In this document: in pieces, positions 1 through 64,000 of the stretch
Position numbering within the stretch: the stretch's first letter is position 1
Layout of the letters: each line of letters starts with the position of its first letter
DNA from: Emcibacter sp.
Lineage (GTDB): Bacteria; Pseudomonadota; Alphaproteobacteria; Sphingomonadales; Emcibacteraceae
DNA length: 64,000 nt
Reading direction: 5' to 3'
Assembly (NCBI GenBank): GCA_021741205.1
Contig: JAIOYI010000005.1
Location: forward strand, 62,001-126,000
The notes under the pieces: model-generated
The model's database searches: none
The model's input: the letters and a program-made list of their open reading frames with translations, nothing else
What the model was told of the DNA's origin: nothing
Translations under genes and position numbers: made by a program

Positions 1-1
1 T

Positions 2-955
2 CGGTTGCGGCCACAGACTGTTTATGTTTCGGCAACGCCGAGTTCTTGGGAATTGGAACAAACGGGGGGTGCGTTTATTGAGCAGGTCATTCGTCCCACA
101 GGTCTTATTGATCCACCGTGCGAGATTAAACCCGTTAGCAATCAGATTGATGATCTGCTTCATGAGGCAAAAGATACCATTGAAAAGGGTTACCGTATTT
201 TGGTGACCACATTGACCAAGCGTATGGCCGAGGATTTGACCGAATATCTTCATGAACATGGCCTAAAGGTGCGCTATATGCATTCGGATATTGAAACCTT
301 GGAACGTATTGAAATTATCCGTGATCTACGCCTTGGGAGCTTTGATATTTTGGTGGGAATCAATTTGCTCAGGGAAGGACTAGATATTCCAGAATGCGGG
401 CTTGTGGCCATATTGGATGCCGATAAAGAGGGTTTCTTGCGTTCTGAGACATCCCTCATCCAAACCATAGGGCGGGCGGCGCGTAATGTGGAGGGTAAGG
501 TTATTCTTTATGCGGATAAAATCACCCGAAGCATGAAGGCCGCTCTTGATGAAACCGATCGTCGAAGAGAAAAACAAGTGACCTATAATCTGGCGCACGG
601 GATCACCCCTGAAAGCATTAAAAAAACGATTGGCGATATTATTCAGAGTGTGGCAGAGGGCGATCATGTGCTTATCCCCCTTGATGTTAAGGGCAATCAC
701 ATGGTTGGTCATAATCTAAGGACTTATATTGTTGATCTCGAAAAACAGATGTTAGAGGCAGCAGGCAATCTTGAATTTGAAATTGCGGCAAATCTTCGGG
801 ATGAGATTAAGCGACTTGAAGATTATGAGCTCGGCATGACGTCAAGCCATCAAGCAGAGCATAAAAGAGGGTTTGATGGTCGATCAACCGCCGGCAGACC
901 TGGAACCAGACAATATCGCCGCAAAAGCAATAAACCCACTTCTAAAAGTTTTTAA
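2..955 (+). CDS. uvrB: UvrABC system protein B, C-terminal part (gene begins upstream of window)
   Basis: [39 protein letters not shown] helicase motifs and C-terminal UVR motif ([28 protein letters not shown]); reading frame is open to the window start. Confidence 0.97.
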
Positions 956-1044
956 ATTAAGTTTTTAAATTTTCACATTGATTTAAAAACCATCACGCTT
1001 TATAGCTTCCGTCAATGTCTTGTTGTTATGGGACAGTTTTATCA

Positions 1045-1121
<77 letters not shown>

Positions 1122-1124
1122 AAT

Positions 1125-1161
1125 AAAGGCCACCTAATTCAATGTGTTGGGTGGCCTTTTA
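1125..1161 (+). terminator. Rho-independent terminator after tRNA-Pro (possibly bidirectional with the globin gene)
   Basis: aaaggccacctaa ... ttgggtggccttttatt hairpin plus T-run. Confidence 0.8.
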
Positions 1162-1185
1162 TTCTCTAGTATATAAAATTTTATT

Positions 1186-1548
1186 TTAGCGTCCCAAAAC
1201 AGGATCACGGAGACTTTCTACGGCGCCCAAAATCTGACCGATAAAATCCCCCGGAACATGCAGCTCTTCCAAGGTTTCTTTCAGCAATTGCCCGACCGTA
1301 TTAAAGTGATTATCATCAAGACCGCGCTCAATAAGGTGGGCATGAGAATTTCGCATATAAACATCGGAATGTTCGGCAACACCAGACATGAGTAGGGTAA
1401 GGAATTTTTTCATCTTGCCCCTTTGCCTAGTGACATCGGTATCCACAAAAAATGGATCAAGTGAATTGGTTTGTGTTACTTTATTATAAAAAATATCTAC
1501 AGCTGCATTAACGGCGGGTTCACCGCCAATATCAGAATATAATGTCAT
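1186..1548 (-). CDS. Truncated hemoglobin (group I-like)
   Basis: 120 aa; MTLYSDIGGEPAVNAAVDIFYNKV...AHLIERGLDDNHFN...L..TLEELHVP pattern of bacterial trHb. Confidence 0.85.
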   Translation of the reverse strand: MTLYSDIGGEPAVNAAVDIFYNKVTQTNSLDPFFVDTDVTRQRGKMKKFLTLLMSGVAEHSDVYMRNSHAHLIERGLDDNHFNTVGQLLKETLEELHVPGDFIGQILGAVESLRDPVLGR

Positions 1549-1723
1549 TATTTTGTTAGCCTTCCATCATTATTAATATGAAAATAAAATAATATGAAAT
1601 TGCTAATAAAAAGTTAAAAAGTATATAAAATAACTCGCATTAGTTGTATTTTGTTTTTCATAACTGTTGGCATAAATTGTAGAGAAAGGATAATGAAATT
1701 ATGGCGGATATATTTTTGATCCA

Positions 1724-1762
1724 TAAAAAAAGCCACGCTGCACTTTAATATGCAGCGAGGCA
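1724..1762 (-). terminator. Terminator of the cold-shock gene
   Basis: On the minus strand: gcctcgctgcatattaaagtgcagcgtggcttttttt, stem-loop followed by T-run. Confidence 0.7.
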
Positions 1763-1815
1763 TTATTATAGACATCTCTTATTAATAAAGAGATGAAAAG
1801 CAGATAATATAGCTG

Positions 1816-2022
1816 TTAGCCAATAAGTTGAATACTAGCAGCGGCTTCTTTGCCTCTGTTTTCAGCGACTTCGTATCTAATTTTTTGTCCGTCATCTAAT
1901 TGACGAATACCAGATTTTTCAAGCTCTGTGATATGTACGAATACATCTTTTCCGCCATCATCGGGAGCGATAAATCCATATCCTTTATTTGTGTTAAACC
2001 ATTTAACTGTGCCAGTTGCCAT
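1816..2022 (-). CDS. Cold-shock protein (CspA family)
   Basis: 68 aa; MATGTVKWFNTNKGYGFIAPDDGGKDVFVHITELEKSG with RNP1/RNP2 motifs. Confidence 0.95.
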   Translation of the reverse strand: MATGTVKWFNTNKGYGFIAPDDGGKDVFVHITELEKSGIRQLDDGQKIRYEVAENRGKEAAASIQLIG

Positions 2023-2529
2023 TTTTAAGCGTCCTTAATGTCTGTACTTCATATTTACCCTAAATTATCGGGCTGTTCAAGAGTTCGTATAAGTCCAGAA
2101 TTGAAGCTCTAGAAACAGACAGGAAGGATCATTTAACTGATCCAACACCTCATATGAGGCTCTGCGTATAATTCTAATTTATATCATCAAAAAGGAGAAT
2201 CAACGTAACTCAATATAAGCTTTTATGTTAGATACGCCAAAAAATCAATCTAATATTTTGAAATAGCTACCAAAATTAATTTTTGGAAAGGGGAAAACTG
2301 TCGATTTTTAGGATAAAAATATCAAAAATGAGCAAGTTTATGACATCAACTACTTCTCAATCTAGGGGATTATTTCCTCTGTGGATAATGGTTTATTTAT
2401 CCAATATTTCTGTTCGATGCTGCGGTCAAGCTCATAATAGATATTATAAGTATTTGCCTTTTAAATATTTTTGGCAATCGTCCGTTACTCAATTTATGAT
2501 CGTGCGGATTGATATTTTAATAAAATTCC

Positions 2530-4620
2530 TCAATTAAGTATTCTTGCCATAAATTTGGATCTTGGGAGGTAAATATGAAATGTGGTGCCCGTACCTTCTT
2601 GTGAATGGACTGTAATATATCCTTTTGATCGTTGAATAAAGTTATAGACCATTGATAGACCAAGTCCTGTTCCTTTATTTTTGTCTTTTGTCGTAAAAAA
2701 GGGCACAAATATATTAGAAGCTACCTCCTCTGACATGCCAATGCCCGTATCACTTATGGTAATTTTAATATATTCACCGGCTTTTAATTCTGTGTCTTTG
2801 TCAACAGTCGGTTTGTCTAATATAATATTTTCGGTTTCAATCCTAAGTCGTCCGCCATCCGTCATCGCATCACGGGCGTTAAGGCAAAGATTAATTAGCA
2901 TGTCTTCAAAATCGCCTGTATCAATATCTGCCATCCAAAGACCTTCGTTTAAAATGATCTCAATATTAATTGTTTGAGATAGAGATATATCAGACAGATA
3001 TTCTAAATTTTTAATGATGCTATTAATATCCTCAGGTCGTATTTTATCATTGGACTGATCTGAGAAATTAAGTAGGCGGTGAATTAATGTTGATCCCCGA
3101 AGCGCAGCATTCCGAGCTTTCTCAAGTTGTTTTTTGAGTTTTCCCTCGTCTTTTATCTGATGTCCCATAAGATCAAGATTGCCGATAACGATACTGAGTA
3201 AATTGTTGAAGTCATGAGCAATACCACCCGTTAATTCCCCAATTGCCTCCAGTTTTTGTGACTGAAGTAATCGCTCTTTAAGCTGGTTATGTTCTGTAAT
3301 ATCAATGATGCTGACGGGGATGCTTCTGAAATCGTCCACGTCTTCTGGTATTGGGTAAGAAATAATGGCATCTATCATTGTTCCATCAAGAGCAATATAT
3401 TGTGCCACATTTCTGAAATTCGGTTTTTTATCCCAAATAGCATATAAGCTATTGGTGAATACCTCTACGGCATTTGGGCCAAAACTGGTCTCAATATGCT
3501 GTAAAAAAGTATGATTTGATGTGGCTTTAAACAACTTTAAAGTAGCTTCGTTAATTTGTAATATTTTAACACTGTCAATCATGTTTTGAATGACCGTTGG
3601 ATTGTCTCTTAAATATGGTCGAATATCTTGGACGCCCTCACTGCGTAATTGCTCTAAGGTTATTTTGAGATTGGAAAGATCTTCGTTCCATATGGAAACT
3701 TCAGCATTTTCAAAAAGCCGTTTGTAGTTCTTCTCACTTTCAAAGAGTGCTTGGTTAATGACATGATCTATATTACCAATTTCATCTTTGGATATGATGT
3801 TGTCCTGCTTATATAAATTACTGGACAAAATATTTTTAGAGATATCTGATAAGGCAATAATGGGGTTGATCATTTTTGCTTTCAAAAAATAATATGCCAG
3901 CAAAGAAAATATTAATGTCGTAACAATGAGAGAAATAGTGATTGCAAAATATTTGTTTTCCAATGCCTGATATGTTTTAAGTTTCGATATTATACGGTTA
4001 TTGGTTATTGTTTCAAATTCTGTGATGAGCTGTATTGTCAGGGCTTTGGTTTTATTATACTCCGCATTATAAAGGCTTGCACTGGCAAGGGTGGGATTTG
4101 CTTTTCTTGCAAGGGATAATTGTCCACCTGCGTCTGAAAATTTTCCTTCCAATATTTCAAAAGCTTTTTCTTCTAAAACAATTAATTTATCAGAGCGTTG
4201 CCGTATCAATTTTAAAATATTATGTTCTTCTTTTGTCATGTTTTTGTTATTGAAAAATTTTATTTGAGATATCCCCTTTTCCGTAAGGGAAGTATTTTGC
4301 TCTCTTGCGGTTATAAAATTCCAGTAAGGGTCATTATATTGATAAGATCGAGGAACTTCGTCATTGCGAATTGCTAAGACGTTTAGATAATTTTTTTTAT
4401 AGGTTGGATCATTTGTTGCCACATAGGCACGTGCCATTTTAGTTAAATCCTCGGATGTTTGACGCAGTCGTTCAGAAGATTGACGAACTTGATATAATTC
4501 ACTTGTCGCTTTGGAGGATTGTATTTTGTTGTTTATCAATAAACCCATTGAAATGGAAATGGCACCCAATAAACTGAAAATTATTAGAAATATTAAAAAA
4601 ATACGGGTGGATATTTTCAT
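2530..4620 (-). CDS. Membrane sensor histidine kinase (TM/sensor region, HAMP-like, PAS-like, HisKA, HATPase_c; no receiver domain)
   Basis: N-terminal TM; H-box GELTGGIAHDFNNLLSIVIGNLDL; N-box NLCLNARDAM; G-boxes DTGIGMSEE and GTGLGLSMV. Confidence 0.9.
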   Translation of the reverse strand: MKISTRIFLIFLIIFSLLGAISISMGLLINNKIQSSKATSELYQVRQSSERLRQTSEDLTKMARAYVATNDPTYKKNYLNVLAIRNDEVPRSYQYNDPYWNFITAREQNTSLTEKGISQIKFFNNKNMTKEEHNILKLIRQRSDKLIVLEEKAFEILEGKFSDAGGQLSLARKANPTLASASLYNAEYNKTKALTIQLITEFETITNNRIISKLKTYQALENKYFAITISLIVTTLIFSLLAYYFLKAKMINPIIALSDISKNILSSNLYKQDNIISKDEIGNIDHVINQALFESEKNYKRLFENAEVSIWNEDLSNLKITLEQLRSEGVQDIRPYLRDNPTVIQNMIDSVKILQINEATLKLFKATSNHTFLQHIETSFGPNAVEVFTNSLYAIWDKKPNFRNVAQYIALDGTMIDAIISYPIPEDVDDFRSIPVSIIDITEHNQLKERLLQSQKLEAIGELTGGIAHDFNNLLSIVIGNLDLMGHQIKDEGKLKKQLEKARNAALRGSTLIHRLLNFSDQSNDKIRPEDINSIIKNLEYLSDISLSQTINIEIILNEGLWMADIDTGDFEDMLINLCLNARDAMTDGGRLRIETENIILDKPTVDKDTELKAGEYIKITISDTGIGMSEEVASNIFVPFFTTKDKNKGTGLGLSMVYNFIQRSKGYITVHSQEGTGTTFHIYLPRSKFMARILN

Positions 4621-4834
4621 TTATACCTCAAATATATCTCAAAAAAATAGGTTTAGAATTTTATGGTAAGCTTTTTAAATTTGTGCCCTTAATGGAACGG
4701 ATGGCACATAGAATATTTGTTATTTAACTCTCTAAGAACAAATGATTTTATCACTTTAACAATCATTTATTGAAATAACGTAAACATATGAACTATTTAT
4801 AATACATATTATAAAAATAATCTAATATTTTGCC

Positions 4835-6037
4835 TTAGAGTGTGGGTTTTTTCTTGGGATAGGCAATAATAAGGCGGTGGCTAAGCCACGTTAAAATCCC
4901 CATAAGACAAATACCCGTTGCCATAGGAATCTGTGTCATGTTGAAACTATGGGCGATGATAAGACCAACAAGAGCGGCTACGGTATTTTGTGTAAATCCC
5001 GCCAACGAACTTGCGGCTCCCGCCATTTTTGGGAAGGGGCCAATAACCCCTGCAAGAGAAGAGGGGAATGTCATGCCGAGCCCAACCATATAAAATACCA
5101 TCGGAATAAGAATAGCCCATACCTGATTAACAGACAGCAAGGCCATAATTAACATGGCTGTCCCTGCAAGCGAAGAAATAGTTGCCCCAAAACCCACAAT
5201 AGGAATAAGACCAAGGCGATACACCATACGACCGCCCATCTGAGTACCGACCATATAGCCTGCAACTGCGGCAGCAAAACAATACCCAAATTCATCTGCC
5301 GTTAAACCGAGTATATTGATAAAGACAAATGACGATCCTGATATAAAGCAAAATAGGCCACTATAACTGAATGTGGCGGTGAGCAGATAGCCGAAATAAT
5401 GACGGTCGTTTAAAAGCGTTTTGAAATTTTTCAGAGTTTGTCTTGGATGAATGGCATGGGGGTCTTTATGTTGATTGGTTTCTTGCAGAATAAAAATAAT
5501 ACCAAAAAGACATAATCCGCCAAAAATTGTGAGGATAATAAAATTAGACTGCCAACCATAGGCAACGGTAAAATATCCCCCTATGATGGGGCCTAAGGCG
5601 GGGGCGAGCGCCATGGCCGTTCCCATATAGGATAAAATTTTGGCTGACCTTTCCTGTCCGTAGATATCACGTACCATGGTGCGGGCCAGCACCACGCCCG
5701 CGCATCCCCCAAGCGCCTGCAATATGCGTCCAAAAATTAATATCTCTATTGTGGAGGCAATTATACAAACAAGAGAGCCAATAAAATATATTAAAATACC
5801 GATCAGTATAATGGGTTTGCGTCCAAAACGATCTGATAAGGAGCCATAGAATAATTGGCAGAAGGCAAAGACAACAAGATATACGCTAAGGGTTAACTGT
5901 ACGGTGGTCACATCAGTATTGAAATAAGCCTGAATTGAGGGTAGGGCCGGCAAATATAAATCCGTTGTAATGGGGCCAAGAGCTGTCAGAAGGGTGAGAA
6001 AAACAGCAATGATTAAGGTCTGTTGCGATAGATTCAT
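4835..6037 (-). CDS. MFS drug-resistance transporter, Bcr/CflA family
   Basis: 400 aa; GPITTDLYLPALPSIQAYF, SDRFGRKPIILIG, RTMVRDIYGQERSAKILSYMG motifs. Confidence 0.9.
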   Translation of the reverse strand: MNLSQQTLIIAVFLTLLTALGPITTDLYLPALPSIQAYFNTDVTTVQLTLSVYLVVFAFCQLFYGSLSDRFGRKPIILIGILIYFIGSLVCIIASTIEILIFGRILQALGGCAGVVLARTMVRDIYGQERSAKILSYMGTAMALAPALGPIIGGYFTVAYGWQSNFIILTIFGGLCLFGIIFILQETNQHKDPHAIHPRQTLKNFKTLLNDRHYFGYLLTATFSYSGLFCFISGSSFVFINILGLTADEFGYCFAAAVAGYMVGTQMGGRMVYRLGLIPIVGFGATISSLAGTAMLIMALLSVNQVWAILIPMVFYMVGLGMTFPSSLAGVIGPFPKMAGAASSLAGFTQNTVAALVGLIIAHSFNMTQIPMATGICLMGILTWLSHRLIIAYPKKKPTL

Positions 6038-6242
6038 ATTTTTTTCTTATCTGTGATAGAGCTTTGCTTTCTGATGATTTTCAGAACCGCCACGAACTAT
6101 AGCTAGCCTTTCAAAAAGAAGGAAGCTTTTGTTGGTATAAATATTATGTGTGGATTTATTGACTCTTACCCTATCCAGTGATAGGTAGCGCATCATACTT
6201 TAGGCTAAATTTCTAGCCTTTCTCTAATTGGAAAATAATAAA

Positions 6243-7601
6243 ATGGGTAAATTTGTGGAACTGGGTCTTCGAGAGGCCATACTTCGCGCTGTGGAAGAAG
6301 GCGGCTATGAGGATATGACACCAATCCAAAGTCAGACCATTCCCGAAATTTTAAAAGGTCAGGATTTGATTGCTTTGGCACAAACGGGGACTGGTAAAAC
6401 GGCGGCCTTTTCTTTGCCGCTTATTCAGATGCTGCTCAAAGGGGAGGGTAAGCGGATAGCGAAAACAGCGCGCTCTCTGATCCTCGCCCCCACCCGTGAA
6501 CTTGCGGTACAGATTGCTGAAAATATTAAGGCTTACGGAAAATATGTACATTTGCGCACAGCGTTAGTTTATGGCGGTGCATCGGCCAACCCACAAATAA
6601 AATCGGTGGTTGGGGGGACAGATATTCTGATTGCTACACCCGGACGTTTGCTGGATTTGGTTAATCAGGGACATATTAAGCTCGGACAGGTAGAATTTCT
6701 CATTCTGGATGAAGCGGACCGTATGCTCGATATGGGATTTATTCGTGATATCAGAAAGATCATTGATTATTTGCCCAAAAAACGCCAAACGCTGATGTTT
6801 TCTGCGACCATGCCAAAGACGGTTGAAACGCTCGCCAATAATATTTTACACAAACCCATTCGTATTGATGTGGCGCCTATGGCAACGACGGCGGAAAAAG
6901 TTGAGCAGCATGTTCTTATGGTGCCCAAAAGCCGTAAACGTGATTTGCTCGTCCATATCCTTAAAAATCCTGAAATCAAGCGGGTTTTGGTATTTACCCG
7001 CACGAAGCATGGGGCAAATCGTGTGGCGACCCATCTTGAAAAATTGGGTATTGCAACGGGAGCTATTCATGGCAATAAATCTCAAAATACCCGACAAAAA
7101 ACATTGGATGAATTTCGAGAAGGCAATATCAGAGCCTTGATTGCCACCGATGTGGCGGCACGAGGTATCGATGTGGATGACGTGACACATGTGATTAATT
7201 TTGATCTTCCTAACGAACCGGAAAGTTATGTTCACCGCATTGGTCGAACGGCCCGTGCAGGTGCCTCTGGTGTGTCATTGTCTTTCTGTGATCATGAGGA
7301 AAGAGGCTATTTACGGGATATTGAAAAGATCATTCGACAAAAATTACCGCTCATGGTGGAACACCCCTATCATTTTGAAGGTATAGAAAATATGGATCCT
7401 CATGCTGATAAAGAGGATGAAGACCCCCGTACAGGTTTTAAACCTCGACAAAATTTTGGGAAAAATAAACCCGGTCGTCGTGCAGGCAATCCAAAGCCAC
7501 ATGGTAATAATCCCCGTAATGCTAAAAATGTTAAGGCAGGGGGTTATAATGCGGGTGCCCCCTCTCGAAAGACACGTCCCACAAATGCGCGCGCCCGTTA
7601 A
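6243..7601 (+). CDS. DEAD-box ATP-dependent RNA helicase (RhlE-like)
   Basis: AQTGTGKTAAF, PTRELAVQI, DEADRMLDMGF, SATMP, HRIGRTARAG motifs; basic Gly/Asn/Arg-rich C-terminal tail; probable ATG at 6243 within ORF 6228..7601. Confidence 0.93.
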   Translation: MGKFVELGLREAILRAVEEGGYEDMTPIQSQTIPEILKGQDLIALAQTGTGKTAAFSLPLIQMLLKGEGKRIAKTARSLILAPTRELAVQIAENIKAYGKYVHLRTALVYGGASANPQIKSVVGGTDILIATPGRLLDLVNQGHIKLGQVEFLILDEADRMLDMGFIRDIRKIIDYLPKKRQTLMFSATMPKTVETLANNILHKPIRIDVAPMATTAEKVEQHVLMVPKSRKRDLLVHILKNPEIKRVLVFTRTKHGANRVATHLEKLGIATGAIHGNKSQNTRQKTLDEFREGNIRALIATDVAARGIDVDDVTHVINFDLPNEPESYVHRIGRTARAGASGVSLSFCDHEERGYLRDIEKIIRQKLPLMVEHPYHFEGIENMDPHADKEDEDPRTGFKPRQNFGKNKPGRRAGNPKPHGNNPRNAKNVKAGGYNAGAPSRKTRPTNARAR

Positions 7602-7682
7602 GAATTATCCAACCTTTAATCTCTATCTTTTTACGATATTCATGTTATAGAATGATTTTGTCTTAAGAAAGAAAAGTGTGAC

Positions 7683-8408
7683 ATGTCTATTTGGTCTGCA
7701 ATAATTGGCGGTGCTGCGGGTGGTGCTATTCTAGGTGGCCCGATTGGTGCCATTATTGGTGCTATGGCGGGGCATTTTATCGGCAAGAGAATTGGCGGCA
7801 GTGAAGGCATTGCAACAGATCAGGTGACCTTTACGATTGGGGTGATTGTGCTCAGCGCAAAGATGGCCAAGGTTGATGGTCACGTTAGCCGTGAAGAAGT
7901 AGAAGCCTTTAAACAGGCCTTTCGTGTTCCCGAAGGTGAGATGAAAAATGTGGCCCATGTGTTTAATTTAGCACGACAGGATGCCACAGGGTTTGAGCCG
8001 TATGCAAGACAATTGGCCAAGCTTTTTCATGATAAACCAGCGATGCTCGAAGAACTTTTGTGTATATTATTTCATATTGCCCGTGCGGACAATGTGGTGC
8101 ATCCCGCAGAATTAAATTTTCTGGAAAAAGTTGCGAGTATATTTGGTTTCAGTACATCGGAATTTGATCGTATAAGAGCCGAAAATTTAGGATCGGATAG
8201 CAGTGATCCCTATACAATATTGGGAGTCACCAGAGAGGCTACGGTCAAAGAAATTAAATTGGCTTATAGGAAACTTATTAAGGAACATCATCCCGATATT
8301 TTAGCCTCGCAGGGTTTGCCGCAAGAATTTATCGAAGTGGCCAACGCAAAATTATCCGTCATTAATGTGGCCTACGATCAAATTGAAAAAGAACGGGGTA
8401 TGAAATAG
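7683..8408 (+). CDS. TerB-like plus C-terminal J-domain protein (DjlA-like)
   Basis: N-terminal Gly-rich hydrophobic segment, TerB-like helical region (AKMAKVDGHVSREEVEAFKQAF), C-terminal DPYTILGVTREATVKEIKLAYRKLIKEHHPDI with HPD. Confidence 0.85.
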   Translation: MSIWSAIIGGAAGGAILGGPIGAIIGAMAGHFIGKRIGGSEGIATDQVTFTIGVIVLSAKMAKVDGHVSREEVEAFKQAFRVPEGEMKNVAHVFNLARQDATGFEPYARQLAKLFHDKPAMLEELLCILFHIARADNVVHPAELNFLEKVASIFGFSTSEFDRIRAENLGSDSSDPYTILGVTREATVKEIKLAYRKLIKEHHPDILASQGLPQEFIEVANAKLSVINVAYDQIEKERGMK

Positions 8409-8410
8409 CC

Positions 8411-9295
8411 ATGTCCATTGGTCATCTTTTATTTGGCTTTTTCATTTCCCTTGTTTGGGGAGTTAATTTTATCTTTATGAAAATTGGCTTGGAACATCTG
8501 TCCCCCTTTCTTTTTATGACGATGCGATTTTCAATTGTATTACTGATGTTATTTCCGTGGTTACGGATTGTAAAAAATAATATGTGGATCATTTTTGCTG
8601 CGGCTCTTTGTCTTGGCGGGGTTCATTTTGCTTTTTTAATCACGGGTCTGCATCTGGCAGAAAATGTTACATCCATCATTGTTATCATTCAAATGCATGT
8701 ACCAATGACATTGATATTGGCGCATATTTTTCTGAAAGAAAAACTAAGCTACTGGCGAGGGAGTGGTATTCTGATTGCCTTTATAGGTATTTTGATTATC
8801 ACCTTTGATCCGGCCGTTGCTAATGAACGTCTTGCAATTATTATTGTTTTGATTGCGACGTCTCTTTATTCTACGGGCGCCATATTGATGCGAAAGTTGC
8901 AAAATGTTGGCGTGTTTAATCTACAGGCATGGACAGGTGTTTTTGCCGTACCGATCTTGCTCAGTCTCTCGCTTGTTGCAGAAAATGGGCAATGGGAGCA
9001 AATTGTTGATATGAATCTTGGAGGATGGGGGGCGTTGCTCTATACGGCGGTTTTATCTTCTATTGTGGGTTATGGAGGTATGAATTTTCTGTTGAAACGT
9101 TATTCTGTCACCCTTATTGCACCTATATTGTTAAGCACACCAGTTTTTGCAACCATAGCATCGGTCATCGTGTTTGATGAAATTTTAACAAACCGCTTCC
9201 TGATTGGGGCAAGCTTCACGCTTTGCGGTCTTGCGGTTATTCATCTGCGGGACTGGTGGAAAAAACGTCGTGTGGTTAGAGAGTTATTGCCATGA
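8411..9295 (+). CDS. EamA/DMT family permease
   Basis: About 10 hydrophobic segments; WGVNFIFMKIGLEHLSPFLFMTMRF; duplicated EamA architecture. Confidence 0.85.
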   Translation: MSIGHLLFGFFISLVWGVNFIFMKIGLEHLSPFLFMTMRFSIVLLMLFPWLRIVKNNMWIIFAAALCLGGVHFAFLITGLHLAENVTSIIVIIQMHVPMTLILAHIFLKEKLSYWRGSGILIAFIGILIITFDPAVANERLAIIIVLIATSLYSTGAILMRKLQNVGVFNLQAWTGVFAVPILLSLSLVAENGQWEQIVDMNLGGWGALLYTAVLSSIVGYGGMNFLLKRYSVTLIAPILLSTPVFATIASVIVFDEILTNRFLIGASFTLCGLAVIHLRDWWKKRRVVRELLP

Positions 9296-10002
9296 TCCCT
9301 TATCCTTCGCCAAATTTTGATGATAGGCCGATTGATCAAGAGATCAAATATTTAATCTTGCATTATACGGGCATGGCAACGGGAAAAGAGGCCTTAGAAA
9401 GGCTATGTGACGTGCAGGCAAAGGTCAGCGCTCATTATCTGATTGAAGAAGACGGTGAGATATTTTCTCTTGTGCCTGAAGATAAGCGTGCTTGGCATGC
9501 GGGTGTTTCTGCGTGGGAGGGGAACCGTGATATTAATGGCCTTTCTATTGGCATTGAGTTGGTTAATCCAGGACATGATAGCCCAAATTACAAGGGAAAT
9601 TATAGACCTTTCCCCGAGGCTCAAATGAGAAATCTTATAACACTTTGCCAAGATATCCTCTTGCGGCATGATATTAAACCGTGGCATGTTTTGGGCCATT
9701 CCGATGTTGCGCCTTTGCGAAAATGTGATCCAGGGGAATTGTTTGATTGGAAAAAATTGGCCCATGCGGGAATTGGTTTGTGGCCTACTTTTGAACGAAA
9801 AAATATTCAAGAAGATAATATTGATACAGCGGTATTTTATAAAAAATTGGCACAATTCGGCTATGACGTTGAGAGAGATTCCCATGCAGCAGTCATCGCC
9901 TTTCAGCGACACTTCAGACCTAAGGATATTTCTGGGGCGTTAGATAAAGAATGTTTTATGCGCTTGGAAAGTTTATTACAGGCCAAAAAAGCTATTCAGT
10001 AG
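9292..10002 (+). CDS. N-acetylmuramoyl-L-alanine amidase, AmpD-like, with C-terminal peptidoglycan-binding-like region
   Basis: LILHYTGMATGKEALERL, VSAHYLIEEDGEIFSLVPEDKRAWHAG, GHSDVAPLRKCDPGELFDW motifs; start overlaps preceding stop. Confidence 0.88.
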   Translation: MIPYPSPNFDDRPIDQEIKYLILHYTGMATGKEALERLCDVQAKVSAHYLIEEDGEIFSLVPEDKRAWHAGVSAWEGNRDINGLSIGIELVNPGHDSPNYKGNYRPFPEAQMRNLITLCQDILLRHDIKPWHVLGHSDVAPLRKCDPGELFDWKKLAHAGIGLWPTFERKNIQEDNIDTAVFYKKLAQFGYDVERDSHAAVIAFQRHFRPKDISGALDKECFMRLESLLQAKKAIQ

Positions 10003-10210
10003 GTTCAAGGGTATCATCTGTGTGGCTTGCTTTTTCGGCATCTGGCCGCAAACCTTCGGGTAAGGTTTTTAAGGTTTTTTCCGTATTGGGGCCTGCGGGA
10101 CCATGTTCAAATATATAATCCTCATCCCCCGAACAGCCTGTCATAAAACTTGCAATCACAGAGATAAACAACAAAGGGGCAAATGCATTTTTGATCATAT
10201 ATTTTTCCAT
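9992..10210 (-). CDS. Small putative lipoprotein
   Basis: 72 aa; signal peptide with lipobox-like MTGC followed by an acidic hydrophilic tail; convergent 11-bp overlap with the amidase gene. Confidence 0.55.
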   Translation of the reverse strand: MEKYMIKNAFAPLLFISVIASFMTGCSGDEDYIFEHGPAGPNTEKTLKTLPEGLRPDAEKASHTDDTLEPTE

Positions 10211-10390
10211 AAATCTTTAACATTATTTTGATACTGTTGGCAATGTGCCTGAGTTTTGCTCGGAAGGCAAGGTGCCACTTAATTTTGTCAATATTTAGGT
10301 CAGTCATTAAAGCTTTGTCAATATATTCACTCTAAAATAAAAAAATAATTCAGGCCTATAAGCGGAACTCTTGATAATATGGAGTGATGA

Positions 10391-10735
10391 ATGACCGTTT
10401 CATCAATGAGTAAAGAAGAAAAAAAGCTGACAAGCATAAAAAATGGCTTGGAAAGTATGCGTTCTACAAAAAGGCGGACGGTCGTGTGGCCTGCAAAATT
10501 ACAAGTCGGCGAGTTTGAATTCCGTTCAACCATGTATGATATTTCGTTGGGCGGCATTCGGGTAAAATTATCCTTGCCGCTTGCCCGAGGAACAGAAGCC
10601 TCCATTACGATAAAGAATCAAGTCACTTTAAATGGCAGAGTTGTTTGGTGTGCAGGAGAATTTATGGGGTTGAAATTTTGTGACCCTATTGATGTCATTC
10701 GTAAGGCTTTTAAAACCTTGTCCGTAGGGTTATAG
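10391..10735 (+). CDS. PilZ-domain protein (paralogue 1)
   Basis: RSTKR (RxxxR) and DISLGG (DxSxxG) c-di-GMP-binding motifs; VVWCAGEFMGLKF. Confidence 0.85.
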   Translation: MTVSSMSKEEKKLTSIKNGLESMRSTKRRTVVWPAKLQVGEFEFRSTMYDISLGGIRVKLSLPLARGTEASITIKNQVTLNGRVVWCAGEFMGLKFCDPIDVIRKAFKTLSVGL

Positions 10736-10812
10736 TGATTTCTGCAATGATTTTTTTCTTTCTGACGATTTTTCTATTTTTTATCTCATAATTAGACTAT
10801 TTTCATGATTAT

Positions 10813-11206
<394 letters not shown>

Positions 11207-11210
<4 letters not shown>

Positions 11211-11292
11211 ATAATTTTTATAGGCTGGATAATTTTTATAGGCTGGATAATTTTTATAGGCTGGATAATTCTTATAGGCTGGATAATTTTTG
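11207..11292 (+). repeat. 18-bp tandem repeat, about 4.8 copies of CTGGATAATTTTTATAGG
   Basis: Units at 11207-11224, 11225-11242, 11243-11260, 11261-11278 (one T>C) and partial 11279-11292; the first unit starts within the rnpB P1 3' strand. Confidence 0.95.
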
Positions 11293-11296
11293 TTTA

Positions 11297-11551
11297 TTAT
11301 TTCCGCCCAACGGGTTTGATAAATTCATATTCTTTGATTTCTACGATTTTATCAATGACAAATCCTTTACGCTCAGGATGCCTTCTTCGCACCTGTTGTA
11401 TGACATCATTTTCATCGCGCGCCTCATAGGAGAGAAAATGTAAACGTGCCCAGTCACGGCTAAAATTAGGATGTTCCTTATTGAGTTTATCAAGTTCACG
11501 AACTTGTTCATTATAGATTGATACCTCAAAATTTTTCAATTTGTCACTCAT
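11297..11551 (-). CDS. Conserved-type hypothetical protein, 84 aa
   Basis: Complete ORF with plausible soluble composition, between rnpB and PilZ paralogue 2; family not identified by eye. Confidence 0.6.
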   Translation of the reverse strand: MSDKLKNFEVSIYNEQVRELDKLNKEHPNFSRDWARLHFLSYEARDENDVIQQVRRRHPERKGFVIDKIVEIKEYEFIKPVGRK

Positions 11552-11788
11552 AATTAATCTTCTTTCTGCCTTATTTAGATGCCATTATCAATGCCATGGT
11601 CACTAATATATTTTAAATCCTGTTAACATGACCTAAAGAATTGATGAAAATTTTATATATAGCTTTTATAATGGCTTAAGCTTAAAGACTCCGAATTTTG
11701 TCAATAATTAAGAATAATTTATTATTTCTTAAGATATGCAAATATAAGTTATTATTTACAAATACTAAAAATATTAAAGGCGACATCT

Positions 11789-12121
11789 ATGAAAGATGAT
11801 GAAATGATGAGTAAAGGGGTTGGCGCTTTACTCAGATCTATGCGTAAACATAACAGAAGAACGGTTATTCAACCAGCAAAATTGAACATCAGAAATAAAA
11901 ATTTTAATTGTATAGTATATGATATTTCTTTGGGTGGAATTCGACTAAAAACGGAGGCCAAAGTAGTAGCAGGAGATGATGTTTATGTGCAAATTAAAGA
12001 TAAATTAAAACAGGTTGCGCAGGTAATATGGTGTTCAGGCGAATTTATGGGTCTGAGTTTTGTTGATGACCCTGAAATGGTTAAGGCTGGTTTGGGTAAT
12101 CTTGCCAGTGGATTAAGTTAG
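11789..12121 (+). CDS. PilZ-domain protein (paralogue 2)
   Basis: RKHNR (RxxxR) and DISLGG motifs; VIWCSGEFMGLSF, strongly similar to paralogue 1. Confidence 0.85.
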   Translation: MKDDEMMSKGVGALLRSMRKHNRRTVIQPAKLNIRNKNFNCIVYDISLGGIRLKTEAKVVAGDDVYVQIKDKLKQVAQVIWCSGEFMGLSFVDDPEMVKAGLGNLASGLS

Positions 12122-12148
12122 ACTTAAGCAGATCACTAAAAAATAATT

Positions 12149-12181
12149 AAAAGCGCATAATCATATTATGCCGCTTTTTTT
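12149..12181 (+). terminator. Rho-independent terminator after PilZ paralogue 2
   Basis: aaaagcgcataatcatattatgccgcttttttt hairpin plus T-run. Confidence 0.75.
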
Positions 12182-12303
12182 GGATATTATCTCGCGAAAA
12201 TAAGGTATGTATTAAGTATCTTTATTTGCTATTATAATGGTTATAGCATTATAGTCCTAATTTGCAGGTTTATTTTATTAAATCAAGTTTAAGGTATTAT
12301 AGT

Positions 12304-12627
12304 ATGAGTAAAACAGATAAAAAAATTGCTGAAGAAATAACCAGACGCTTTGCAAGGCAACCGGTATTGTTGAAGGCAATGCTTGATACGGGACAATATG
12401 AATTCGAGTGTATTGCTTATGATTTGTCCCTTAATGGCGTAAAAGTCAAACTTGATCTTCCGCTAGCCACCAAATGCGAGGTGTGGCTTATGGTAAAGGA
12501 TTGTCCTCATATACCTGCACGCGTTGTTTGGTCAAAGGATGGATATATCGGCGTTGAATTTATTGTATCTGCCAAGAAAGTCGCCGAAATGCTAGGTAGT
12601 ATTGGCGAGAGAATGCTGAAGAAATAA
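12304..12627 (+). CDS. PilZ-domain protein (paralogue 3)
   Basis: RRFAR (RxxxR) and DLSLNG (DxSxxG); probable ATG at 12304 inside ORF 12262..12627. Confidence 0.78.
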   Translation: MSKTDKKIAEEITRRFARQPVLLKAMLDTGQYEFECIAYDLSLNGVKVKLDLPLATKCEVWLMVKDCPHIPARVVWSKDGYIGVEFIVSAKKVAEMLGSIGERMLKK

Positions 12628-12820
12628 ACTTGCCCTTGTCTTGACTATTAATTTCTTAGATATATTTCAAACTAAAATATAGAGAGTACTTGGTTTTTCC
12701 GTCCGAGTCTTATGGGTTGATCATCATTCATACCCAAATTTTTCCTTATTATTCCATAAAACATTGTTGGTTTATTTTTTTTATATGCCTTTGGGGTTAA
12801 GGGTGGAATCATATTATATG

Positions 12821-12858
12821 GACTATCTCTTTAGGAGATAAGTCTTTTTTTCTTTTTT
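12821..12858 (+). terminator. Hairpin plus T-run upstream of mraZ (terminator or leader structure)
   Basis: gactatctc-tttag-gagataagtc (one bulge) followed by tttttttcttttttg. Confidence 0.5.
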
Positions 12859-12893
12859 GCTACCTGATTAATATCTTATTAATGTCCTATATA

Positions 12894-12940
12894 TACCATC
12901 TAATACCATTGACTACCCATACAGTACCATGTTATTCCAT
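12894..12940 (-). promoter_or_regulatory. Candidate MraZ operator: five CCAT (ATGG on minus strand) boxes at 10-11 bp period
   Basis: ccat at 12896, 12906, 12917, 12927, 12937; 72 bp before the mraZ start. Confidence 0.55.
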
Positions 12941-13011
12941 AAGTATGCATAAAGGATGGAAGATAGGGACATTCTTTAAGTTTTTTTAAAATATATAATC
13001 TGGGGCAGGAA

Positions 13012-13428
13012 ATGCCATTATTTACGTCGACATATATCAACAAGGTGGATAAGAAGGGCCGTGTTTCGGTGCCGGCATCTTTTCGTGCGACGATCCCCAG
13101 TGAAGATCAGTCTGTTGCCGTATTTCCGTCTCTGGTCAGCAAGGCGATTGAAGGTTTTGATTGTTCATATCTAGAACATATCAGTGAGCGGCTTAATAAT
13201 TATGAGATGTTGATTACCCCTATTCAAAAACAGGAGCCGGCCGCCAAAATATTATCCAAAAGCATAACGATCTCTATCGATGCCGATGGGCGTATTGTTT
13301 TACCACAAGATTTTATAAAACATGCCGGCATTACGGATCGGGCGCTATTTGTTGGACTTGGACGTACGTTTCAAATTTGGGGTCCCGAAGAATATGATTG
13401 TGCTATGGCCCAAGGCGGGGGGACATAA
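13012..13428 (+). CDS. mraZ: Transcriptional regulator MraZ
   Basis: NKVDKKGRVSVPASFRA and ADGRIVLPQDFIKHAGI duplicated AbrB-like motifs; first gene of dcw cluster. Confidence 0.95.
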   Translation: MPLFTSTYINKVDKKGRVSVPASFRATIPSEDQSVAVFPSLVSKAIEGFDCSYLEHISERLNNYEMLITPIQKQEPAAKILSKSITISIDADGRIVLPQDFIKHAGITDRALFVGLGRTFQIWGPEEYDCAMAQGGGT

Positions 13429-13433
13429 CTGTG

Positions 13434-14432
13434 ATGACAAGTCCGACACATGACCCCCGTCATTTTCCTGTTATGAGGGATGAGATCATCGCTATGATGT
13501 CCCCGCAGGACAAGGAAATATTTATTGATGGTACTTTTGGAGCCGGAGGATATTCAAGGGCACTTCTCGAGGCGGCAAATTGTGTTGTTTATGCCATTGA
13601 CCGTGATCCGAGTGTTCTTCCCACCGCATCTGCTATGAAAGCGAAATTTGAAGAACGGTTTCATTTTTTGTCTGGCTGTTTTTCACAGATGGATAGTTTG
13701 CTTGTCGAACAAGGCATAGTATCCGTGAATGGGGTGGTTCTTGATATTGGTGTCTCGTCTATGCAGTTTGATGATGCCGAGCGGGGATTTTCTTTTCAGA
13801 ATGATGGTCCCCTTAGTATGCGTATGGATAATCAGGGATTAAGTGCTGCCGATGTGGTTATGGATTTTTCCGAAGAAGATATCGCCAATATTATTTATCA
13901 GTATGGGGAAGAAAAAAAGTCACGGCGAATTGCAAAGGCCATTGTAGAAGCCCGCAGCCATGGAGCAATTACCCGCACGAGTGAGCTTGCCGCAATCATT
14001 GAAAAGGCCGTCGGATATAAGCGTTATATTAAAGGTAAAAAACAAATTCATCCTGCAACCCGAACATTTCAAGCACTGCGGATATATGTTAATGACGAAC
14101 TTCAGGAATTAAAAAGGGGCCTTGTGGCAGCAGAGCATATCTTGGCGCCAAACGGCCGATTATGTGTTGTGTCTTTCCACTCTTTGGAAGACAGGATCGT
14201 TAAAAATTTCTTTAAAGTCAGAAGCGGTGGGATGGGGCGTGGCTCACGTTATCTACCCGATGCCTTGGTTCATACGGCAAGTGATAATGTGGCACCCTCC
14301 TTTAAAATGATAGCTAATGGCAGTGTTAAGCCGTCTAAGGCTGAACTAGAGCAAAATATCCGTTCACGCTCAGCAAAACTTCGTGGTGCAAGCAGAACAT
14401 CTGCGGCCCCTTGGTTGGGAGAAGAAGAATGA
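13434..14432 (+). CDS. rsmH: 16S rRNA (cytosine1402-N4)-methyltransferase
   Basis: HFPVMRDEIIAMM, DGTFGAGGYSRALLE, DIGVSSMQFDDAERGFSF motifs; probable ATG at 13434. Confidence 0.96.
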   Translation: MTSPTHDPRHFPVMRDEIIAMMSPQDKEIFIDGTFGAGGYSRALLEAANCVVYAIDRDPSVLPTASAMKAKFEERFHFLSGCFSQMDSLLVEQGIVSVNGVVLDIGVSSMQFDDAERGFSFQNDGPLSMRMDNQGLSAADVVMDFSEEDIANIIYQYGEEKKSRRIAKAIVEARSHGAITRTSELAAIIEKAVGYKRYIKGKKQIHPATRTFQALRIYVNDELQELKRGLVAAEHILAPNGRLCVVSFHSLEDRIVKNFFKVRSGGMGRGSRYLPDALVHTASDNVAPSFKMIANGSVKPSKAELEQNIRSRSAKLRGASRTSAAPWLGEEE

Positions 14433-14935
14433 TTAAGATAGTCGCCAGTTTTTTTATCATGATGGTAATGATTTCAGCCGGTACGGTCTATAGCTTAAAG
14501 GAGACAACAGAACGTCTCGCGCTGCAGAAACAGCAATTATATGCAAAAATATTAAAGGATCGGGCTGCTATTAAAGTCTTGAAAGCGGAAATGGCTTATT
14601 TATCACGGCCTGAGCGTTTGCAAGACTTGAGTAAACGATTCTTGGATCTGTCTCCTGCGTTGTCCAATCAGATGGCCGATAATATAAATTCTATTGCTGG
14701 TCGGGAAAATGTGGAACTTGCAGCCATACCTATCGATGAGTTTCCCCTATTATTACCTCAGGAAAAGCCGACTTTACAGAAAAATGTCAGTAAGAACCAC
14801 GTAGCTCTGGCATCCTTTGAGATGGACAATAAGGACGTTACCCCCAAAAAACAGGAACAGAAAAAATACGAACCCACGGATAAAAAAATGAGCTTTTATG
14901 ACCGTATTTCTATAAAGTTGGAGAATGACCAATGA
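14429..14935 (+). CDS. ftsL: Cell division protein FtsL-like
   Basis: Short bitopic protein with N-terminal TM and coiled-coil between rsmH and ftsI; overlaps rsmH stop. Confidence 0.75.
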   Translation: MIKIVASFFIMMVMISAGTVYSLKETTERLALQKQQLYAKILKDRAAIKVLKAEMAYLSRPERLQDLSKRFLDLSPALSNQMADNINSIAGRENVELAAIPIDEFPLLLPQEKPTLQKNVSKNHVALASFEMDNKDVTPKKQEQKKYEPTDKKMSFYDRISIKLENDQ

Positions 14936-16650
14936 GGTCTGCAGACCTCCATATTGAAGGGGCAAGAATTGGTGCTATTGAGGTTGCGCGCAACCGGCTG
15001 ATTGTACCAACATTTCTTTTTGTTTTGGGTTTCTCTATACTGATTGTCAGACTGGTTTCGATTGGTATTTTCGAAGATGTATCCGATCAGATTATCTCTG
15101 CAAATTCTACACGGATTGAATTTATTCGGGAAAGAGCGGATATTTTGGATCGTAACGGAATCGTTATGGCGACAAATTTGCCTGCGCCTTCTTTGGCGGT
15201 GCGGCCTCGTATGATTTCAAATCCAGAAGAGGCCGCCGATAAAATTATTGCGGTCTTGCCTGACTTAAATCGTACACGGGTCTTAAATCAGCTTAAATCA
15301 TCAAAACATTTTCTGTATATCCGTCGAAATTTGTCACCGACCCAGGTATGGAAAATTAATGCTTTGGGCTATCTGGGTCTGGTTTTAGAAAATGCGGAAA
15401 AAAGGGTATATCCTCAAGGAAGACTGGCATCCCATGTTTTGGGCTATGTGGATGTGGATAATAATCCGCAGGCGGGCGTTGAAAAATTTTTTAATGATCA
15501 TTTATCAAATCCTATCAGATCAAATGAGCCACTATATTTATCTTTGGATTTGCGGATTCAGTATATTGTCCATGAAGAACTTGAAATCGCCATGGACAAA
15601 TTCTCCGCTAAGGGGGGTGCTGCTATCGTTATGGACGTTATGACGGGGGAAGTTCTTGCCATGACATCCATGCCAGATTTTGACGGCAACGGTTCTATTT
15701 CGCCCGAAGGGGCTGAAATGAAAAATCGCAACATTCTAGAGCCTTATGAAATGGGATCTGGTTTTAAAACCTTTACGCTTGCCATGGGTCTTGATACGGG
15801 TGCCATAAAATTAACCGATCACTTTGATGCGACTAAACCCTTGAAAGTTGGCAGTCGCACAATTCATGATGATCATGCTAAAAAACGCTTTATGAGTGTT
15901 CCTGAAATTTATACCTACTCGTCCAATATCGGATCAGCACTGATCATAAGAGAGGTTGGTATTGAAAATCAGCAGACTTACTTGAAAAAATTTGGTTTTT
16001 TTGATAAATCTGCCATTGAACTTACAGGTGTATCTCAGCCTATTCTGCCCACTCGTTGGGGGGAAATACAGTCCATGACCGTATCCTATGGTCACGGCAT
16101 CGCCGTGACACCATTGCAATTGGTGACAGGTGTTGCCTCGGTGGTGAATGGCGGGCGCCTTATTCCTGCCACCTTGATCCGTAAAAATAATACTCTGGTT
16201 GATGAGACCCCTTATAACAATGTCTCATTTTCTCAGGAGGAAAACTATCAACAGATTATTTCGCCTGACACAAGCCGAAAAATGCGCGAATTGATGCGGT
16301 TGGCGGTTGATTATGGCAGTGGCGGAAATGCTAAGGTGGATGGTTATCGAGTGGGAGGTAAAACAGGAACGGCTGAAAAGGTCGTTGATGGCGCCTACAG
16401 CCGTGATAATAAAATAACATCATTTGTTGGTGTATTTCCCATGGACAACCCTAAATATGCCATTTTTGTCATGTTAGATGAACCAAAGGGAACCGAGGAT
16501 ACATTTTATAAAGCAACAGGAGGATGGATTGCGGCGCCTGTTGTTGGGCAAATTATCCGGCGCATTGGACCCATGTTTGGCGTGAAGCCAGATGCAAATG
16601 TTAAAACCAAATACCAGAATTTATTACTGGTGAATGAAAACAAAAATTAA
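14932..16650 (+). CDS. ftsI: Septal peptidoglycan transpeptidase FtsI/PBP3
   Basis: RADILDRNGIVMATNL, SxxK (GSGFK), SSN, GGKTGTAEK motifs. Confidence 0.95.
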   Translation: MRSADLHIEGARIGAIEVARNRLIVPTFLFVLGFSILIVRLVSIGIFEDVSDQIISANSTRIEFIRERADILDRNGIVMATNLPAPSLAVRPRMISNPEEAADKIIAVLPDLNRTRVLNQLKSSKHFLYIRRNLSPTQVWKINALGYLGLVLENAEKRVYPQGRLASHVLGYVDVDNNPQAGVEKFFNDHLSNPIRSNEPLYLSLDLRIQYIVHEELEIAMDKFSAKGGAAIVMDVMTGEVLAMTSMPDFDGNGSISPEGAEMKNRNILEPYEMGSGFKTFTLAMGLDTGAIKLTDHFDATKPLKVGSRTIHDDHAKKRFMSVPEIYTYSSNIGSALIIREVGIENQQTYLKKFGFFDKSAIELTGVSQPILPTRWGEIQSMTVSYGHGIAVTPLQLVTGVASVVNGGRLIPATLIRKNNTLVDETPYNNVSFSQEENYQQIISPDTSRKMRELMRLAVDYGSGGNAKVDGYRVGGKTGTAEKVVDGAYSRDNKITSFVGVFPMDNPKYAIFVMLDEPKGTEDTFYKATGGWIAAPVVGQIIRRIGPMFGVKPDANVKTKYQNLLLVNENKN

Positions 16651-16698
16651 AACGAACCCATAGGGAATGATGATTATTATTGTGAAGAAAGAAAAACC

Positions 16699-18171
16699 AT
16701 GAAACTTTCTGTGCTGTTAAAGGGAAAAGCATTCAGCCGTGATGTGGATATTACGGGGCTGACAGCAGACAGTCGTTCGGTGAAAAAAGGTTTTCTTTTT
16801 GCGGCTCTCCTTGGAACACAGGTTGACGGAGCAAGATTCATTGATGATGCCATCAATGCAGGTGCGGTGGCTGTTCTTTGTCGACCAGAGGCGGTTCAAA
16901 GTAGAGAAGATATTATTTGGATCACAGACGATATTCCTGCCCGGCTTTTTGCTCATATTGCGGCTAATTATTTTGACAAGCAGCCCGATACCATTGCCGC
17001 CGTTACGGGGACAAATGGCAAAACCTCTGTGGCATCATTTACGCGACAAATATGGGAATATATGGGGTATCGAGCAGGAATGATCGGAACACTTGGCATT
17101 AGTGCAGACGGAATTTCAAAGAATACTGGCATGACAACACCCGATACCGTGACATTGCAGTCAGCAATGCATGATTTATGCAATGTGGGGGTTGAGCATG
17201 TGGTTTTTGAGGCATCAAGTCATGGTCTTGCCCAATATCGACTGGATGGGATAAATGTTTCTGTGGCAGCTTTTACCAATCTTACTCGGGATCATTTTGA
17301 CTATCACGGCACAGAAGAGGATTATTATTATGCCAAGGCTCGCCTGTTCGGAGAGGTAATGAAGCCAGGTAGTGTTGCGGTTTTAAATGCGGACAGTCCT
17401 ATCGTGATGGATATTGCGGATATTTGTTGGGCACGGGGTCATCAAATAATCACGGTGGGTCACCATCACGGCGATATTCGCTTACTGCGTCAACGGGCCT
17501 CTGAGGTTGGGCAGGACATCACAGTAAGTTACAAGAAGGAGATTTATGACCTTACTTTACCGTTGATTGGGTCTTTTCAAGCTATGAATGCTCTTATGGC
17601 GGCGGGATTGGTTATTGGCAGTGGTGGCGATGTGAAAAAGGCCTTTCAAGCCTTAGCTTATCTTAAGGCGGTTCCAGGGAGGATGGAACAAGCGGGACGC
17701 CATGCTTCTGGGGCGCGAATTTATGTGGACTATGCTCATACGCCTGATGCATTAGAAACTGTTCTTCAATCCATCAAACCCCATTGTAAGGGCAAATTAT
17801 CGGTCGTATTCGGTTGCGGTGGTGACCGCGATAGGGGCAAGCGTAAAATTATGGGTGAAATTGCCAAAAAAATAGCAGACAAAATTTTTATCACTGATGA
17901 TAATCCCCGCAGCGAAGACCCTGCCATGATTAGAGCAGAAATTATGGAAGGCTGCCCAGAGGCTATGGCAGTAGCAGGGCGAGAAGAGGCCATAAGAATT
18001 GCCGTCAATGACTTGGGAAAAGGTGATATTTTATTGGTTGCGGGCAAGGGGCATGAGCAGGGGCAAATTACGGGCGGTATCACACGCCCTTTTGATGATA
18101 TATCCGAAGTTAGATCAGCTCTTTCGGCCATATCGTCTGTATCAACAAAGACAAGTAAAAGGGCCGTATGA
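16699..18171 (+). CDS. murE: UDP-MurNAc-tripeptide synthetase MurE
   Basis: ADSRSVKKGFLFAAL, AVTGTNGKTSV, DNPRSEDP motifs. Confidence 0.96.
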   Translation: MKLSVLLKGKAFSRDVDITGLTADSRSVKKGFLFAALLGTQVDGARFIDDAINAGAVAVLCRPEAVQSREDIIWITDDIPARLFAHIAANYFDKQPDTIAAVTGTNGKTSVASFTRQIWEYMGYRAGMIGTLGISADGISKNTGMTTPDTVTLQSAMHDLCNVGVEHVVFEASSHGLAQYRLDGINVSVAAFTNLTRDHFDYHGTEEDYYYAKARLFGEVMKPGSVAVLNADSPIVMDIADICWARGHQIITVGHHHGDIRLLRQRASEVGQDITVSYKKEIYDLTLPLIGSFQAMNALMAAGLVIGSGGDVKKAFQALAYLKAVPGRMEQAGRHASGARIYVDYAHTPDALETVLQSIKPHCKGKLSVVFGCGGDRDRGKRKIMGEIAKKIADKIFITDDNPRSEDPAMIRAEIMEGCPEAMAVAGREEAIRIAVNDLGKGDILLVAGKGHEQGQITGGITRPFDDISEVRSALSAISSVSTKTSKRAV

Positions 18172-19598
18172 TGACAGTAATTCCACTTTGGACATCTCAT
18201 GAAATTGCCAAGATACTGGCTGCTGATGTGAAAGAGGAATGGTCTTGTCAGGGTATTTCCATTGACAGTAGAACTGTAGAGGAAGGCGATCTTTTCTTTG
18301 CCCTTTTGGGGCCTCAGTCTGATGGTCATGATTATGTTAAGATGGCTATTGCCAAAGGTGCCGTGGCGGTGGTCGTTAGTAAGCCTGTTATTGGGCTTGA
18401 TCCAAAATTTTTGGTGATGGTGAACAATGTAAAGGATGCGTTGGATAAGCTTGCTTTTGCGGCACGGGCTCGCGTTGATATTCCTATTATTGCTGTGACG
18501 GGTAGTGTGGGTAAGACGGGTATTAAAGAGGCATTAAAGAATGCCCTTGCACGGAGCGGTAAGGTTCATGCCAGTATCTTAAGCTATAATAATGATATTG
18601 GGGTACCCTTGTCTTTGGCACGAATGCCCCGTGATGTTGATTACGGCATTTTTGAATTGGGTATGAATCATGCGGGGGAATTGCGAGGATTATCCAAAAT
18701 GGTACGTCCAAAAGTGGCGATCATTACGGCGGTAGAATTGGCTCATAGTGCCTATTTCAACAGTATAGAAGAGATTGCCGACGCCAAGGCAGAAATCTTT
18801 GAAGGACTTATGCCAGACGGGGTTGCTATTCTTAATCAGGATAATCATCAATATGACCGGTTACGCATTCATGCCGAGACGGCGGGTGTTAAAAAAATTA
18901 TATCATTTGGTTCGGAAGAGACGGCTGATGTTCATGTGCTTAAAAAGGTGGTTCTTGAGACATGTAGTTGTGTTATTGCAAAAGTTATGGGTCATGTTAT
19001 GACCTTTAAAATTGGATTGCTTGGTAATCATTGGGTCACCAACAGTTTGGGGATTTTGGCCGCCGTTGATGCTGTGGGCGGTGACTTGGGGCTTTCTGGG
19101 CTTGAGCTTGCCGAGATGCGTCCACTCAAAGGTCGTGGTCGCCGCCATCAGATTTTTTTGGATGTTTCTGGAGATGCCTCCATTTTATTAATTGATGAAA
19201 GTTATAACGCCAACCCCGCCTCTATGAAAGCGGCTATAGAGACATTGGCGCAAACAGTCGTGCAAAAAAATGCGCGGCGCATAGCGGTTCTGGGCGATAT
19301 GGCGGAGCTTGGCGAAAGAAGTGCAGAAATGCATGAAGAATTGGCTGACATCATCAAAGACAATGCCATAGACAAGGTGTATACGGTCGGACCTTATATG
19401 AAAAAACTTTTTGATAAATTACAGGGATTTCAGCGTGGGGGTCATTTTGACACAAGGGATGCGTTGGAAAACAGCCTGATCAGAAACTTTCGTCAAGGTG
19501 ACGTGGTTATGGTCAAAGGGTCAAATGCAAGTGGCATGCAAAAAATTGTGGATGCTATTCTTGATATGGAAATGCTGAATATAAAACAGGCCGTATAA
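18168..19598 (+). CDS. murF: UDP-MurNAc-tripeptide-D-Ala-D-Ala ligase MurF
   Basis: DSRTVEEGDLFFAL, VTGSVGKTGIKEAL, DESYNANPASMKAA, LGDMAELG motifs. Confidence 0.96.
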   Translation: MMTVIPLWTSHEIAKILAADVKEEWSCQGISIDSRTVEEGDLFFALLGPQSDGHDYVKMAIAKGAVAVVVSKPVIGLDPKFLVMVNNVKDALDKLAFAARARVDIPIIAVTGSVGKTGIKEALKNALARSGKVHASILSYNNDIGVPLSLARMPRDVDYGIFELGMNHAGELRGLSKMVRPKVAIITAVELAHSAYFNSIEEIADAKAEIFEGLMPDGVAILNQDNHQYDRLRIHAETAGVKKIISFGSEETADVHVLKKVVLETCSCVIAKVMGHVMTFKIGLLGNHWVTNSLGILAAVDAVGGDLGLSGLELAEMRPLKGRGRRHQIFLDVSGDASILLIDESYNANPASMKAAIETLAQTVVQKNARRIAVLGDMAELGERSAEMHEELADIIKDNAIDKVYTVGPYMKKLFDKLQGFQRGGHFDTRDALENSLIRNFRQGDVVMVKGSNASGMQKIVDAILDMEMLNIKQAV

Positions 19599-19630
19599 TA
19601 TAGGTCATAGGAAGATCGGGAAGAGACTTA

Positions 19631-20719
19631 ATGTTATATCATTTATTATATCCTTTGAGTGATGATATCGGAATATTCAATTTATTTAGATATTTGACCT
19701 TTCGCGCTGGTGGCGCCTTGATGACAGCCTTTCTGATCAGTTTTCTCTGTGGCCCATCCGTGATCGGTATGTTGAAAAGAAAGCAAAAAAAAGGCCAACC
19801 CATAAGATCTGATGGACCAGAAGGTCATATTTTGACCAAACAGGGAACGCCAACAATGGGAGGATTTTTAATCCTATTAGGGTTAACTATCGGAACCTTA
19901 TTATGGACGGATCTTTCAAATCAATATATTTGGGCTTGCCTCGTTGTAACAACAGGGTTTGGTCTGATTGGTTTTCTGGATGATTATCATAAAATTACCA
20001 AATCCAGCTCAGCAGGTGTATCGGGTAAGACAAAGCTTTTAATGGAAGTTCTTGTGTCGGCCATTGCCGTTATCATTATCATGGATAAGGCAGGAGATAG
20101 CATAGGAAGTCATCTTGCCTTACCCATGTTAAAGGCAGCTCTTATTGATCTTGGCTGGTTTATGACTCCTTTTGCGATCTTTATTGTTGTGGGGGCATCA
20201 AATAGCGTCAATTTGACCGACGGCTTGGATGGTCTTGCGATTATGCCTGTGATTATTGCCTCGGGGACTTTTGCCCTAATTGCCTATTTAGTGGGCAACA
20301 GCATTTTTTCAAATTATTTGCAGTTGACTTATGTTGCGGGGGCTGGTGAATTGGCGGTCTTTTGTGCGGCTATTATTGGAGCGGGTCTTGGATTTTTGTG
20401 GTTTAATGCCCCACCTGCGATGGTATTTATGGGGGACACAGGAAGCCTTGCCTTAGGCGGCGCCCTCGGTGTGGTGAGCGTGGTGACAAAACACGAGATC
20501 GTTTTGGCTATTGTGGGGGGGCTTTTTGTGTTGGAAACGGTCTCGGTCATTGTGCAGGTGGTCTCTTTTCGGCTCACAGGGAAACGCGTGTTTCGCATGG
20601 CGCCAATCCATCATCATTATGAGAAAAAAGGCTGGGCAGAGCCAACTATTGTAATCCGTTTCTGGATTATTGCGGTATTATTGGCGCTTATCGGGCTTGC
20701 TACATTAAAGTTAAGATAA
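19631..20719 (+). CDS. mraY: Phospho-MurNAc-pentapeptide transferase MraY
   Basis: [50 protein letters not shown] motifs. Confidence 0.97.
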
Positions 20720-20750
20720 GGGATGGTATATTGGGATAAGGCATGAAAAT

Positions 20751-21899
20751 ATGACTGTTTTTTCAAGAACCGATACAAGTTTGTTGAGCAATTGGTGGTG
20801 GACGGTGGACCGATTGCTGTTGGGCGCCCTTGCTTTGCTCATTGGTCTTGGCATTGTTATGACATTCGGGGCAAGTCCTGCTATTGCAGAAAAACTAGGA
20901 CTTTCATCATTCCATTTTGTAAAACGCCAGATTGTTTTTCTTATATTTTCCATGATTGCTATGTTTGGGGTGTCTTTACTGCCTGTTATTTGGGTGCGAA
21001 GAGTAGGTGTCATGCTGTTTCTTGGGTGCCTTGTTCTTCTCGCTCTTACCATCGTCTTTGGTCTAGAAGCTAAGGGCGCAAAGCGGTGGCTTCGTATGGG
21101 AAGTTTTACCCTTCAAGCATCCGAATTTTTAAAACCTGCCTTTATTATTTTTAGTGCATGGATGTTTGCAGAATCACACAAATCACCGAAATTTAAAGGA
21201 TGGACTTTTTCCATAATATCTTATCTGATAGTTGTGGCCTTTTTGATTAATCAGCCAGACTTTGGACAAACCATCCTCATTTCTATGGTTTGGGCGGCAC
21301 AATTTTTTATGGCAGGATTACCCATGATCTGGGTTCTGGGTCTTGCGGGTTTTGGCATGGCGGGAATTTTTATGGGCTATATGTTTCTGCCTCATGTAAC
21401 AAGCCGAATTGATCGTTTCCTTTTTCCAGAAACAGGTGATACCTATCAGGTGGATACGGCTTTGAATGCCTTTCGTAGCGGCGGATTATTTGGTAGGGGG
21501 CCAGGCGAAGGAGCGGTGAAAAAAATTCTGCCTGATGCCCATACAGATTTTATTTTTGCCGTCACAGGCGAAGAGTTTGGCATCATTTTATGTCTGCTAT
21601 TGATTGTGCTTTTTGCCGTTATTGTTGTGCGTAGTCTGGTAAATCTTTTAAAGGAAACGGATATGTTTGTCCTGCTTGCGGTATCGGGACTTATTATGCA
21701 ATTTGGTTTACAGGCCTTTATCAATCTTGGGGTGAATTTGTCGTTGTTGCCAAGTAAAGGCATGACCTTACCTTTTATAAGTTATGGAGGATCTTCCATG
21801 CTTTCTGTGGCCATCACTATGGGTATGGTTTTGGCCTTAACACGAAAAGGCTCAAGAGATAATCTAGAAAACCTAAATTCCGCGTGGAGACGGTTATGA
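20751..21899 (+). CDS. ftsW: Peptidoglycan glycosyltransferase FtsW
   Basis: SEDS family: GAKRWLRMG, ASEFLKPAF, PDFGQT, LPSKGMTLPFISYGGSS. Confidence 0.95.
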   Translation: MTVFSRTDTSLLSNWWWTVDRLLLGALALLIGLGIVMTFGASPAIAEKLGLSSFHFVKRQIVFLIFSMIAMFGVSLLPVIWVRRVGVMLFLGCLVLLALTIVFGLEAKGAKRWLRMGSFTLQASEFLKPAFIIFSAWMFAESHKSPKFKGWTFSIISYLIVVAFLINQPDFGQTILISMVWAAQFFMAGLPMIWVLGLAGFGMAGIFMGYMFLPHVTSRIDRFLFPETGDTYQVDTALNAFRSGGLFGRGPGEGAVKKILPDAHTDFIFAVTGEEFGIILCLLLIVLFAVIVVRSLVNLLKETDMFVLLAVSGLIMQFGLQAFINLGVNLSLLPSKGMTLPFISYGGSSMLSVAITMGMVLALTRKGSRDNLENLNSAWRRL

Positions 21900-23128
21900 A
21901 AAGACGTCGAACCAGTCATATTGTCCTTGCAGCTGGTGGCACGGGTGGCCATGTTTTTCCGGCCTGCGCCTTGAAGGATGAACTTGTGCGACGGGGACAT
22001 GAGGTGACCCTGATTACCGATAGCAGGGGTTATCATTACCGAGAGAAATTTGAAGATATTACAATCCGTAAAATTGACAGCGTATCCTTCTCTGGGCTTG
22101 GCATAGTGGGGAAAATATTAGCCTTGCCCAGAATTATGAACAGTATTTTTGATGCTAAGTCCATTTTGAAATATATGAAACGGCCCCCAGGAATAGTTGT
22201 AGGCTTTGGCGGCTATCCTTCATTTCCAACGATTAAGGCGGCTTTATCTTTGGGGATACCAACCTGTATTCATGAACAAAATGCTGTGCTTGGGCGCGTA
22301 AACAGATATTTGGCAAAATCTGTTGATGCGGTTGCTCTGTCTTATGAAAAGACAAAAAAGGTGAGATTTGAGAAATGCGCTCAACTGGTGGTGACGGGTA
22401 ATCCCGTACGTCAGGATATTGTTGATCTTGGGGATAAATTCTATCCTGATATTGGTGAAGATCGGATCTTTCGTATTTTAATCATAGGCGGAAGCCAGGG
22501 AGCTAGTATTTTCAGCGATGTGGTACCACAAGCTATTTCAACCTTGCCTCGTGCCTTGCAACGGCGACTTCAAATCACCCAGCAATGCAGAGCTGAAGAT
22601 ATCGAAAGAGTACGAAAGATATATGCCGATACAAAAATATCCGTAGAGCTTTCCACTTTCATTGCGGACATCCCCCAATGTTTGGAATGGGCTCATCTTG
22701 TGATTGGGCGGGCTGGCGCCTCGACAATTTCTGAACTGACCGCATCAGGAAGGGCGGCAATTCTGGTGCCCTACCCCGCAGCAACAGATAATCATCAGAC
22801 GGAAAATGCCCGTGAAATGGTGATCAATGGTGGCGCATGGCTTATCAATCAAAAGGACTTTACCCCTGCTGAACTGGCAAAATTATTGCAACGTCTGGCC
22901 AAAAGGCCAATTGATGTTTGGCGGGCTTCTGAGGATGCCCGTAAAATAGGAAAACCCTATGCTACGAAAGATTTAGCGGATTTGGTGGAACGCATTGCTT
23001 TGGTCAAGGGAACATCCCAAGCCATTCATACAGAAATTACCGATCCCAAAGTTGATAAAAATAAAGAGAAAGAAAACGATAGTATCGATGAAGAAAATAA
23101 AGAGAATGATTTTGAGGAAGGCCGATGA
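21896..23128 (+). CDS. murG: UDP-GlcNAc transferase MurG with a charged C-terminal tail
   Basis: [49 protein letters not shown] motifs; tail [26 protein letters not shown]. Confidence 0.95.
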
Positions 23129-24564
23129 ATAGGGATATTCAACCCGTAAAAATTGGTCATCCGATCAATATAGGTATTTTGCATTTTGTGGGTATCGGCG
23201 GCATCGGCATGAGCGGCATTGCAGAGGTAATGCATAATTTTGGCTATAAAGTTCAGGGGAGCGATATTAGTGAAAATGCAAATGTTTTACGTCTTCGGGC
23301 GCTTGGTATTAAAGTAATGATTGGCCAAAAGGCTGATAATCTGGAGGGGGCGTGGGGCATTGTTTGTTCATCCGCCATTAAATCAGATAATCCAGAGGTG
23401 ATTGAAGCAAGAGCTCGTAAAATGCCTGTGATCCGTCGGGCAGAAATGCTGGGTGAACTTATGCGTTTGAAATGGTGTATTTCTATTGCCGGAACCCACG
23501 GTAAAACCACAACCACCTCCATGGTGGCCTCTGTGCTGGATGCGGCAAAATATGATCCTACGGTGATTAATGGCGGTATCATTAATGCTTACGGCACCAA
23601 TGCACGACTTGGGGCTGGTGATTGGATGGTGGTTGAGGCGGATGAATCTGACGGAACCTTTGTTAAAATTCCGTCGACGGTTGCGGTTGTGACCAATATT
23701 GATCCTGAACATCTGGACTTTTATGGTGATTTTGAGGCCGAAAAAGAAGCCTTTAGGCATTTTGTCGAAAATATTCCTTTTTATGGTTTTGCGGTTATGT
23801 GTATTGACCATCCAGAAGTATGCTCTCTAATTGGCCGAATTACAGACCGAAAAATTATTACCTACGGCTTTAGTCCACAAGCGGACGTGCGCTGTATGGA
23901 TATTCATTTTAAAGATGGCGGTGCCATATTCTCGGTCGAAATTATCAATGATGATAATAGTCGGGAGAAAATAACCGATATTTCTTTACCCATGCCCGGC
24001 CGTCATAATGTTCTAAATGCGCTTGCTGCTATTGCAGTGTCCTGTGAATTGGGGGTAAGCCATGACGTTATTCGAAGGGCATTTGCAAATTTTTCAGGGG
24101 TAAAAAGGCGTTTTACGACGATTGCAAAAATTAAAAATATTACCATTGTCGATGACTATGCCCATCATCCTGTTGAAATAGCTGCGGTGTTAAGCGCCGC
24201 ACGAGAGGCCTATTCGGAACGTATTATTGCGGTCATTCAACCTCACCGATATTCCAGACTGCAAAGCCTGTTTGATGAATTTTGTGGCTGTTTTAATGAT
24301 GCGGATATTGTCATCGTTGCGCCGGTTTATGAGGCGGGCGAAAAGCCTATCGAAGGGATCAATAGGGACAGTCTTGTGGATGGTATCCGTGCGGTGGGGC
24401 ATCGTAATGTACTTGCGCTTGAGGGACAGGAAAGTCTTGCCCGTCAAATTGCATCTATCGCGGAGGAAGGCGATATCGTGATTTGTATGGGGGCAGGCTC
24501 CATCAGCCAATGGGCACATGAGTTGGAACCAAGTCTCAAGCGAGAATTGGAGGGACGTTTTTGA
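23125..24564 (+). CDS. murC: UDP-MurNAc-L-alanine ligase MurC
   Basis: [40 protein letters not shown] motifs. Confidence 0.96.
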
Positions 24565-25487
24565 TGATTTCTGCTCAAGCAATTCATGAGCTTCCGACAG
24601 TGCGGGGTGTGATCGAAAGAAATGCCCCTCTTGATAAATTGACATGGTTTCGTGTTGGCGGATATGCGGATATATTATTCATCCCCCAAGATGCTGAGGA
24701 CTTATCGTCCTTTTTGCACCAGATACCGCATGATATGCCCGTAACGCCACTTGGTGTTGGATCCAATATGCTGATTAGGGACGGCGGTATAGAGGGAGCC
24801 GTTATTCGTTTTGGTAAAAAATTTTCTACAGTCACTATTAAGGATAATGAGATTATAGCAGGGGCGGGCGCCCCAGATATTGCCGTATCCAGTGCGGCAC
24901 GGGATGCGGGGCTTTCGGGGCTTGAGTTTTTGCGGGGTATTCCAGGTACCATAGGTGGTGCTGTTAAAATGAATGCGGGGGCTTATGGTTCTGAAATGTC
25001 CGAGATTTTGCAATGGGCTGAAATCATGGATCGTCAGGGTAATTGTCATAAGCTTAGCGCAGAGGACTTGGATTTTACCTATCGTCATTCCTCCCTTGAT
25101 GATGATGTGTTTTGTTTGTCGGTTTGTTTGAAGGGGCAGTCCTCTGATAAAAAGGAGATTGAACAACGTATGCAGGAAATTGTTGATGCCCGTGAGTTAA
25201 GCCAACCCCTGCGCACCAGAACAGGGGGAAGCACCTTTAAAAACCCAGATGGGCAAAGCGCATGGTTATTGATTGATCAAGCGGGTTGTCGAGGACTTAA
25301 AATTGGAGACGCTATGGTATCCGAAAAACATTGTAATTTTCTGATTAATATGGGTAATGCCACAGCTCAAGATATTGAAGATCTTGGGGAAGAAGTGCGC
25401 CGCCGTGTGCGGGATCATTCTGGTGTCGATCTTATATGGGAAATTCGTATTATTGGCCGCAAAATTTCTGATAGGAGAGTGATGTGA
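24561..25487 (+). CDS. murB: UDP-MurNAc dehydrogenase MurB
   Basis: [52 protein letters not shown] motifs. Confidence 0.96.
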
Positions 25488-26401
25488 TGATAAAACATGT
25501 TGCTGTTCTCAAAGGCGGTTGGTCTAATGAACGTGAGGTATCCCTCGTGAGTGGAGCGGCGGCCGCCAATGCCTTGCGTGAAGCAGGTTACAAGGTTACT
25601 GAGATTGATGTGAACCGTCATATTGCTCAGGAATTATCTGCGCTTAAGCCGGATGTTGTCTTTAATGCTCTACACGGCAGATGGGGTGAGGACGGTGCAA
25701 TTCAGGGTTTGCTTGAAATTTTGAATATCCCTTTTAGCCATTCAGGGGTCATGGCATCTGCGGTTGCTATGAACAAAATTCTGTCCAAGGAATTGTTCAG
25801 AGCCCACGGCATTCCCTGCGCTGAAGATAAAATTGTTCGTTCTGAGGTGCTTTTTAAACAAGATCCCTTGCCCCGTCCTTTTGTGGTGAAACCCTATAAT
25901 GAAGGCTCAAGCGTTGGTGTGGTTATTGTGAGGGACGGTGACCCTTTTGATAAAAATCAAAAGGGGCCATGGCAAGAGTTTGACGAATTAATGGTCGAAA
26001 CCTATTTGCCGGGTCGTGAATTGACCGTATCTGTTTTGGACGGTAAGGCCATGACCGTGACAGAACTTAAACCACGCTCTGGTTTTTATGATTATGATGC
26101 CAAATATAAAGAAGGGAAAACCGACCATATTATTCCGGCTGAGCTTGATCAGGGAATATTTAAACTGATTATGACTTACGCAGAGCAGGCACATCAAATA
26201 TTGGGTTGCAAGGGCGTGACACGTTCAGATTTCAGACTGGATGATAGTGCGTGTGGTGATGGTATTCCATACATTCTGGAAATCAATACCCAACCTGGCA
26301 TGACGCCTTTATCACTTGTTCCAGAACAGGCACGTTACTTGGGTATGACTTTTGGTGAATTGGTTTGTTGGATGGTGGAGGATGCTTCATGTGGCCGTTA
26401 A
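25484..26401 (+). CDS. ddl: D-alanine-D-alanine ligase
   Basis: GGWSNEREVSLVSG, NALHGRWGEDGAIQG, VKPYNEGSSVGV, EINTQPGMTPLSL. Confidence 0.95.
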   Translation: MMIKHVAVLKGGWSNEREVSLVSGAAAANALREAGYKVTEIDVNRHIAQELSALKPDVVFNALHGRWGEDGAIQGLLEILNIPFSHSGVMASAVAMNKILSKELFRAHGIPCAEDKIVRSEVLFKQDPLPRPFVVKPYNEGSSVGVVIVRDGDPFDKNQKGPWQEFDELMVETYLPGRELTVSVLDGKAMTVTELKPRSGFYDYDAKYKEGKTDHIIPAELDQGIFKLIMTYAEQAHQILGCKGVTRSDFRLDDSACGDGIPYILEINTQPGMTPLSLVPEQARYLGMTFGELVCWMVEDASCGR

Positions 26402-27273
26402 AGACCAAAAAAAATACGCCTTCTAAACCTTCAAAGCGTGGCGAAAAACAGACTCAAAGTTTAATACGCAGACGGCGTCTTAGTCTTACTGTTCGGGGAA
26501 TTGGTCTTGTGACGGCCTGTGTCACAATTGTTTTTTCGGTTTATATCTGGAAAAGTGGTTTGTTCCAGATATGGACGGTTGAAACCAAAGACAGTATTGA
26601 TCGGCAAATTGCTCATGCGGGACTTTCTATTGGTGAGGTGCGCATTACGGGACAAAAGGAAACGGATATCAAAGAAATACGGAATGCCTTAGCGCTTTAT
26701 GATGGTCAGTCCATGGTGTCTTTTGATTTGGACGCAATGATTGAACGTCTTGAGAGTTTGCCTTGGGTAAAAAGAGCCGTAATTACAAGAATAATGCCCG
26801 ATATTTTGGATGTCTCAATCACAGAAAATATTGCCGTCGCTTTTTGGCAGGCACGGGGTAAAATTTATTTGATTAACCAGATGGGTGAAATTATTACAGA
26901 TGAAAATACGGAAAAATTCATAGGTCTTCCTCATCTTGTAGGGCAGGGAGCCAATGAGCATTTGGCGGAAATTTTGATCATGAAGAGCCAATATCCAGAT
27001 CTTTTTGCAAAAGTAAAGTCATCTGTAAGGATTGGAAATAGACGGTGGGATTTGAATTTTCATAACGGTATTAAAATAAAACTTCCAGAAAAAGGATATG
27101 TTTTAGCGTGGCAAAAACTCTATGAATATGAAAATAACCAGAAAATTCTGGCAAAAGAAGTGTTGATCGTTGATTTTCGTCAACAGGGAAAGACGGTTTT
27201 GCGCCTCACACCCGCCGAGGCGGAACGACGTAGATTGACCAATAAAATTGATAAAAAAGCGGAAAATATTTAA
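26389..27273 (+). CDS. ftsQ: Cell division protein FtsQ
   Basis: N-terminal TM, POTRA-like GLSIGEVRITGQKET...; position between ddl and ftsA; probable ATG at 26389. Confidence 0.9.
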   Translation: MWPLKTKKNTPSKPSKRGEKQTQSLIRRRRLSLTVRGIGLVTACVTIVFSVYIWKSGLFQIWTVETKDSIDRQIAHAGLSIGEVRITGQKETDIKEIRNALALYDGQSMVSFDLDAMIERLESLPWVKRAVITRIMPDILDVSITENIAVAFWQARGKIYLINQMGEIITDENTEKFIGLPHLVGQGANEHLAEILIMKSQYPDLFAKVKSSVRIGNRRWDLNFHNGIKIKLPEKGYVLAWQKLYEYENNQKILAKEVLIVDFRQQGKTVLRLTPAEAERRRLTNKIDKKAENI

Positions 27274-27285
27274 GGAATAACTTCT

Positions 27286-28548
27286 ATGCGAGAGCAAATC
27301 ATTGCCTCATTAGATATCGGTACAAGTAAAATTTGCTGTTTTATAGCAAGGGTGAGTGACAATAACCCGCCTCGGGTCATTGGTATTGGCCATCAAATAT
27401 CTAAAGGATTAAAGTCTGGCACGGTTGTGGATATGGAAGAAACAGAAACCTCAATCCGTGCGGCTGTGGATGCAGCCGAAAGAATGGCGGGAGGCAGCCC
27501 AATACATGATGTTTATGTTAATATCTCGGCAGGACAACCTCAGTCCAAAATTTTTTCGGTCGAAGTTGATGTGGCAGGTCAAGAAATCAGCCAGCATGAT
27601 ATAGACCATGTTCTTTTAGCAGGTCAGAAGGACTTGAAGAATGAGGAACGCTTTATTATCCATTCTCGCCCTATTAGTTTTAGTATCGATGGTGTGGCGG
27701 GCGCGAAAAAACCATTGGGGATGTTTGGCGAAAGACTGGGGGTAGAAATTCATCTCTCTAGTGTCGCTTTAAGTCCGCTAAAGAATATCCAAACCTGTCT
27801 TAATCGGTGTCATTTGAATTTGAAGGGCGTGGCGTTGACGCCTTATGTTTCGGGACTTGCGACACTTGTGGCGGATGAGAGGGAAATGGGCAGTATCTGT
27901 GTTGATATGGGGGGAGGTCTGACGAGCATTGCAGCCTTTAGGAACAATGAACTTGTTTTTGGTGATATTTTGCAAATTGGCGGCAATCACGTCACCCGTG
28001 ATATAGCCCAAGGTCTTTCGGTTCCAGAAGGGAAGGCGGAAAGACTAAAAATTTTATATGGGGATTGTTTAATAGGGCGTGTGCCCGTTCGGGATCAAAT
28101 TGATATTGTACAAACTGGCGAAGACGGTCATGAGCACCCCATAACGATCCCAAGATCAATGTTAACCGCCATCATCAGCCCACGGGTTGAAGAAATTCTG
28201 GAATTACTTCGGGATAGAATTATTGAAACAGGTCTTGCTGATATGGTTGGGCGGCGTATTATTTTTACGGGCGGAGCAAGTCAAATTTCAGGATTAGAGG
28301 AATTGGCTAAGAAAATATTTTCAGTTAAATCCTGTTCCGCTCTTCAGGGGAATTTTCATATAAGGCTCGGTCGACCCATCAGTGTGGATGGTTTAGCCGA
28401 TGCCACAGGTGGGCCGGTATTTTCAACCTGTGCCGGATTGCTGAATTTTGCATTATCGAAGCAGTGGGATATTCATTCGATTGCATCTGATCAGTCGAAA
28501 ATAAATTTTTTTTCACGCATAGGGGGATGGATTAAGGAAAATTTCTAA
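27286..28548 (+). CDS. ftsA: Cell division protein FtsA
   Basis: ASLDIGTSKICCFIA, VDMGGGLTSIA, FTGGASQISGLEEL; C-terminal amphipathic GGWIKENF. Confidence 0.96.
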   Translation: MREQIIASLDIGTSKICCFIARVSDNNPPRVIGIGHQISKGLKSGTVVDMEETETSIRAAVDAAERMAGGSPIHDVYVNISAGQPQSKIFSVEVDVAGQEISQHDIDHVLLAGQKDLKNEERFIIHSRPISFSIDGVAGAKKPLGMFGERLGVEIHLSSVALSPLKNIQTCLNRCHLNLKGVALTPYVSGLATLVADEREMGSICVDMGGGLTSIAAFRNNELVFGDILQIGGNHVTRDIAQGLSVPEGKAERLKILYGDCLIGRVPVRDQIDIVQTGEDGHEHPITIPRSMLTAIISPRVEEILELLRDRIIETGLADMVGRRIIFTGGASQISGLEELAKKIFSVKSCSALQGNFHIRLGRPISVDGLADATGGPVFSTCAGLLNFALSKQWDIHSIASDQSKINFFSRIGGWIKENF

Positions 28549-28569
28549 CTATTCTGGCCTAAAATACCT

Positions 28570-28678
28570 AAAAACGACTCGAAATTGCAAAAAAACGACT
28601 CGGAGATCATTTTTTTAAAGACAGAGCGAATCACATGAGGTAAATTATAGTTAACATATTGTTACAACATATTGAATC
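28570..28678. promoter_or_regulatory. Candidate cell-cycle control region upstream of ftsZ: four GANTC sites and a TTAA-N7-TTAC CtrA-like site
   Basis: GANTC at 28576, 28597, 28628, 28674; AAAAACGACTCG duplicated at 28570 and 28591; TTAACATATTGTTAC at 28651-28665. Confidence 0.5.
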
Positions 28679-28710
28679 ATATATGAGCACTGGTCCAGCG
28701 GGAGCATCCT

Positions 28711-30414
28711 ATGACTATAGAATTTACAATGACTGAATTAACAGAACTGACACCAAGAATTACGGTATTTGGGGTCGGTGGTGCGGGCGGCAATGCCGTC
28801 AACAATATGATCAATACTGGTCTTGAAGGTGTGGATTTTGTTGTTGCTAATACGGATGCTCAGGCTCTTGCCTATTCGAAGGCGGAAAAGAAAATTCAAC
28901 TGGGTGCCAGTTTGACGCAAGGACTTGGTGCGGGGGCAAGGCCTGAAGTAGGACGCGCTGCAGCTGAAGAGACCATTGAATTGATCCGTGAACATCTTCG
29001 GGGCAGCCATATGGTCTTTATCACAGCCGGCATGGGCGGCGGTACGGGAACGGGTGCGGCGCCGATCATTGCTAAAACCGCCCGTGAAGAAGGTATTCTG
29101 ACGGTGGGTGTTATCACCAAACCTTTTCAGTTCGAGGGTAACCGCCGCATGTTGCTTGCTGATGAGGGAATTAAGGAACTGTCACAATATGTGGATACGC
29201 TCATTATTATTCCTAATCAAAATCTTTTCCGGATTGCCAATGAAAGAACCACTTTTGCGGATGCGTTTGCTATGGCGGATGAAGTTCTGCACTCTGGCGT
29301 ACGGGGAATTACGGATTTGATGGTCTTGCCAGGTCTTGTTAATCTTGATTTTGCTGACGTTCGTACTGTGATGAGCGAGATGGGCAAGGCTATGATGGGA
29401 ACGGGCGAAGCAGAAGGCGAAAACCGTGCTTTGGAAGCCGCAGAAGCCGCAATCTCCAATCCGCTTTTGGATGAGGTATCTATGAAGGGTGCTAATGGCG
29501 TGCTTATTAATATCACAGGGGGAATGGATTTGACCCTGTTTGAGGTGGATGAGGCGGCCAATCGTATCCGTAGTGAAGTTAACCCAGAAGCAAATATTTT
29601 GGTGGGTTCCGCCCTAAATCCCGATCTGAACGGTAAAATGCGGGTATCGGTTGTGGCGACGGGCATTGAATCGGGCAGCAATATAGGTATGGAACCTCGC
29701 AAAACTTATCGTTTTGAAACAAAATCCGAAATTGTGACAAAACAAAAATCTGAGGAGCCATCAGATGGGGGATATGAAAGCGTAGAAGGCAGTCAAACAG
29801 ATATTAACCCCACGATGTCTGATGATGATCTTGAGACAACTTTGATTTTGACCGATGAGGTTCAGGAAGAAGATGCCATCATAAAGACGGATGTGACCAT
29901 AAGCGATATTCAGAGAGAGACGGAACATCTTCTGGCACAACTGGCCGATGGTATTGTTCAAAGAGAGGAAAACTCCGAGATAAAAACCGATGTGCCTGAG
30001 TTAACGGCAAGTCGCAGAGAGCCCTTTATTGCTGCGGCTCCGGTCATGCCTGAAAAGCGCATGGAACCCTTAATAGACCGTGCGGACCCCTTTGCTGAGG
30101 CGGCCATGATGAATGGTTCCAAAGAAGACAAAGTGCCAGAGAGAAAGGGATTAATGGGTTTTTTTGGAAATCGCCGAAAGGCGGCCCTTAAGAAACAGCC
30201 TGTTTCGCTTCAGGCTGATCTGCTCAGCCCCGAAATGAATGAACCTGTTATTAGGCAAAATCCAATGTTAAATAATGGGCGGGAAAATGATAATAAAGAT
30301 AATATTGCTGAGCAACCAATAGAAGCTGTCAGGGATGAGACGCCGAAACTTTCTGCCCAAAAAGAGGATGATCACCTTGAAATTCCAGCTTTCCTTAGAC
30401 GGCAGGCAAATTAA
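28711..30414 (+). CDS. ftsZ: Cell division protein FtsZ
   Basis: [25 protein letters not shown], long linker, C-terminal [10 protein letters not shown]. Confidence 0.98.
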
Positions 30415-30523
30415 CAATATTGATTTTTATCATTTATTTAAGATGATTTCACTATATTGTCATCAGTTGCGTTCGTATTAGTATCAGTAGTGATCTATAA
30501 ATGGTCATGCTTTGAACTGGATT

Positions 30524-30552
30524 TAGGCAGGGTGACCTGCCTATTTCTTTTT
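30524..30552 (+). terminator. Terminator after ftsZ
   Basis: taggcagg-gtga-cctgcctatttcttttt perfect 8-bp stem plus T-rich tract. Confidence 0.8.
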
Positions 30553-30619
30553 AAGCAATATTTTTAAACCATAATACTTCCAGACCATAACATTTATTGA
30601 TATAGGATTTTCATATCTC

Positions 30620-30949
30620 ATGTTTGACGAAGGGATCAAGACATCATTCTGGGTTTTTGCGGAAATAAAAAGATGTGATAGCCTTTTTCTACCTACGGCC
30701 ATTCTTCACAAAGGTGATGCGGATAGAGGTCTTGTTTTGATTAAGCAATATATTGCGGGAAAAGGCTGTATACTTCATTCCAGAAAGCGGAATATTGAGG
30801 GAAAACTACAATGGTCGCATCCCCTAGGCTCGAGTGCAGTCATAGAAAAAATCGCCGATGATTACATCGCGCGTGAGCTAAGCTATGATGAGGATCTTTG
30901 GATTATGGAAGTAGAAGACCCAAAGGGAAATTATATTCCTTTGGCATAA
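30620..30949 (+). CDS. DUF1491-like small protein
   Basis: 109 aa; FWVFAEIKRCDSLFLPTAILHKGDADRGLVLIK and C-terminal DEDLWIMEVEDPKG, recalled as DUF1491-like; not verified by search. Confidence 0.65.
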   Translation: MFDEGIKTSFWVFAEIKRCDSLFLPTAILHKGDADRGLVLIKQYIAGKGCILHSRKRNIEGKLQWSHPLGSSAVIEKIADDYIARELSYDEDLWIMEVEDPKGNYIPLA

Positions 30950-31023
30950 TTGTTATTTTTTTACTTTTTTATCGCATCCCCCCTTGACTCTTGAGCCATA
31001 AAGCATATCTCTAGCTGTGTTGA

Positions 31024-31050
31024 TTAGCAGTCTCCTATGGGGAGTGCTAA
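31024..31050 (+). promoter_or_regulatory. CIRCE element (HrcA operator) upstream of groES
   Basis: TTAGCAGTC-N9-GAGTGCTAA, one mismatch to TTAGCACTC-N9-GAGTGCTAA. Confidence 0.92.
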
Positions 31051-31087
31051 GGGAATTATTTAACATTAACAAAAAGAGGTATTTGAA

Positions 31088-31375
31088 ATGGGTTTTCGTC
31101 CTTTACACGACCGTGTACTTGTCCGCCGTATTGATAGCGAACAAAAAACTGCTGGTGGCATTATCATTCCTGATAGTGCGCAGGAAAAACCAAGCCAGGG
31201 CAAAATTGTTGCTGTGGGTTCTGGTATTAAAGCTGAAGATGGTAGCGTAAAAGCACTTGACGTGAAGGCAGGCGATAGCGTGCTGTTCGGTAAATGGTCT
31301 GGTACGGAAGTTAAGATTGACGGTGAAGATCTGTTAATCATGAAAGAATCCGACATCATGGGTATTATTGAATAA
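31088..31375 (+). CDS. groES: Co-chaperonin GroES
   Basis: [42 protein letters not shown]. Confidence 0.98.
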
Positions 31376-31414
31376 TCATTCTCGCTCGAATAATGAGCTT
31401 TTTTGAAAATATAA

Positions 31415-33094
<1,680 letters not shown>

Positions 33095-33124
33095 GTCTTT
33101 CCAACTATCCATCAAATTTAACAG

Positions 33125-33154
33125 AAAAGGTCAGGGAAAACTCTGGCCTTTTTT
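33125..33154 (+). terminator. Terminator after groEL
   Basis: aaaaggtcaggg-aaaa-ctctggcctttttta hairpin plus T-run. Confidence 0.75.
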
Positions 33155-33237
33155 ATTGTTTTTTTTCAGAGAAAGAGATTAAATAAAATCAATAAGGTAG
33201 ACATGAATTTTGCAAAAAAAGAAGAAGAGGGATAGCC

Positions 33238-34605
33238 ATGACGAATGATTATGAATTTATACTGAATGATAGTAAAGAGAGAGCCTTAAAATTCTTAGCG
33301 CAAGTTGACGAACGTCGAGTTTTTCCACATCAGCAGGCCATTGATGGTTTGTCGGCGTTTAATGAATCCTTACCAGAAGAAGGATTAGGGGACTTAAATA
33401 CCCTTGATTTGTTAGATAGGGTAGGGGCGCCTGCAGCGGTTGCTAATATGGGAAAGCGCTATTTTGGTTTTGTTGTGGGGGGAAGTCTGCCCGTTGCGGT
33501 TGCGGCAAACTGGCTTATGACGGCTTGGGATCAGGTGGCCTCATATCATCTGACATCTCCCATGGCGGATCGTGTAGAAAAGGTTGCAGCAGGATGGATA
33601 TTGGATATTCTTGATTTGCCTCGTGAAAGTGCGGTTGGTTTTGTGACAGGAGCAACGGTGGCCTCTTTCACAGCACTATCCGCCGCACGCCACAAAATAT
33701 TAAATGATCAAGGTTTTGATGTTGAAAATGATGGGCTTTATGGGGCACCAAAGATAACGGTTGTGGTCAGTCAAGAGGTGCATGTTACAATATTAAAAGC
33801 TCTTAGCATGCTCGGCCTTGGAAAAAATAATATTATTAGAGTACCAACGGATAATAATGGCGCTATTGATATTACGAAATTTCCTGAACTAGGGCCGAAT
33901 ACACTTGTTTGTGTACAGGCGGGCAATGTGAATAGTGGCGCTTTTGATCCTATCGATGAAATTTGCACCCTAGCTCATAAGGCAGGCGCTTGGGTGCATG
34001 TGGATGGTGCTATTGGACTTTGGGCACGCACATCAAAAAAATTAGCTGATCAGGTTAAAGGTATAGAAAAGGCGGATAGTTGGTCTACGGATGGGCATAA
34101 ATGGCTTAATGTTCCCTATGATAATGGTATTGTCATCTGTCGGCATAAGGATGCATTAAGGGGAGCAATGTCAACGGTTGCAGCCTATGTGCGAGGTGCA
34201 GAAGATGCCGCAAAGGATGTTGTGCCAGAATTTTCTCGACGTGGTCGTGGGATAGATGTGTGGGCCGCTTTGCGTTCGCTTGGACGTAAAGGCATCGGTC
34301 AAATGATTGAACGAAATTGTAATCAGGCTCGTAATCTTGCTGCGGAATTAAAAAATATAGAAAATATTTTTATCCATAATGATGTGGTTTTAAATCAAAT
34401 TGTTGTCTCTTACGGTACAGAAGATATGACGAAGACGCTCATAGACTATATGCAGCAAGAGGGAACATGTTGGTTTGGATCAACAATTTGGAAAGGTCGA
34501 GAAACATTTAGAATAAGTATTTCCTCATGGAAAACAACGGATGAGGATATAATACTGACGGCAGAGGCCTTTAGGAAGGCAGTTGCCGTTCTTGCTCAGA
34601 AATAG
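33238..34605 (+). CDS. PLP-dependent group II decarboxylase / aminotransferase-fold protein
   Basis: AWVHVDGAIGLWA and STDGHKWLNVPYDNG (PLP lysine) motifs. Confidence 0.88.
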   Translation: MTNDYEFILNDSKERALKFLAQVDERRVFPHQQAIDGLSAFNESLPEEGLGDLNTLDLLDRVGAPAAVANMGKRYFGFVVGGSLPVAVAANWLMTAWDQVASYHLTSPMADRVEKVAAGWILDILDLPRESAVGFVTGATVASFTALSAARHKILNDQGFDVENDGLYGAPKITVVVSQEVHVTILKALSMLGLGKNNIIRVPTDNNGAIDITKFPELGPNTLVCVQAGNVNSGAFDPIDEICTLAHKAGAWVHVDGAIGLWARTSKKLADQVKGIEKADSWSTDGHKWLNVPYDNGIVICRHKDALRGAMSTVAAYVRGAEDAAKDVVPEFSRRGRGIDVWAALRSLGRKGIGQMIERNCNQARNLAAELKNIENIFIHNDVVLNQIVVSYGTEDMTKTLIDYMQQEGTCWFGSTIWKGRETFRISISSWKTTDEDIILTAEAFRKAVAVLAQK

Positions 34606-34667
34606 TATGGTGGCTTGATTTTTTAGTTTAACGATATAATTTTGCTATCTATTTTTAAGAAAGATTA

Positions 34668-35141
34668 TTGAGATGGAATCATGCGGTGCCTAAACAAAAG
34701 AAGTTATTTGATATTCGGGAATGGATACCCTACCAGTTGTGGAGACTCTCAGAGGAGGCAGGCTATGTTTTGGAAGATAATTATTCTTTAAAATATAACA
34801 TCACAGGGGACAGTTGGCGTTTTATGGCAATGCTTGCCTGCTCCGCCCCCATATCGGCCAAGATACTTGGTGAACATCTTGGTATGGATCAGGTTCAGGT
34901 AACCCGTGCCCTCAGTAAACTCATTGAAAACAATTATATCAGTCGCAGAACTGACCCAAAGGATAGACGAAAAGTCATATTAAATTTAAGCAAAAGAGGT
35001 GTAGAAGTCTATCAGGAAATTGTTATGATGGCCAAGGATCTTGAACAGAAACTGATGGAAGACTTATCTTCTGAAGAACAGGAAAAATTTAGAGGAATAT
35101 TAAATCGTTTACTTGTCTCTGTTGCTACTCTTCGATCCTAA
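34668..35141 (+). CDS. MarR-family transcriptional regulator
   Basis: wHTH: ISAKILGEHLGMDQVQVTRALSKLIENNYISRRTDPKDRRKVILNLSKRG; start TTG 34668 or GTG 34686. Confidence 0.88.
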   Translation: MRWNHAVPKQKKLFDIREWIPYQLWRLSEEAGYVLEDNYSLKYNITGDSWRFMAMLACSAPISAKILGEHLGMDQVQVTRALSKLIENNYISRRTDPKDRRKVILNLSKRGVEVYQEIVMMAKDLEQKLMEDLSSEEQEKFRGILNRLLVSVATLRS

Positions 35142-36343
35142 TCCTTTAGTACATCGGCGATCTGATCAACCATCCAGTCAATATCTTGCTTATCAATAAT
35201 CAAGGGTGGGGCAAGACGGATGACATGGTCATGGGTTTCCTTACACAACAAACCTTTCTTCATCAACGCCTCGCAATAGGCGCGAGCACCACCCAGTGAT
35301 TTGTCCAATTCAATACCAATGAATAAACCCTTTCCACGAATTTCAATAATTTTATTGGATTGAATAAGTTCCAGTTTACGGAGCAAATAATCGCCTAATA
35401 TGTGAGAACGTTCAGCAAGGTTTTCGTCCAAAATAACATTCAAGGCGGCAAGTCCTATGGCGGCTCCTAAGGGATTACCACCAAAAGTGCTGCCATGAAT
35501 GCCGGGGGTAAAGACATCCATAATTTCTTTTGAAGCAAGAATGGCCGATACAGGGTATACGCCACCACTTAGAGCCTTTCCTACAATCAGAATATCAGGG
35601 GATGCATTTTTTTCATGCTGGAAACAGAATAATTTCCCCGTGCGGCCAAGTCCAGTCTGAATTTCGTCAAGGATAAATAATATGTTATTTTCGGTGCATA
35701 TTTTTTTTGTTCTTGTCAGATAGTCATGATCAGGAACAATGATCCCCGCCTCACCCTGTATGGGTTCCATAATAAGCGCCACCGTATTGGACGTTATGGC
35801 CTTTTCTAGAGCTGTGGTATCATTATAATCAATAAGTTTAAAACCGTCAGTGAAGGGGCCAAAATTATTGCGATATTCAGCTTCTGACGACATGCTGATG
35901 GCGGTAATGGTACGGCCATGGAAATTATTTTTAACGACGATAATTTCTGCTTTGTTGTCTTTAACGCCTTTGATTTCATATCCCCATTTACGGGCGGCTT
36001 TGATCGCTGTTTCAACGGCTTCGGCTCCTGTATTCATGGGAAGTGCCATGTCCATTCTGGCCATGTGGCATAATTTATCCAAAAATTTTCCCATTTGATC
36101 ATTATGAAACGCCCGTGAGGTTAGTGTTATTTTTTCGGCCTGCTCCATCATGGCGGCAATGATTTTTGGATGACAATGTCCCTGATTTACAGCCGAATAG
36201 GCGCTTAAACAATCGAGATATTTGTTGCCTTCTGTGTCCCATACCCATATACCGCGCCCCTTTGTGAGGACTATGGGGAGAGGGTTATAGTTATGGGCGC
36301 TTCGACTGTTGGTTTGGTCTATAATTTGTTGTTGTAGAGACAT
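35138..36343 (-). CDS. rocD: Ornithine aminotransferase
   Basis: NYNPLPIVLTKGRGIWVWDTEGNKYLDCLSAYSAVNQGHCHPKI; GEAGIIVPD; DEIQTGLGRTG. Confidence 0.93.
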   Translation of the reverse strand: MSLQQQIIDQTNSRSAHNYNPLPIVLTKGRGIWVWDTEGNKYLDCLSAYSAVNQGHCHPKIIAAMMEQAEKITLTSRAFHNDQMGKFLDKLCHMARMDMALPMNTGAEAVETAIKAARKWGYEIKGVKDNKAEIIVVKNNFHGRTITAISMSSEAEYRNNFGPFTDGFKLIDYNDTTALEKAITSNTVALIMEPIQGEAGIIVPDHDYLTRTKKICTENNILFILDEIQTGLGRTGKLFCFQHEKNASPDILIVGKALSGGVYPVSAILASKEIMDVFTPGIHGSTFGGNPLGAAIGLAALNVILDENLAERSHILGDYLLRKLELIQSNKIIEIRGKGLFIGIELDKSLGGARAYCEALMKKGLLCKETHDHVIRLAPPLIIDKQDIDWMVDQIADVLKD

Positions 36344-36347
36344 AATG

Positions 36348-37283
36348 TTATTTTCTTATGGGTTTTTGAGGATTGGGGAAAATCTGGCGACCAAATAGGC
36401 TTGCGGCCAGTTCAACAGAAAGCCTTGCCGTGCCATTTTGAAAATCTAGGGCAGGGTTGATTTCCATAAGATCAAGAGATATCATACGCTGTGAATCATG
36501 GATCATTTCCATGCATAATTGTGCTTCTCTGTATGTCAGTCCTCCAGGGATCGTTGTACCAACGCCCGGTGCTATAGTGGGGTCAAGGCTGTCCACGTCA
36601 AAGCTCACATGAATATAGGCATCCTTTGCTTTTACCTCTTCCAATATTTGATGCATGGTTTCTCGCATGCCTATTTCATCAATACGGCGCATGTCGTATG
36701 TGACGATACCGGCATCCATAACCAGTTGTTTCTCAGCCAGATCTACAGAACGAATGCCAACCTGATAAATATCAGAAGCTTGAACCATAGGAATCGCATG
36801 GCCAATGGAAAGAAGCTCTTTTGGCCCCTTTCCCGCCACAACGGCGACGGGCATTCCGTGAATATTTCCAGATGGGCTCGTCACGCAGGTGTTAAAGTCG
36901 GAATGGGCATCAATCCATATAACACAAAGCTTTTTCTTGCGCTCATGACAAAAACGGGCAACAGCAGCGATGGACCCTATGGACATGGCATGATCCCCCC
37001 CTAACATAATGGGGAAATTACCTTCACTTATTTCGTGGAAAACAGTTTCCTGAATATTCATACACCATATCAAATTCTCTCTTAGGTGACGATAGCCATT
37101 TTCTGTCATACGTTCGGGGTTTTTGGGGCCAAATAAATTTCCCGTATCCGTAACATTAAATCCAAGTTTTTTAAGTTCACGGGCAATACCTGCTACACGC
37201 AATGCCTCGGGCCCCATAGAGGCTCCTCTATGTCCAGCACCAACGTCACTTGGCACGCCAATTAGAGAAATATTTTTATTCAT
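36348..37283 (-). CDS. rocF: Arginase
   Basis: LGGDHAMSIGS, WIDAHSDFNT, SFDVDSLDPTIAPGVGT metal-binding motifs. Confidence 0.93.
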   Translation of the reverse strand: MNKNISLIGVPSDVGAGHRGASMGPEALRVAGIARELKKLGFNVTDTGNLFGPKNPERMTENGYRHLRENLIWCMNIQETVFHEISEGNFPIMLGGDHAMSIGSIAAVARFCHERKKKLCVIWIDAHSDFNTCVTSPSGNIHGMPVAVVAGKGPKELLSIGHAIPMVQASDIYQVGIRSVDLAEKQLVMDAGIVTYDMRRIDEIGMRETMHQILEEVKAKDAYIHVSFDVDSLDPTIAPGVGTTIPGGLTYREAQLCMEMIHDSQRMISLDLMEINPALDFQNGTARLSVELAASLFGRQIFPNPQKPIRK

Positions 37284-37480
37284 ATTATTAGCCCTTGTAT
37301 ATTTTTTGTCTTTATTACGTGTATTTATGTGTAGTTTGGCATGAATTAAGACAAATGAAATATCGAATATTAATAATATGCCGAATATTATGCGGAGAAC
37401 TTGATTATTGTGATATATTGTTTTAAATTGTTAGAAAATAATAAGTTAGGGTTGAAATTTAATCACGGAGTGTCATTAAA

Positions 37481-37966
37481 ATGACAAAGAAAAGAGCAAT
37501 AGACCGCATTGATCTGAAGATACTTTCAATATTACAGGACAAAGCCAGAATGACCAATCATGATTTATCTAGTGAGGTTAATCTTTCGCCGAGTTCTTGT
37601 TTGCAACGTGTTCGTCGATTGGAAGAGGAGGGCTATATTGATCGATATATGGCGGTCATTAATCTTAATAAAATTTGTCGTACGGTAGCGGTTTTGCTTA
37701 CGGTTAGTCTGCATGATCATAGCAATGCCAATTTTAAGGCCTTTGAAAAATTGATTAATGATTTTTCGGAGATTGCGGAATGTTTCACGGTTAGTGGTAA
37801 TTTTGATTATTTTCTTAGGGTCGTGTGCCCTGACATGGACAGTTATTTAAAACTGAATGATAAAATAATTGAAAGCATGAAAGATGTTGCCAATATTAGC
37901 AGTCATGTGATCCTCTCGAATAGTAAAAATTTCAGAGGCTATGATCTCGATCAGCTTATAGACTAG
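37481..37966 (+). CDS. Lrp/AsnC-family transcriptional regulator
   Basis: IDRIDLKILSILQDKARMTNHDLSSEVNLSPSSCLQRVRRLEEEGYIDRYMAVINL. Confidence 0.92.
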   Translation: MTKKRAIDRIDLKILSILQDKARMTNHDLSSEVNLSPSSCLQRVRRLEEEGYIDRYMAVINLNKICRTVAVLLTVSLHDHSNANFKAFEKLINDFSEIAECFTVSGNFDYFLRVVCPDMDSYLKLNDKIIESMKDVANISSHVILSNSKNFRGYDLDQLID

Positions 37967-38041
37967 TTTTATCGTTATTAAGCTTGTAAGAATTTGGAAT
38001 ATTCCTATATTTAATGGAAAATATTGACCAATGGGAATAAT

Positions 38042-39211
38042 ATGATCAAAGCGAGCCAATTTATCCGTGATTTCTTTCGTCAAGAATCTGTGGCAGGGCT
38101 TATTTTAATGATGACGGCCTTATTGGCTATTTTAATTTCAAATTCACCGTTACGACCCATTTATGAATTGTTATTAAATACACCCGTTGCTGTCCAAATT
38201 GGGGCGTTGGAGATTGCGAAACCTCTTCTTCTTTGGGTGAATGATGGTTTGATGGCTGTTTTCTTCTTTCTGGTTGGGCTTGAACTTAAAAGAGAGTTTC
38301 TGACAGGAGAATTAAGCAGTCCAGAAAAAATAATTTTGCCTGCGGTCGGTGCTGTTGGGGGTATGTTTTTTCCTGCTCTTATCTATTTATTCTTTAATCA
38401 AAATGATGCAACGGCACTTAAGGGATGGGCGATCCCAGCGGCAACTGATATTGCCTTTGTTCTTGGTATATTGGCTCTGCTTGGCAGTCGTGTCCCCATC
38501 GGGCTTAAAATTTTTCTCACATCTCTTGCTATATTTGACGATATTGGGGCGATCATTATTATCGCAATTTTTTATACCAGTAAGATATCATTAACGGCGC
38601 TCTTAATCGCGACTTGTTCAATTGTTATTTTGGCACTCATGAATAGGCAGGGTGTAGTTTCCAAAAGCATTTATATTATTGTAGGAATTGTGATGTGGGT
38701 TGCACTTTTGAAGTCTGGTGTTCATGCGACCTTAGCAGGTGTTGTTCTCGCCTTTTTCATTCCCATGAAGGATAAATCCAATCCGAGGCAATCACCGCTG
38801 CTGGAACTTGAACATGACCTCCATGGCGCTGTTGCTTATATCATTCTTCCTGTATTTGCTTTTTGTAATGCGGGTATTTATTTTGGTGATATCACTATGC
38901 AGGATATGGTTCATCCTATAACGCTTGGCATTGCATCAGGCTTATTTATCGGCAAGCAAATTGGGGTTTTTGGTTTGTGCTTTGTTGCAATTAAACTTGG
39001 CTTATGTCGATTGCCCGATAATATGGGATGGTTGCAACTCTACGGAGCCTCTATTCTTTGTGGTGTTGGTTTTACCATGAGCCTTTTTATTGGATCTCTT
39101 GCTTTTGAAGAGACAGGCGTAAATCTTTTATTCGATGAAAGAATTGGTATTCTTATTGGCTCGATCCTTTCTGGTGTATTTGGGTATTTCTTGCTTAAAC
39201 GAAGTCTCTGA
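38042..39211 (+). CDS. nhaA: Na+/H+ antiporter NhaA
   Basis: NDGLMAVFFFLVGLELKREFLTGEL, AIPAATDIAFVLGILALLGSRVP, LAIFDDIGAIIIIAIFYT. Confidence 0.97.
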   Translation: MIKASQFIRDFFRQESVAGLILMMTALLAILISNSPLRPIYELLLNTPVAVQIGALEIAKPLLLWVNDGLMAVFFFLVGLELKREFLTGELSSPEKIILPAVGAVGGMFFPALIYLFFNQNDATALKGWAIPAATDIAFVLGILALLGSRVPIGLKIFLTSLAIFDDIGAIIIIAIFYTSKISLTALLIATCSIVILALMNRQGVVSKSIYIIVGIVMWVALLKSGVHATLAGVVLAFFIPMKDKSNPRQSPLLELEHDLHGAVAYIILPVFAFCNAGIYFGDITMQDMVHPITLGIASGLFIGKQIGVFGLCFVAIKLGLCRLPDNMGWLQLYGASILCGVGFTMSLFIGSLAFEETGVNLLFDERIGILIGSILSGVFGYFLLKRSL

Positions 39212-39315
39212 GACTGACGTTATTGTTTTATGCATAGCATCGTTATTTTGATAAATTTGCAAAACACTTACTTTTGATATACAGTTTTTGAACTAATAAC
39301 AAATGGAGAGGTTTT

Positions 39316-39696
39316 ATGAGTAACAAATATTTATATATGGTTGTGGGAGCTATTGTCATTGCTATTTGGTTTTATACGGGACAAACGGCTTATTATGGAA
39401 GTGCTACGGGTATGTCCGATGATTGGTGGTATGGTGCGATGCTAGCCATTGGATTAGGGGCAGGTTCTACGGGCGGTGTTTGCGCAGGAACGATTTTTGT
39501 TGAATCAATTAAGGGATATATTTCAACATTGATCATACTCGCTATTGTACCGCTTGTTGGATATTGTTTTTATTCGCTTGCCTTTATGCAAACGATGCCA
39601 GTACCAGAGGAATTAGGTAAGGTTGTAATCAGTATTGTGGTTAGCGGTTTCTTGACCAATATGGCACTGAGCTATTTAAGAAAAGCCAACGCATAA
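39316..39696 (+). CDS. Hypothetical membrane protein
   Basis: 126 aa with about 4 hydrophobic segments and an RBS-like ggagagg before ATG. Confidence 0.65.
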   Translation: MSNKYLYMVVGAIVIAIWFYTGQTAYYGSATGMSDDWWYGAMLAIGLGAGSTGGVCAGTIFVESIKGYISTLIILAIVPLVGYCFYSLAFMQTMPVPEELGKVVISIVVSGFLTNMALSYLRKANA

Positions 39697-39717
39697 TCTA
39701 TTTTTTTATTTTTACGT

Positions 39718-39752
39718 AAAGCCCGAGGATTATAGTAGTCTTTGGGCTTTAT
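39718..39752. terminator. Bidirectional terminator between convergent genes
   Basis: aaagcccgagg...ctttgggctttattttt hairpin. Confidence 0.7.
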
Positions 39753-39754
39753 TT

Positions 39755-40522
39755 TTATGCTGTGGTTAGTCCACCGTCAAAGGCAAGGGCTTGACCTGTG
39801 GTAAAGCTGTTTTGATCAGAGCAAAGCCATATCATGCCATTCACAATTTCTTCTGCGCTGCCAAGTCTGCCCATGGGAATGACATGCGCCATATCTTGCT
39901 CTCTTTTTCTGCCACCCTCGCCACCAATAAGTTGATCCACCATTGGGGTATAGCAAAAGGCAGGACAGATTGCGTTAATGCGAATATTTTTTCTGGCATA
40001 TTCGAGGGCTGCTGCCTTAGTCAGGCCAATGACCGCATGTTTGCTTGCCGTATAGGCACCCGCTAAAGGCGCACCAATGAGCCCTGCAACGGAGGCAACA
40101 TTCAAAATTACCCCATGACCTTGTTTGTTCATTTGCCGCAATTCTTGCTGCATAGAAAGAAAGACACCCCGCACATTAACGGCCATAACAAAATCAAATT
40201 CTTTCAGACTTGCCTCGGCCATGCGCGCCATATTATGGGCAACACCTGCATTATTGATGGCAATATCAAGACTGCCAAAATGTGCGATACCAGCCTTTGT
40301 CATTTTTTCCACCTGATCTTCTTTGCTTACATCACAAAGTAAGGCGAGGGTGCGGTCTCCGCCGTCCCCCAGCTGTTTCATGGTTTCATCAAGACCCGCT
40401 TCATTCACATCGGATAGGACAAGTCTTGCCCCAAGTTTGCTAAATTCAAGGGCGGCAAGACGGCCAAAACCAGAACCTGCCCCCGTTATTTGCACAACTT
40501 TATTGTTGAATTTTATATTCAT
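39755..40522 (-). CDS. Short-chain dehydrogenase/reductase
   Basis: QITGAGSGFGRLAA, NNAGVAHN, YTASKHAV, INAICPAFCYTPM. Confidence 0.93.
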   Translation of the reverse strand: MNIKFNNKVVQITGAGSGFGRLAALEFSKLGARLVLSDVNEAGLDETMKQLGDGGDRTLALLCDVSKEDQVEKMTKAGIAHFGSLDIAINNAGVAHNMARMAEASLKEFDFVMAVNVRGVFLSMQQELRQMNKQGHGVILNVASVAGLIGAPLAGAYTASKHAVIGLTKAAALEYARKNIRINAICPAFCYTPMVDQLIGGEGGRKREQDMAHVIPMGRLGSAEEIVNGMIWLCSDQNSFTTGQALAFDGGLTTA

Positions 40523-40551
40523 AAAAAATCCTTATATTTTTGCTGCTCCCC

Positions 40552-41580
40552 CTATATTTTTCGCTGATCCCATAGAATAGCCATAGCCTTTTCAGCCAGA
40601 GGTCTTGTGAGTTTGCCGACCTCCTGCGCCTTCTTATTTGATGCATTGCCGTCAAGACTTCGTTTCATGACACCCTGAACAATGGCTGCAAGCCTAAAAA
40701 AGCTAAAGGCCAGATAAAAGGGCCAATGTTCAATATTTGTCCAACCCATACGATCTGCATATTCACGAACATAGGATTCTTCCGTAGGAATTCCATTCTT
40801 AATACGGTCAAACCCACCTAAACCCTTAACAATGGAGTTATGGGGCATGCGCCACTGCATAGATTGATAGGCGAGGTCAGCCAAGGGATGACCCAAGGTG
40901 GACAGTTCCCAATCCACAACCGCAATAATTTCAGGCTTTGAGGGATGAAAGATAAGATTGTCCAAACGATAGTCTCCATGGATCAGGCTAACCATACCAT
41001 CATCTGGGGGAATATTCTGGCCAACCCATGTCATTAATTGTTCCATGGGTTCGATATAATCGGTCTCGGACGCCTTATATTGTTTTGACCAACGGCTTAT
41101 TTGTCTTTCATAATAATTGCCGGGCTTGCCGTAATCCTGTAAACCCTGTTTATCCAAAACCACGGAATGAATGGCAGCAAGAACACGGTTCATTTCATGA
41201 TACATATTTGTGCGTTCTGAATTTGTCAGATCGGGCAGGGACGGATCCCAAAATATGCGACCCTCCATAAAATCCATAACGTAAAACCAGCTCCCTATTA
41301 CATCATTATCGGTGCAAAGATGCAAAGGCTTTGCCACGGGTACATCTGTGCCCAAGAGTGCCTTGGTTACCCTATATTCTCGGTCAACCGCATGGGCCGA
41401 TGGGAGCAAATTTCCCACAGGTTTGCTGCGCAGAACATATTTTCCGGATTTTGCTGTAATCCTATAGGTAGGGTTGGACTGCCCGCCTGCAAATTTCTCA
41501 ATATTTAAAGGCCCTCGAAAGTCCTCAATATGATCTGTGAGATAAGCGTTCAGTTTTTCGATGTCCATTTTATTTTCCAT
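40552..41580 (-). CDS. APH-like phosphotransferase family protein (ACAD10/11 kinase-domain type)
   Basis: FAGGQSNPTYRI, LIHGDYRLDNLIFHPSKPEIIAVVDWELSTLGHPLADLAYQ. Confidence 0.9.
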   Translation of the reverse strand: MENKMDIEKLNAYLTDHIEDFRGPLNIEKFAGGQSNPTYRITAKSGKYVLRSKPVGNLLPSAHAVDREYRVTKALLGTDVPVAKPLHLCTDNDVIGSWFYVMDFMEGRIFWDPSLPDLTNSERTNMYHEMNRVLAAIHSVVLDKQGLQDYGKPGNYYERQISRWSKQYKASETDYIEPMEQLMTWVGQNIPPDDGMVSLIHGDYRLDNLIFHPSKPEIIAVVDWELSTLGHPLADLAYQSMQWRMPHNSIVKGLGGFDRIKNGIPTEESYVREYADRMGWTNIEHWPFYLAFSFFRLAAIVQGVMKRSLDGNASNKKAQEVGKLTRPLAEKAMAILWDQRKI

Positions 41581-41858
41581 TAAAAGTATTTTACCATATG
41601 GCCACCATCAACCACAAGGGTCGTGCCATTGATGAAGGATGAGGCATCGCTGGCAAGCAACAAAAGTGGGCCATCAAGTTCATTTAACTCACCAAGCCGT
41701 CTTGCAGGAATAGTTTTGATATAGGCTTTACCCCGATCGGTATCAAAGAAATGCGCATTAATTTTGGTCTTGAAATAGCCCAGGGCTATGCTGTTGATCC
41801 TGATTGAGGCTCCTGTTATGAGGGCTATCTTACCATCTAAGCTAAATATATTCTGCAT
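41580..41858 (-). pseudogene. SDR remnant: in-frame internally deleted short-chain dehydrogenase
   Basis: 92 aa; N-terminal SLDGKIALITGAS joined directly to the C-terminal SDR region IRINSIALGYFKTKIN...LLLLASDASSFINGTTLVVDGGH; lacks NNAG and YxxxK. Confidence 0.75.
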
Positions 41859-41879
41859 GATTTTCTACCTTGATGAAGG

Positions 41880-43133
41880 TTATGACCGTAAAGGGAGTGT
41901 AAGATAGGGCAGGGTAAAGCCTTGCTTTTCTTGTGCTTTTTTGATTTCCATGCGGGCAATGCTGCGCAGATGAACCTCGTCTGGGCCATCTGCATAGCGC
42001 AGCGCACGCCCCCATGTCCAAATATCTGCAAGGGGTGTGTCGGGCGAAATGCCCATGGCACCGAATGTCTGCATGGCACGATCCGCTATGGTGGTTTGCA
42101 TTTTGGGAATGATGGCCTTGATCATGGAGATTTCTTTTCTTGCTCCCTTTGCCCCAACCTTATCAATCATGTCTGCGGTTTTCAGGACAAGCAGCCTTGC
42201 CTGATCTATTTCCATACGGGAATGGGCAATCCATTCGCTGACCGCCCCATGTTGATGCAGATATTTGCCAAAGGCTTTTCTTTCCTGCGCCCTCTCCACC
42301 ATCAAATCAAGAGCAAGTTCAGACTGCCCGATGGAGCGCATGCAATGATGAATACGGCCGGGGCCAAGGCGAGTCTGTGCCATCATAAAGCCGTCGCCTT
42401 CACCGCCAAGGATATTTGTTATAGGTACCCTCACATCTTTAAAGGTAATTTCGCAATGACCCTCAGGGGAATGGTGGTTCATGATTGTAATATTACGCTC
42501 AACCGTAACCCCCGCAGTGTCCATAGGCACAAGAATCATGCTTTGCTGACGATGAATATTTTCGTTATTGGGATCGGTTTTTCCCATGACAATCATAATT
42601 TTACAATTTGGATGTGCCGCATTTGAAATAAACCATTTACGGCCATTGATAACATAGTCATTCTTGTCACGCCTCATCACAGTTTGAATATTGGTGGCAT
42701 CAGACGAGGAAACATCGGGTTCCGTCATGGCGAATGCAGATCGGATTTTGCCGTCAAGAAGAGGAGTGAGCCAATGTTTTTTCTGTGCCTCGGTGCCAAA
42801 CATATGCAAAATTTCCATATTACCTGTGTCTGGTGCATTGCAGTTAAAAACCTCTGGTGACCATTGTACCCGCCCCATAATTTCGGCGAGCGGGGCATAG
42901 TCAAGATTGCTGAGACGAGTGCCGACCTCATCCTCTTTCAGGTGAGGCAGGAATAAATTCCATAATCCTTCAGATTTGGCGAGTTCTTTTAAATCTTCCA
43001 TAAAAGAAACCGGAAAAATACCCGCCTTTATTTCATTATGATGTTGCTGAATTCTGGGGGTTATGTGATCCCCCATAAAATTTTTCAGGCGACGACGTAA
43101 GGTTTTTACTTTCGGACTATAATCAAAATCCAT
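41880..43133 (-). CDS. Acyl-CoA dehydrogenase family protein
   Basis: AFAMTEPDVSSSDATNI, RKWFISNA, GPGRIHHCMRSIG, ERKAFGKYLHQHGAVSEWIA. Confidence 0.93.
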   Translation of the reverse strand: MDFDYSPKVKTLRRRLKNFMGDHITPRIQQHHNEIKAGIFPVSFMEDLKELAKSEGLWNLFLPHLKEDEVGTRLSNLDYAPLAEIMGRVQWSPEVFNCNAPDTGNMEILHMFGTEAQKKHWLTPLLDGKIRSAFAMTEPDVSSSDATNIQTVMRRDKNDYVINGRKWFISNAAHPNCKIMIVMGKTDPNNENIHRQQSMILVPMDTAGVTVERNITIMNHHSPEGHCEITFKDVRVPITNILGGEGDGFMMAQTRLGPGRIHHCMRSIGQSELALDLMVERAQERKAFGKYLHQHGAVSEWIAHSRMEIDQARLLVLKTADMIDKVGAKGARKEISMIKAIIPKMQTTIADRAMQTFGAMGISPDTPLADIWTWGRALRYADGPDEVHLRSIARMEIKKAQEKQGFTLPYLTLPLRS

Positions 43134-43147
43134 GGCTTTTCTCCTGA

Positions 43148-43822
43148 CTAGCTGAAGGTAATGATATCAAGGCGGTCTTGATGATCAAGGTGAGGAATAT
43201 TATTAAAACTGGATAGATGGATATTATGGCGTCCAAGGTAAATATGGCTAAAGCTTGTATTTTTAATTTGTAAATTAAGATCAATGATTTTTTGAGCAGA
43301 AAGACCAAGAATATGCCCCATAATCATTGAAATTGTGCCACCAGAGCTTATGACGAGAGATTTTCCATCCATAGTATTGTGGAGATGGCTTAGAACATTC
43401 TTGGTGCGGTTTTGAAAATCAGACCAGCTTTCAGGAAGTGTTTCTGTGATTTTATCTTCTGACCATAAGTTAAGTGCTTGTTTTAGCCGTTGATAAAAAA
43501 TCCTTCTGTCACCATCTTTTGGGATATTCCCTTCTTCTGGATGCAAATTCATATAGGCTTTATAGAGTGCTTCGAAGTCATATTCATTAAGTCCCACATG
43601 ACGAATATAATTGGGTTTTTGCCTGAAAGCGGTCGTGATGCCTTCCGCCGTTTGATGGTGGCGCATTTGGGTTCCCGTGATGACATTATTGAAGACTATA
43701 TTTCTTTCTGCAAAATAATGACCGAGATATTCAGACTGCAATCGACCCAGATCGGATAATTTATCATAATTATCCGAGTGAAAAGAGGCCTGTCCATGTC
43801 TGACCAGATATATTTCCGCCAT
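43148..43822 (-). CDS. Histidine phosphatase superfamily protein
   Basis: IYLVRHGQASF RHG motif; LVISSGGTISMIMGHILG. Confidence 0.88.
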   Translation of the reverse strand: MAEIYLVRHGQASFHSDNYDKLSDLGRLQSEYLGHYFAERNIVFNNVITGTQMRHHQTAEGITTAFRQKPNYIRHVGLNEYDFEALYKAYMNLHPEEGNIPKDGDRRIFYQRLKQALNLWSEDKITETLPESWSDFQNRTKNVLSHLHNTMDGKSLVISSGGTISMIMGHILGLSAQKIIDLNLQIKNTSFSHIYLGRHNIHLSSFNNIPHLDHQDRLDIITFS

Positions 43823-43927
43823 TTCGATTTCCTATTTCTTAAAAATAATATAGATCAGTAGAATATTTGTGAAATTTATTATAGATATAGTATATTATTC
43901 ATATATATTATAATACTAGAGTTTTTT

Positions 43928-44827
43928 ATGCGCCCTAATCAGATTGATTTAAATTTATTTGTTGTTTTTGAGGCCATATATGGCACTCAAAATTTAACAC
44001 GGGCGGCGGATATATTATGTCTTAGCCAACCTGCGGTCAGCAATGCTCTTGCTCGATTGCGCCGTATATTTGATGATCCGCTTTTTGTGCGGTCTAAGAC
44101 GGGCATGATACCCACGTCTGTGGCAGAAAATATCATAGGTCAGGTGCGCCAAGCCCTTCTTTTGATGAACAGTAGTTTAAACGAAGCGGATATTTTTTAT
44201 CCCGAAAAATCCGATAAAACTTTTCGTATCAATATGTCTGATTTGATTGCGGCGATGACCTTGCCGTCTCTGGAGGAAATGGTAACAAAGGATGCTCCCT
44301 TCGTTCATCTTGAAAGCTATCATATTCCACGAGAGGATTTAAGACGGGAACTTAGCACTGGGACTATGGATTTTGCGATTGATGCCCCATTGCTTCATGA
44401 TCCGCAATTATGCCACATACCTCTTTTAAAAGAACAATATGTTTGCATGCTTCGCAGGGATCATCCTTTTAAGGGCAATGAACTTACCCTACAGGATTAC
44501 CTGAATTTTGATCACATCCATGCCTCAAGTCGGCGTAGTGGCGAGGGGCATGTGGATATAGCCTTGAATAATTTAGGGCATAAACGCAATATTCATTTAA
44601 GAATTCAACATTATATGGTGGCACCCTTGGTGGCACTTCGGTCTGATATGGCATTGACGGCACCACGGGGGTTGGTCAGTCAGTATGATGCCCGCGTTAT
44701 GACATTGCCCTTTACGCTGCCTGATCTGGAGCTTCATTTATATTGGCATAAAAGTCGTGACATGGACCCCAGCAATCGTTGGATGCGACAAAAAATTATG
44801 GATATTTCAGCAGGGTTATCTTATTGA
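43928..44827 (+). CDS. LysR-family transcriptional regulator
   Basis: DLNLFVVFEAIYGTQNLTRAADILCLSQPAVSNALARLRRIFDDPLFVRSKTGMIPT. Confidence 0.94.
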   Translation: MRPNQIDLNLFVVFEAIYGTQNLTRAADILCLSQPAVSNALARLRRIFDDPLFVRSKTGMIPTSVAENIIGQVRQALLLMNSSLNEADIFYPEKSDKTFRINMSDLIAAMTLPSLEEMVTKDAPFVHLESYHIPREDLRRELSTGTMDFAIDAPLLHDPQLCHIPLLKEQYVCMLRRDHPFKGNELTLQDYLNFDHIHASSRRSGEGHVDIALNNLGHKRNIHLRIQHYMVAPLVALRSDMALTAPRGLVSQYDARVMTLPFTLPDLELHLYWHKSRDMDPSNRWMRQKIMDISAGLSY

Positions 44828-44834
44828 AGCATGC

Positions 44835-46037
44835 TCATGCTTCGGAGATAATTTCCTTTTTTTGCAAAATGAGTTTGGCATTAAAAATAATGGCCAGATT
44901 CCAAATTATTAATCCAAATATCAGAAACTCTGGAATATATTTACCTAAACCCAACACCCCATATATGGCAAATAAAAAGGCAAAAGCATCTCGCTTTAAA
45001 AAGTAATTACAGAAATTAAAGATTCGAAGTAAATGAGGTTTGCCGTCAAAGCGTTCCCTTATGGTGGTGGCAAGAATGTCGAACCGTCCGCCGCCGGGGC
45101 CAAAATAAAGCAAGGCCGTCATAAGTAAAACGCCCGTAAGAGCAAGGGCAATAATGTAATAGCCTAAAATCAAATATTCATTACCATATGTGCTCCATAA
45201 GGCATAACTCATCGAACCCATAAATAATATGTTGGTAATCATGTCGACCATGGTATCGATTTTTGCCCCCCGCAGGCTCGATAGAAATTTTGCCCGAGCA
45301 ATTTCACCATCAATACCATCCGCCACAGAGGCTATATGGAATAAAAGACAACCCCATAATATCCCGCTTTCACCGCCCTTGATCAAAACATAAGCCATTA
45401 AGGCGGCAAGTAATGCGGTGAGGGCCGTAAAATAAATTGGGGCTATGGGGAAATTGGCAAAAAATTTGCTGAATAATGTTGAAATGGGTCTATTTAATGT
45501 CTTTGAAACGAAACCATCGGTTTCCTTTGCGAGCCATTTGAATAATCTTGATTGAGCCTCATGGAGGTTGTCATGATCTATTTTAAGAATATAAAATGGG
45601 TCTGTTACGTATATGTCTTGGGGTAAATAAATTTTTGTGACTTGTTCATTAAAATTATTTTTTGAAAATATAGGCTGTCCTGTAGGGCTGTTTAAGACGC
45701 TCAAATTTGAATGAATAAATTTTTCCATCAGATTTGAATGGACGATAAAGCCATCCTCAACATAAATGGCCTGCTCTGAGCTGCTCATATCATGTTCACT
45801 AAGAGAGGTTTTATATTCAACAAGAGCGAATTTTTCGTTGGCATATTCAGTATAGGGTCTTTTTTCATTTTCCAAGGCTGAAATAACAAAAATTTTCTTG
45901 ATATTATTTGTGATGCAAATTTTGATGAGACGGTCACGAACACTGATTGAGGCAATGTTATGGTCGCCGTCTTTATGTGCTCTTATAACGGCAATTGTCG
46001 GCTTAAAAATGACTGTTTCTCGTCCCATATATGTCAT
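44835..46037 (-). CDS. CDP-alcohol phosphotransferase with N-terminal degenerate nucleotidyltransferase-like region
   Basis: DGIDGEIARAKFLSSLRGAKIDTMVDM fits D-x2-DG-x2-AR-x8-G-x3-D-x3-D; multiple TMs; about 200 aa soluble N-terminus. Confidence 0.82.
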   Translation of the reverse strand: MTYMGRETVIFKPTIAVIRAHKDGDHNIASISVRDRLIKICITNNIKKIFVISALENEKRPYTEYANEKFALVEYKTSLSEHDMSSSEQAIYVEDGFIVHSNLMEKFIHSNLSVLNSPTGQPIFSKNNFNEQVTKIYLPQDIYVTDPFYILKIDHDNLHEAQSRLFKWLAKETDGFVSKTLNRPISTLFSKFFANFPIAPIYFTALTALLAALMAYVLIKGGESGILWGCLLFHIASVADGIDGEIARAKFLSSLRGAKIDTMVDMITNILFMGSMSYALWSTYGNEYLILGYYIIALALTGVLLMTALLYFGPGGGRFDILATTIRERFDGKPHLLRIFNFCNYFLKRDAFAFLFAIYGVLGLGKYIPEFLIFGLIIWNLAIIFNAKLILQKKEIISEA

Positions 46038-46041
46038 AGAA

Positions 46042-47544
46042 TTACTTCTTTATATTCAATTTCCTCAAGAGAATAAACTTTTCTTCTTTTTGTGCAATAA
46101 GAAAAAAGCAGATAAAATAAACAATAATCCCCCCCGCAATACCAAAAACTAGCCCCAATAGCGATTGTAATTCTAATGTGGTGTCAATTAACTTTAAATA
46201 GCCAAACAGAAGGCTAGATATGAAGATGGGTTTGACTATCCTAAGATCAAAGGGAATAACATCAAAAAAATACTTAATTAACATAAGCCGTAAGAGTTCC
46301 GTTACACCATAGGAAATAAAGAGACTTGCCGCTGCGCCCACGATCCCGAATTTTAAAGACATGAAATAACATAGGCTTGCATGAAGAAAGAGAATGACAA
46401 GGGACAACATAGGATTAACTGAGGGTTTTTTATAGAGAAATATTAACTCACCTAAGCCAAAGCTGCCTTGTATTATGACGGCGGCAATAAGGATTAAAAG
46501 GGTAAGCGGAGCCTCTCCAGCAGAGGCCTTGAAGAGCCCAAGCAAAGGCCCTGCATAAAAAATAAGTAGGGTAAAGATCATCGCCTGAATCGAAAAAATC
46601 CAATAGCTCACTTGTGATAATTCTTTGCTCACATGACCCAAACTGGATTGTTTCATGGTTTGGGAAATAACAGGTTCTAGGATGGGATCGAAACTTTGTC
46701 TTATTTTTTTGACAATAGTCACGATTTGAAGGGCAATACCATAAACGCCTAGTGCACTTGGGGATACCAAGGCGGCCAAAAAATAAATATCTATACGAAG
46801 AATGAGTACACCAATAAGGTCATAGACGGCGGTGGGTGCCGAAAATAGGGTCATTGATTTTATTTTTGTTAAAGAAATCCAATGAGAGTTGCGAATATTT
46901 TTCTTATAGACCCGACTGAAACTGTGAAGGGCATAAATAAAAATGCTAATATTCATTAGCCAATAGGCATAAAATAACCCCAATTCCACTTTGTTGATGA
47001 CAAATAATCCCGCAGCCCCGCCTAAAAGAACATAGGGTTCAACAATGCTTTTGGCGGTGACCTCATAACGCATCTTTCGCGCAGCTCTTGTGGCGGTGAG
47101 TAAAATTTCTGTCAAAGCATAAAGAAGGGCAGTGGGCAGTATAATAAAAACGCCCTTGGCCATTTCTTTGGGAAAAAAATGAAAGAAAAAATCCTGCCCT
47201 ATATAAAGCGGAATAATGAGGATACTGCCAAAACATAAACAGAAAATCATTGTCGTAAAAACAGTATTATAAACGCCAGCTAAATTATTCTGCATAAGAT
47301 CATCATTTAAAAAATGAAATAACGATCTTTTAAAGCCAAACAGGATAATTGCTGTTAAGGTTTCAACTATTGTGACGGCAAAAAGATATTGGCCGAATAT
47401 GATCTTGCCGTATAATAAGGCCACAACAAAAAGAAAAGGCAGCCGCGCCCCAAGTCTTGCGATGAAGCCAAACAGATTTGCCGCGGCTCCCTTTAACAGA
47501 TCGCGTTGATTATGGTGGAGATTATTGTGCGAAATACCGGTCAA
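46042..47544 (-). CDS. Polysaccharide/lipid flippase-like membrane protein (MOP superfamily)
   Basis: 500 aa with 12-14 hydrophobic segments; N-terminal KGAAANLFGFIARLGARLPFLFVVALLYGKIIFGQYLFA typical of oligosaccharide flippases. Confidence 0.75.
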   Translation of the reverse strand: MTGISHNNLHHNQRDLLKGAAANLFGFIARLGARLPFLFVVALLYGKIIFGQYLFAVTIVETLTAIILFGFKRSLFHFLNDDLMQNNLAGVYNTVFTTMIFCLCFGSILIIPLYIGQDFFFHFFPKEMAKGVFIILPTALLYALTEILLTATRAARKMRYEVTAKSIVEPYVLLGGAAGLFVINKVELGLFYAYWLMNISIFIYALHSFSRVYKKNIRNSHWISLTKIKSMTLFSAPTAVYDLIGVLILRIDIYFLAALVSPSALGVYGIALQIVTIVKKIRQSFDPILEPVISQTMKQSSLGHVSKELSQVSYWIFSIQAMIFTLLIFYAGPLLGLFKASAGEAPLTLLILIAAVIIQGSFGLGELIFLYKKPSVNPMLSLVILFLHASLCYFMSLKFGIVGAAASLFISYGVTELLRLMLIKYFFDVIPFDLRIVKPIFISSLLFGYLKLIDTTLELQSLLGLVFGIAGGIIVYFICFFLIAQKEEKFILLRKLNIKK

Positions 47545-47615
47545 AGACTATCCATCATGTTATTTTTATAGTGTGAATATCAGAATGGAATCAATTTGAC
47601 CATAGGGATGATGAG

Positions 47616-49112
47616 ATGAATGTTTTATTGACGACGACCGAAATGATGCGGGCGGATCAGATTACGATCCAGTCAGGAATTATGGGCGCAGATCTTATGG
47701 AGGCAGCGGGACTTGCCGTGACCAGACATATCATGAACCATTATCCTCAGGTAAAAACGCTTATTCTTTGCGGACCGGGTAACAATGGTGGGGATGGTTT
47801 TGTCGTTGCACGTCATTTGAAACATTGTGGTTGGCAGGTGGAACTTATGCTTTGGGGGGCAAGGGATAGACTTGTGGGTGACGCAGCATTTATGGCGCAC
47901 CAATGGGACGGTGATATTTTACCCTTCACGTCGGATATTGACCCTGATTATGGCCTTGTGGTGGATGCTTTGTTGGGGGCGGGTCTTTCCAGACCCCTTA
48001 AGGGAGAGATCGCCACAGTGATAGAACGGATCAATGCTTTGTCCGATGTAAAGGTAGTGGCGGTCGATATGCCGTCGGGCGTGGATGGTAATAACGGTCA
48101 AATTAGAGGGACGGCAATCAAGGCTAATTCCACAGTAACTTTTTTTAGAAAAAAACCGGGACATCTTCTCTATCCGGGAAGAGAATTATGTGGTGATGTT
48201 GCGGTTTGCGACATTGGTATATCCGAACGGGTGCTTGATACGATAAAAGCTGAAATATTTGGTAATGATCCTTCTCTTTGGATGAATGTTTTCCCACAGC
48301 TTAATGTATGCGATCATAAATATAATCGGGGACATGGGGTTGTCATAAGCGGGGGTGCGGCACAATCGGGGGCGGCAAGACTTGCGGCAAAGGCCGCTCT
48401 TCGAATAGGGGCGGGATTGGTGAGTGTAGCCTGCCCAGAGGATGCTGTTTTTGCCCATGCGGCTCAATTAACATCGGTCATGATTAAGCCATTGTCGAAA
48501 ACGGGTGACATAGATCATCTCTTAGCGGATGAGAAAATAAACAGTTGGTGTATTGGACCAAATTGTGGTGTTACGGATCAGACAAGGCACCAGGTCTTAA
48601 AAATTTTAAAAGCTAGAAGGCATTGTGTCATTGATGCGGATGCATTGAGGGTCTTTGCAAAACAGCCCGAAATTTTATGGGATGCTATTTCGACATCGGG
48701 TCGAATACCTATTTTGACCCCCCATGCGGGAGAATTTTCGCATCTTTTTTCCCATATCGCACAAAAAACGGTGGATAAATTATCATCAGCAAGAATGGCG
48801 GCAGAAGAATCTGGTGCCGTTATTATATATAAAGGTCCCGATACGGTTATTGCCTCTCCCGATGGACGTACTGTGATCAATGACAATGCTCCGCCTCAAT
48901 TGGCTACGGCGGGTTCTGGTGATGTATTGTCAGGACTATGTATGGGACTTATGGCGCAAAACATGCCGCCATTTGAAGCCGCTTGTGCAGCAGTATGGAT
49001 TCACGCTGCGGCTGCGAATGCCTTTGGTCAAGGTCTTATTTCAGAAGATATTGAAGGACAAATTCCCCGTGTTTTAAGACAGTTGCCTCAAAATACAACG
49101 CAAAATAGATAG
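47616..49112 (+). CDS. nnr: Bifunctional NAD(P)H-hydrate epimerase / ADP-dependent dehydratase
   Basis: CGPGNNGGDGFVVARHLKHCGW; VVDALLGAGLSRPL; LTPHAGEFSHLF; ATAGSGDVLSGLCMGLMAQ. Confidence 0.94.
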   Translation: MNVLLTTTEMMRADQITIQSGIMGADLMEAAGLAVTRHIMNHYPQVKTLILCGPGNNGGDGFVVARHLKHCGWQVELMLWGARDRLVGDAAFMAHQWDGDILPFTSDIDPDYGLVVDALLGAGLSRPLKGEIATVIERINALSDVKVVAVDMPSGVDGNNGQIRGTAIKANSTVTFFRKKPGHLLYPGRELCGDVAVCDIGISERVLDTIKAEIFGNDPSLWMNVFPQLNVCDHKYNRGHGVVISGGAAQSGAARLAAKAALRIGAGLVSVACPEDAVFAHAAQLTSVMIKPLSKTGDIDHLLADEKINSWCIGPNCGVTDQTRHQVLKILKARRHCVIDADALRVFAKQPEILWDAISTSGRIPILTPHAGEFSHLFSHIAQKTVDKLSSARMAAEESGAVIIYKGPDTVIASPDGRTVINDNAPPQLATAGSGDVLSGLCMGLMAQNMPPFEAACAAVWIHAAAANAFGQGLISEDIEGQIPRVLRQLPQNTTQNR

Positions 49113-49264
49113 AAGGAAAGGCCGAATTTTTCCCCTATAACGGAACAGATAAAAGGCATTTATTTCAGAAAGAAATTTTTTCTCTATTTTTTCTATGGAA
49201 TTTTGTAATTATATGTCTATAAAGACCATCATATATGCAGATTCGACCATAACATTTAAAATAT

Positions 49265-49349
49265 GCGGGTGTGGCGAAATTGGTAGACGCGCTAGATTTA
49301 GGTTCTAGTGTCTTATGACGTGGGGGTTCAAGTCCCTTCACCCGCACCA
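49265..49349 (+). tRNA. tRNA-Leu (anticodon TAG)
   Basis: Class II cloverleaf: acceptor gcgggtg/cacccgc, anticodon stem ctaga/tctag with loop ttTAGgt, variable arm, encoded CCA. Confidence 0.94.
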
Positions 49350-49460
49350 TTTTCCTTTATGTCATGGGCCATTTTTTTGGCGATTTTGGAAATAAAATCT
49401 ATTAGAATTGCAACGTAACACTAACGGGCAATATGCCCCTCAAGATAAAGCAGAATAACC

Positions 49461-50957
49461 ATGCAGGTAACCCAAACAGTTTCAGAAGGTCTAAAACGCG
49501 GATATAAAGTTGTCATTTCCGCAGATGATATTGATAAAAGAGTTGATGTGGAAATCGCAAAAATTCAGGGTAAAATTAAAATGCCCGGCTTTCGTCCCGG
49601 CAAAACACCTTTATCCCTTTTGAAAAAATTGCACGGCAAAAATCTTTTGGGTCAAGTCTTGGAAGAAACCATTAATACGACCTCTCAGGAAGCCTTGAAC
49701 AAGGATAATGTACGTCCTGCTATGCAGCCAAAGATAGAGGTTATTTCCTTTAATGAAGGTGCCGACCTTGAATATTCCATTGAGGTTGAAATTGCGCCTG
49801 AGTTTGAGATTCCTGATTTATCTAAACTGAAATTGGAACGTTGGGTTATTGAAAATGACGATGCCCAAGTTATGGAAGCTGTAACCACCATCGCCTCTCA
49901 GCAGAAAAATTTTAAAGCGGCTGCAAAAACCTATAAAGCTCAGCTCGGTGATGCGGTATTGATGGATTTTCTGGGTAAGATTGATGGCGTTGCCTTTGAC
50001 GGTGGCGCAGCAGAAGGGCATCTCTTGGAACTTGGCTCCAATAGCTTTATCCCAGGCTTTGAAGCGCAACTTGTTGGCACAAAGGCTGGCGATGAAAGAC
50101 AGGTTAATGTAACCTTCCCCGCCCAATATCAGTCTGAAAATTTGGCTGGTAAGGATGCAACTTTTGATGTGAAAATTCACGAAGTACAAAAGCCTGCTGA
50201 GGTAGAAATCAATGATGATATGGCAAAGAAATTCGGACTTGAAAGTCTGGATAGCCTAAAAGAATTGGTGGCAAAACAGGTTGAAAAAGAAAATCAAGGA
50301 TTGGCTCGTACCAAATTGAAACGTGCTCTTCTTGATCTGCTTGCGATGGAGGTTTCCTTTGAAGTCCCCGAAGGCATGGTTGAGATGGAATTTAATCAAA
50401 TTTGGCATCAGTTGAAAATGGATCTTCACCGGGAAGCTTTAACAGAAAATCCTGAAATTAAACCAGAAGACATTGAAGAACCTGATGATGATATCAAGAA
50501 GGAGTACCAGTCTATTGCGATTCGCCGTGTTCGCCTTGGTCTTTTACTGGCTGAAATTGGACAAAAGAATGAAATCATTGTGTCCCAAGAGGAAGTAACA
50601 CGACAGATTTCAATGGAAGCCCAACGTTACCCCGGGCAACAAAAGGAAGTTTTTGAATTTTACAAAAATAATCCTCAGGCCATGGCACAGGTTCGGGCAC
50701 CATTGTTTGAAGAAAAAGTTGTGGATTTTATTTTGGAACTTGCCAATGTTAAGGATAAAAAGGTTTCTCGTGAGGAACTGATTGCGGCAATTGAGGCAGA
50801 AGAATCAGAAGATACCGCCAAGGCTGATAAAAAACTGGCTGATAAAAAACCGGCTAAGAAAAAAGCTGTGGCAAAGAAAACTGAAGAAAAGACGCCAGCG
50901 GCAAAGAAAGCAGCCCCTAAGAAGGCGGCTCCTAAGAAGACAAAGGCTGAGAAATAA
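49461..50957 (+). CDS. tig: Trigger factor with Lys/Ala-rich C-terminal tail
   Basis: KIKMPGFRPGKTPLSLLKKLHGKNL; PPIase LMDFLGKIDGVAFDGGAAEGHLLELGSNSFIPGFEAQLVG. Confidence 0.96.
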   Translation: MQVTQTVSEGLKRGYKVVISADDIDKRVDVEIAKIQGKIKMPGFRPGKTPLSLLKKLHGKNLLGQVLEETINTTSQEALNKDNVRPAMQPKIEVISFNEGADLEYSIEVEIAPEFEIPDLSKLKLERWVIENDDAQVMEAVTTIASQQKNFKAAAKTYKAQLGDAVLMDFLGKIDGVAFDGGAAEGHLLELGSNSFIPGFEAQLVGTKAGDERQVNVTFPAQYQSENLAGKDATFDVKIHEVQKPAEVEINDDMAKKFGLESLDSLKELVAKQVEKENQGLARTKLKRALLDLLAMEVSFEVPEGMVEMEFNQIWHQLKMDLHREALTENPEIKPEDIEEPDDDIKKEYQSIAIRRVRLGLLLAEIGQKNEIIVSQEEVTRQISMEAQRYPGQQKEVFEFYKNNPQAMAQVRAPLFEEKVVDFILELANVKDKKVSREELIAAIEAEESEDTAKADKKLADKKPAKKKAVAKKTEEKTPAAKKAAPKKAAPKKTKAEK

Positions 50958-51040
50958 AATCAGCGGGCTAGAAAATTAAGGATTTGGTGACGGGTTTTCA
51001 ATAGACTGCCCCCATCATTGCTAATAGCAGGAAGGCTGAT

Positions 51041-51667
51041 ATGAATAACTTACATGATACATATATGAATAATCTGGTCCCTATGGTCGTGGAGCAAACA
51101 AGCCGTGGCGAGAGGTCCTATGATATTTTTTCCCGTCTTTTAAAAGAAAATATTATCTTTTTAACAGGACAGGTCAATGATCAGGTGGCGGGTCTTATCA
51201 CAGCTCAGCTTCTTTTTCTGGAAGCAGAAAACCCTAAGAAAGATATTGCTTTCTATATCAATTCACCTGGTGGTATTGTGACAGCAGGTATGGGCATTTA
51301 TGATACAATGCAATATATTCGCAATAAGGTGAGTACAATTTGTATTGGTCAGGCCTGCTCTATGGGGTCTTTATTGCTCGCAGCGGGCGAGCCAGGGCAG
51401 CGTTATTCTTTACCCAATTCACGCATTATGGTGCATCAACCCTCTGGGGGGGCACAGGGACAAGCGACTGATATTGAAATTCAGGCGCGTGAAATATTGT
51501 CTTTACGGGAACGGCTCAACAATATTTATGTAAAACACACAGGTCAAAAACTTGCCAAAATACAAGAGGCTCTTGAGCGTGATACATTCATGTCACCAGA
51601 AGAGGCCTTGAAATTTGGGTTGATTGATGAAATTTTTGACAAACGACCAGATCTTGATAAAAAATAA
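51041..51667 (+). CDS. clpP: ATP-dependent Clp protease proteolytic subunit
   Basis: [55 protein letters not shown]. Confidence 0.98.
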
Positions 51668-51893
51668 AGAACAAAATGAATAAATTCTGATTGATTTTAG
51701 AAAAATTAATCATTTTTGTTAATTAATTATTTTATTGTTGTTATATATAATTCATAAAAGATAATATTATAGGTTGTTTTTTGATCCTAATTTGCATGGA
51801 TCAAATTAAAATGTGCAAAATGATAAAAAACCCATTGAGATTTGCGACAAAGTCAGAGTAGCATATTAGGGAATTTTTAGGAATAGATACCTT

Positions 51894-53168
51894 ATGACAA
51901 AATTAAAGTCTGGCGAAGGCAAAAATACACTCTATTGCTCTTTTTGTGGCAAGAGTCAGCACGAAGTAAAAAAACTTATTGCAGGACCTACTGTTTTTAT
52001 TTGTGATGAGTGCGTTGAACTCTGCATGGATATTATTCGTGAGGAAAATAAGACATCATTGACCAAATCAGGCAAGGGTGTTCCAAAACCTGCGGAAATT
52101 TTAAAGGTTTTGAGTGATTATGTTATAGGCCAGCATCAGGCGAAAAAGGTACTTTCTGTTGCCGTTCACAACCATTATAAACGTTTGCAGCATTCCACTC
52201 AAAGTGATGATGTGGAACTTGCAAAATCCAATATTCTTCTTTTAGGTCCCACAGGATGCGGCAAGACTTTGCTTGCTCAAACCTTGGCCCGTATTCTGGA
52301 TGTTCCCTTTACGATGGCGGATGCCACCACATTAACCGAAGCGGGTTACGTAGGCGAAGATGTGGAAAATATTATCCTGAAGCTTTTGCAGGCTGCCGAA
52401 TATAATGTTGAAGAGGCTCAGCGTGGGATCGTTTACATTGACGAAGTTGATAAAATCAGCCGTAAGTCAGACAATCCTTCTATCACCCGTGATGTATCAG
52501 GTGAAGGTGTGCAGCAGGCTTTATTGAAAATTATGGAAGGTACCGTTGCAAGCGTTCCACCCCAAGGCGGACGTAAACACCCACAGCAGGAATTTCTGCA
52601 AGTGGACACGACCAATATCCTGTTTATATGTGGGGGTGCCTTTTCTGGATTGGATAAGATTATTGCGCGTCGTAAAGAAGCAAAATCTATTGGCTTTGGT
52701 GCCAATGTGAATGCTCATGAAGAGCGTAAAATAGGTGAAATTCTGGCCGATTTGGAACCTGATGATCTTCTTCATTTCGGATTGATCCCGGAATTTGTTG
52801 GTCGTTTGCCTGTTTTGGCCACATTGACGGATTTGGACGAAGATGCGCTTGTGGAAATTCTCAGTCGCCCAAAGAATGCCCTTGTAAAACAGTATCAAAG
52901 ATTGTTTGAAATGGAAGACGTTAAGCTAAACTTTACGGATGGCGCTCTTATTGAAATTGCCAAGAAGGCTATTTTACGTAAAACTGGGGCGAGAGGGCTG
53001 CGCTCAATCATGGAAGATATCCTTTTGGAAACCATGTTTGAATTGCCGAGTTTGGAAAATATCGAAGAGGTTGTGGTTAACGGCGACGTCGTTAAGGGTA
53101 AAAACAAGCCACTTTATGTTTATGCAAAAAGCAAAAAAGGCGAAGCAGGCGCTATTGCCAGTGTTTAA
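51894..53168 (+). CDS. clpX: Clp protease ATPase subunit ClpX
   Basis: Zn-finger [18 protein letters not shown]...[37 protein letters not shown]-type Walker B. Confidence 0.98.
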
Positions 53169-53341
53169 CCAATACGTTTTTAATCAATGTGTTTATAGAT
53201 AAAGCAATCAACAGAGGATACGATTTTGCGTATTCCAGTTTTTGATTTGGGTATGGCCTGTAATTTTTCATGATATGGCTCTTGAATATGCGTATTAAAT
53301 TCTTAAATTCAGATAAACAGTTTTGTAATTTTAGAGAATAG

Positions 53342-55747
53342 ATGGACAAGCTAATGACTATTACCTATCCCGTGCTTCCTTTAAGAGATATTGTGGTCTT
53401 TCCGCATATGGTGGTGCCGTTGTTTGTCGGCCGAGAAAAGTCCGTTAAGGCACTAGAAGATGTGACGAAAAATGACAAGAAAATTCTTCTTGTTTCTCAA
53501 AAAGATGCCAATGATGATGATCCTGAAACAAAGGATATTTTCGAGATTGGAACTATTGCTACGGTTTTACAGCTCTTGAAATTGCCCGACGGTACGGTGA
53601 AGGTATTGGTTGAAGGCGTGGAACGGGCAAAGATTACCCGTTACTTGGAGAATGATCTATTCTTTGAAGCAGAAGCCGAGATCGACCATCCTATTGTTGA
53701 AGACTCTAAGGAATTAAAGGCTTTGACAAGTTCTGTGATCAAACAATTCGAGCAATATATTAAATTTAATAAAAAAATTCCACCAGAAGTCTTTACATCC
53801 GTGAGCCAAATTGAAGACCCTGCAAAGTTATCGGATGTTGTGGCCTCTTATCTGTCTCTCACCATATCTTCGAAGCAGGAATTGTTGGAAAATTCTAATC
53901 TCTTGTCACGTCTGGAAAAAATATACAGCGTGATGGAGGGTGAAATTGGTGTCATGCAGGTGGAAAAGAAAATTCGCCACCGTGTTAAAAATCAAATGGA
54001 GAAAACCCAGCGGGAATATTATCTGAACGAGCAGATGAAGGCCATTCAAAAGGAGTTGGGTGAGTCAGATGAGACTAAGGATGAGATTGCCGAGCTTGAA
54101 GCAAGAATAGAATCAACCAAGCTCACCAAGGAAGCCCGTGAAAAAGCAGTTGGTGAATTGAAAAAGCTTAAAAGCATGAGTCCCATGTCCGCAGAGGCGA
54201 CTGTGGTGCGCAATTATCTTGACTGGATGCTGTCTATTCCATGGAATAAGAACAGTAAAACCAAATTGAATCTGGTTGAGGCTGAAAATATTCTAAATGA
54301 GGATCATTATGGTCTTGAAAAGGTCAAAGAACGCATTTTGGAATATCTTGCGGTTCAGACAAGAACCAAAAAGATCAAAGGACCTATTCTTTGTCTTGTG
54401 GGACCTCCAGGTGTCGGCAAAACATCTTTGGGAAAATCCATAGCACGGGCAACGGGACGTAATTTTGTCCGCTTCTCTGTGGGTGGTGTGCGTGACGAGG
54501 CTGAGATTAGAGGTCATCGCAGGACATATATTGGATCTATGCCGGGCAAAGTCATTCAAAGCATGAAAAAGGCAGGATCAAGTAATCCTATGTTCTTGTT
54601 GGATGAAATTGATAAAATGGGCGCGGACTTTAGAGGCGACCCCTCTTCTGCTCTGCTCGAGGTACTTGATCCTGAGCAAAATAACAAATTTAACGACCAT
54701 TACTTAGAGGTGGATTACGATTTATCCAATGTGTTGTTTGTCACAACGGCAAATACGTTGAATATGCCACAACCTTTGTTGGACCGGATGGAGGTTATTA
54801 ACCTTTATGGTTATACTGAGGATGAAAAGGTTGAGATAGCAAAACGCCATCTTATTCAGAAACAAATCAATGATCATGGTCTGAAACCCGATGAGTGGTC
54901 TATTTCTGATGGCGCATTACGGGAAGTTATTCGCAGCTACACCCGTGAGGCGGGCGTGCGTAATCTTGAACGGGAAATTGCTAAACTTGTGCGAAAAGCC
55001 GTTAAGAAAATTGTGTTGGGTGAGTATAAATCCATAAAAATTACTTGCCAAAATTTAGCAAAATATGCGGGTGTTAAACGATTTGCTTATGGTGAACTAG
55101 AAGACGAGGATATGATCGGGGTCACAACAGGTCTAGCTTGGACAGAAGTAGGCGGTGTGATTTTGCAAATTGAAGCCATTACTTCACTGGGAAAAGGCAA
55201 AATTACCATTACGGGTAAATTGGGCGAAGTGATGCAGGAATCTATTCAGGCGGCAATGAGTTACGTTCGTTCTCATGCCGTGGAGTTTGGTATTCAGCCA
55301 TCTATTTTTGACAATACAAATATTCATATCCATTTACCAGAAGGTGCAACGCCAAAGGATGGTCCATCGGCAGGTGTTGGTATGATAACCTCTATTGTTT
55401 CTGTCTTGACCAATAATCCTGTTCATCGTGATGTGGCCATGACGGGGGAAATCAGTCTTCGGGGTCGGGTATTACCCATTGGGGGCCTCAAAGAAAAATT
55501 ATTGGCAGCGCTCAGGAGTGGAATCAAGACCGTCTTGATTCCTGAAGATAATATGAAGGATCTTCAGGAAATTCCACATAATGTTATTCGTGGCCTTGAT
55601 ATCAGACCTGTTAAAAAAGTTGATGAGGTTTTAGAGGTTGCTTTGGCAAAACCGCTGATTCCCCTTTTGCCCGAAGATGTGAAAGATATGACAAAAATCG
55701 TAGGCGACAAATCCGAATCTGGTTTTGAAAAGGCTGTCCATCACTAA
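53342..55747 (+). CDS. lon: ATP-dependent protease Lon
   Basis: [38 protein letters not shown]; catalytic [11 protein letters not shown]. Confidence 0.98.
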
Positions 55748-55780
55748 AATTTCGATGGAATGTACGGCGTATAAGATTAG

Positions 55781-55816
55781 AAAGCACCCTTTTTATTATT
55801 TGAGGGGTGCTTTTTT
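55781..55816 (+). terminator. Terminator after lon
   Basis: aaagcaccctttttattatttgaggggtgctttttt hairpin plus T-run. Confidence 0.8.
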
Positions 55817-55966
55817 CTTTAGAAAATCGCTTTTTTTCAATGTCAAGCAAACTTTATAGAAAAAACCGCAGTTTTGTGAGGATTTCCCTTTGACGAAATA
55901 AAAAACCCTCGCTAGACTGCATTCACTTTTAACCAGTTCAGTAAACTTACATATAAGGAGAAGATA

Positions 55967-56239
55967 GTGAACAAAAACGATCTAGTCGCCGCTGTAGCAA
56001 CCGCTGCAGGCCTTTCAAAAGCAGATGCAGCTTCAGCTGTTGATGGTGTGTTTTCATCTATTTCAAGTGCTTTGTCTTCGGGAGATGACGTGCGTTTGGT
56101 AGGCTTTGGAACTTTTAGCGTTGCTCAACGTTCCGCAAGTGAAGGCCGTAATCCACGCACTGGTGAAAAAATCCAGATACCTGCTTCAAAACAGCCTAAA
56201 TTTAAAGCCGGTAAAGGCCTTAAAGACGCCGTTAATTAA
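55967..56239 (+). CDS. DNA-binding protein HU
   Basis: MNKNDLVAAVATAAGLSKADAASAVDGVF; GFGTFSVAQRSASEGRNPRTGEKIQIPA. Confidence 0.97.
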   Translation: MNKNDLVAAVATAAGLSKADAASAVDGVFSSISSALSSGDDVRLVGFGTFSVAQRSASEGRNPRTGEKIQIPASKQPKFKAGKGLKDAVN

Positions 56240-56257
56240 GCAATTTGTCTTTTTAAG

Positions 56258-56297
56258 AAAGACGGTTAGTAAATAATCGACTAACCGTCTTTTTTAT
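56258..56297 (+). terminator. Terminator after HU gene
   Basis: aaagacggttag ... ctaaccgtcttttttat, 10+ bp stem plus T-run. Confidence 0.85.
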
Positions 56298-56373
56298 GCT
56301 TTACATATCTTCAAACAGTCTGTAGATATGCATCCACACAGTGATCTGATAGGATCTCTGTTTTAATAAAGTG

Positions 56374-56449
<76 letters not shown>

Positions 56450-56564
56450 TTTTATTAGATATTACAAATGGTTAGTAGTGAAATTTTATTTGTAATATTT
56501 GATAAAGTCTCTTGACTGAATAGGGTGTATGCCTTAAATCAGTCCCACGCCCTAATTAATATAG

Positions 56565-56641
56565 GGGGGTGTAGCTCAGTTGGTTAGAGCGCTGGCCTGT
56601 CACGCCAGAGGTCGCGGGTTCGAGTCCCGTCACTCCCGCCA
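56565..56641 (+). tRNA. tRNA-Asp (anticodon GTC)
   Basis: gggggtg/cactccc acceptor; anticodon stem ctggc/gccag with loop ctGTCac; encoded CCA. Confidence 0.96.
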
Positions 56642-56975
56642 TTTTCCATGAATAGTATATTTCCCAAAAAATAAAATACAATACAACCGAATTGGTTTGT
56701 ATAATTTGATTATGTCCTTAAAAAATATTTCATACATGAATTTTTTTACCAAAAAACCATTGGCATTTTATTTCGCTTCGGGCTATTAAACTAGCGAGGG
56801 ATTAGTCTAGATGTTTATGCTATGCCGTATTGATTCTGTGATATAAAGAATTATGCCGCTGCTCTTAAAAACAGAAGAATAAAATCTCAATAAATTGACA
56901 GCCGTCATGGAATTGGTCTGTCGTTGAATATAAACAGTTTATAATTTGATAACTTATAGAAGGGGTTGGGCACAG

Positions 56976-57341
56976 ATGAATGAATTGATGCTCGAATATC
57001 TTCCAATTCTGATTTTCTTTCTTATTGCCATTATTTTGTCATGTGTCTTTATTGTTCTGCCTATGTTGCTGGTAGAACAAAAACCAGATGCGGAAAAACT
57101 GTCGGCTTATGAATGTGGATTCGAAGCCTTTGATAGCGCAAGAAAACCTTTTGACGTTCGGTTTTATCTGGTGGCAATCCTCTTTATTATCTTTGATTTG
57201 GAAGTCGCATATTTATTCCCCTGGGCTATTTCGCTTGGCAAAATAGGCCTGTTCGGCTTTGGATCCATGATGATTTTCCTTGGCGTGTTGACCGTCGGAT
57301 TTATTTATGAATGGAAGAAAGGGGCTTTGGAATGGGAGTAA
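56976..57341 (+). CDS. nuoA: NADH-quinone oxidoreductase subunit A
   Basis: [44 protein letters not shown]; probable ATG 56976. Confidence 0.97.
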
Positions 57342-57883
57342 AAATGTCCATGGATGATGCGGGCACTGAAAATTTACCAGTTCCTGATCAGGATAGTTAT
57401 TTTAAATCACTTTCAAATGAATTGTCTGATAAGGGATTTGTTGTTGCGAGCCTCGATGATGTTATTGCATGGGCAAGAACAGGGTCTTTATGGTGGATGA
57501 CCTTTGGTTTGGCCTGTTGTGCGGTTGAAATGATGCATTCTAGTATGCCCCGCTATGATGTGGAACGTATGGGATTTGCCCCACGAGCCTCCCCACGTCA
57601 ATCTGATGTGATGATTGTTGCGGGTACTTTGACGAACAAAATGGCTCCTGCCATGCGCAAGGTCTATGACCAGATGGCAGAACCACGTTATGTCATATCC
57701 ATGGGAAGTTGCGCCAATGGGGGTGGTTATTATCATTATTCATATTCGGTCGTGCGTGGTTGCGACAGAATTGTTCCCGTGGATATTTATGTTCCTGGCT
57801 GCCCTCCTACGGCGGAGGCGCTTGTGTATGGGATTCTTCAGCTACAGAAGAAGATTCGTCGTACCGTGGCAATGGATAGGTAA
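57332..57883 (+). CDS. nuoB: NADH-quinone oxidoreductase subunit B
   Basis: [74 protein letters not shown]. Confidence 0.98.
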
Positions 57884-57895
57884 GGAGTGACAGGA

Positions 57896-58519
57896 ATGAG
57901 TAAACAGGACGCACTGGATGAAATGGGGCAGGTTATTATCCAAGCCCTAGAAAATGAAGTGCTGGATTATAAAGTCGCTTACGGCGAACTTACTCTGAAT
58001 GCTAGGGCAGATAAAATTGTCAGTATTCTGACCCATTTGCACAATGATAGTCATTGTAATTTTGCACAATTAACAGATATTTGCGGTGTTGATTATCCCG
58101 AACGGGCCAAGCGTTTTGATGTTGTTTATCATCTTCTGAGTTTAACTCATAATGTTCGCCTCAGAATAAAGGTGCAGGCCGATGATGAGACACCCATTCC
58201 TTCCGTTGTGGAATTATATCCCTCTGCAGGATGGTATGAGCGTGAAGTGTGGGATATGTATGGTGTGATGTTCGACGGCCATCCTGATTTGCGACGCATA
58301 TTGACTGATTATGGCTTTCAAGGTCATCCCCAAAGAAAAGATTTTCCTTTGTCGGGCTATGTGGAATTGCGTTATAGCGAAGAGGAAAGACGTGTTGTTT
58401 ATGAACCTGTTAAATTACAACAGGAATTTCGCGATTTTGACTTTATGAGTCCTTGGGAAGGTGCCAAATATATTCTGCCCGAAAGTGAACAAGCAGATGA
58501 TAAAAGGCAGGGGAATTAA
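57896..58519 (+). CDS. nuoC: NADH-quinone oxidoreductase subunit C
   Basis: [66 protein letters not shown]. Confidence 0.97.
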
Positions 58520-58520
58520 T

Positions 58521-59699
58521 ATGGCCGAAGTAGATATTAAAAATTATAACATTAACTTTGGCCCACAGCACCCTGCGGCTCATGGTGTGTTGCGCCTAAT
58601 TCTTGAACTTGATGGAGAGATTGTGGAACGTGCCGACCCTCATATCGGCCTTTTGCATCGGGGTACAGAAAAACTCATTGAGCATAAAACCTATCTTCAA
58701 GCCATCCCTTATTTTGATCGACTTGATTATGTTGCTCCGATGAATCAAGAGCATGCCTTTTGCCTTGCTATTGAAAAATTGTTGGGACTAGAGGTGCCTG
58801 AGCGTGGTCAATATATCCGTGTTCTTTATAGTGAAATTGGCCGATTGTTAAATCATATTATGAATGTGACGGCTCATGGAATGGATGTGGGCGCCTTGAC
58901 CCCCATTCTTTGGGGATTTGAGGAACGTGAAAAGCTCATGGGATTTTATGAGCGGGTTTGCGGTGCGCGTCTTCATGCCAATTATTTCCGCCCGGGTGGC
59001 GTTCATCAGGATCTTCCGAATGATCTAGCCGATGATATTTTGCGTTGGTGCGATGAATTTCCACAAGCTATGAATGATATTGAAACGCTTGTGACGGAAA
59101 ATCGTATTTTTAAACAACGTAATGTGGATATTGGTAAGGTGTCGGCCGAAGAATGTTATGCCTTGGGCTTTACGGGTGTTATGTTGCGAGGGTCTGATGT
59201 GGCATGGGATCTGCGCAAGGCACAACCCTATGATGTTTACAATGAAATAGATTTTGATGTGGTTGTTGGTAAAAACGGCGATTGTTATGACCGTTTTGTC
59301 GTTCGTATCGAAGAAATATACCAAAGCATCCGTATTATTCGCCAATGTATTGAAAAAATGCCCAAAGGTGATGTTTTGTCTGCGGATCATACGGTAACAC
59401 CTCCAAGACGGGCGAACATTAAAACATCTATGGAGGCCTTGATCCAACATTTCAAACTTTATACCGAAGGATTTAAAGTCCCAGAAGGTGAAGTTTATGC
59501 GGCTGTAGAGGCACCAAAGGGTGAATTTGGGGTTTATCTGATTTCAGACGGCAGCAGTAAGCCTTATCGCTGTAAAATACGAGCACCGGGCTTTGCCCAT
59601 CTTCAGGCGATGGGGCATATTGCTAAGGGTCATATGTTGGCTGATATTCCCGCATTGATGGGTTCCTTTGATATTGTGTTCGGAGAGGTTGACCGATGA
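58521..59699 (+). CDS. nuoD: NADH-quinone oxidoreductase subunit D
   Basis: [54 protein letters not shown] terminus; probable ATG 58521. Confidence 0.98.
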
Positions 59700-60313
59700 A
59701 CATTAAACTAAGAAGTGCGGAAAATTTCAAATTTACGCCGGAAAATATGGACTGGGCGAAGGGGCAGTTGTCCAAATATCCAGACAATCGTCGAGAGAGT
59801 GCGGTTATGCCGCTCCTTACCCGTGCCCAAGAACAAAATAATGGCTGGGTTTCTGTGCCCGTGATGGAATATATCGCTGATATGCTGGAAATGCCCTATA
59901 TTCGGGTGCATGAGGTGGCCAGTTTTTATACCATGTATAATCTAAAGCCTGTTGGCAAACATGTGATTGAGGTTTGTACCACAACACCTTGCTGGCTTAG
60001 AGGGTCTGATGATGTTGTGGCCGCCTGCAAGGATGAACTTGGTATTGGTTTTGGTGAAACGACCAAGGACGGCGAATTCACCCTTTTGGAGGTGGAATGT
60101 GCCGGAGCCTGTGTTAATGCGCCCGTTATTGCCTACCGCAAAGAGTATTACGAGGATTTGGACGGTCATAGCACCAGAAATTTTATCAAGGCTATTAAAA
60201 GCGGAGAGATTGTCTCGTCGGGACCGCAAACGACAGACCGCCATAAATCTGCGCCTCAGGGCGGACCCACCACATTGAAAGAATTTTGTGCATTAGAGGG
60301 AGGCAAAAGATAA
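59696..60313 (+). CDS. nuoE: NADH-quinone oxidoreductase subunit E
   Basis: [35 protein letters not shown]...[12 protein letters not shown] ([2Fe-2S] cysteines). Confidence 0.97.
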
Positions 60314-61596
60314 TGCTTGCAGATAAGGATCGTATCTTTACCAACCTTTATGGTTATCAAAGCTTTGGGTTGAATGCCGCAAAAAAACGTGGTGATTGGG
60401 ACGGCACTAAGGCTCTTTTGGAAAAGGGTGGCGACTGGATCATCAATGAAATGAAATCTTCTGGTCTTCGGGGTCGTGGCGGAGCGGGTTTCCCAACAGG
60501 TCTAAAATGGTCATTCATGCCCAAGGAATCTGATGGTCGACCTCATTATCTTGTGGTCAATGCCGATGAAGGGGAACCCGGAACTTGTAAGGATCGGGAA
60601 ATTATTCGTCATGATCCTCATAAATTGATTGAGGGTTGTCTTGTTGCTGGTTTTTCCATGAAGGCTTGTGCAGCCTATATTTATATTCGCGGGGAATTTG
60701 TCGCCGAGGCCGACGTTCTTGAAGCCGCTATTCAGGAGGCCTATGCCGCTGGACTGATCGGGGATAATGCTTGCGGTATGGGTTATAAATTTGATGTTTA
60801 TGTCCACCGTGGGGCGGGAGCTTATATTTGCGGTGAAGAGACGGCGCTTATCGAAAGCATCGAAGGCAAAAAAGGCCAGCCTCGTATGAAGCCGCCATTC
60901 CCTGCTAATGTTGGACTTTATGGTTGTCCGACCACAGTGAATAATGTGGAATCTATTGCGGCTGCTCCGACGATTTTACGGCGTGGCGGGGCATGGTTTG
61001 CGAGCCTTGGTCGCCCCAATAATACGGGAACCAAACTGTTTTGTATTTCGGGTCATGTCAATAATCCCTGCAATGTTGAAGAAGAAATGGGCATTTCCTT
61101 AAAAGAGCTTATTGAAAAACATGCGGGCGGTGTTCGGGGTGGCTGGGATAATTTGCTTGCGGTTATTCCAGGCGGTTCATCGGTTCATCTTTTGCCAAAA
61201 AATATTTGTGACACTGTTTTGATGGATTTTGACAGCCTTAGGGCTGAAGGATCAGGACTTGGCACCGCGGCGGTTATTGTGATGGATAAATCCACCGATA
61301 TTGTGAAGGCCATTGCACGGCTGTCCGCCTTTTATCATCATGAAAGTTGTGGTCAATGTACGCCGTGTCGTGAGGGTACGGGTTGGATGTCACGGGTTAT
61401 GCAACGCATGGTCACGGGCGAGGCGGAAATAGAAGAAATTGATATGTTGCTAGATGTCACTAAAAAGGTTGAGGGACATACGATTTGTGCGCTTGGCGAT
61501 GCCGCAGCATGGCCAATTCAGGGTCTGTTTCGTCATTTTCGTCCCGAGGTGGAACGTCGTATCCTAGAATATAAAAAAAGCCGTAAGGCGGCTTGA
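60313..61596 (+). CDS. nuoF: NADH-quinone oxidoreductase subunit F
   Basis: [49 protein letters not shown]. Confidence 0.98.
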
Positions 61597-61616
61597 TGAA
61601 GTGTGGAGTGTAGATA

Positions 61617-63665
61617 ATGCCAACGCTTAACGTCGATGGAATTGAAGTAGAGGTCGAAAACGGCGCAACCGTTCTTCAGGCCTGTGAAGCAGCTGGTGTT
61701 GAAATACCACGGTTTTGCTATCATGAGCGCCTGTCCATCTCGGGCAATTGCCGGATGTGTCTTGTGGAAATGGAAAAGGCTCCGAAGCTTATTGCCTCCT
61801 GTGCCATGCCTGCAGGCGAGGGTATGGTCATTCATACCAACAGTGACAAGGTGAAACGTGGTCGGGAAGGGGTGCTTGAATTCACCCTGATTAACCATCC
61901 TCTTGATTGTCCCGTTTGTGATCAGGGCGGCGAATGCGATCTGCAGGATCAATATCTTTATTATAGTGGTGATGATGCCCGTTATAATGAAAAACGTCGT
62001 CTTGTATCCAAGGATGACTTTGGCCCACTGGTGAAGACCACGATGACCCGTTGTATTCATTGCACCCGTTGTGTGCGCTTTTCCGAAGAGATCGCTGGTG
62101 TTCCCGCACTCGGTGGTATTGGGCGCGGTGATCATATGGAAATCACCACTTACCAAGAACAACCCTTTGCCTCTGAGCTTTCTGGTAATGTTGTTGATCT
62201 GTGTCCCGTTGGGGCCTTGACCAATAAACCTTATGCTTTCTCAGCCCGCCCTTGGGAATTAAAATCAACGGAAACCTTTGATATTCATGATGCCATGGGA
62301 TCAAGTATCCGTGCCGATGCACGGGGTCGTGAAGTTATGCGCATTTTGCCTCGCCTAAATGAGGATGTGAATGAAGAATGGATTTCAGACAAAACCCGTC
62401 AAGCGGTTGATGGATTAAAATATAATCGCATTGATAGGCCCTATATTCGCAAAGCGGGCAAGTTGCAGGCGGCCTCTTGGGACGAGGCATTTTCTGTTAT
62501 TGCGACCAAGCTAAAAGGCGTGAAGGGTAATGAGATTGCGGGCCTTGTGGGTGATCTTTGTGACGCAGAAAGCATGTATGCTCTGAAAGGACTGCTTAAT
62601 TCATTGGGTAGCAAAGCCATTGATTGCCGTCAGGATGGTGCCCATTACGGCGGAAAAAATCGGGTCGGATATCTGTTTAATACGGGTATCGCGGGTATTG
62701 ATGAGGCGGACGCTTGTCTACTTGTGGGAACAAACCCCCGTAAAGAAGCCCCTGTTCTGAATATTCGTTTGCGGGCCTTAACAAAGCGTGGCCCCATTGC
62801 TGCTGTAGGTGAGAATGAAAATCTGACCTATCCTGTGGAATATTTGGGTAATACGGCCAAAGCACTAGAAGAATTACTTGCGGGTAAGGGTGTCTTTGCC
62901 AAGGCATTGAAATCCGCCAAAAAACCTATGATTATTTTGGGGTCAGGAGCCGTAAGTCATGTGGACGGGGCTGCTATTCTAAAACTTGCCCATGATATTG
63001 CTGATAAATACGGCATGGTTAAAAAGGGTTGGAACGGTTTTAACATTCTTCATCATGCCATCAGTCGGGTTGGGGCAATGGATATGGGTCTTGTTGCAAA
63101 GTCGGGTGTTGATGGTATTTTGGACGGCGCCGTATCGGGCAACATCAAGGTCGTCTTTAATTTAGGCGCTGACGAAATTGATACAGCACGCCTGAAAAAA
63201 GCCTTTGTGATTTATCAGGGCAGCCACGGTGACGAGGGCGTTAAACAGGCCGACGTTATTTTACCTGGCGTTGCCTATACGGAAAAATCGGGTACTTATG
63301 TAAATTTGGAAGGTCGGGTGCAAAAAGCCCCACGGGTTATTTTTGGACCGGGGGAAGCCAGAGAAGACTGGACAATACTTAGGGCCTTATCGGAAAGGTT
63401 GGGTCATACCTTACCTTTTGATAATCTTGCGGAACTGAGGGATAAGATGATTGCGGATTTTCCGTCTTTTGGTCTTGTGGATCAGTTGCCTTCTGAGGCA
63501 TGGGCAGAATTTGGTGTTCAAGGTAAAATATCCGATAAGCCAATCATGAATGCTATCGCTGACTTTTATCAAACCAACCCCATAGCACGGTCATCAAAAG
63601 TGATGGCGGAATGCAGCAATGCCTATGAGGGGACAAAATTTATGGCGGAGGCATCCCATGGCTGA
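61617..63665 (+). CDS. nuoG: NADH-quinone oxidoreductase subunit G
   Basis: [49 protein letters not shown]. Confidence 0.97.
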
Positions 63666-64000
63666 TTTACTCGTTGAATTTTTTACATGGGCTTTTGGCG
63701 TGACACTCGTGCCATGGTTTGCCACATTGCTTGGTATTGTGGTTGGAATTCTGGCGATTGTTTTGCCGCTTCTTATTGCGGTTGCCATGAGCGTTTATAT
63801 GGACCGCAAGGTATGGGCGGGGATGCAGATGCGCCGTGGCCCGAATGTGGTGGGACCTTGGGGATTGATGCAATCATTCGCTGATGGTTTAAAACTTTTC
63901 CTCAAAGAAACCATTATACCGGCCAGTGCCAATAAATTTATTTTTCTGCTGGCTCCTGCGCTGACCTTTATCTTGGCGCTTGTGGGCTGGGCGGTTATTC
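63658..64000 (+). CDS. nuoH: NADH-quinone oxidoreductase subunit H, N-terminal part (runs off the window)
   Basis: Translation from ATG 63658: [21 protein letters not shown]...[50 protein letters not shown]; no stop before the end (absent from the ORF track). Confidence 0.95.

Follow-up and report, generated by a model that had tools for sequence, protein, structure and literature searches.

Our analysis has revealed a real, conserved and family-wide region of multiple GANTC sites directly before ftsZ. It occurs once per genome, keeps its sites in register and surrounds a promoter-like pair of hexamers, and the genome encodes the regulators that would act on it. Based on homology and conservation, we predict that the region is an ftsZ promoter activated by CcrM and GcrA and repressed by CtrA, a multi-site variant of the one-site ftsZ promoter of Caulobacter, and we hold this explanation to be probable.

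An array of GANTC sites between ftsA and ftsZ

The source genome comprises 2.57 Mb in 18 contigs, and the stretch analysed here, referred to as the window, is 64 kb of one of them (G000:C18:62001-126000). Judged by FtsA, its nearest named relatives are genomes from metagenomes that carry the label Emcibacter or Emcibacteraceae (NCBI: Alphaproteobacteria, Emcibacterales). In 21 of the 23 genome contigs with an ftsA homologue, ftsZ lies directly downstream, and in the window the two genes are separated by a gap of 162 bp (Table 1). The original prediction had placed four GANTC sites in this gap, and all four coordinates were right. The exact duplication that it described was also borne out: AAAAACGACTCG occupies 28570-28581 and again 28591-28602, 21 bp apart, within a 21-bp tandem repeat of 81% identity. 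Sites 1, 2 and 3 are separated by 21 and 31 bp, close to whole helical turns. The two 21-bp units and a T-tract form a series of A/T tracts with a period of about 20-21 bp, whose centres lie at 28572, 28592 and 28613.

Table 1. Features of the ftsA-ftsZ region, in coordinates of the window
Feature	Position	Strand	Description
ftsA	27286..28548	+	ORF of 420 aa; homologues of 40-79% identity in 23 genome contigs
Two 21-bp units	28561..28602	+	Each ends in A-tract plus CGACTCG
GANTC site 1	28576..28580		CGACTCG, bottom strand CGAGTCG = YGAKTCG; about -77 from predicted start
GANTC site 2	28597..28601		CGACTCG; 21 bp from site 1; about -56
T7 tract	28610..28616	+	Just upstream of predicted -35; UP-element-like; family-conserved, putative role
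Predicted -35 hexamer	28618..28623	+	AAGACA; TAGACA in several relatives; NAGACA in 28/28 family genomes
GANTC site 3	28628..28632		CGAATCA, bottom strand TGATTCG = YGAKTCG; in -35/-10 spacer, about -25
Predicted -10 hexamer	28641..28646	+	TAAATT; 17 bp from -35; TANNNT at 17 bp in 28/28
CtrA-like box	28651..28665	+	TTAACATATTGTTAC; TTAA-N7-TTAC; over predicted start, about -2 to +13
GANTC site 4	28674..28678		TGAATCA; about +22, predicted 5' leader; no YGAKTCG match
ftsZ	28711..30414	+	ORF of 567 aa; N-terminal part 78-95% identical to relatives' ftsZ

Density of GANTC in the genome

In Alphaproteobacteria with CcrM, GANTC is under-used overall and favoured between genes (PMC3973325). The window has 73 GANTC, compared with 222 in dinucleotide shuffles. 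A background sample of 464 kb, made up of 400 kb of two contigs and the 64-kb window, has 1.28 per kb, which is 0.31-0.37 of expectation and corresponds to an about threefold depletion. Four sites in 103 bp are therefore a strong outlier, and the density scan proposed with the original prediction, run on this sample, identified the region as such. The prediction had assumed 0.4 sites per 103 bp by chance, a value too high for this GANTC-depleted genome; the enrichment itself is real and stronger than claimed. Non-ORF DNA has 1.86 GANTC per kb, and the probability of at least four in 103 bp there is about 5e-5. The ftsA-ftsZ gap is the sole stretch of the 464-kb sample with four GANTC in 110 bp or less; outside the sample, the ccrM promoter has five in 92 bp. 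A rate-only Poisson estimate gives about one such cluster per genome, and the case is thus carried by conservation and not by density. Chance density as an explanation was ruled out by conservation.

Conservation of the array within the family

Alignment across relatives, which had been suggested as a check, showed that the sites are conserved in register family-wide. GANTC is retained at sites 1-4 in 24/27, 26/27, 27/27 and 26/27 aligned family genomes, with inter-site spacings of 21, 30-31 and 45-47 bp, and relatives have between three and seven GANTC in the gap, at fixed offsets. The G, A, T and C of sites 1 and 2 persist but their central N varies; at site 1 the N is C, A or T across the family. 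Counted by parsimony on a tree of ftsZ plus ftsA, changes average 0.50 per column for the G/A/T/C of the sites, 1.25 for the N and 2.77 for the rest of the core. This pattern of retention, column changes and spacing indicates that selection acts on the CcrM motif and its geometry. The second A-tract and the T-tract likewise keep their spacing in nearly all family members.

Some members have further sites. Three from the window's genus carry an additional GANTC 21 bp upstream of site 1, and genus g5 usually has a fifth GANTC, the N of which is C, T or G. In the most divergent genus, g3 (L058), the 21/31/46 spacing is kept and both upstream sites have turned into GAATC. L057 (G021) retains site 3 as GATTC. 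Its array and promoter are found about 215-70 bp before the ftsZ start, about 75 bp farther upstream than in relatives. The family maximum is seven GANTC, found 169-18 bp upstream of ftsZ in L051 (G019).

Genomes were searched with a sequence-only profile of the region (R1). It matched 29 of 33 family genomes, including 23/23 near-complete ones and all 5 genera, each time with a single genuine copy, located in front of ftsZ. The only extra match, a candidate second copy in G030 (L059), lies inside an ORF and was rejected as spurious. The profile had no match in 268 genomes from the order's other families; the larger of the searches was run with stricter filters.

Predicted core promoter and CtrA-like box

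The GANTC array encircles a conserved, sigma70-like promoter pair, [AT]AGACA-N17-TANNNT. All 28 family genomes share the same order: NAGACA, four bases, the GANTC of site 3, eight bases and TANNNT. In L057 the -10 is a perfect TATAAT. The window's pair, AAGACA-N17-TAAATT, scores 8/12 against the consensus, and a standard promoter scan did not list it. From the hexamers, we predict a transcription start near 28653. These observations support the earlier suggestion of an ftsZ-specific promoter, in the form of a predicted and conserved sigma70-like pair. Site 3 lies between -35 and -10, within about 40 bp of the predicted start. In one orientation (bottom strand), sites 1-3 fit the GcrA-type motif YGAKTCG, and site 4 does not. 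This form makes up 6.7% of GANTC in the genome sample, and the probability of at least three in four is about 0.001. The match is not decisive, since Brevundimonas GcrA does not prefer the extended motif (PMC7987155).

The fit to TTAA-N7-TTAC claimed for 28651-28665 held. This pattern occurs 11 times in 464 kb, with about 0.004 expected in the ftsA-ftsZ gap. The box reads TTAA-N7-TTAC or -TAAC in the window's genus and TTAA-N7-TTAA in g5; in the three most divergent genera (g2-g4) the second half is degenerate and only the first half is present. It begins just after the -10 and overlaps the predicted start, not the -10. In Caulobacter, CtrA-repressor sites sit over the -10 (PMC4287350). Because the box overlaps the predicted start, repression by CtrA appears likelier than activation.

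Two other candidate elements were considered for the gap. A DnaA box like the one known from Caulobacter was looked for, and none within two mismatches was found in the window's ftsA-ftsZ gap. A leader RNA or riboswitch was rejected: RNAalifold gave -0.68 kcal/mol with four pairs and no covariation, and Rfam had nothing near threshold in the gap.

Regulator genes and the rest of the circuit

The check for ccrM and ctrA proposed with the original prediction found both in the genome. CcrM (376 aa, RAMA domain) matches PDB 6pbd with an E-value of 2.8e-157, nearly end to end, and GcrA (147 aa) matches PDB 7ye1 in both conserved domains (E 1.8e-29); these are Caulobacter structures, and both proteins fall below the curated NCBIfam equivalog cut-offs. 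CtrA (233 aa) scores 410.6 bits against NCBIfam NF045991 (cut-off 350), and SciP (DUF1153) is also encoded.

Upstream of ccrM (L003:361-660, G000:C6) there are six GANTC in 300 bp. The ccrM genes of relatives (L127-L151) usually have three to eight in 200 bp upstream, in a conserved array in which GANTC follows one or two bases after TTGAC, a -35-like hexamer. No conserved GANTC was found upstream of mipZ in 30 family genomes; of the two genes with CGACTC in their Caulobacter promoters, the element is conserved here before ftsZ but not before mipZ. In this genome, ctrA (L029) has no GANTC in 300 bp upstream, and gcrA has none close upstream. According to a survey, every putative ctrA promoter in Caulobacterales and Sphingomonadales has at least one GANTC (PMC8116508). 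The ctrA upstream region of this genome contains several TTAA/GTTAAC boxes, as if autoregulated. Links of CcrM to mipZ and, in this genome, to ctrA appear to be absent.

On a scale from gidB (origin proxy) to the far side, computed with rounded genome sizes for three single-contig relatives, ftsZ lies at roughly 30-55% and ccrM at roughly 75-85%. Since ftsZ is nearer to gidB, it would be hemimethylated between its own replication and CcrM production.

GANTC clusters before ftsZ outside the family

We also examined 200 bp upstream of 45 ftsZ loci outside the family, 16 from the same order and 29 from other families of the class. No GANTC was present in 24 of these and a single one in 14 (38/45 with none or one). 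Three loci have four to seven GANTC in unrelated layouts: L071, from another family of the order, and L168 and L174, from other families of the class. Their clusters look to be of independent origin. The seven GANTC of L071 span 137-43 bp before ftsZ, and some of them fall within the end of ftsA. Clusters of this kind are rare, and because the three layouts are unrelated they probably arose more than once. As these three lineages differ in layout, the exact geometry may not be essential.

Proposed mechanism and alternatives

Taken together, these analyses suggest that the 162-bp gap would be a dedicated ftsZ promoter. Its weak sigma70-type core, with a start near 28653, would have a CcrM site in the spacer, two upstream CcrM sites on roughly the same helix face next to the phased A/T tracts, and a fourth in the leader. 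CcrM would methylate the sites, and GcrA on the sigma70 holoenzyme would read the methylated YGAKTCG-type sites and activate the promoter. GcrA, which the original prediction did not name, is the likely reader. Passage of the replication fork would leave the array hemimethylated and its output lowered or retimed until CcrM re-methylates it, and active CtrA, bound at the CtrA-like box across the start, would turn the promoter off. Several sites may act cooperatively. More tentatively, it is possible that a helically phased, multi-site array gives a sharper replication-coupled ftsZ switch, with several GANTC re-methylated before GcrA-RNA polymerase fires fully. If so, ftsZ and ccrM itself would be the main targets of CcrM control in this clade, in place of ctrA and mipZ.

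The CtrA-like box could be read in another way. If the region held two promoters, P1 and P2, the box would be the -35 of P2 and the site of its activation, site 4 would lie in the P2 spacer, and CtrA would swap P1 for P2. This is what happens at Caulobacter ctrA, where CtrA switches transcription from P1 to P2, and Caulobacter promoters with a full CtrA site that begins near -35 are activated through it (PMC4287350). Site 4 is kept in 26/27 genomes, and the sole promoter-scan match in the region has TTAACA as its -35. However, the family alignments have no consistent -10 16-18 bp past the second CtrA half-site, where the hexamer is without its last T in the window's genus and varies in g5, and P2 would leave a very short leader ahead of the ribosome-binding site. 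We therefore consider a second promoter unlikely.

The remaining alternatives concern the array as a whole. The two ACGACTCG repeats are two helical turns apart and share more than GANTC (A5-7 plus CGACTCG), as they would if they and the A-tracts bound another DNA-binding protein and the GANTC match were incidental. Such a protein would have to account for flanks and a central base that vary while GANTC persists, for sites 3 and 4, which are the best conserved yet have no flank in common with sites 1 and 2, and for the depletion of GANTC elsewhere; we find it improbable. The phased A/T tracts, the dense sites and the position of site 4 downstream of the predicted start would also suit a mainly non-transcriptional array, such as one that marks hemimethylation locally, loads or titrates CcrM, or curves the DNA. 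Its fusion with a conserved promoter-like pair close to ftsZ, and its absence elsewhere in the genomes searched, make such a role very improbable.

Under the methylated-promoter explanation, production of a division protein is probably tied to chromosome copying and methylation in these marine bacteria, since an array of methylation sites in the promoter has been kept family-wide. Control of ftsZ by CcrM has been shown in Caulobacter (one CGACTC site), proposed for Rhodobacterales and judged unlikely in Rhizobiales, and our data provide strong sequence evidence for the CcrM-ftsZ link, in a stricter form, in another alphaproteobacterial family. The conserved spacing and site number raise the question of whether the number of sites sets the sharpness or timing of a methylation-dependent promoter.

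Comparison with known systems

The general idea of a GcrA-regulated ftsZ is not new, since a bioinformatic survey of the class, with Emcibacter congregatus among its species, had judged GcrA regulation of ftsZ likely in some of them (PMC7987155). A multi-site ftsZ array was not described in the literature that we searched. The closest system is the ftsZ promoter of Caulobacter crescentus (Gonzalez and Collier 2013, PMC3708114), where methylation by CcrM of a CGACTC element activates ftsZ and mipZ, and where point changes in the element lower activity, less so when GANTC stays. In Caulobacter, ftsZ is regulated by CtrA as well as by CcrM, in agreement with the original prediction. Both organisms have CGACTC with a CcrM site upstream of ftsZ, and both encode CcrM and GcrA. 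In contrast to the single Caulobacter site, the fixed array of the family described here holds three to seven GANTC (the window's has four), with two CGACTC copies 21 bp apart and one GANTC inside the predicted spacer; the window's gap yielded no DnaA box, and mipZ lacks a conserved GANTC.

Caulobacter promoters of one timing class are distinguished by a GANTC in the -35/-10 spacer (PMC4287350). The ftsZ region shares with GcrA/sigma70 methylated promoters the spacer GANTC, the YGAKTCG-type flanks and a GcrA with both conserved domains, as secondary sources describe them (PMC7987155, PMC7403470, PMC4287350); it differs in having several phased sites, and its GcrA binding is a prediction. Caulobacter ctrA P1, with GANTC at -28 and a CtrA half-site at -14 (PMC4287350), likewise pairs a spacer methylation site with a CtrA site close to the start, but the gene here is ftsZ, and ctrA of this genome is without upstream GANTC. 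Within the family itself, the ccrM promoter resembles that of ftsZ in its conserved GANTC array beside a -35-like hexamer, and differs in spacing, in sequence and in having the better -35.
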